DNA of 32,001 nt from an uncultured Akkermansia sp. GTDB taxonomy: Bacteria > Verrucomicrobiota > Verrucomicrobiia > Verrucomicrobiales > Akkermansiaceae. The position numbers and the translations under genes were made by a program. Location: contig CANRNS010000015.1 of assembly GCA_947632055.1 (NCBI GenBank), positions 1 to 32,001 on the forward strand. The letters run 5' to 3'. Shown here piece after piece: positions 1 through 32,001 of the stretch; positions within the stretch are counted from its first letter, which is position 1; each line of letters starts with the position of its first letter. A model generated the notes under the pieces. The model was not told the DNA's origin. It made no database searches and saw only the letters and a program-made list of their open reading frames with translations.

Positions 1-252
1 CACTGGGGGATAGAAAACAGTCTGCATTGGGTGTTGGACGTAGTGTTCAACGAGGATCGAGGACGCAAGAGGAAAGGAAACAGTGCAGAGAACTTTTCGA
101 GAGTTTTGAGATTCGCGCTTGTACTCATCAAACAGTACAAGTCGCGTCATGAGGGACTAAAAGTGCCACTCCAGAGGCTGAGACTGAGGGCAACGTGGAA
201 TACGGATGTACTCGATGATATATTGTTTGGCAACGATTTGGGACATAAGTGA
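1..252 (+). CDS. ISAs1-family (DDE) transposase, C-terminal part, truncated by window start
   Basis: Frame 1 from base 1 reads HWGIENSLHWVLDVVFNEDRGRKRKGNSAENFSRVLRFAL..., the typical ISAs1 transposase C-terminal motif; stop TGA 250-252. Confidence 0.88.
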   Translation, partial: HWGIENSLHWVLDVVFNEDRGRKRKGNSAENFSRVLRFALVLIKQYKSRHEGLKVPLQRLRLRATWNTDVLDDILFGNDLGHK

Positions 253-305
253 CCCTCTTGTCTCCTCCCTTAAAATGAATCCAATTTTCAAATGCGTTTG
301 CCCTG
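1..305 (+). mobile_element. 3' portion of an ISAs1-family insertion sequence; probable right end at ATGCGTTTGCCCTG
   Basis: Transposase C-terminus followed by CAAATGCGTTTGCCCTG (289-305), which resembles the similar end sequence at 540-553 (ATGCGGTTGCCCTG); left end lies outside the window. Confidence 0.6.
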
Positions 306-332
306 CCCCATTATGAGCAACCGCATTTGAAA
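286..332. repeat. Inverted repeat TTTCAAATGCGTTTGC / GCAACCGCATTTGAAA
   Basis: Arms 286-301 and 317-332 are complementary with one mismatch. Confidence 0.75.
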
Positions 333-523
333 GAAGTTCATCAACGGAGGAAATGCCCTTGTTGACTGATATCATTGTTAATACGCATCAAAAATCATGA
401 CGACAAGGAGTCATCGCGATGGTGGCTCTAAAGACTCAACCTGCATACGTTCATGGTTCAAAAAAACTGCGCAACGCGCACATGATCAATAAATCGTAAT
501 TCGTAACTCGTCAATCGTAAATA

Positions 524-549
524 GCAACCGCATTTCCTAATGCGGTTGC
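524..549. repeat. Perfect hairpin GCAACCGCATT-TCCT-AATGCGGTTGC (IS-end-like)
   Basis: 11-bp perfect arms (524-534, 539-549), continues into CCCTG like the IS end at 301-305. Confidence 0.8.
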
Positions 550-630
550 CCTGTGCGCAAGGTTATAACAGACGCGCTCAAAGCTGAGTCAAGTGGCACC
601 TTTTCCAACAGCAAACAACAATGACGAGGA

Positions 631-1053
631 ATGAAGACACGGGAAGAGAGAGACGGACAACATGCAGACGGTAAGGCTGCTCAAGAAAATGCCGAGTTTA
701 GTAAGGTTTTCCGCCTGCAAAAACCGCTGCCTCGTACTGGGTATGGAATGCATATTGGAGTCGGTACAAGCAGTATCGTTTGGCGAATTGGTGCACAGAA
801 AAAGCTTGTCTGCATTATGCTGTATGTGGACGGCAACTGGGAATTGTACGAGCAACTGAAGACTCACAACGACGAAATTGCCTGTGCGATGGGAGGAGAA
901 TTACTCTGGGGTAAGGCGAACAAAGACGGGAAAGCTGTACTGGTGCTGCCCGGGGCTGACCCGGCGGATGAGGAGCGCTGGCAGGAGTACTTTGCCTGGC
1001 TGATGGAGAAGGCTTTGCGGCTGCGTGCGGCGGTGTTGGCGTGCGTGAACTGA
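631..1053 (+). CDS. DUF4268-domain protein, apparently missing its N-terminal part
   Basis: EFSKVFRLQKPLPRTGYGMHIGVGTSSIVW...LYVDGNWELYEQLKTHNDEIACAMGGELLW resembles the C-terminal DUF4268 domain; in-frame stop at 622-624 just upstream. Confidence 0.5.
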   Translation: MKTREERDGQHADGKAAQENAEFSKVFRLQKPLPRTGYGMHIGVGTSSIVWRIGAQKKLVCIMLYVDGNWELYEQLKTHNDEIACAMGGELLWGKANKDGKAVLVLPGADPADEERWQEYFAWLMEKALRLRAAVLACVN

Positions 1054-1102
1054 AGGAGAGAAGCCTTTGTGGTGACTTCGTTTTTGAGGCAAGGCGGGCG
1101 CA

Positions 1103-1795
1103 TCAAAGGTCGATGTCGATCCCGAAAGTTTTGCCGAGGTCGGAGGGGTCGAGGGGGGCAGAGGCTCCGGTTGCAAGTGGGGCAATGAGGGTGGCGGGAT
1201 CCAGCGAACGGAGAGTGAAGAGCAGGGAAGGATCGTGGTCGATGAGTACCCCGGCGGCGTAGATGGCGGCGGCGGCGTGAGGACAGGGTTCTGTCCAATC
1301 CGGGCAGGTACAACCCATGTGCCAATCCTCTGGGGAGGGGAGCAGGCCGTTCTCCGGGTCACAGAGGGTATGCAGAAGATCATCGTTCGCCTTGCCTTCC
1401 AGCAGGGCAACCAACGACCCTACATTTCCGGCGCAGACGGTGCGCAGGGCGAGGCGCTTTTCATCGTCTAAAGGTTTAAGCGAGAGGTTGACCTCATAGA
1501 GTTCCTGCGCGGAAACGAGAGCACGGATGGAGCAGGGGGCTATCTTCAGATCCAAGACACAGCCGTGGCGCAACAGGGTGCGCCCAGGAGAGAGACAAAG
1601 CCCGCCCGCTTCGCAGAGAGCGAGGTGGCGCATCCACGCACTGCCCCAAAAGTGTTCTGCCAACCTGCGTGAGGAAGCAAGCACGGGGTGCAGATGCGCG
1701 CCGTCAGCCGTCAGCTCTGCGGCACGTTGGGAAGCAAGGCGGGCGAGGTCTGCCGCCCGAAGGGGTGCTGAATCCTCGCCCGCGTAGCTGCACAT
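1103..1795 (-). CDS. SWIM zinc-finger family protein
   Basis: HFWGSAWMRHL...GRTLLRHGCVLDLKI...CTCPDWTEPCPHAAAAIYA: SWIM CxCxnCxH signature. Confidence 0.8.
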   Translation of the reverse strand: MCSYAGEDSAPLRAADLARLASQRAAELTADGAHLHPVLASSRRLAEHFWGSAWMRHLALCEAGGLCLSPGRTLLRHGCVLDLKIAPCSIRALVSAQELYEVNLSLKPLDDEKRLALRTVCAGNVGSLVALLEGKANDDLLHTLCDPENGLLPSPEDWHMGCTCPDWTEPCPHAAAAIYAAGVLIDHDPSLLFTLRSLDPATLIAPLATGASAPLDPSDLGKTFGIDIDL

Positions 1796-1809
1796 GGCAG
1801 GAGGTAAAA

Positions 1810-2733
1810 TTAATGAGTCACAGAGCGGAAATACTCCAATGTCGTCTTGAGACCTTCCTCCAGCGTGTGCTGTGGTTTCCAGCCGGCGGCAAGCAACTTG
1901 TCCGCACAGGCGCGGGAGTGCTTCACATCACCGGCGCGCTCCGGCAAATGGACGATTTTGCTCTTCGAGTCGGCGGCCGCTACGATGATCTCGGCGAGTT
2001 TATTGATGGTGATCTGACCGCCGTAGCCAACGTTGTTTACGCCAGTGACTTCCGGATGCTCTGCTACATATGTGAGCGCACCCACGATATCTTTCACGTA
2101 AATGAAGTCGCGTGTTTGTTCGCCATCGCCGTAGATGGTGATATCCTCACCCTTGAGCGCTTTTTCCATAAAAATGGGGACGGCGGCGGCGTAGGCCCCC
2201 TTTGGATCCTGACGCGGACCGAACACGTTGAAGAAACGACAGCAGCCCGTGTTGATCTTGCCCGTGGTGCGGAACATCTCCATGTAGTATTCGCCATCCA
2301 GTTTTGTAATGCCGTACGGACTTTTTGGCTCCGGATACATCGTCTCTACCTTTGGTACGATGGGATTGTCACCGTAGATGGCAGCGGAAGAAGCGAGCAC
2401 GACCTTTTTTACGCCCGCTTCGGCAGCTTCTTCCAGTACGGTAAGCAGACCGTTTACGTTCAGGTCAATCGTCTCGCGAATCTTGCTCATGCTTTCCGGC
2501 ACGGAAACGAGCGCAGCCATGTGGAAAATGTAGTCCACGCCTTGCACCGCTTTGCGCACGAGTGCACGATCGGTAATACTGCCCTCAATGAAGGTAACGC
2601 GCAAACCGTCGAGGTTCTTTTTGTAGCCAGTGCGGAGGTTGTCGAGGACGCGAATCTCTTCCGCCTTGTCCTGGTAATGTTCAGCAATGTGGGAGCCGAT
2701 AAAGCCGGCGCCGCCTGTGATGAGTACTTTCAT
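1810..2733 (-). CDS. NAD-dependent epimerase/dehydratase (UDP-sugar 4-epimerase-like extended SDR)
   Basis: MKVLITGGAGFIGSHIAEHY Rossmann motif, SPYGITKLDGEYY YxxxK motif. Confidence 0.88.
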   Translation of the reverse strand: MKVLITGGAGFIGSHIAEHYQDKAEEIRVLDNLRTGYKKNLDGLRVTFIEGSITDRALVRKAVQGVDYIFHMAALVSVPESMSKIRETIDLNVNGLLTVLEEAAEAGVKKVVLASSAAIYGDNPIVPKVETMYPEPKSPYGITKLDGEYYMEMFRTTGKINTGCCRFFNVFGPRQDPKGAYAAAVPIFMEKALKGEDITIYGDGEQTRDFIYVKDIVGALTYVAEHPEVTGVNNVGYGGQITINKLAEIIVAAADSKSKIVHLPERAGDVKHSRACADKLLAAGWKPQHTLEEGLKTTLEYFRSVTH

Positions 2734-2761
2734 GGTTGTAGTATGTGGTTGTTTGTGAAGA

Positions 2762-4366
2762 TTATGCCTTGTTTTTTCCCGCTTTGGCAGCAGCCTTGGC
2801 GGCCAATTTCTCTTTCTCCTCAGGGGTGAGAATGCGCGGGAACACGGGACTTGGCACCTGAACTTGATGACCTTCTTTCAGGATGCCCCAGGCGAGCGAC
2901 TGGGGGGTAAGACCGTTGGCATCCACTTGCAGTTGGTCGAGCAAACGCGTTGAGGCTTCCGGCAGCACGCAGCCCAACAAGAAGCCCACGTGGGAAACGC
3001 TTTCCAACAAATGGTAGAGCACGCGTTGGAGCTCCTCCGCCTTTTGCGGGTCTTTCGCGAGCGACCAAGGCTGTTTTTGCTCAATGTATCCGTTACAGAG
3101 GGAAACGTGAGCATTGAGCGCGCCGAGGGCATCGGCCGTATTGCAAGCGTCCATCTGCCGGGCGAACGTTTTTTCCGCTTCATCCAGACTCTTACGCAGG
3201 GCAGCAGAAGCTTCGTCATCGCTGGAAGGCGTGTGCAGGGTACCCCCGCAGTACCGCACGCACATGTTGAGCGAACGGTTGGCGAGGTTGCCCAGGTCGT
3301 TCGCCAGTTCAGAATTATAAATCATACGCAGACGTTCGGGGTCGTAATCGCTGTCGTAACCTGTTTTCGTATCGCGTGCCAGGTAATAGCGCAAGGCTTC
3401 GGCACCAAAGAGGTCGCACAAGTCGTTAGGATCCACGATGTTGCCGAGTGACTTGCTCATTTTTTCGCCCTTGATGTTGAGCCAGCCATGCACGAGCAAA
3501 CGAGGCATCTGCTCATCGGGGAACCCCATGGCATGCAGCATGCAGAGCCAATAGATGCCGTGTGCCGGGATGAGGATGTCCTTCCCGATGACCTCGCATG
3601 CAGCCGGCCAAAGTTTCCCGAAGGAGGGCAGACTCGCATCTCCATCACTTGCATACCCTGCAAATGAGATGTAGTTGATGAGCGCATCAAACCATACGTA
3701 AGTTACAAAATCCGGGTCAAAGGGCAGGGGAATACCCCACGAAAGACGGTTCTTGGGGCGCGAAATGCACAAGTCATTGGTCGAGCGGTCGATGGCCATG
3801 AGGAGATCCTGCCTTCGGAATTCCGGGGTGACGACTTCCGGATGTTTGGTCACATACTCGCGCAGCCATGGGATATGCGCAGTGAGGTTGAAGTACCAGT
3901 TCTCTTCTTCCAGTTCGATAACTTCACCCCACTCGGAACCGAACTGTCCGTCCTCTCCGCGTTCCTTGTCGGTGAGGAACTGCTCTTGGCGGACGGAATA
4001 AAATCCCTTGTAGGATTTTTTATAAAGACACCCTTTGTCGCGCAATTCCGTAAGAATACGCTGCACACACTTTTCATGGCGTGGGTCAGAAGTGGCAGCC
4101 CAACCATCGTACGAAATATCCAGGCGTTTCCACAACGCAGTGAATTTCTGCGTGACCTGCTGCGCGTATTCGAGCGGTTCAATAGCTGCCTCTTCCGCTT
4201 TTTGTTGCACCTTCTGCCCGTGTTGGTCCACGCCAGTCAAGAAATAGGTTTCCTCTCCGCACATGCGGTGCCAGCGAGCCAACACGTCTGCAAGCACTTT
4301 TTCGTAAGCATGCCCAATATGGGGAGCGCCGTTTGTGTAGTCGATGGCTGTGGTAATATAGAACAT
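2762..4366 (-). CDS. metG: methionyl-tRNA synthetase
   Basis: Class I aaRS: TTAIDYTNGAPHIGHAYEKVLADVLARWHRM, KMSKSLGN. Confidence 0.95.
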   Translation of the reverse strand: MFYITTAIDYTNGAPHIGHAYEKVLADVLARWHRMCGEETYFLTGVDQHGQKVQQKAEEAAIEPLEYAQQVTQKFTALWKRLDISYDGWAATSDPRHEKCVQRILTELRDKGCLYKKSYKGFYSVRQEQFLTDKERGEDGQFGSEWGEVIELEEENWYFNLTAHIPWLREYVTKHPEVVTPEFRRQDLLMAIDRSTNDLCISRPKNRLSWGIPLPFDPDFVTYVWFDALINYISFAGYASDGDASLPSFGKLWPAACEVIGKDILIPAHGIYWLCMLHAMGFPDEQMPRLLVHGWLNIKGEKMSKSLGNIVDPNDLCDLFGAEALRYYLARDTKTGYDSDYDPERLRMIYNSELANDLGNLANRSLNMCVRYCGGTLHTPSSDDEASAALRKSLDEAEKTFARQMDACNTADALGALNAHVSLCNGYIEQKQPWSLAKDPQKAEELQRVLYHLLESVSHVGFLLGCVLPEASTRLLDQLQVDANGLTPQSLAWGILKEGHQVQVPSPVFPRILTPEEKEKLAAKAAAKAGKNKA

Positions 4367-4375
4367 ATCGCGCAG

Positions 4376-4404
4376 ATTCTATCACGGCCTGCACTCGGGA
4401 GCAA
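4376..4404 (-). promoter_or_regulatory. Predicted sigma70-type promoter of metG: TTGCTC-N17-TAGAAT
   Basis: Minus strand TTGCTC (4399-4404), 17-nt spacer, TAGAAT (4376-4381), 9 nt before the ATG at 4366. Confidence 0.55.
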
Positions 4405-4429
4405 GCCGAACTTAGAGGAAGATTTTATG

Positions 4430-5161
4430 CTAGCGCAGCCATGCGAGAAACTCTTTGTTGCCCTCCATGCCAGTGATGGGAGAAGGGGCTACCCCCATCC
4501 ACGAGCGGTGGAGCTGTTCGGTGACGAAGTCGCGGATTTTTTGGACGGCGCGTTCGTGCAGAACAGGGTCGCGCACAATGCCACCTGGACCAATGTCATG
4601 CGGCTGAAGCTCAAACTGAGGCTTGACGAGCACGAGCATGTTCCCATCCGGTTCAAGACAAGCATACGCCGCTGGCAGGATTTTGGTGAGGGAAATGAAA
4701 GAGACATCACTCACGATAAGTTGCACCTTTTCACCGAGGTCATCTGGCGTCAGATAGCGAGCATTGAATTGCTCTCGTACAATGACGCGTGGGTCAGTGC
4801 GTAATTTCCAGACGAGTTGATTGGTCCCGACATCCACCGCGTGCACACGTAAGGCACCGTTTTGCAGCAGACAATCTGTAAACCCGCCAGTGGATGAACC
4901 GATATCCAGACACACTTTACCCTGAGGCGATACCGGGAAAGCCGTCAGAGCTCCTTCCAGCTTCAATCCACCGCGACTCACGTATTTTGGCGGATTTTTA
5001 ACAGAGAGGGGCAGGGTGGTATCTACTTTCGTTCCAGGTTTGGTAACCACCCGCCCAGCCACCGAAACTTCACCTGCCAAAATAAGGCGCTGGGCCTGTT
5101 CCCGGGAAGGAACAAGCCCGGCGCGTTGCAAGAGAAGATCCAGACGTTCTTTAGCAGGCAT
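4430..5161 (-). CDS. tlyA: TlyA-family rRNA methyltransferase (S4 + RrmJ-like domain)
   Basis: ERLDLLLQRAGLVPSREQAQRLILAGEVSV (S4) and CLDIGSSTGGFTDCLLQNGA. Confidence 0.9.
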   Translation of the reverse strand: MPAKERLDLLLQRAGLVPSREQAQRLILAGEVSVAGRVVTKPGTKVDTTLPLSVKNPPKYVSRGGLKLEGALTAFPVSPQGKVCLDIGSSTGGFTDCLLQNGALRVHAVDVGTNQLVWKLRTDPRVIVREQFNARYLTPDDLGEKVQLIVSDVSFISLTKILPAAYACLEPDGNMLVLVKPQFELQPHDIGPGGIVRDPVLHERAVQKIRDFVTEQLHRSWMGVAPSPITGMEGNKEFLAWLR

Positions 5162-5249
5162 TCAGATGAGCGAGAGAGGAGAGAAAGCTCGGCGCTGAAG
5201 CTGATGGATCAGCAATCAAATACCGGGAACAGGAGACGGAGCCATTCTC

Positions 5250-5798
5250 TCAATTCATCATTGGAGCAATTGGGAGGCGCCGACGACGCGTGGGGGCAGG
5301 GGCAGTTGGGGCTTGTTGCGGTGCCGCCGGAGCCGTCTGAACAGCGGGCGTCGGCTTTGGCGTAGCAGGCGCTGCCGATGCCGGTGAAGACGCCACTTTT
5401 GCTGGAGCTGGTGCCGGTGCTGGCAAAGGCGCTGCCTTCTTCGGGGCGGGTGAAGGAGCCGGAGCTGAAGAAACCACCGGAGGAGTCGCAGGGGTACGAA
5501 CCACAACGGGCTTTGCAGGGGGGGCTGTTGCTGCCGGTGTTGGCGTTGTCGGTTGAGGCGCAGATTTGCGAGTCACGACAGGGGTGGAAGGAGCCGCCGC
5601 CGGAGCAGGAGGCGGCGTTTTCAGTGCAGAATGAAGCGACTTTTCTCCCGTTTGACCTAAAAGCGGTCGCTGAAGCTGCGTAGGAAAAGGAGGCGTGCAA
5701 TCTTCGCGGTACACACGCACCCCGGCTCTTGTCACTTCCGCGTGAAGCGGCAGACAGCATAAGGCAAGTACAGGTATGATAATGGCTGTTCGATACAT
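5250..5798 (-). CDS. Secreted Pro/Ala-rich low-complexity protein
   Basis: Signal-peptide-like MYRTAIIIPVLALCCLPLHAE followed by a long P/A-rich tail ending RRRRLPIAPMMN. Confidence 0.6.
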   Translation of the reverse strand: MYRTAIIIPVLALCCLPLHAEVTRAGVRVYREDCTPPFPTQLQRPLLGQTGEKSLHSALKTPPPAPAAAPSTPVVTRKSAPQPTTPTPAATAPPAKPVVVRTPATPPVVSSAPAPSPAPKKAAPLPAPAPAPAKVASSPASAAPATPKPTPAVQTAPAAPQQAPTAPAPTRRRRLPIAPMMN

Positions 5799-5831
5799 AG
5801 GTTGTATGGAGGTGTTGTTGGTTAAGGTTGA

Positions 5832-6278
5832 TTAAGTGAGAGCTGAATAATAATTCGTGAAGGAAGACAGAGAAAAGAGAATGATGAGAGGCAGGAGAAG
5901 AAGAAACACGGGGTCACGACGCCATGAGGAAGGTTCTCCTTTGTTGCTTGAGTCGGGCAGAACCGACCAAATCGCCACTGCGGCAAAGCCAAACCATGAA
6001 AGTGCGTACAGATTCGCCCATGCCGGGTAGATCGAAAAAACGGGTGATCCTGTCGCATGCACAATATAGTACGCTGCATAGGGTAGAACCGTGAGTACGG
6101 CAAGCTCCGGATGAGCGTTGCGGCGGTAAAGGCGCATCCATACTAATCCCCAAGCCACCACAACGAGCAGACTTGATATCACCAGCACCGCATTGCCGAA
6201 CAAGGACTCCAAGAAAGAACCGCAACCCAGCAGTACAAAAATCGGCACAGCCAAATAAATGTATAGTCGGCGGTTCAT
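5832..6278 (-). CDS. Small integral membrane protein (start re-assigned to MNRRLYIYLAVPIF)
   Basis: Several hydrophobic stretches; the upstream 60 aa of the listed ORF overlap the osmC gene and look non-coding. Confidence 0.6.
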   Translation of the reverse strand: MNRRLYIYLAVPIFVLLGCGSFLESLFGNAVLVISSLLVVVAWGLVWMRLYRRNAHPELAVLTVLPYAAYYIVHATGSPVFSIYPAWANLYALSWFGFAAVAIWSVLPDSSNKGEPSSWRRDPVFLLLLPLIILFSLSSFTNYYSALT

Positions 6279-6291
6279 GGTAGTCTCACTT

Positions 6292-6699
6292 TTATCCTTC
6301 CCAATGCCAGATGATCGGAACATCAATGTCTGGATGCAAACTACGCATCGCGGGACTGCCTTTTGCGCATTCTTGAAGAGCTGCTGCATGCGGAGAATTC
6401 TCCGGCAACGGCACGTGCATCTCCACCGTGATGCGAGCGATGCGCCTCGGGTTTGCATTCATCTCCTTTGTCGTTTCAATCCACAGACCACGGAGATCTA
6501 ATTGATGTTGCTCGGCGTAAATTCCCATAATCGTCGTCATGCAGGCTGCTGTGGCGGCGCACATCAAATCCGTGGGCGAAAATGACTCACCTTTGCCGTG
6601 GTTGTCGGTTGGAGCGTCTGTGCTCACTATCGCCCCAGACTTTTCATGCTCCAACTCACAGCGCAAGGTCCCTTTGTATTGAATTCTACACTTGACCAT
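6292..6699 (-). CDS. OsmC-family protein
   Basis: ENHGKGESFSPTDLMCAATAACMTTIMGIYA-type motif (NHGKGESFSPTDLMCAATAACM...). Confidence 0.88.
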   Translation of the reverse strand: MVKCRIQYKGTLRCELEHEKSGAIVSTDAPTDNHGKGESFSPTDLMCAATAACMTTIMGIYAEQHQLDLRGLWIETTKEMNANPRRIARITVEMHVPLPENSPHAAALQECAKGSPAMRSLHPDIDVPIIWHWEG

Positions 6700-6708
6700 C
6701 TTGGAGTC

Positions 6709-6737
6709 ATCTTACGCTTTTCCTGCTTGCGCGTCAA
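6709..6737 (-). promoter_or_regulatory. Predicted promoter of the OsmC gene: TTGACG-N17-TAAGAT
   Basis: Minus strand TTGACG (6732-6737), 17 nt, TAAGAT (6709-6714), 9 nt before the ATG at 6699. Confidence 0.6.
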
Positions 6738-6950
6738 GTTCAGATTCCAATTTCGTTTTCCCAACTTTTTTGATCGCCATTTGGTGCCTTGCCATCGGCT
6801 GAACATTTCCTTTAGCTTCGCTGCATGGAAAGGGAAGATTCCTTAACAATAAACTAAACAGGAGCAAATTAGAGAAATTTATAACTTCGCATAATATATG
6901 TAATGCAAAATAAGAACCCGAAAAAATCGGAGCTGACATCCAGATAGAAC

Positions 6951-6978
6951 TTGTCAAGAGCGGCATGTGTGATAGAAT
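6951..6978 (+). promoter_or_regulatory. Predicted promoter of the ABC/GldG-like cluster: TTGTCA-N16-TAGAAT
   Basis: TTGTCA 6951-6956, TAGAAT 6973-6978, purine-rich SD-like stretch before ATG 7006. Confidence 0.5.
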
Positions 6979-7005
6979 GGGTGCAGGCAGGAAAGGCAGA
7001 CGCAA

Positions 7006-7947
7006 ATGAGCATGGTAAGCACAGAACATTTGTACAAAGAGTATGGGAGAATCATGGCGGTGAGGGATGTGAGTTTTGAGGTGGAGCTGAATGAGATCGC
7101 TGGATTTTTGGGGCCTAACGGAGCGGGCAAGACGACAACAATGAAGATGCTCACGGGGTATTTGCCACCGACCGCCGGCACTGCAAGCATCGCGGGACAT
7201 GATATCATGAAGGAGCCGCTTGAAGCGAGACGTCACATGGGTTACATGCCAGAGAACGTACCGCTCTACGATGACATGCGCGTGTATGAGTACCTGTATT
7301 ACCGGGCCAAACTCAAGGGATTATCGGGAAAATCCGTGCGGCAGCAAGTGGGATATGTTATGGATCGCTGTGGGTTGGAAAGCAAGCGAAAAAGCATGAT
7401 CAACACGCTCTCAAAGGGATACAGGCAACGTGTCGGTTTAGCGGATGCTTTGCTCGGGGAGCCGGAGCTGTTGATTCTCGATGAGCCTACGAACGGATTG
7501 GATCCGAATCAAATTCGCCAAATTCGCGAACTGATACGTTCATTGGCGGAAGAACATACCGTCTTGCTTTCTACTCACATACTCAGTGAAGTGGAAATGA
7601 TATGCAACAAAGTCATTATCATCGACAACGGTGAGATAAAAGCCGCCGATACACCGGAAAACCTGACCCGGGGATTGCGCACGGCCGGACGTGTGTCGAT
7701 AGAATACAAAGGGGAACTGGAAGAAGTAATGCAAGAGCTCTCAGCCATAGCGGCAGTCAAAAAAATTATCCATGAGTGCACCCTGCCCGGCGGTTGGCAA
7801 CGACTCGTGGTTCGGGCAGAGCCCGGCACTGACACGCGGGAAAAAGCTGCCGCTATCATTCAACGTCACAATTATCCCTTGCGCCACATCTCCCGGCACA
7901 TCCCGAGTTTGGAAGACGTGTTTGTTGAGATGACGCGCCACGACTAG
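7006..7947 (+). CDS. ABC transporter ATP-binding protein (GldA-like)
   Basis: GFLGPNGAGKTTTMKMLTGYLPPTAG Walker A, LSKGYRQRVGLADALLGEPELLILDEPTNGLDP signature/Walker B. Confidence 0.93.
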   Translation: MSMVSTEHLYKEYGRIMAVRDVSFEVELNEIAGFLGPNGAGKTTTMKMLTGYLPPTAGTASIAGHDIMKEPLEARRHMGYMPENVPLYDDMRVYEYLYYRAKLKGLSGKSVRQQVGYVMDRCGLESKRKSMINTLSKGYRQRVGLADALLGEPELLILDEPTNGLDPNQIRQIRELIRSLAEEHTVLLSTHILSEVEMICNKVIIIDNGEIKAADTPENLTRGLRTAGRVSIEYKGELEEVMQELSAIAAVKKIIHECTLPGGWQRLVVRAEPGTDTREKAAAIIQRHNYPLRHISRHIPSLEDVFVEMTRHD

Positions 7948-8005
7948 CCCCCTGCCCCGGAACGCCTCGGAAACAAGCCATACACAAGCTATACAAATTT
8001 TCTCC

Positions 8006-8839
8006 ATGAGCAAGACGGAACACACAAAGAACCCAATCCTCACACGGAACACGAGCTGGCTTTATACACTTAAAACCTTATATTTCCGTGAACTGAGGAT
8101 TTACTTTAGCACGCCTTTCGGCTGGGTGATTATGGCCTGCACCATGGCGCTTCTAGGCATCTGCCTGCAGGCCGTCATTCAAGTGATGTCGTCGGCCACG
8201 GGTGAGAGCGTCATGTATTACATGCTTAACAATATCAACTTCTGGTTTTTTTTCATCTTTCTCTTCCCCCTCATCACGATGCGCAGTTTTGCGGAAGAAG
8301 AACGCCAGGGTACGCTCGAGGGGCTGCTTACGGCGCCTGTCACCACCACGCAGATTATCCTGGGCAAGTATTTAGCAGCCTACACGTTCTACCTGCTGCT
8401 GTGGACACCCATGCTGCTCTATCCTTGGATGAGTCATTTGGCCAACATCTACACGGAGTGGCGGTATAACATTAAAGCCGATGGGGAGATTACCTATCTG
8501 TTGGCGGATTGGATAGGCCCCTACGCCATTCTTTCCCTCAGCGGGACATTTTTCATCGCGGTGGGCTTATTCTGCTCGGCTATGACGCGCAGTCAGATTA
8601 TTGCCGGCATTCTCTGCACGAGCTTCATGATTTCTTACTACTTTCTGGGGCGAGTCACGGAGCTGTGGGGCGAGTTCCCGGCTGCACCCATTTTCCATTA
8701 TATGTCCTGCACCGAGCAGGTAAGTTCTTTCTCGCGCGGGTTGTTGGATACACGCCCCCTTGTGCTCTACCTGAGCTTGGCCGTGCTGACCCTTGCCTGC
8801 GTGAAGCGTGTGGTGGATTACCGACGCTGGACTCGTTGA
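8006..8839 (+). CDS. ABC-2 type permease (GldF-like)
   Basis: Hydrophobic; ELRIYFSTPFGWVIMA...LFPLITMRSFAEEERQGTLEGLLTAPV motif. Confidence 0.88.
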   Translation: MSKTEHTKNPILTRNTSWLYTLKTLYFRELRIYFSTPFGWVIMACTMALLGICLQAVIQVMSSATGESVMYYMLNNINFWFFFIFLFPLITMRSFAEEERQGTLEGLLTAPVTTTQIILGKYLAAYTFYLLLWTPMLLYPWMSHLANIYTEWRYNIKADGEITYLLADWIGPYAILSLSGTFFIAVGLFCSAMTRSQIIAGILCTSFMISYYFLGRVTELWGEFPAAPIFHYMSCTEQVSSFSRGLLDTRPLVLYLSLAVLTLACVKRVVDYRRWTR

Positions 8840-8864
8840 TTCCTTTTCCCTTTGAGCTTTAACT

Positions 8865-10394
8865 ATGAGTCACCATCAAACAACGCATATTAATCCTGAG
8901 GCGCAACGTCCCAAAGGTCGGCCTCTGGCCTGGTTCAATTTGATATTGTTACTCATTATTGTGCTGACGTGTAACTATGTCGCCTGCCATGAATATGGCC
9001 GCAAAGATTTGACGGAAGAAGAGCGCTACACCATCTCCGAGCGTACCATGAATGTGCTCAAGAGCCAGCGCATACGCAATCGCGAAACTCCCATCCGCAT
9101 CATTTTTGCCTTCAAAAAATCCACACCGAATTATGCACGTATGTACAGTTTGCTGGAGGAATACGTGCGCCATGGCGGTGGTAAAATTGAGTTAGAGTGC
9201 TTCGACCCCATACGCCAGCCCAACCGCGCGCGCGAAATCTCTCAAATTTACGGTGTGGACTTTAAGCAGGATCTCTGTGTGATCGATGCCCGAAAAGATC
9301 CCTCGATCTCCATTAAAACTTTTGAGGAAGAAAAGGGGGATCGTAAACATGTGCGCATCCGCCCAGGCACTTCCTTTGTCAAATACGAAACCTTGCCGGA
9401 TGAAAGTCGCCGAGCCGTTGCATTGATGATGGATGAAGTTGTCTGCTCAGCCATCACGGAGGCGGTGGAGGGCGACATGCGCCACATGTATGTGGTGGAG
9501 GGCAAGGGCGGTGTGTCCCGTGATGATCAGAGCTTGCTGGAAAACATAGGTCGCATCGTTTCCTCGCTCAACGTGCAACTTTCCTGGGCCAACTTAGATG
9601 GCATGGAAGCTCTGCCAAACAATGCGGAAGGACTCATCATCGTATCTCCTCAAGTCGACTTCACGGATGATGAACTGCGGGTGGTGCGCGAGTTCTGGGA
9701 AAGAGAAAACGGCAGACGCTGTATTTTTGTTGCTTTGGACCCTACCAATACGCGTTTACCCCGCCTCTACCGCTTTCTGCGTGAGCAAGGGATACGCCCG
9801 AACTGCGACCGAGTTCTGTTGCGCGATCGCAAACGGGCGTATTACGACATCTCCGCCGTCTTTCCCAAAGGACTGAATTGCACCAAAAAATTCTGGAACA
9901 GCACGACGCATGTGGAAGGACAGTCCATGTCCTTTACCTTGGAGCACGGAGATGAAAATGAAGCCACAATGCGGAAGCTTACCACTTATCCTGTGCTCAT
10001 GAGCACACACGATTATTATGGGGAAACCCGTACCATGCTCGAACCTAGCTTTGATCCTCGGGAAGACAACCCCGGTCCGCTCTGCTTGGGCGCGGTCACT
10101 ACCAAGGGCAGCATGCGTGCGGCAAATGATATGAGCACCCTGCTGGTGTTAGGCAATGTAGATATATTGCTGCGCAGTAACGCGCGCACGGAGCAGCAAG
10201 ACTATCTCCATACTTTATGGGCGTGGATGAGCAACCGCCCCGAATACGGTGGCAAGAGTGCCAATCAGGATCTCACGATGAAAATTGATCTCAACCGGCA
10301 CTCTCGCAGTGCGCTGGAATGTCTCACCCTGCTGGTGATGCCCTTGCTAGCTCTCCTCATTGCGCTGGTGATATGGCAAACTCGCCGCCACTGA
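8865..10394 (+). CDS. GldG-family / ABC-type auxiliary transport protein
   Basis: N-terminal TM, LTEEERYTISERTMNVLKSQ and EGLIIVSPQVDFTDDELRVVREFWE, C-terminal TM; follows ABC permease. Confidence 0.82.
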   Translation: MSHHQTTHINPEAQRPKGRPLAWFNLILLLIIVLTCNYVACHEYGRKDLTEEERYTISERTMNVLKSQRIRNRETPIRIIFAFKKSTPNYARMYSLLEEYVRHGGGKIELECFDPIRQPNRAREISQIYGVDFKQDLCVIDARKDPSISIKTFEEEKGDRKHVRIRPGTSFVKYETLPDESRRAVALMMDEVVCSAITEAVEGDMRHMYVVEGKGGVSRDDQSLLENIGRIVSSLNVQLSWANLDGMEALPNNAEGLIIVSPQVDFTDDELRVVREFWERENGRRCIFVALDPTNTRLPRLYRFLREQGIRPNCDRVLLRDRKRAYYDISAVFPKGLNCTKKFWNSTTHVEGQSMSFTLEHGDENEATMRKLTTYPVLMSTHDYYGETRTMLEPSFDPREDNPGPLCLGAVTTKGSMRAANDMSTLLVLGNVDILLRSNARTEQQDYLHTLWAWMSNRPEYGGKSANQDLTMKIDLNRHSRSALECLTLLVMPLLALLIALVIWQTRRH

Positions 10395-10427
10395 AGCTCT
10401 ACCCTACCCTTCCCTTTCGGCCGTTCC

Positions 10428-12689
10428 ATGAAAAAAGCTCTGCTCACCATCTTCCTGCTCATTCTCGCTTTGCTGGGCGTGGCTGCGTCTGTCTTGCTTT
10501 TTGTGGATGGGAGTTTGGCACGGTTGACAGGTTGGTACCATTTTCAACCCGGCATGTCGCTTTTTCCACCGGAAAACCTCAACCACATGGACGAGGTGAG
10601 TTGGATGCGCATCAGCGATCTACACGATACCATAGAATGCAAGCGGACAGACGATGGCACGTGGTGGGTTATGACTCCGTTTCGTGATCGCATGGCCCCG
10701 GAAGCCGTGGAGGCCATCCTCTCCTTTGCCGTGCAGGCTCGCTTGGTGGACACCCTGCCCCTCAACCGCACGACGCGCGCAAGCATGCGCGAGTTTGGCG
10801 TAGAGACATCCCCGCACACCATCACGCTCAAAAAAAACGTCGGGAAGCACGACATGACAACCCTCGCGCGTTTTACCTTGGGCAGCGCTTCTCCATGGTT
10901 GTCCGATGCGGGGGATGGCGAACACCTTCTGCCCACCACTTATCTGCGCACCGATTTTTACGGACGGGACAAACGCATTCATGTCGTGAGCGGTAACATC
11001 CTCTCCATCTTCCGGAACGGGTTGCAAGGACTTCGGGATGCTCACCCCTTGCATATCAAGTCTGATAGCGTACTGGAGATCGAGGTATTGCGCCATGATG
11101 AGCCCGAAAGTTCGGCAAAGAAACTGAAAATGACGCGAGCGAGCGCGCAGAGCCACTGGTCAATTGTTTCTCCAACGCTCACCGAGGCCGATGAGGAAAA
11201 GGCGGAGATGTTGCTTGCATTGCTTGATCGACTGCGTGCTGTGCGTATTGAAGAGGTCGGAGACGTGCGGCTTCCTCCGGAACCGATGCTCACTCTGACG
11301 CTCACGTTGGAAAATGGCGAGAAAGAGGAACTGCGTGTTTATAAACCTTTCTCTTCGTCATCAGATGGTCAACAGCTCTGCTATGCTACGACGGCTGATC
11401 GCCCGGTCGTATTTACTCTGCCCGTGGAGCCCCGAATGCACCGCAGTGGAGGCTACGCCAAACTCGTCAACGAGATACTTTCTTTACCAGTATTGCCTGC
11501 CAGCGTGCAGACCCAGGTTCAAAATTCGATCAATTGGGTGTACTGGGATGATCTTCCGATAACGCTCTCCGATTTGCGCTCCAAGCGTTTTTCTCACATT
11601 GCGCAAAAGGATATTGATAAAGTGCTCGTCCGTTCTGTGTTCTCGCCTTACCCCCTGATCTTGCGTTTGATTCCAGGAGATCAGGAAGGGCAAACAAAAG
11701 ATGTGTGGATGTTTTCGGTCGCCGGCCGCCCGTTTGAAGAGGCCGACGAGGAGGTTGTGTCGACTTTCCTCAATGGATTGGGCAGCATACCTGTTCTCGA
11801 CTTTCTGCATGACCTCAAGCCTGACGATTCTCCGTTAGAGTCAGAACGCAAGTTTGGACTCATGCAACCGGATTACCTGATGCTTGTCCAACCTCGGGAG
11901 TGTGCAGTGCGCGCCGTTCTGTTTGGCGAGGATTTGCCTTTGGTGCGTGACCGAGCGCCGCGCATATTCCGCATGAAACGCCAGCGCGCAGGAAACGACA
12001 TCTACTGGGCGGGCATGGAGCAAAACACCTTCTGTGTTTACAAACTGAGTCCAAAACTCATGAAGCTCTTTTCCTTTTCTCCGGAAAGTTGGCGCAAGCG
12101 CAATTTGACTCAATTCCCCATCTCGGCTCTGCGCACCCTTTCCCTCCACTACATGAAGACCCCCTTGGTGCTGCACTATGACTACATAGGCGAAGAGTGG
12201 ACAGGAACGCTCGGGACAGAAGATGTCACCCCGCGTATTAATCCTCACCGCACCAACCACTTTGTGCACCACCTGCAACAAATGCGCGTGAGAAGTTGGT
12301 TGCCGAAGACGGACGAAGATGCGCTCGCTGCGCTGAAAGACCCCGTTTTTACTATTCAACTGCAGCTCGAAATTACCGATTATTCAGATTTGGAGAGTAT
12401 TGTGATGGATGCTGCACAGCAGGGGGATGCAGCATCTGATCGCCTGATCCCGCCCACGATGGAGGAAGTGCGCGATATGCTTACCGAAAAGAATGAGACG
12501 GACGCTGCCTTTCGTAAAATTGCCACCGGTGAACGTAAGGTCGAAAAGCGCAGTGTGACCATTGAAGTGGCGCCCTCGGATTCCTCCGACAAAAAGCCGA
12601 TTTTCTACGGCAGAATTCGCGAAAATGGCAGACTCTTTACCTTGAGCTATGAGGATGCGCAAAGCCTGGATGGTCAACTTCTAGATTAA
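10428..12689 (+). CDS. DUF4340-domain protein (GldG-cluster partner)
   Basis: N-terminal TM, repeated module with W..W.. style (TDDGTWWVMTPFRDRM, QSHWSIVSPTLTEADEEKAEMLLALLDRLRA); genomic context. Confidence 0.75.
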   Translation: MKKALLTIFLLILALLGVAASVLLFVDGSLARLTGWYHFQPGMSLFPPENLNHMDEVSWMRISDLHDTIECKRTDDGTWWVMTPFRDRMAPEAVEAILSFAVQARLVDTLPLNRTTRASMREFGVETSPHTITLKKNVGKHDMTTLARFTLGSASPWLSDAGDGEHLLPTTYLRTDFYGRDKRIHVVSGNILSIFRNGLQGLRDAHPLHIKSDSVLEIEVLRHDEPESSAKKLKMTRASAQSHWSIVSPTLTEADEEKAEMLLALLDRLRAVRIEEVGDVRLPPEPMLTLTLTLENGEKEELRVYKPFSSSSDGQQLCYATTADRPVVFTLPVEPRMHRSGGYAKLVNEILSLPVLPASVQTQVQNSINWVYWDDLPITLSDLRSKRFSHIAQKDIDKVLVRSVFSPYPLILRLIPGDQEGQTKDVWMFSVAGRPFEEADEEVVSTFLNGLGSIPVLDFLHDLKPDDSPLESERKFGLMQPDYLMLVQPRECAVRAVLFGEDLPLVRDRAPRIFRMKRQRAGNDIYWAGMEQNTFCVYKLSPKLMKLFSFSPESWRKRNLTQFPISALRTLSLHYMKTPLVLHYDYIGEEWTGTLGTEDVTPRINPHRTNHFVHHLQQMRVRSWLPKTDEDALAALKDPVFTIQLQLEITDYSDLESIVMDAAQQGDAASDRLIPPTMEEVRDMLTEKNETDAAFRKIATGERKVEKRSVTIEVAPSDSSDKKPIFYGRIRENGRLFTLSYEDAQSLDGQLLD

Positions 12690-12693
12690 ACTT

Positions 12694-14571
12694 ATGATGA
12701 AAATTGATTTACGATCCTTTTGTCGAAGGCTATGCGCAATTGCCACGGCCGCGTGTTCTTTGGCAAGCGGCGCTCCCGCTCCGTCCGCTCCTGCCCCATG
12801 CGGAGCTGTACCCACGAAACAGCAGATCAAGTGGTTGCGTATGGAATGGTACGCTTTTGTGCATTTCGGCATCAATACCTTTACCGGCAAAGAATGGGGG
12901 TACGGCAACGAAGATCCAAGCCTTTTTTCTCCTTCCGATTTCGATGCAGAATTGACTGTAAAGGCTTTCAAGCAAGCCGGTATGACGGGGATGATTTACA
13001 CGGCAAAGCATCACGATGGTTTCTGCCTGTGGCCCACCAAAACGACAAAGCACAACATTACCAAATCACCATGGCGTTATGGCAAGGGAGATGTCGTGGC
13101 TGAGTTTTCAAAGGCCTGCAAAAAATACGGCCTTCAATTTGGCACTTATCTTTCTCCGTGGGATCGAAACAATGCCGATTATGGTAAACCTGGTTATTTA
13201 AAGGTTTATGAAAAGCAAATACGTGAGCTTCTCACCCATTACGGTCCCATTTTCGAAATTTGGTTTGATGGAGCCAATGGCGGAGATGGCTACTATGGGG
13301 GCGCTAAAGAAGTTCGTAAGATTGGAGGAGAAAATTATTATAATTTTCCGCGCATCGTGAAGCTCATTCGCACTTTGCAGCCGGATTGCATCATTTGGGG
13401 CGCTGACAGAAATGGAGATGTACAATGGGGTGGATCGGAACGAGGCTTCGTAAAATACCCCTGCTGGAATCTGATCAACATGGATTCGCCGCGTGAAAAA
13501 TGGATATCTTTAGAAGCCGACACCACCATTAATCATGCAGGGTGGTTTTGGCACGAAGGCCAATCTTCCAAGGTCAAATCCCCTGGACAACTCATGAAAG
13601 TGTACATGGAGAGTGTGGGGCGAGGCGCTAACCTTATCCTCAATGTGGCTCTCAATAAGAAAGGTCAACCGGATAGCGCTGATCTGGCAGCTCTCCGTGC
13701 TTTCGGAGAAATGCGCCGCCGCCTTCTGGCGAAAGACTACGCGCTCGGTGCGAATGCAACGGCGAGTGAAGTGCGCGGAAATGCAGAACAATTCTCCGCG
13801 GCAAAAGTGACCGATGGAGATATAGAGACCTACTGGTGCCCAGAGGATAAAACAATAAAAAATTGCTGGGTCGAAATTAAGTTGAATGAGCCAACGACTT
13901 TTGATGTGGTGCGGTTGCGTGAGCAGATACGCCTTGGACAGCGAGTCAAAAAATTCCGCATCGAAGCCTTTGTTAATGGCGACTGGCAGTGTATTGATGA
14001 TTCTGGAGAAACCATTGGCAACCAGGTGCTGCGCCACCTCAGCCAACCGGTGACAACCGATCGTGTTCGCCTGACTATTTTGGATGCGCGAGCCTGCCCT
14101 TGCATAAGTGAGATTTCCCTGCTCCGCTATCCGGATGAAATTCCCCCGGAGACTGGTACGCCTGCCGCTACTTCGGGAGAGGGGAACTACCTGCCGACGG
14201 GTAAGTGGACGAGCACGATGAAAACTGCCAAAAACGCTTGGGATGGCGATGAGTCCACGTACTGGCAAAGCACGAAAAAGAAACTGGTGATTGATTTGGG
14301 CGAAGAATGCCAATTTTCTGGTTTTTGCTATCTCCCCAAGCAAAATAATGATTATAACTCCATGACAGATCGTTATGTCTTTGAAATCAGCATGGACGGC
14401 ACGAAGTGGAAAGAAGTTGCTTCCGGAGAGTTCCCGAACATTCGCGCCAATCCCATTCTGCAGACCATTGCCTTTCCACAGCCCGTCCAGGCTCGTTTTG
14501 TACGCTTTACTGGTACATCTGCCTTAGAGGGTAGCGGGGCCTCTGCGGCGGAATTGAATTTGATTCATTAG
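12694..14571 (+). CDS. Secreted GH29 alpha-L-fucosidase with C-terminal F5/8 type C (CBM32-like) domains
   Basis: EWYAFVHFGINTFTGKEWGYG, YTAKHHDGFCLWPT, IFEIWFDGANG; two discoidin-like C-terminal segments; N-terminal signal peptide. Confidence 0.9.
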   Translation: MMKIDLRSFCRRLCAIATAACSLASGAPAPSAPAPCGAVPTKQQIKWLRMEWYAFVHFGINTFTGKEWGYGNEDPSLFSPSDFDAELTVKAFKQAGMTGMIYTAKHHDGFCLWPTKTTKHNITKSPWRYGKGDVVAEFSKACKKYGLQFGTYLSPWDRNNADYGKPGYLKVYEKQIRELLTHYGPIFEIWFDGANGGDGYYGGAKEVRKIGGENYYNFPRIVKLIRTLQPDCIIWGADRNGDVQWGGSERGFVKYPCWNLINMDSPREKWISLEADTTINHAGWFWHEGQSSKVKSPGQLMKVYMESVGRGANLILNVALNKKGQPDSADLAALRAFGEMRRRLLAKDYALGANATASEVRGNAEQFSAAKVTDGDIETYWCPEDKTIKNCWVEIKLNEPTTFDVVRLREQIRLGQRVKKFRIEAFVNGDWQCIDDSGETIGNQVLRHLSQPVTTDRVRLTILDARACPCISEISLLRYPDEIPPETGTPAATSGEGNYLPTGKWTSTMKTAKNAWDGDESTYWQSTKKKLVIDLGEECQFSGFCYLPKQNNDYNSMTDRYVFEISMDGTKWKEVASGEFPNIRANPILQTIAFPQPVQARFVRFTGTSALEGSGASAAELNLIH

Positions 14572-14578
14572 CTTTGTC

Positions 14579-15433
14579 GTGTGGATTTGGAAGAAAAAGA
14601 TAGCGCAAAAAGATGAAGCGTGGTGGGTGCAGCAGCTCGCCGGAGTGAGTAATGTGGTCTATACGGCCGTGCCTGCTTCGAGTTGCTTGATGGCGGAATG
14701 TTATTGCGACCACGTGGCAGAAGCAGCGGTCCTTCTCTCGGCTTTTGGCGGTGAAATGAGTGAACTTCGGGATAGGGATTGGGTGGCGGCCACGGCGCCG
14801 GAACACACCCCTCCCCTCATCATCCGTAATCGCCTGGTCGTAGTCTCCTCCCCTGCTCTCGTTCTGCCCATGCAGCAACGCTATCCCGGGCGACAAGTGC
14901 TCTGCTTCCCGGCAGAAAGGGCTTTCGGCACCGGGAATCACGGCACCACAGCCACTTGCCTGCGCATGCTGTGCGATGAGGCTCGTGTGCGGCGTGGGCA
15001 AAACTGGCGAATTATCGATGTGGGCTGTGGCACAGGAATCTTGGGACTGGCAGCTGTGCGCCTCGGCGCACAGCATGCCCTTTGCTTTGATGATGACGCC
15101 TCGGCTGTAGAAGTGGCTCAGCGCAATATGCTGCGCAACGGAGCGTCTCGTAATATACGTGTTTTCCACGCGGATGTCTTTGAATGGAAGCCGGATGAAT
15201 CTGAACGTGCCGAGGTGGTTGTAGCTAACCTTTTTTCCGGTCTCTTGCAACGCGCATTCCCGCACTTGCGTTCATACCTGACGCCAACTGCCGGAGGCGC
15301 ACTCATCGTGTCGGGCGTTTTGCGAGAGCAGGAAGATGACACCCTCCTAGCCGCTCAGCAAGCCGGATTTTCCTTGCTTCGGCGCACGGTCTGTGGTAAG
15401 TGGGTATCTATGAAATTGACGCTGCCAGCATGA
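14579..15433 (+). CDS. prmA: Ribosomal protein L11 methyltransferase-like (GTG start)
   Basis: AFGTGNHGTTATCLRML, IIDVGCGTGILGLAAVRLGA, VVVANLFSGLLQ. Confidence 0.85.
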   Translation: MWIWKKKIAQKDEAWWVQQLAGVSNVVYTAVPASSCLMAECYCDHVAEAAVLLSAFGGEMSELRDRDWVAATAPEHTPPLIIRNRLVVVSSPALVLPMQQRYPGRQVLCFPAERAFGTGNHGTTATCLRMLCDEARVRRGQNWRIIDVGCGTGILGLAAVRLGAQHALCFDDDASAVEVAQRNMLRNGASRNIRVFHADVFEWKPDESERAEVVVANLFSGLLQRAFPHLRSYLTPTAGGALIVSGVLREQEDDTLLAAQQAGFSLLRRTVCGKWVSMKLTLPA

Positions 15434-16059
15434 GTATTCTCGCGATCGAGTGTTCTGTGGCACACGCCTCGCTGGCTCTGCATGGCTCTACCGCTATGCA
15501 GAGCAACTGGACTGCTCTGAGAAATCATGATGCCTTTCTTTTTCCTGCTCTGCAGGAGGCGTTGCGCGCTCTCAAGGGTGATCCGCTCGAGTTCATCTTA
15601 GTGGGGGCCGGACCCGGGAGTTACGGCGGTGTACGCGTGGCTCTTGCCGCAGCGGAGGGGCTTGCGCTCGTGCGTGGGGCGCGCGTAGTTGCTCTATGCT
15701 CGTGGGAGCCCATATCCGCAGCGACTGGTTGCAGCGTGCTCTCAGATGCGAAGCGGGGAGGCTGGGCGCTGCGCACTCCTGATGGCGAGCTGCATGTGCT
15801 CAGCACGCAAGAGGTACTCGACCGCATCCGAGAAGGAGAGGATATTCGCAGTATTGAATCCGTTGAGACCTTGGCAAAAGCTGACATTCATTTGCGATAT
15901 GCCGGGTTAGTGCCTTCCGCGCAGGCTCTTATTGACTACTGGCTTGGACTTCCCATCGCCGAACGACAAAAATTGGCACTTTTGCCCGCGCAACCCATCT
16001 ATGTGCGTCCCCCTCACATCACCAATTCCACTCATCGACCGTGGGAAATTAGAAAATGA
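15430..16059 (+). CDS. tsaB: tRNA threonylcarbamoyladenosine biosynthesis protein TsaB
   Basis: MSILAIECSVAHASLAL...ILVGAGPGSYGGVRVALAAAEGLA; ATGA overlap with prmA. Confidence 0.87.
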   Translation: MSILAIECSVAHASLALHGSTAMQSNWTALRNHDAFLFPALQEALRALKGDPLEFILVGAGPGSYGGVRVALAAAEGLALVRGARVVALCSWEPISAATGCSVLSDAKRGGWALRTPDGELHVLSTQEVLDRIREGEDIRSIESVETLAKADIHLRYAGLVPSAQALIDYWLGLPIAERQKLALLPAQPIYVRPPHITNSTHRPWEIRK

Positions 16060-16406
16060 GCTTATCTGTCCCTTCAACAGCCGAACACCATTGCCGCCGC
16101 TGCGGGGCCTGCTGCCGGTGGGAGGGCGATGTGTGCCTCACGCAGGCTGATGTGCAAGCTATTAGCTCATATCTGCACATGACCGAGGAGAACTTTATCA
16201 ACACTTGTTGTCGGTTACAGCGTAACAGACAAGGTCTATCTCTCATGGATGCCGCCGATGGCGCTTGCTGCATGCTGGGGGAGGACAATATTTGCACCAT
16301 TCAGCCTGTCAAACCACAGCAGTGCCGTGATTTCCCCCAGCGTTGGAACTTTCCCGGCTGGGAGCAACGCTGTCCCGCCGCCAAGGAAGGAGGCGAAACA
16401 TGCTGA
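16056..16406 (+). CDS. YkgJ-family cysteine-cluster protein
   Basis: CRRCGACCRWEGDVCLT...CCMLGEDNICTIQPVKPQQCRDFPQRW; ATGA overlap with tsaB. Confidence 0.85.
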   Translation: MSLSVPSTAEHHCRRCGACCRWEGDVCLTQADVQAISSYLHMTEENFINTCCRLQRNRQGLSLMDAADGACCMLGEDNICTIQPVKPQQCRDFPQRWNFPGWEQRCPAAKEGGETC

Positions 16407-19400
16407 AAAAAGCACGCCAGAAGTTGGCAGCGTGGGCTCCCGCCATCAAGCGCTCCTTACTCCAACTGCGCAGCTACTTGGTTTCTCTCTACAACCGCTC
16501 ACCGCACCGTTTCGGTCCCAAGATTGAAACTCGCCGCGCTCACGCCGGAATCGTCACCGACCTCTTTGCCTCCATCATGTGTCGCATAGATGGCGTTGCC
16601 ATGGAGGATATGGATACCACCATGGATATCCTGCGCTACGATTTTCCGAATGTGGAACACAGCTGGATAGCCGACCGATTTCAAACCGCTTACCGTGCCG
16701 CCTATCCGCTGGAGCATACGTTGCGCCTGGCGGCGGTCAATCGCACCGAAGCTGAGCGTTACTCTCTCGCCTTGGAAATTCTGACAATGCTGCACCGCGT
16801 GGGCGGAGACCTTACAAACCCCACCCTCTTTGCGCGCGTGACGGAAGGACTGCACCTCCCTGGCGCAGCAAATGCTCTGGAAGTCTTGTTTCATACCCCG
16901 AACGCACCGTTGCCTCCCCCCATAGAATGTATCCGTTTTTCTGAGAATGTGGGACGGGGTGTTGTAACGCTTTCACCGGCAGATGCAGGGGTTCGTTTCC
17001 GTGCATTGCGCTGCGTGAACTTGCTTATCATCATCAACGACTCTCGTGTCCCTCTCTCGGTGCGTGGTCATATCTTGCATCTTGGGGATGTCATCCCCAT
17101 CTCCGCCGGCCAATCTGTAACACTGGCGGAAAGCAGTCTCACCTACGCCGCTATCCGTGGGTTGATGCTCGCTTATTACGCGGGCGTGCGCTACGTATGC
17201 TATATCGGGATGGAGGATGATTCCATTTCCATCTCCCGCCAGCGCCCGCTTAACGCCGTGGCTCGCATTATCTTCAGCGTCCATGTGGAGGTGGAGGTGT
17301 TGCGCAAAGACGCCGACTTTGTGCTGGATGGAATTCCCATGCAGCAGGGGGATACGGTATGCACCACCTACTTCACCCCCTTTCATGTGCGTGGAACAGG
17401 ACCGTACACCTTCACGGACCTGCACGATTCCGGAGACTCTGGACACAGTTTCCAGCTGGATCCACGCACGCGCAAAGTAGTGGTCACCAACCTGCCCTAC
17501 ACCAACAAGCCGGGGGCTCTCATGCTCGCACCGGGCTTGGCGCCGGGCATGGTGTTTGAGGTAAGCTATTCACGCGCCACCAACCGTGGTAAGCTGCGCG
17601 TGTTGGAGGGGGATACTCATACCCTCACCGTGCAGGGATCCTCGGTACGCGGCGAAATAGAGCTGCAGGATGGCGATCTTATTGAGCTGAGTCCCGTGCA
17701 ATTCTTGCGCTGCCGTTTTAGCGCCGGTGTGCTGGATGAGGAATCCAGCCTTATCAACATGCTGGAAACGCGAGGCCTCACACGCGACTTTGTGCGCTCC
17801 GGTCGTGTGGTGGACAATATCGATTTTTCCTTGCAGCGCGGCGAAATGGCCTGCATCCTCGGTCCCAGTGGCTCAGGCAAATCTACATTACTCGCCCTGC
17901 TGGCCGGACATCTCTCTCCCTCCATGGGCTCCGTGTGCTACAATGGCGAGCTCCTTACGCCCGATAACACCTCGCTGCGTCAGCATATCGCCTTTATCCC
18001 GCACGAGGATATTTTGGATGAGGCCTTGACCGTGGGTGAGCATGTCTACCAAGCTTCCGTGGTGCGCCGACCTCGACTCAATCATGCTGATCGCATGCGC
18101 CGCGTGCTCGCAGTGCTCAACTTTGTGGGGCTCGGTTCGCTTTCCAAACGACATGTGGGGCGTGCCGGTGAGCGCACCATATCGGACGGCGAACGCTCCC
18201 GTCTCAATCTGGGGCTCGATCTGACCGGCACAGCAGAGGTTTTCCTCATTGATGAACCCATCAGCGGTCTCTCATCCGGAGATGCAGAGCGCGTCATTGA
18301 AACGCTGGAAGGCATGTCGGCCGGGCGAATTCTGCTCTGCACCCTGCATCGTCCGGCACAGAGCATTCTCAACCGTTTTCACAAGGTGATGGTGCTCAAT
18401 ACAGGTGGTCAAATGGCATTTTGGGGAACCCCTGCGGAGATGGTGCAGTATTTCCAGGAAGCTGCACGAGAGATGGGCTTGCACGTGAGCCGTGAATCGA
18501 TTGCGGCGGGCGGGGCGGATTATGTGTTTGAGGTGCTTGAGGCTCCCTACGCGCGCTTAGGGGATCGTCCTAACCCAAGTCCGGGTATGTGGCAGGAGCG
18601 CTTCGAGAGCTACACCTACCGCAAGACGCGCGAACCTCGCAATACGCCGCCGCAAACGAACGATAACTCGCCGGATGCAGCGGAGCAAGCACCCCGCCCA
18701 AGCATACAGAAGATGTCGAGGCGAAGCCTTCCCGAGCTCCTGCGCCTATTCAACCTATGGGTGCTGCGCACACTTCTGGGGCGTCTGCGCAGCCGCATGG
18801 GGCTTTACGCTCTTCTACTGGAGGGACCTCTTCTCGCTTTGCTGATAGCGGGAACGCTGCGAGCGGCGAGCGACACTCCCTATACTTATTACAAGGCGCT
18901 TCACATCAACGAGTATCTCTTTCTCTCCCTGGTGCTGGCCATGTTTTTTGGCCTAACCGATGCCGCATGCGAGATCTTGAGGGATAGGCTGCTTCTGCGA
19001 CGAGAGAGCAACTACCGTCCCTTCATCGCGGGCTATTTGACGGCTAAATGCCTGGTCATCACTGGCATAGCAGCCGTTCAGTGCGCTCTCTATCTGCTGG
19101 TGGGCAATGCCCTTTTGAGTATTCATGAAATGTTTTGGCAGCACCTGGGTATCATGGTGCTCACGGCTTTTGTGGGCATAGCTCTTTCTCTGATGGTGTC
19201 GGCTTTTGTACGTTCAGAGCGTACAGCGCTCAATGTGGTGCCATTGTTGTTGGTGCCGCAAATCCTGCTGGCGGGCGCTCTGGTGCGTTTTGAGGAAATG
19301 AATGAATTTGCCCCCGATGTGCCGAATTTTATGCCGGCAAAGGTGAACCAGGCTCTTTCCAACCTGCGGCACCGTGTCGCCTACCAGGATGAAACCACGC

Positions 19401-20005
19401 ACAATATCCTTACACGCCCGGTTCCGCTCATTGCAGAGTTTTGTCCGCTGCGCTACGCTTTCGAGATGATTTTCGTGACGCAAAGTACTGATAATCTATG
19501 GGAAATTGAAAATCGTCGCATCGATCGTGTGCGCGATGAACTCAAAGTGCATGGCTCCGATGAGGATGTGCGCTTCATCCAACGCGCCGCCCTCTTGCTC
19601 AACACGACGGCCCGCGATGCTGATGAAGCCAAAAGTATTCTGCGCAGCACGCGTAAAACGGCCCTGAGCGGAGATGAAAACAGTCTCCTGGCTCTCACAA
19701 AACGACTGGAAGCGCGCAGCATCACTCCTAAAAACCAGCCCCTCGAATTCTTCTTTTCCAATCGCCGTCTCGTTGCCGTCAGTGAAGGTGTGAAAACAGC
19801 TCGCAAGGACGCCCGTCTTAACGAGCACCGAGGCTTTTTCCTTTCCCCGCGCCAAGCCCCCCCGCTCGGCTGGATTGATCAGGAAACTGATGCCGGATCC
19901 GTGTCCACGATCTGGCGCAATGGAACCTACCTCTTCCTCATGGGCCTTATCCCCGTTCTTGTCGCAGGTCAACGCCTGCGACGCATTTGCCGTGGTAAAC
20001 GCTGA
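16400..20005 (+). CDS. Multidomain ABC transporter: N-terminal TerB-like region, FHA-like region, ABCG-type ATPase, C-terminal membrane domain
   Basis: MACILGPSGSGKSTLLALLAG Walker A, ISDGERSRLNLGLDL signature, EVFLIDEPISGLSSGDAERV; C-terminal TM helices; start re-assigned to ATG 16400 (ATGCTGA overlap). Confidence 0.87.
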   Translation: MLKKARQKLAAWAPAIKRSLLQLRSYLVSLYNRSPHRFGPKIETRRAHAGIVTDLFASIMCRIDGVAMEDMDTTMDILRYDFPNVEHSWIADRFQTAYRAAYPLEHTLRLAAVNRTEAERYSLALEILTMLHRVGGDLTNPTLFARVTEGLHLPGAANALEVLFHTPNAPLPPPIECIRFSENVGRGVVTLSPADAGVRFRALRCVNLLIIINDSRVPLSVRGHILHLGDVIPISAGQSVTLAESSLTYAAIRGLMLAYYAGVRYVCYIGMEDDSISISRQRPLNAVARIIFSVHVEVEVLRKDADFVLDGIPMQQGDTVCTTYFTPFHVRGTGPYTFTDLHDSGDSGHSFQLDPRTRKVVVTNLPYTNKPGALMLAPGLAPGMVFEVSYSRATNRGKLRVLEGDTHTLTVQGSSVRGEIELQDGDLIELSPVQFLRCRFSAGVLDEESSLINMLETRGLTRDFVRSGRVVDNIDFSLQRGEMACILGPSGSGKSTLLALLAGHLSPSMGSVCYNGELLTPDNTSLRQHIAFIPHEDILDEALTVGEHVYQASVVRRPRLNHADRMRRVLAVLNFVGLGSLSKRHVGRAGERTISDGERSRLNLGLDLTGTAEVFLIDEPISGLSSGDAERVIETLEGMSAGRILLCTLHRPAQSILNRFHKVMVLNTGGQMAFWGTPAEMVQYFQEAAREMGLHVSRESIAAGGADYVFEVLEAPYARLGDRPNPSPGMWQERFESYTYRKTREPRNTPPQTNDNSPDAAEQAPRPSIQKMSRRSLPELLRLFNLWVLRTLLGRLRSRMGLYALLLEGPLLALLIAGTLRAASDTPYTYYKALHINEYLFLSLVLAMFFGLTDAACEILRDRLLLRRESNYRPFIAGYLTAKCLVITGIAAVQCALYLLVGNALLSIHEMFWQHLGIMVLTAFVGIALSLMVSAFVRSERTALNVVPLLLVPQILLAGALVRFEEMNEFAPDVPNFMPAKVNQALSNLRHRVAYQDETTHNILTRPVPLIAEFCPLRYAFEMIFVTQSTDNLWEIENRRIDRVRDELKVHGSDEDVRFIQRAALLLNTTARDADEAKSILRSTRKTALSGDENSLLALTKRLEARSITPKNQPLEFFFSNRRLVAVSEGVKTARKDARLNEHRGFFLSPRQAPPLGWIDQETDAGSVSTIWRNGTYLFLMGLIPVLVAGQRLRRICRGKR

Positions 20006-20037
20006 CAAGAAAAGCGCACGTAAATTCCAAAATGCAC

Positions 20038-20065
20038 TTGACAAATTATACCAAACGGGTATATA
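20038..20065 (+). promoter_or_regulatory. Predicted strong promoter TTGACA-N16-TATATA
   Basis: TTGACA 20038-20043; TATATA 20060-20065; drives the small ORF at 20134. Confidence 0.65.
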
Positions 20066-20133
20066 TATGCCGCCGTCATGTGGGGGCACGCTCTGCCGCT
20101 GCAACAAACTTCATCAACCAGTAATTACACACT

Positions 20134-20238
20134 ATGGGATCCCTCAAAAAAAGGCGAAAGGCTAAAATTAACAAGCATAAACGCAGCAAGCGCATGCGCC
20201 AGAACCGGCACAAAAAGCGTTTGCGTTACAAGTCCTGA
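20134..20238 (+). CDS. 34-aa highly basic ribosomal-type protein (AURKAIP1/COX24-like)
   Basis: MGSLKKRRKAKINKHKRSKRMRQNRHKKRLRYKS*, own promoter and downstream terminator; below the ORF-track length cut-off. Confidence 0.82.
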   Translation: MGSLKKRRKAKINKHKRSKRMRQNRHKKRLRYKS

Positions 20239-20292
20239 TCTCTGCCCTTTGCGCAGATCGGGACAACGGCGGAGCAACCTGTCCCATTTTCC

Positions 20293-20327
20293 ACGGCACT
20301 TTCCTCATTGCGGGTGTGCCGTTTTTT
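20293..20327 (+). terminator. Rho-independent terminator ACGGCAC...GTGCCGT-TTTTT
   Basis: 7-bp perfect stem (20293-20299 / 20316-20322) followed by T-run. Confidence 0.65.
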
Positions 20328-21441
20328 ATACTTTGATGAAAAGTCCCTTTTTCCAGAGTAAATAGCAGATGAGCCATGATCCCCCCAATTGCGTAATAGA
20401 CGCGAGAAAGATGCTGGAGGAAGAGCCAGATGGGACATAGAAAATGGGGAGCAATACATCGGCGCACAGTTGAGGGTAGCCGGGCAAGTGATTGATGAGG
20501 TAGATAAAGAGGGCGTTCATGCCCACAATTCGCAACGGCAAACTCAACTTTTCTCCCCTGCTCCACCCATCGCACAGCAGGCGAAAAAACGCCAGGAGCC
20601 AGTATGCTATGCCCCCTGTCACGAGTACGAAAGATGGCGTCCATATTCCCTTGATGACAACGCCGCATTGCAATCCGATCACGATGCAAAATCCGCCCAA
20701 CAGGATGAGCTCAGCTGCCTGACGCCACATGGAATGTGTCCAGCTGCTTAGCCACCCGGCGCAGTAACCCATCAGGGCCAGCGCTGACGCCGAAACGATG
20801 CAAAGAGGTCCCTCCGGGTCATAGCTGCCGCTATACAAAACACCCGGACAGAGCACAGCATCCACTTTAGCATTGAGACATCCATCAGGAGTCATATCGC
20901 CGCCGAATGCCTGCAGGCACCACACAACTACAAGAATTGCCGTAGCCAGTATCGGCGCTGCCCATTTCCTACGTAGTCCAATGACAGCGCTGCCGGCCAA
21001 TGCAGAACTGATGCCGATTAATCCCAGTACCGATGCATAGCGCAACTCGTCAAACTGAACCGGCCATGTAAGGGAGGCCCTCATTTCCCACGCATTCACC
21101 ATGCAACCGAACACGGACAGAATCAGTGCACGCTTCCATAACTTAGCAATGAGGTTAAGTCGTTTCTTTTCTTTCTCAGCAGCCCGGGCGAACGAGTAGT
21201 ACATGGATGCACCGCTGATGAACACAAATATCGGAAAGATGAGATCATAAAACGCCAGTCCATCCCATGGACAGTGCCCCATCTGGCGCCGTATTTCTTG
21301 CACTCCCTCTTCCGAAAGTAAAAGCGGAGACAGCGTGCGGAATACGCCGTCCAGCCCGATGATGAAGAGCATATCCAGTCCGCGAAGGGCATCAAGAGAA
21401 TGTAAACGATGAATCATACCGGGCACTGTCAACTCTTTCAT
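20326..21441 (-). CDS. DUF5009 / heparan-alpha-glucosaminide N-acetyltransferase-like membrane acyltransferase
   Basis: RLHSLDALRGLDMLFIIGLDGVFRTL...WDGLAFYDLIFPIFVFISGASMYYSF. Confidence 0.85.
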   Translation of the reverse strand: MKELTVPGMIHRLHSLDALRGLDMLFIIGLDGVFRTLSPLLLSEEGVQEIRRQMGHCPWDGLAFYDLIFPIFVFISGASMYYSFARAAEKEKKRLNLIAKLWKRALILSVFGCMVNAWEMRASLTWPVQFDELRYASVLGLIGISSALAGSAVIGLRRKWAAPILATAILVVVWCLQAFGGDMTPDGCLNAKVDAVLCPGVLYSGSYDPEGPLCIVSASALALMGYCAGWLSSWTHSMWRQAAELILLGGFCIVIGLQCGVVIKGIWTPSFVLVTGGIAYWLLAFFRLLCDGWSRGEKLSLPLRIVGMNALFIYLINHLPGYPQLCADVLLPIFYVPSGSSSSIFLASITQLGGSWLICYLLWKKGLFIKV

Positions 21442-21647
21442 GACTCACTCAATGATACCACCTATTCCGATTCTTACCAGTCTTAGTTGTCCTGCATTTC
21501 CTCCTCATTTTTTTGCACATCGCAAGTTCATTATAGACCGAAAGTCAACACCTCTCGATGAAGCCCCGGCACAATTTGAGAATCGTTTGGAGAGTAGAGG
21601 CCACTGCATAGCGTTGTCCGATGGTATCGTTGATCATCGGAAAGCGC

Positions 21648-21822
21648 ATTTGCATGATGCTCCCATAAAGCAAAAAGCTCACTACCCGAAGCCAATGCTT
21701 CGCCTCTCGTCAGCTACGCGACTTCGTCGTATTCAATCGGCAATCCTCTTTTTCTTAACCCCCTCCGAGTGCTCGTTCTCCTTCAGCACGACCACCTTGG
21801 CGGGGATCTTGTAGCGGGCGAG
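21648..21822. repeat. Direct repeat copy A of 25474-25648 (about ten mismatches, no gaps)
   Basis: ATTTGCATGATGCTCCCATAAAGCAAAAAGCTCACTACC...GTAGCGGGCGAG aligned by eye to the 3' end and downstream of the AMP-ligase gene. Confidence 0.92.
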
Positions 21823-21932
21823 GCTGCTCATGTTGAAAAGCATTTTCGCTGCTACTCCATGCCGGGGTCATCGATCTTGATGAAATTGCTGGTCGAAGAT
21901 TTGCTGGTGGTCTGCGTGATGCCCGTTTCGGG
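21731..21932 (-). pseudogene. Decayed partial copy of the AMP-ligase gene (25559-26863) with internal deletions
   Basis: Matches the ligase 3' end, then GTTGAAAAGCATTTTCGCTGCT (cf. about 25705) and ACTCCATGCCGGGGTCATCGATCTTGATGAA...GGTCTGCGTGATGCCCGTTTCG (cf. about 26013-26090). Confidence 0.85.
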
Positions 21933-22030
21933 ATTCAAATCTGTAAATCAGGAACATTTTAGGCGCTCATTTTCAATGCGCTAATTTATTCTTTTCCCTC
22001 CCCCATTTCATTAGTCGTTTGGCATGTCCT

Positions 22031-22214
22031 TCTCTTTTTGAAAGAGATAGTCAGACATATGGAGGCAACATGATATTAATGAAGGGGTAACGGTAGCGCC
22101 TTTTCAAAATAAGGTGAGATACGTGGAAACAATTTCGATTGGTTTAATTTCCTCTAGCAATTTTTATTCAAGGGTCGCATAATTTGGAACTTGACTATCT
22201 CTTTCAAAAAGAGA
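22031..22214. repeat. 23-bp perfect inverted repeat TCTCTTTTTGAAAGAGATAGTCA / TGACTATCTCTTTCAAAAAGAGA, 138-bp spacer
   Basis: Arms 22031-22053 and 22192-22214 are exact reverse complements. Confidence 0.95.
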
Positions 22215-22220
22215 TATACT
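22191..22220 (+). promoter_or_regulatory. Predicted promoter TTGACT-N18-TATACT overlapping the right inverted-repeat arm
   Basis: TTGACT 22191-22196, TATACT 22215-22220, about 60 nt before ATG 22281. Confidence 0.55.
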
Positions 22221-22280
22221 GGCAGGGGTCTTGGGTTGAATCTGATGATTGAGGGAACAGGACTGTAACGCTTAACTTTT

Positions 22281-23335
22281 ATGTCCGAAAAAATAAAAAT
22301 TCGCCTTGAGGATCTTGTGCTTGATCCGGAGAAATACTATTTCTTTTACCCCCTACACTACGGAGATACCTTTTCAGGGGTCGGCTTTGTGAGGGAATTT
22401 GAGAGAAAAACAAATGCAAAGGTTGTCTGCCTGATACGCCCCTCCCAGGAACTCATCATGCGATTGTTTGAAATCGAGGAGTATGAACTTATCGATTATG
22501 ACTACAGCGAAACGAAAAGCTTTGATAAACGAATTGCCGCTTTGTCTAATTTATGTCCTCGTCCGCGTCGGGGTGGAATATTCGTTGCTTATACCAATTC
22601 ATCTGCTTACAGGAAATACCAATATGCAAACTCCCCTATGCATACAATGGAGCTCTATGCACACATGCTTCATATGAACGGATCTGTTCTGGACTGTTTC
22701 CAAAGACCAACAGCTCAACATATCTCCGTCAGTGATAGGTTCCTTGAAAAAATCTCTACCATAGCACCTGTTGAGAAAATTGTTTTACTATCCCCCCAAT
22801 CTCTCAGTTGCCCTATCAATGCCGAGGTGGGGAAAAATTACTGGGAAAATGAGTCTCGAATCTGGACGGAGAGGGGATACAAAGTCGTTGTCAGCAGCAT
22901 CAAACCAATGGAGATAGCAAGCTGCGCCGTACGGGTGGACATGACCATGGAAGAGGCTGTTTGGCTGGGAATCCATTGTCGCCATGTAACGGCAAGGAGA
23001 TCAGGTTATACGGATCTCCTGTGTTTCCTATGCAAAGACATGACCGTTGTGTATAACTCACATGGCTTTTTTTGTCCTACAATTTCTATGATCCATTTGG
23101 TTTAGAAATTAACGAGATTATTTTGCCTGAGGATGAAATGTGTGATGCAAATGGAATTCGTCTTTCCGTTGTTTCCGACATCAAAAATCTCAATCAACTT
23201 AAACGAAATTGGTGGATAGTGAGACTTTTCTCTCACATTACTTTTGGGCGCAAACGACGCAAATACAAAAAACAAAAGAGAGAACTCCGATACCGGATCA
23301 AAGAGGCGAAAGAAGCGAAAGAAATATTGAAATGA
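22281..23335 (+). pseudogene. Glycosyltransferase-like (GT-B/heptosyltransferase-like) gene split by a frameshift at a T7 tract
   Basis: ORFs 22281-23105 and 23072-23335 join as ...YNSHGFF-LSYNFYDPFGLEINEIILPEDEM... if one T is added to TTTTTTT (23067-23073). Confidence 0.55.
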
Positions 23336-23409
23336 TGCACAGCTTACAGGATGAACCGTATTCGACGTTATGACTCAATCTTTTCGTCACTTTTTAACCC
23401 TATTTTCGT

Positions 23410-24966
23410 ATGGCCTCAACTAAGCACCGCGTAATGAAAAAACAAGTCATCCCCTACATCATCGTGCAGGCCGGCGGACGAGGCTCGCGATTGGAAACGC
23501 TCACCACGAACAAGCCGAAGGCTCTGGTGCCGGTGGATAACCGTCCGATGATTTTTCATCTCTTTGAGCGCTACCCTCAGGCGAAGTTCCTGATCATTGC
23601 AGACTACCAGAAGGAGACTTTCAAACGATATCTGGCGGCGTTCTGTGAGGCAGATTACGAAGTGATTGATGCCACGCGCAAGGGAACCTGTTCGGGCATT
23701 GCCGAGGCCCTGCAGCGCATCCCGTCCGGGGCGCCCTTTATGCTGATATGGTGCGACCTCATTCTTTCGGACGTGACAGGCATCCCGGAAAAAATCGAGA
23801 GCAACTACCTGGGCATCTCCAAGGATTTCCCGTGCCGCTGGTCGTACCGCGACGGTCAGTTCATCGAAGAGGCCTCTGCGGAGAACGGTGTGGCGGGTAT
23901 GTTCATTTTCCGCGACAAGGAACAGATAGCCGACGTTCCGCAAGAGGGAGAGTTTGTGCGCTACCTGGCGGGGAAAGATTTTTCCTTCCATCGGCTGGAC
24001 ATGTATGGCGGGCTGGAGGTAGGCACCATGCTCTCCTACTTCCAGAACGAGTTGAACCGACCGAAATGCCGTCCGTTCAACAAGGTGGACTTCAAGGGCG
24101 ACGTGGTCATCAAGTACCCCATCAACGAGCAGGGTGAAAAACTCGCCGTGGATGAAGGCAATTGGTACCGCAAGGCCAAGGAGCTGGGCTATGAAAACAT
24201 CCCGCAGATCTACGGCTACACCCCGCTGGTGATGGAGAAGGTGCGCGGCAAGAATGTGTATGAGTATGCCTTCCTGACTCGCGGGTTCAAGCGGGCCTTG
24301 CTGGTGAAGATCGTGGATGCCCTCAAGCAGCTGCATGCCCTCGCCCCCGCCGTCCCTGCGAATCAGGCGGATTGCGAGAACAACTACATCACCAAAACCT
24401 TCGACCGCCTCGCCAAGGTGCAGCAACTCGTCCCCTTCGCGCAGGAAGAATGGGTCACCATCAACGGCAAGCGTTGCCGCAACATCTACGCCATCAAAGA
24501 CGAGGTCGTGGAGCAGATGCGCCGTATGTTCCCGAGCGAGTTCCACTTTATCCACGGCGACTGCACCTTCCACAACATGCTGCTGGAAACGGAGGGGGTG
24601 CGTCCGGTGCTCATCGACCCGCGTGGGTACTTCGGCAAGACGGCTCTCTTCGGTGATGCGGACTACGACTGGGCAAAGCTCTACTACAGCGTCGTGGGAG
24701 ACTATGACCAGTTCAATCGCAAGAATTTTTCTCTGGAGATACGCGGAGAGGACGTGGAGCTTGAAATCGTCTCCAACGGATGGGGAGGACTTGAGGAGGA
24801 CTTCTTCGAGCTATGCGGAGCAGATCGTCGCAAGATCAAGCTGCTGCACGCGATTATCTGGCTGAGTCTCACTACCTACGCATGGGAGGACTACGATGCC
24901 ATCTGCGGAGCTTTCTACAAAGGGCTGCTTGAACTGCAAACCTACCTCGACGAACAGCGCGCATGA
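23410..24966 (+). CDS. Bifunctional sugar/choline-type nucleotidyltransferase - APH/choline-kinase-like fusion (start could be 23434)
   Basis: IIVQAGGRGSRLETLTTNKPKALVPVDNRPM nucleotidyltransferase motif; FHFIHGDCTFHNMLLE...VLIDPRGYFG kinase motifs. Confidence 0.82.
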   Translation: MASTKHRVMKKQVIPYIIVQAGGRGSRLETLTTNKPKALVPVDNRPMIFHLFERYPQAKFLIIADYQKETFKRYLAAFCEADYEVIDATRKGTCSGIAEALQRIPSGAPFMLIWCDLILSDVTGIPEKIESNYLGISKDFPCRWSYRDGQFIEEASAENGVAGMFIFRDKEQIADVPQEGEFVRYLAGKDFSFHRLDMYGGLEVGTMLSYFQNELNRPKCRPFNKVDFKGDVVIKYPINEQGEKLAVDEGNWYRKAKELGYENIPQIYGYTPLVMEKVRGKNVYEYAFLTRGFKRALLVKIVDALKQLHALAPAVPANQADCENNYITKTFDRLAKVQQLVPFAQEEWVTINGKRCRNIYAIKDEVVEQMRRMFPSEFHFIHGDCTFHNMLLETEGVRPVLIDPRGYFGKTALFGDADYDWAKLYYSVVGDYDQFNRKNFSLEIRGEDVELEIVSNGWGGLEEDFFELCGADRRKIKLLHAIIWLSLTTYAWEDYDAICGAFYKGLLELQTYLDEQRA

Positions 24967-25340
24967 CCCCTGAATCTCTCACGCTCTCGCCCTTGCCGCA
25001 CACCTGGATTCTGGATGTGGACGGCACGCTCTGCGTGCACAACGGACACCTGAACGGCGGGGATGAACTGCTGCCGGGAGTGCAGGAGTTCTTTGCGCAG
25101 TTGCCGAAAGAAGACATGGTGGTGCTGATCACGAGCCGCAAGAAGGAGCACGGACCGGCGTTGGAAGCCTTCCTGCATGAACACGGCATCCGCTACGATC
25201 ACATCATCTACGGGGCGCCCATGGGGGAGCGCATCCTTGTCAACGACGACAAGCCGAGCAGGCTTTGCACCGCCTACGCTGTACGAAAAGATCGGGATGA
25301 AGCTCTGACATTTGACATCTGCATAGATGAAAAAATCTAA
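24963..25340 (+). CDS. HAD-like phosphatase
   Basis: WILDVDGTLCVHNG motif I, VVLITSRKKEH; ATGA overlap with upstream CDS. Confidence 0.75.
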   Translation: MTPESLTLSPLPHTWILDVDGTLCVHNGHLNGGDELLPGVQEFFAQLPKEDMVVLITSRKKEHGPALEAFLHEHGIRYDHIIYGAPMGERILVNDDKPSRLCTAYAVRKDRDEALTFDICIDEKI

Positions 25341-25473
25341 ATAATGCCTCTCATGTTTCTCATCTGAAAAAGCGCACTGCCCACGCCTTCAACCTTCCGC
25401 CACTTCTTTGATCCTCTCCGCGCATGACCTCAACTCCTTTTGTCATCTGTTGCATTTATTTTTGCAATCCTCA

Positions 25474-25648
25474 ATTTGCATGATGCTCCCATAAAGCAAA
25501 AAGCTCACTACCTGGAGCCAATGCTTCGCCTCTCGTCAGCTACGCGACCTCGTCGTATTCAATCGACAATCCTCTTCTTCTTAAACCTCTCCGAATGCTC
25601 GTCCTCCTTCAGCACGACCACCTTGGCGGGAATCTTGTAGCGGGCGAG
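25474..25648. repeat. Direct repeat copy B of 21648-21822
   Basis: See copy A; includes ligase 3' end and 85 bp downstream. Confidence 0.92.
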
Positions 25649-26863
25649 CCGGGTCTTGCAGAAGTCAACCACCCTTCGTTTTGCCTCCATGGCGGTGAGC
25701 GGCTCGTTGAAGAGCATTTTTGCCGCCACCATCTGCCCCGTGATGGGGTTTTTCTCCGCGTACACGGTGCAATCCAGCACGCCCGGCATTTGGTAAAGGA
25801 CAGACTCCACCTCGGAGGGCAACACCTTTTCCCCGCCCACGTTAATCATCTCCTTGTTGCGCCCAATGATGCGGATGTAGCCATCCTTCCCCATCTCCAC
25901 AAGATCCCCCGTCCTGAACCACCCATCGTCCGTGAAGCGCTCCATGGAGGCGTTGAGATACCCCATGATCTGCGTCTTGCTGCGTAGCCACAGCTCCCCG
26001 TCCACCACCTTGTACTCCGTGCCGGGATCATCAATCTTGATGAAGTTGGCTTTGCTCGTGGTCTGCGTGATGCCCGTCTCGCTCGTGCCGAACGTCTGCA
26101 GGAACTTCACACGCGGGAACCCCTCCTTCAACTTCACCAGCAGGCTATCCGGCATCGGCTCCGTGCCGTACGTGATCATCCGCAGCGAGCTGAGGTCGTA
26201 CCTCTCGGTGACTCCGCTGATGAGCATGAGGTTGAGAAACGTGGGAGAGGCTGGCAGCACATTGACCCTGTGCCGCTCGATGAGCTGAGCCACGTGTTCG
26301 GGATTCCGATCCGCCGGGAACACCATGGTCACCCCCATCGCCAGGCAGTTGAGCAGCGTATTGAGACCGCCGATGTGGTCGAACATGAGGAAGATCAAGA
26401 ACACCAGCTTCTTCCCGCGTTTCCCCTTGTAGGAGTCCACCAGATGGTCCAGGTCGTGGATCATCGCCTTGGGCGCCCCCGTCGACCCGCTGCTAAAGAG
26501 GATCAGCCCGGAATGTCCGCGTTCCTTGAGCTGTTTCACGAGTTCGAACCGTTCAGTAGATGGGCTCAGGCTCTGCACCTTAAGCTCACCATCTGCAATA
26601 TCGATCCGCACCTCGCACCGCGCCGTCTGCAATCGGCCTTCGATCTCCTCCTCCACGCGGGTGGTGATGGGCACGACGATCGCCTTAAGTTCGTGGAGCG
26701 CAAAGAACAGGGCGATGGCTTCAAAGGTGTAGTCCGATACTAGCGCCACCACGGTTCCGGGCACGGCCTGCTCCTTCAGCCGCTCCCTGTACGCGGCAGT
26801 CTGCTCATGGAGCCGGGCGTAGTTGTACTCTCCGGCGGGGAAGATTAAACGTGCGTTTTCCAT
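25559..26863 (-). CDS. AMP-dependent synthetase/ligase (acyl-activating; DltA-like role proposed)
   Basis: GLILFSSGSTGAPKAMIHD, TFGTSETG, GWFRTGDLVEMGKDGYIRIIGRNKEMINVGGEKV; start re-assigned to MENARLIF. Confidence 0.88.
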   Translation of the reverse strand: MENARLIFPAGEYNYARLHEQTAAYRERLKEQAVPGTVVALVSDYTFEAIALFFALHELKAIVVPITTRVEEEIEGRLQTARCEVRIDIADGELKVQSLSPSTERFELVKQLKERGHSGLILFSSGSTGAPKAMIHDLDHLVDSYKGKRGKKLVFLIFLMFDHIGGLNTLLNCLAMGVTMVFPADRNPEHVAQLIERHRVNVLPASPTFLNLMLISGVTERYDLSSLRMITYGTEPMPDSLLVKLKEGFPRVKFLQTFGTSETGITQTTSKANFIKIDDPGTEYKVVDGELWLRSKTQIMGYLNASMERFTDDGWFRTGDLVEMGKDGYIRIIGRNKEMINVGGEKVLPSEVESVLYQMPGVLDCTVYAEKNPITGQMVAAKMLFNEPLTAMEAKRRVVDFCKTRLARYKIPAKVVVLKEDEHSERFKKKRIVD

Positions 26864-26864
26864 A

Positions 26865-27563
26865 TCAGTTGATACCTCCCAGATAGATGATTTGCCCCGT
26901 GATGAAGTCACTCTCCGGGCGCAGGTAGAAATCGATGACGTTCTTCACGTCCTCGCACTTTCCGAAGCGTTTGATGCTCTGTCGGTCGATGAGCGCCCGG
27001 ATCTTCTCGGCGGGGACGTTTTTGATGAGGTCCGTGTCGATGGGCGTGGGCCCCACGGCGTTGACGGTCACCCCCGACTGCCCGATCTCCCCTGCCAGCA
27101 CGCGGGTGAGCTGCTCGATAGCGGCCTTGGAGGCGGAATATACGAGCTCGCCCTGCAGGTTGAGCGGCACGGCCACGGTGGAGTAATTGACGATACGCCC
27201 CTGCTTGCGGCGCATCATGTACTTCGCCACCTCGCGGCTCATGAGGAAGGTCCCGAGGAAATTGGTCCCCATCACCTTCTGCGCCGTTGAGCCGGGGGTG
27301 AGCAGCACATGGTTCATCGAGGCGATCCCGGCGTTGTTGATGAGCACATCGATGCGCTTCTGCTCCTTGTGGACATCGCGCACCCAGGCTACAACGGCTT
27401 CCTCATCCGCCACATTGAGGCAGGTGTGGTGGTAATTGGGATGGGAAATATCGCAGGCGCGGCGGCTACAGCCATACACAATATCTCCCTCCTCAAGGTA
27501 GCACTGCGCCAGGTAATTCCCTATCCCCTTACGCGTTCCGGTGATGATGATGACCCGGTTCAT
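26865..27563 (-). CDS. SDR-family oxidoreductase (FabG-like)
   Basis: MNRVIIITGTRKGIGNYLAQ, LINNAGIASMNHV, YSASKAAIEQLTRVLAGE. Confidence 0.88.
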   Translation of the reverse strand: MNRVIIITGTRKGIGNYLAQCYLEEGDIVYGCSRRACDISHPNYHHTCLNVADEEAVVAWVRDVHKEQKRIDVLINNAGIASMNHVLLTPGSTAQKVMGTNFLGTFLMSREVAKYMMRRKQGRIVNYSTVAVPLNLQGELVYSASKAAIEQLTRVLAGEIGQSGVTVNAVGPTPIDTDLIKNVPAEKIRALIDRQSIKRFGKCEDVKNVIDFYLRPESDFITGQIIYLGGIN

Positions 27564-27564
27564 A

Positions 27565-27858
27565 TCACTCCGTGATGCCTATTTGGTCAGCTATATAGTT
27601 GCAGAGCGAGCCAATGGAGCGGAATGGACTGATGCGCGCGGACATAGCGCTCTCCGACGCCAGGGAAACTTCCGCCCCCTGCTCATTGCATGCCGTTTCA
27701 ATGTCGATAATGACACTGACCAGCCCCAGAGAATCCAGCACACTCTTGCTGCCGAGCAAGGGCGTGTTAACCGTCAGTTCCGGTGTGTCGATCCCATTCT
27801 GTTCACAGTAATCCCGAAGGACATCCATGATGATTTGCTGTATCTTTTCTTTGTTCAT
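27565..27858 (-). CDS. Acyl-carrier-protein-like protein
   Basis: 97 aa acidic; LLGSKSVLDSLGLVSVIIDIE with phosphopantetheine-attachment DSL motif. Confidence 0.8.
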   Translation of the reverse strand: MNKEKIQQIIMDVLRDYCEQNGIDTPELTVNTPLLGSKSVLDSLGLVSVIIDIETACNEQGAEVSLASESAMSARISPFRSIGSLCNYIADQIGITE

Positions 27859-27936
27859 AGCGGTGGTAGTGTGGTTGGTTTGGTGATAAGGTTTGTGGTG
27901 ATGATTGCGGGCGTCCCCGGTTGGTTACACGTACGG

Positions 27937-29397
27937 TTAGAATCTGAAATAGATGAACGGATTATAGGTCGATGCGGCGATAGAGGCAGCCGACAGGACG
28001 AAGAGCGCGAGCAGCCAGAGATTCACCGCCGCTATCCGCAGCTGGCTCCTCCCCTCTACCTCCAGCATCTTGCGGCACAGCGGCATCGAGCATGCAATGG
28101 CCAGGACCAGAACAATGATCTCAGGACGATCCACGTAGTAGATGAGACGGTAAATGCTCTCCCCGCTCTCTGCGCCGAACATGGTTAAGAGATAATGCCA
28201 GGCGTACTGCATGGTGTCCGACCTAAAAATGACCAACCCCAGGATGATCACAAGCATCGCATAAAAATGCTGCAACGCCTTGCCACCGACACTTTTCCGG
28301 TCCCGGTTCCATCCGGTCAGGGTCTCAACAAAGATAAAGAAGCCGTTGTAGAGCCCCCACACGATAAAGGTCCATCCCGCACCGTGCCAGAACCCGGTCG
28401 AAAACCAGACGATCAGGAGAGCAACGAACGTCATGAGCGCATTGGCTGTTTTGTTGCCCACCTTTTTCATCATCCACCTGTAGCTCCGTGAAATGACCGT
28501 GTTGCGCGCGAGAGGCAGGAACATGATCGGCATGAACATGTAATCCCTGAACCAGCTCCCCAGTGAGATGTGCCAGCGTCGCCAGTACTCCGTGATACTG
28601 CGCGAGATGTACGGATAATTGAAGTTCTCCAGGAACTTGAACCCGAAGATGGAGCCGAGGCCGATCGCCATATCCGAGTATCCGCTGAAGTCGTAGTAGA
28701 TCTGGAAGGTGTAGCAGATTGCTCCCAGCCAGGTAGTCACGCAATCCAGCTGCTCGATCGGTTGAGAGAAAACTTTGTCGGCCATAGCTCCCAAGGTGTT
28801 AGCGATGAGAACCTTCTTGGCGAGTCCCACGATGAAGCGTTTCACACCGTACGTCACCTTCTCGAAGTCCACTGTGCGGCGCTCAAGTTGGTCGGCTACA
28901 TCGTGGTACTTGACGATGGGACCCGCCACCAGCTGCGGGAAGAGGGATATATAGAGCGCAAGCTTGTAGATGTTTTTCTGAGGCTCGACCTCCTCCCGAT
29001 AGACATCCACCACGTAGCTGATGGCCTGGAAGGTATAGAAGGAAATGCCAATGGGCATGATAGCCTTGATGAGACGAATATGCCCGCCGAAGAGTTCATT
29101 GATGTTCTCGATAAAGAAGTTGCAATATTTGAAGTAGAACAAAAAGCTCAGGTTACCCAGAATGGTAAGGAGTAGCCAAATTTTCTTTTTTTCGTATTTT
29201 GAAATGAGGATCGCGCCGGTGTAGTTGATGACGATAATGAGAAGCATCACCAGCACGTAACGCGGCTCTCCCCATGCATAGAAAAAGATACTTGCCAGCA
29301 GCAGAACGTGGTCCCGAAATTCCCTCCGCACCAAAAGGTACAAGACACAGACGATCGGCAGGAACAGGAACAAAAATGTTGAGGATGAGAATAACAT
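27937..29397 (-). CDS. MBOAT-family O-acyltransferase (AlgI/DltB-like)
   Basis: YFSFFPQLVAGPI-like ISLFPQLVAGPIVKYHDVADQL, SYSDMAIGLGSIFGF-like, SITEYWRRWHISLGSWFRDYMFMPI, GFWHGAGWTFIVWGLYNG. Confidence 0.93.
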   Translation of the reverse strand: MLFSSSTFLFLFLPIVCVLYLLVRREFRDHVLLLASIFFYAWGEPRYVLVMLLIIVINYTGAILISKYEKKKIWLLLTILGNLSFLFYFKYCNFFIENINELFGGHIRLIKAIMPIGISFYTFQAISYVVDVYREEVEPQKNIYKLALYISLFPQLVAGPIVKYHDVADQLERRTVDFEKVTYGVKRFIVGLAKKVLIANTLGAMADKVFSQPIEQLDCVTTWLGAICYTFQIYYDFSGYSDMAIGLGSIFGFKFLENFNYPYISRSITEYWRRWHISLGSWFRDYMFMPIMFLPLARNTVISRSYRWMMKKVGNKTANALMTFVALLIVWFSTGFWHGAGWTFIVWGLYNGFFIFVETLTGWNRDRKSVGGKALQHFYAMLVIILGLVIFRSDTMQYAWHYLLTMFGAESGESIYRLIYYVDRPEIIVLVLAIACSMPLCRKMLEVEGRSQLRIAAVNLWLLALFVLSAASIAASTYNPFIYFRF

Positions 29398-29400
29398 GGC

Positions 29401-31311
29401 TTATTGGGTGGAAAAGATATCACTAAGATATGGCATATGCCCCGGTCCAATGGAAATCACGAGAATATCCGGATGAAAAGAGAGAATTTCCTTTTCATAT
29501 AACTTCATGATCTTATACGTATCGATTCCCCTGGTCCAACCGGTATTCAATCTGATGTATCTTGTTCGAAACGCCGAATACGGCAAAAATTGGAGAAAAT
29601 CTTCATTCTGGGATGTGCCCATCAGCATGATATTGTATTTGCCCTTAGGATAGGTGAAATCTTTGGTGCTCTTTCCGACTTTCAGCTCTATTTTGTCAGC
29701 ATCTTTGTGATCATAGTAGATGTATGCAACACCGTTTACAGGCGGTTGATTAAGATTAAATGCCCTTTTGAAATATCCCGGATGATAATTTCTTGACCAA
29801 TCATCGCGGATGAGGCAATTCCTGGATTTTTTGCAGTCGTTGAGAGAAACAACAGGTATATCCGGGAAATCACGCTGTACCTCTTTCATCAATTCGCTGT
29901 ATCCAATATATGCCCCCCAATCCGTCCAATGATGGAGACGCTTGAAAAATACAAGATCCTGTTTTGAGGCATCGCAAAGTGCGTCGTACGGATAGACGTA
30001 GGGAATTTGGTGCTTTCTTACTTTCTTTAGAACGTCGTCATGTATTTGAGAGAATTGAACAAGAGGCGACTCATTAAAGCCGTATTTTTCTTTGATGATA
30101 TTTTTATAAACGCTTTCCTTTCTAGGGACTTCTAGCACGTAAAGTTTAATGTTGTTTTCTTGGCAGAATTTATTCAGTTGAACCAAATTCTTAACGATTG
30201 ATTGTTGGGTTGCCTGTAGATAATCTTTATTGGCAAGGGAGTTTACATCAAAATACCAATCATCTTGAGGAAAATAAATAGTACCTTTTCCACGCAAAAT
30301 AATGGACAATTCGTTTCGAATAGAATCGTGCAGTTGAATTAAAGCATCATGTCCGGAAAAATGATCATTTAACCAATCTTCGTATCTTTTGCCGTAGTCG
30401 GAATTCCTTTCAAAGAAATGTTTAAACGCTGGCTTTTCATATAGCATTCTGTTTTCCCGCACTGATCTCACCGCATCAGTGATATGTGTCATTGGAAAAA
30501 AAAGAAGGAAGAAGAACACCACCGTGAATATCACGTTGCAGGGTTGGAGATGTCTCTTCCGCTTTTCAAGGAGACGGAGCAACCGATAAAGCAGGAAGAA
30601 AAAGAGGAGATTCCCCGCAACAACATAACGAATTTTCCCGGATTTCAACCAGGTGAAGTCGCGGAGGGAAACACGATGCCTACGGAATTCAACTTCAATT
30701 TCAAGACGCTCATTTTTCTTGACAGAAAAGGATTGGGCGTAGTCCCCCTCATAGGCGCAATTCCCGGGCTCGTCGAACATCAAGTCATGGTTAAACTTAG
30801 GTGGCACCTGCTTTTCGACCGGAACGGATCGATCGACATCCCCCACATAGGAAAACGTCTTAGACTCGGTAAAGATTTGCTTGCCGTTGATTTTTAAATT
30901 CCTCCAGTCGGTTAACACATTGAAGGGCTCCTCATACTCATTACGCGCATCAGGTCCTACGTCAGGCCCCCTCATCAGTAGGGTTATCGTGCCATCGTGA
31001 AGAGCCTCAAGCTGAAGCGTAACCTTTTGCCATTCGCCCCGTGCTCTCAGGGTGAGATTGGCCCGCCTCGTGTTGTTGTCCTCATCCCCGCACCCGTACC
31101 AATAAAGTGTATCAACAGGCTGGGGACAACATTGGAGCCGAAAGGGTTCCACTGCTGTGAATTCCCCGGAATACACCACATCGAGGCGAGCTTCATCGTT
31201 GAAAAGAGTGCGAACAAAACTGCTGTAATCATATTCGGTCCACAACGGCAGACACAAAATATTGGCAAAGAGGGTCAGGCAAAAGGTAATCAGCAATATC
31301 TTTACACGCAT
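29401..31311 (-). CDS. AlgX/AlgJ/DHHW (SGNH-hydrolase-like) acetylation partner; start re-assigned to MRVKILLITF
   Basis: N-terminal TM, second TM region; FFKRLHHWTDWGAYIGYSELM motif, downstream MBOAT; start at 31386 would precede the predicted promoter. Confidence 0.78.
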   Translation of the reverse strand: MRVKILLITFCLTLFANILCLPLWTEYDYSSFVRTLFNDEARLDVVYSGEFTAVEPFRLQCCPQPVDTLYWYGCGDEDNNTRRANLTLRARGEWQKVTLQLEALHDGTITLLMRGPDVGPDARNEYEEPFNVLTDWRNLKINGKQIFTESKTFSYVGDVDRSVPVEKQVPPKFNHDLMFDEPGNCAYEGDYAQSFSVKKNERLEIEVEFRRHRVSLRDFTWLKSGKIRYVVAGNLLFFFLLYRLLRLLEKRKRHLQPCNVIFTVVFFFLLFFPMTHITDAVRSVRENRMLYEKPAFKHFFERNSDYGKRYEDWLNDHFSGHDALIQLHDSIRNELSIILRGKGTIYFPQDDWYFDVNSLANKDYLQATQQSIVKNLVQLNKFCQENNIKLYVLEVPRKESVYKNIIKEKYGFNESPLVQFSQIHDDVLKKVRKHQIPYVYPYDALCDASKQDLVFFKRLHHWTDWGAYIGYSELMKEVQRDFPDIPVVSLNDCKKSRNCLIRDDWSRNYHPGYFKRAFNLNQPPVNGVAYIYYDHKDADKIELKVGKSTKDFTYPKGKYNIMLMGTSQNEDFLQFLPYSAFRTRYIRLNTGWTRGIDTYKIMKLYEKEILSFHPDILVISIGPGHMPYLSDIFSTQ

Positions 31312-31344
31312 AGGCTCTCTCAGTTTCTGCCGAACGGCGGGGCG

Positions 31345-31373
31345 AGTATATCTCTTTTGGAAAGCGATGTCCA
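31345..31373 (-). promoter_or_regulatory. Predicted promoter TGGACA-N17-TATACT overlapping the left inverted-repeat arm
   Basis: Minus strand TGGACA (31368-31373), 17 nt, TATACT (31345-31350), about 33 nt before ATG 31311. Confidence 0.55.
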
Positions 31374-31534
31374 GCACGTTTTCCAAAATAACGTGACATT
31401 GTGCGACTTGTGAGGCAGAAACAATAAACTATGCTTTAAACCAAAGCATAGATCAATTGGAAAAACAGACTACAAATGCTTCTTTTTAAGCTAGTATGTC
31501 ATACAGGAAGAGAGCATCGCTTTCCAAAAGAGAT
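31350..31534. repeat. 20-bp perfect inverted repeat ATCTCTTTTGGAAAGCGATG / CATCGCTTTCCAAAAGAGAT, 145-bp spacer
   Basis: Arms 31350-31369 and 31515-31534 are exact reverse complements. Confidence 0.95.
31429..31451 (-). terminator. Hairpin CTATGCTTT-(5 nt)-AAAGCATAG followed on the minus strand by TTTATTGTTT
   Basis: 9-bp perfect stem inside the inverted-repeat spacer; T-rich only on the minus strand. Confidence 0.45.
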
Positions 31535-31814
31535 GAGCACTTGAATTGTAAGGTAAGTAATTTCTTCACAGAAACTTGGAACAGGGCTGTCAAAGGAAGT
31601 AAATGACGGACCGGCAGGGTTCTGATTTTAGTCGTATCTCATTTTGTTTCAGAACCTCTCGTAGGGATTATTAGCTCCTCCATGTACTTGTGATTTCACC
31701 AGGCATGAGGTTTTCATTTAGATGCGCAGGTTTGTTTCAAGATTGTAAGCAAGAATGCGTACGTTCAGCTATAATTGAACATGGCACTTTTATTCTGGCG
31801 TTTGAGGAAAAGTC

Positions 31815-31843
31815 TTGATTCTCGCGATTGAACAACGTAGAAT
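31815..31843 (+). promoter_or_regulatory. Predicted promoter of glnS: TTGATT-N17-TAGAAT
   Basis: TTGATT 31815-31820, TAGAAT 31838-31843, 7 nt before ATG 31851. Confidence 0.6.
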
Positions 31844-31850
31844 CCCGCGC

Positions 31851-32001
31851 ATGGCAACTGAGGAGAAACGAGACTTTATACGCGATTGGATCGCCGAGGA
31901 TTTGGCAGCGGGGCATTGCAAGGCGCCGATCACGCGGTTCCCGCCGGAACCGAACGGCTACTTGCACATCGGGCATGCCAAAGCAATTTGCCTCGATTTC
32001 G
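31851..32001 (+). CDS. glnS: glutaminyl-tRNA synthetase, N-terminal part (truncated by window end)
   Basis: [50 protein letters not shown]; class I HIGH motif. Confidence 0.9.

Follow-up and report, generated by a model that had tools for sequence, protein, structure and literature searches.

A putative invertible promoter element in an uncultured Akkermansia and the genome-wide family of sites to which it belongs

Introduction

Does the perfect inverted repeat upstream of the gene at position 22281 in an uncultured Akkermansia frame a promoter segment that flips, and if so, which enzyme would turn it? The window analysed here, a stretch of 32,001 nt, is an entire contig of an assembly of 2.12 Mb in 151 contigs (87% complete). 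A first-pass annotation of the window had proposed a candidate invertible switch at this place.

Invertible promoter segments (invertons) are documented in the genus. Those of A. muciniphila carry CGGATT..AATCCG arms (motif of Jiang et al. 2019, as cited in PMC13343947). Its cps1 inverton has been observed in both orientations and tied to the capsule, and inversion-driven capsule phase variation matters for the hold of this species on mucus (PMC13343947). The part of PMC11892184 available to us presents the same motif as rediscovered under the name of group 138, with no linked invertase found. Our literature search returned no paper naming the enzyme responsible for capsule inversion in A. muciniphila.

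Materials and methods

Loci were compared on sequence stretches around sites and recombinase genes (handles beginning with L), within and between genomes (G). Genes were called as the longest open reading frame, and the start of the gene facing the second element of the window was set downstream of its -10. Comparisons of homologous loci were made between paralogues, strains or species.

Results

Structure of the element in the window

The repeat is as the first-pass annotation had drawn it: the 23-bp arm at 22031-22053 recurs at 22192-22214 as its exact reverse complement, with 138 nt between the two, each arm is near-palindromic, the right arm fills the spacer of a promoter-like sequence (TTGACT, 18 nt, TATACT), and the left arm lacks a -10 in its outer flank. 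The true unit is a 19-nt near-palindrome, which sequence conservation widens to a 27-bp site of the form GNNN-19-NNNC. All features are listed in Table 1.

Table 1. Coordinates and predicted roles of the features of the two elements in the window and of the genes that they face
Feature	Position	Strand	Remarks
Left recombination site (putative), TTCTCTTTTTGAAAGAGAT, centre TTG	22030..22048	.	Outer flank AGGACA, no -10
Invertible interior (predicted)	22049..22196	.	Outward inner ends: left CTGACT, right TTGACT
Right inverton end (putative)	22145..22216 (or slightly beyond)	+	Predicted -35 end, ON orientation; 79-88% identity to inverton ends in G177, G187, G186 and G002
-35-like TTGACT	22191..22196	+	Within the predicted invertible segment
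Right recombination site (putative), ATCTCTTTCAAAAAGAGAT, centre CAA	22197..22215	.	Doubles as promoter spacer
-10-like TATACT	22215..22220	+	Beyond the predicted invertible segment; basis includes the gene-facing enrichment of the -10
Predicted target gene, 5' part	22281..23105	+	274 aa, no Pfam match
Same gene, 3' part in the other frame	23072..23335	+	87-aa open reading frame
Gene facing the second inverton	29401..31310	-	AlgX-like SGNH domain PF16822
Left site of the second inverton (putative), ATCTCTTTTGGAAAGCGAT	31350..31368	.	TATACT (31345-31350) and CTGGAC (31369-31374), minus strand
Right site of the second inverton (putative), ATCGCTTTCCAAAAGAGAT	31516..31534	.	Centre CCA, matching TGG

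We consider it very probable that 22030-22215 is an invertible promoter element. The proposed switch draws support from matched site centres, from homologous interiors that lie inverted, and from an Akkermansia inverton family of the same geometry. Mechanistically, a tyrosine recombinase would bind both palindromic sites and exchange strands across the 3-nt centre, which would have to match between partners, and the segment between the two sites would flip. Each site would form the spacer of a sigma-70-like promoter with its -35 side inside the segment and its -10 outside, so that the orientation of the segment would decide which of its ends meets a flanking -10, the -35 end (ON) or the opposite one (OFF); between divergent genes, each flip would hand transcription over to the other gene, as an either/or switch. 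The parts played by the enzyme and by the centre, the ON/OFF effect on expression and the flipping of the window copy are our inferences.

A family of paired sites across the genome

The first-pass annotation had suggested a search of the genome for further copies of the arm. With up to 2 mismatches, ATCTCTTTNNNAAAGAGAT occurs 94 times (reversed-pattern control: 0), and 19 strict pairs are separated by 140-170 bp (control: 0). In the window, the motif has 8 hits where 0.07 are expected. These counts exclude a chance origin of the window repeat. Both in the window copy and in the pairs of the genome, inverted repeats flank a short intergenic segment, and two-site clusters, in this genome and in the loci of relatives, are nearly all spaced by 164-170 bp with a peak at 167. 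Sites carry a G at -4 in 91% of cases and a C at +4 in 93%. The size and form of such a 27-bp site with a short crossover region would fit a tyrosine-recombinase site.

The 3-nt centres (TTG, TCG, TCA, TTA and others) are inverted-matched in 74 of 75 pairs, against 24.6 obtained by shuffling. This bears directly on what had been put forward as the main alternative, namely that the two sites are operators of a dimeric regulator and that a DNA loop between them shuts down the promoter of the right site with no inversion at all. Near-palindromic sites inside promoter spacers, at a distance of 167 bp or about 16 helical turns, would suit such a loop, yet palindromic operators need no inverted-matched centres, interiors occur inverted between conserved flanks, and a one-sided -35 end would be purposeless without inversion. 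We hold looping to be very improbable.

The sequence points to about thirty switches in the genome of the window, which lie upstream of genes for the sugar coat or for surface proteins. The genes behind two-site elements are mostly glycan genes (GT2, GT8, GT92, epimerases, DegT aminotransferase, cytidylyltransferase, acyltransferase), and a GT10 fucosyltransferase gene adjoins the four-site cluster L049. The named relatives rich in the motif are 'Lapin' isolates, which we take to be rabbit-gut metagenomes. Viral contigs were also searched for motif pairs and gave 0. The pair pattern has matches in unrelated taxa as well, e.g. Haemophilus and Goldbacteria.

The window itself holds one more pair than the single copy that the first-pass annotation had described: a second pair of the same motif at 31350-31534 had been missed. 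Its minus strand has a strong CTGGAC-N18-TATACT arrangement that faces the AlgX-type gene. Before a relative of this AlgX-like gene in genome G107 lies a perfect 19-bp inverted repeat, CTCTTTACCAATGCTGTGT (L211:999-1180), whose two copies share the same divergence in one half-site. This repeat adjoins the inverton of the G107 orthologue of the 22281 gene.

A putative promoter split by the recombination site

The proposal that inversion swaps the upstream half of the promoter can be extended to the family, with the -35 side usually inside the segment and the -10 outside. In the outward direction, the -35-like ends conform to the consensus TTTTTAnGCTGGAC or are of the TTGACT/TTGATT type, and directly abut the site. 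Exactly one inner end is -35-like in 55 of 67 elements under one definition (33.2 expected, p = 5e-8) and in 45 under a looser one (32.8 expected, p = 0.003). On the outer side, TAnnCT stands at 47 of the 96 ends directed at a gene start, compared with 7 of the 36 directed at a gene end (p = 0.003), while TGnGCA follows the opposite trend (7 of 96 and 10 of 36, respectively). As evidence for a promoter, this comparison of gene-facing ends weighs more, because the conservation of the hexamer partly belongs to the site itself. The layout supports a putative orientation-dependent promoter activity.

Both orientations among homologous loci

The best case is that of L138 and L169, from two contigs of a single MAG: their flanks are 93% identical on either side in the same sense and enclose an interior that is 87% identical when inverted vs 61% when read directly. 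Similarly, L145 and L212 are 79% identical in the adjacent left flank, and their interiors are 80% identical inverted vs 54% direct. Inverted interiors were likewise found for L097/L146 and L107/L155 and, within this genome, for L043/L062; the orientation is the same in L131/L134, L122/L151 and L104/L217. At the level of homologous loci, the alignments show that both orientations occur, the result of inversion in evolution or between strains. Moreover, 7 of 28 clusters lie within 600 bp of a contig end, with 8.5% expected (p = 0.008). An excess near contig ends is expected if mixed orientation breaks assemblies; repeats would do likewise.

Were the arms the terminal inverted repeats of a MITE, a short mobile element spread through Akkermansia, and the promoter incidental, one genome might well hold about 30 clusters of fixed length, and loci with unrelated flanks might have interiors in common, as in L042/L048 (89%) and L060/L061 (93%, inverted). 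Most interiors are nonetheless unrelated (244 similar pairs among 90 elements), the flanks of L138/L169 are kept on both sides while the interior is inverted, and a position at gene starts, a one-sided -35 end and three-site clusters are not MITE features. We give this explanation very little credence next to that of an invertible promoter.

As a separate observation, two sets of invertible segments of this genome (L042, L048, L056 and L057; L060 and L061) are 88-93% identical, at least one flank being unrelated, which suggests that promoter cassettes were duplicated or changed place. An origin of the common interiors in cassette exchange between loci was considered and is not supported, because the outer half-site variant and the short outer flanks are common too.

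Is the window copy a working switch?

According to the first-pass annotation, inversion of this copy would change only the first base of the -35. This is right for the hexamer (TTGACT to CTGACT), but about 70 nt upstream would change as well, since the right end resembles inverton ends in four other Akkermansia genomes (Table 1). Owing to the same resemblance, the assembly seems to show the 22281 gene in its predicted ON orientation. The doubt that had been expressed about the effect of the switch is partly upheld: a -35-like hexamer is found at either inner end, with low scores for the two ends on the -35 profile of the family, and therefore the change of expression may be small. An effect of inversion on expression at this copy is likely but not certain.

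The gene behind the element raises a related point. A frameshift at a run of 7 T near 23065 splits it in the window (23041-23100), and its orthologue in G107 (80% DNA identity) is intact with 354 aa and likewise stands behind an inverton, whose centre is TCG. The frameshift may mark a pseudogene, a (reversible) slipped-strand switch or an assembly error.

These features permit a reading in which the family is one of genuine invertons and the window copy is decayed or neutral, either because both orientations drive the gene or because the gene is dead. CTGACT at the other end, the low profile scores of both ends and the frameshift would agree with it. Against it stand arms and centre intact over 23 nt, a TATACT that faces the 22281 gene, a right end homologous to inverton ends elsewhere, the retention of an inverton at the same place in G107, and the possibility that the frameshift, which lies in the 7-T run, reflects reversible slippage or a faulty assembly. 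We regard decay or neutrality as unlikely, although deserving of far more weight than looping or a mobile element.

Three-site elements at giant surface-protein genes

Some clusters harbor three sites in a layout A-157-B-(126 to 143)-C, where A/B are inverted, B/C direct and A/C inverted. The -35 end of ordered three-site clusters is always inside C. When L125 is compared with L050 and L137, the A-B segment is inverted (94-95% vs 59-60%) and the B-C segment direct (92-93%); whether the surface-protein gene is next to A or next to C differs between loci. The inversion of A-B in L125, combined with the gene's position beside A or C, therefore indicates that at least two nested inversions occur. 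The centres of L058, in the window's own genome, read TTA-TCA-TAA, and match in the outer pair only.

Clusters of at least three sites go with genes for giant proteins starting MKLHLPTGLRKALL in this genome (9 of 9 vs 1 of 19, p = 1e-6), and the same association is found in the named loci (11 of 13 with at least three sites vs 8 of 40, p = 5e-5). The giant, repetitive, surface-type paralogues beside three-site elements have a common N-terminus, MKLHLPTGLRKALLACL, and mostly lack a Pfam match; their loci are L043, L049, L050, L052, L053, L058, L062 and L065. Three-site elements at such genes would allow multi-state control.

A candidate recombinase

A serine or a tyrosine recombinase had been suggested in the first-pass annotation as the kind of enzyme to look for. 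The serine-recombinase profile PF00239 has 0 matches in the 87%-complete assembly, and the same profile matches 10 of 14 control genomes. Among the PF00589 proteins of the genome, six constitute a family apart from XerC/D, with 36-93% identity, invariant catalytic R, K, DxxR, H and Y, and a distant resemblance to XerA/XerD structures. The family is present in 58 of 59 genomes of the genus, with up to 23 matches per genome among the matches listed.

The arm motif ATCTCTTT (at least 5 copies) occurs in 14 genomes of the genus. Relatives of one family member, L019, at 70% identity or more are found, among the matches listed, in 12 of these 14 genomes vs 0 of the 45 others (Fisher 8e-11, genomes being counted as independent of kinship); G186 (incomplete) and G146 possess the motif without such a relative among the matches listed. 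No sites adjoin the six recombinase genes in the stretches examined. The co-occurrence makes an L019-type member of this multicopy Akkermansia tyrosine-recombinase family the most likely enzyme, as a candidate.

Other arm motifs in the genus

Pairs of CGGATTNNNAATCCG with the same geometry are abundant in other genomes (60-98 sites in four). Pairs of the form CGGATT-N5-AATCCG were found in 0 of 59 genomes, the actual spacing being N3. A de novo search for palindromic pairs returned 1 in 306 kb of G152, revealing the CGCATT motif, and 0 in 341 kb of G145. This third motif, CGCATTNNNAATGCG, has about 20-48 sites in another set of genomes, counts that include about one tRNA-gene site per genome. 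Another site, CGCATTACGAATGCG, present once in nearly every genome and suspected to be dif, was rejected as it falls in an apparent tRNA gene.

Both palindrome families, ATCTCTTT and CGCATT, are found in G002, G151, G177, G181 and G186, which suggests two recombinase specificities within one cell. Hybrid sites ATCGCATTAGGAAAGAGAT, half CGCATT and half CTCTTT, are located at L044:5-23 and L059:57-75, at the starts of contigs C2 and C31 of G000.

Discussion

The observations can be gathered into a wider proposal, whose chances we judge evenly poised: a single Akkermansia inversion machine whose address is rewritten by lineage. Recombinase family and arms (CGGATT, CTCTTT, CGCATT) would have co-changed, certain genomes would have two motif systems side by side, and the 3-nt centre would act as a pairing code that restricts cross-recombination among the thirty or so half-promoter switches; these would include the three-site elements, with two or more nested inversions. 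A site motif that varies between species alongside one recombinase clade offers a concrete enzyme candidate and a built-in test of specificity, and surveys restricted to CGGATT would overlook switches of the CTCTTT type. As far as we found, the changed arms, the CGCATT motif, the recombinase candidate, the half-promoter layout and the three-site elements are new; the promoter layout may have been described in part in Jiang et al. 2019.

The closest known counterparts are the CGGATT invertons of A. muciniphila, which resemble the present elements in genus, in palindromic arms with a 3-nt centre, in inverted-matched pairs about 166 bp or 310 bp apart and in their location upstream of capsule and autotransporter-type surface genes. 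The difference resides in the arms, since the genome of the window has only 2 matches to the CGGATT palindrome. In Bacteroides, one serine recombinase, Mpi, controls multiple invertons. The present family would likewise rely on one enzyme class for many dispersed promoter switches of surface glycans, but no serine recombinase was found in the genome of the window. The fimS switch of E. coli (FimB/FimE; general knowledge, PMC9993118) is also a short invertible promoter segment between inverted repeats and is turned by tyrosine recombinases, the probable enzyme class here. It differs by its length of 314 bp, by holding the whole promoter inside and by its adjacent recombinase genes (general knowledge, PMC9993118), whereas our analysis points to about 30 dispersed switches with a promoter split by the site and no adjacent recombinase gene in the stretches examined. 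Finally, shufflons (R64 Rci; general knowledge, PMC11852207) share with the three- and four-site clusters an arrangement permitting several inversions; their sites are located within coding regions, and inversion there exchanges the C-terminus of a protein (general knowledge, PMC11852207), whereas the sites described here lie in putative promoters and two neighbouring ones are directly oriented.

Follow-up and report, generated by a model that had tools for sequence, protein, structure and literature searches.

The window, which is the whole stretch of 32,001 nucleotides of Akkermansia DNA that was analysed, contains a minus-strand operon at positions 25559-31311. Its first gene (29401-31311, with ATG at 31311) encodes an AlgX-like protein of the SGNH family (PF16822, 2.1e-13), followed by genes for an MBOAT O-acyltransferase (27937-29397, PF03062), a 97-amino acid acyl-carrier-like protein with a DSL motif (27565-27858), a short-chain dehydrogenase/reductase (SDR, 26865-27563) and an AMP-forming acyl ligase (25559-26911, PF00501). 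Pfam matches agree with the names that a preliminary description of this DNA had given to the AlgX-like, MBOAT, SDR and ligase genes; the putative acyl carrier protein (ACP) has the DSL motif and no match in Pfam or NCBIfam. The set of ligase, carrier, MBOAT and SGNH-like proteins resembles a Dlt-type acylation system supplemented with an SDR, and judging from this family composition, the operon may serve to decorate a surface glycan with an acyl group. AlgX-like relatives are present in multiple copies in some congeners.

Upstream of this operon lies an inverted repeat with arms at 31350-31369 and 31515-31534, each of 20 nt, 100% complementary and 145 nt apart, exactly to the base as initially described. 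When 40 windows were simulated with a Markov model, perfect inverted repeats with spacers of 20-500 nt reached an arm length of 14 nt at most. The real window contains one perfect repeat of 20 nt and one of 23 nt in the same spacer range, and the 20-bp repeat is far above chance expectation. The gene-proximal arm contains a 17-bp recombination core at 31351-31367 (TCTCTTTTGGAAAGCGA on the plus strand) and the distal arm a core at 31517-31533. Both are intact and have the centre TGG in common. By analogy with homologous switches, the segment between the two cores (31368-31516) would be the part that is inverted.

A second element of the same sequence family is found in the window at 22031-22214 (arms 22031-22053 and 22192-22214, cores 22031-22047 and 22198-22214), as expected from the claim that the locus carries two switches of one design. 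Here a TATACT at 22215-22220 is placed as -10 hexamer before plus-strand genes, and this sister switch is predicted to drive the convergent plus-strand genes from 22281.

Promoter geometry at the inverted repeat

On the minus strand, exactly 17 nt separate a TGGACA (31373-31368) from a TATACT (31350-31345), in agreement with the earlier placement of the gene-proximal arm between a -35 and a -10 hexamer, and these 17 nt are the core itself (TCGCTTTCCAAAAGAGA on the minus strand). The predicted -10 thus lies directly outside the core in fixed DNA, and the predicted -35 of the ON state directly inside the core, on the invertible segment. As also anticipated, the distal arm lacks TATACT and has TGAGCA on its outer side instead, and the hexamer directly inside it reads AGAGCA (31511-31516, plus strand). 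This hexamer would replace TGGACA after inversion, in the predicted OFF state.

The preference of the preliminary description for ATG 31311 over a start at 31386 is sensible, since the TTG at 31386 lies within the invertible segment and upstream of the predicted transcription start near 31338, and GAGAG is found just 5' of ATG 31311. The invertible segment also contains a hairpin (CTATGCTTTAAACCAAAGCATAG, 31429-31451) that is terminator-like on the minus strand. Insulation by terminators was considered as a feature of the whole family and rejected, with hairpins in 6 of 66 segments versus 2 expected.

A family of related sites in the genome and the genus

The core consensus of the arms is TCTCTTT-NNN-AAAGAGA (17 bp). 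Allowing at most 2 mismatches, and with near-palindromic core sites counted on both strands, the genome of the window contains 70 forward and 68 reverse matches, compared with 0 and 1 for a control pattern read backwards. They correspond to about 80 core sites in about 34 clusters (switches) of two to four sites, and in two-site switches the distance from core to core is mostly 165-170 bp. In the unselected site list, the central three bases (TTG, TCG, TCA, TGG or TTA) match within nearly all neighbouring sites, as expected of a strand-exchange or overlap region, which must be identical. The list of 66 paired switches used below required a matching centre and therefore cannot test this point.

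Breadth was judged from a sample of genomes of the genus and not from matches to the exact promoter. At least 5 forward core matches were found in 13 of 59 Akkermansia genomes, namely the window's own and 12 of 58 other congeners. The exact ON promoter matched one contig record (Akkermansia sp., sample Lapin) in a set outside of which near-identical records possibly exist.

Large predicted surface proteins with the common leader MKLHLPTGLRKALLACLA are encoded directly downstream of many switches (L083, L091, L098, L081 and others), and one of them has a weak autotransporter repeat match. Further switches precede a glycosyltransferase-like protein and other genes. Some switches of the window's genome have three or four sites (L073, L080, L081, L083, L084, L088, L092, L094, L100), spaced about 80-170 bp apart in a mixture of inverted and direct pairs, and could allow deletions or a choice of three or more promoter states. 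Inverted repeats with other arm sequences and spacers of 131-138 nt (L082:6486-6665, L091:5782-5950) possibly represent other inverton families.

Predicted promoter hexamers beside the core across the family

Promoter profiles were compiled over four species for 66 two-site switches (132 sites), with up to one mismatch tolerated per hexamer. Directly inside the core, 33 of the 132 sites carry a match to TTGACA, compared with 0-6 for other offsets; directly outside it, 19 of the 132 carry a match to TATAAT, compared with 0-2 for other positions. When the 66 switches were read inward, no -35 match was found at the core-abutting position. Among these 66, the two inner ends of a switch never both had a strict -35 (p = 0.004). 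With a broader hexamer definition, drawn up after the hexamers had been inspected, exactly one -35 was found in 47 of 66 switches and exactly one -10 in 40 of 66; the 32 switches with one of each divide into 21 predicted to be OFF and 11 predicted to be ON. Even by this definition, 16 of 66 switches are without a recognisable -35 and 23 of 66 without a recognisable -10, so that not every switch fits the simple scheme. Four switches (L072, L079, L086, L087) have TATACT on the inner side without a clear -35 and fall outside a simple ON/OFF rule.

These profiles indicate that the recombination core itself is the 17-bp spacer of the predicted promoter, with the -10 just outside and the -35 just inside, an arrangement in which inversion would exchange the -35. 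The flanks of the core follow the pattern T[AG]NNC[AT] (138 outer and 142 inner flanks of 199), and we infer that it marks the outermost stretch of the recombinase half-site, where this overlaps with the hexamers of the promoter.

Orientation of homologous segments

Genomes G000 and G016 have orthologous copies of a three-site switch, located upstream of a large surface protein, in opposite orientation: the flanks on either side are colinear on the plus strand, and between them 336 bp align on the minus strand with 97.6% identity. In genome G020, two loci with downstream flanks that are 92% identical have the segment flipped between them, and TGTACA stands against TATACT at one locus and not at the other. 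G078 and the genome of the window each contain more orientation-discordant pairs. As read from these alignments, both orientations occur at homologous switches, between as well as within genomes. The initial proposal of a promoter switched by replacement of its -35 is supported by these homologues, by the roughly 34 switches of the same design and by the family-wide inner -35 and outer -10.

The 31.35-kb locus is represented by a single state, predicted to be ON, in the one assembly, and its orthologue in G026 (L144:3443-3636) has the same orientation. This orthologue keeps the inverted repeat at 24 of 25 positions, yet a half-site has become CAGCATT in each of its arms, which implies that the arms evolved together. 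When 1.5 kb was searched at AlgX-like relatives in other species, TCTCTTT-type sites were found at the G026 orthologue only.

In a comparison of two species, the segment of L081:55-390 is 97.6-99.3% identical to its counterpart in L173, and the flanks are 80-91% identical over most of their length, a contrast that suggests cassette exchange or conversion.

Candidate recombinases

The serine recombinase family PF00239 has no match in the genome of the window (assembly 87% complete), and a serine invertase was rejected as the enzyme on this ground. The same genome encodes six related tyrosine recombinases, among them three closely similar copies (C26, C20 and C130, 88-93% identical). At a threshold of at least 70% identity, the group of these three is represented in 12 of 13 motif-rich and in 0 of 46 other genomes. 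The C71 group is represented in 13 of 13 and 0 of 46, and the C67 group in 10 of 13 and 0 of 46. In all three comparisons, thresholds were set post hoc and kinship between genomes was ignored, so that p-values exaggerate the association, and the co-occurrence of recombinases and motif may be explained by clade history or shared ancestry. The co-occurring paralogue groups narrow the list of candidates without singling one out. Judged by co-occurrence, the likely enzyme is a tyrosine recombinase. A recombinase located beside its own switch was also considered; the stretches around C20, C26, C64, C67 and C130 contain no convincing site pair, and we therefore assume that the enzyme acts in trans.

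A split-promoter switch as the favoured interpretation

The element at 31.35 kb is very probably a phase-variable switch, in which site-specific inversion splits and restores a promoter. The geometry, its recurrence in genome and genus and the two orientations of homologous switches can be read directly in the DNA; flipping and promoter activity at 31.35 kb, like the assignment of the enzyme, are deductions. Each site would consist of the 17-bp core TCTCTTT-NNN-AAAGAGA, with the three central bases setting polarity and pairing, and the core would exactly span the 17 bp between the hexamers of a sigma-70-type promoter. TATACT would stay beside the gene, outside the segment, and TGGACA would travel with the segment, at one of its ends. 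Recombination between the two inverted sites would be the work of a tyrosine recombinase supplied in trans. In the assembled state TGGACA faces TATACT, and the AlgX-like/MBOAT/ACP/SDR/ligase operon is predicted to be ON; after inversion, AGAGCA would take the place of the -35 and the operon would be OFF.

A former switch that is now locked, leaving a fixed constitutive promoter, would be in keeping with the predicted ON state as the only one seen at 31.35 kb, and with a G026 orthologue of the same orientation that has a degenerate half-site in both arms. The arms of a dead pair are expected to diverge, however, and those at 31.35 kb agree at all 20 positions, their cores being intact and having the same centre, as elsewhere in the family. 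We consider a locked switch unlikely. Invertible promoters are usually pictured as contained entirely within the segment, from which they fire outward in one of the two orientations, and PMC11892184 speaks of inverton-embedded promoters. Such an arrangement is very unlikely here, given that the best promoter match reaches across the arm to a -10 on the outer side, and that the family-wide profiles put -35 and -10 on opposite sides at a fixed distance.

It is also conceivable that the arms do not recombine at all, and are binding sites of a dimeric regulator or hold a DNA loop. A near-palindromic core would suit a dimeric regulator, and the narrow spacing of sites is compatible with this idea. 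Homologous segments are nevertheless found in both orientations relative to conserved flanks, the three central bases match within pairs as an overlap region requires, and the sister CGGATT family has been reported to flip (PMC13343947, PMC11892184). We therefore give a regulator or loop hardly any credence.

For Akkermansia more generally, we lean towards regarding recombinase site and promoter as one object, in which the core is the spacer and the hexamers are the outer portions of the half-sites. Inversion would re-pair -35 and -10, recombinase and RNA polymerase would compete, and multi-site arrays would have more than two states. The same geometry would have been reached by two unrelated cores, and a separate recombinase presumably serves each of them. 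If the split-promoter interpretation is true, an assembled sequence would suffice to predict the ON/OFF state of many Akkermansia surface operons, since a switch should be active solely when a -35 is paired with a -10. This would provide a compact rule for predicting phase-variable operons in an important gut commensal, nominate a few recombinases, and point to competition between recombination and transcription for a shared piece of DNA.

Comparison with known systems

Invertons of A. muciniphila with the motif CGGATT..AATCCG were reportedly described by Jiang in 2019, as cited by others. As in invertons generally, inverted repeats at 31.35 kb flank a short segment upstream of a gene. The CGGATT family, which is group 138 in PMC11892184, is reported to flip and to be located upstream of capsule, autotransporter or PEP-CTERM genes (PMC13343947, PMC11892184); for its cps1 inverton, flipping has been shown by experiment, as has a correlation with the capsule (PMC13343947). 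In our comparison, this family (CGGATTNNNAATCCG) has the same geometry as the TCTCTTT family and an unrelated core. Both occur in the same genus, with sites about 150-330 bp apart and a 3-nt centre between half-sites, and both have the -35 inside and the -10 outside at 17-bp spacing, a feature found here that was not a criterion of the original authors. In contrast, the half-site sequences are unrelated, and the 31.35-kb core does not contain CGGATT-NNN-AATCCG. Genomes rich in CGGATT that were scanned for both motifs (G004, G059, G071, G075) had 0-1 TCTCTTT matches.

Of the 78 sites in 39 CGGATT switches from two genomes, 30 sites, in 30 of the 39 switches, have a TTGACA-like hexamer (at most 1 mismatch) set exactly 1 nt inward of the 15-mer, at a distance of 17 nt from the outer hexamer. 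No switch had a -35 at both ends (0 of 39, p = 7e-5). The -10 signal was weaker than in the TCTCTTT family. In G075, the copy that precedes wza has the arrangement TTGACA-17-TAATTA.

Phase-variable invertible promoters are already known in Akkermansia; the site family and the split geometry are apparently new, as we did not find a description of either in the literature, Jiang 2019 being outside the scope of the search. In Bacteroides, many capsule promoters of the Mpi type are flipped in parallel by a serine recombinase, varying the cell surface, and each promoter lies wholly inside its segment. The Akkermansia switches likewise appear to invert many promoters in parallel to vary the cell surface, but in their case the crossover divides the promoter, and the candidates are tyrosine recombinases only. 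Tyrosine recombinases also invert the short promoter segment fimS of E. coli, which is a single locus with the whole promoter inside, compared with dozens of loci and a split promoter in Akkermansia. At the circle junctions of insertion sequences, recombination joins a -35 and a -10 at fixed spacing; the Akkermansia elements differ in that there are no transposon ends, and in that the joining would be a reversible inversion.
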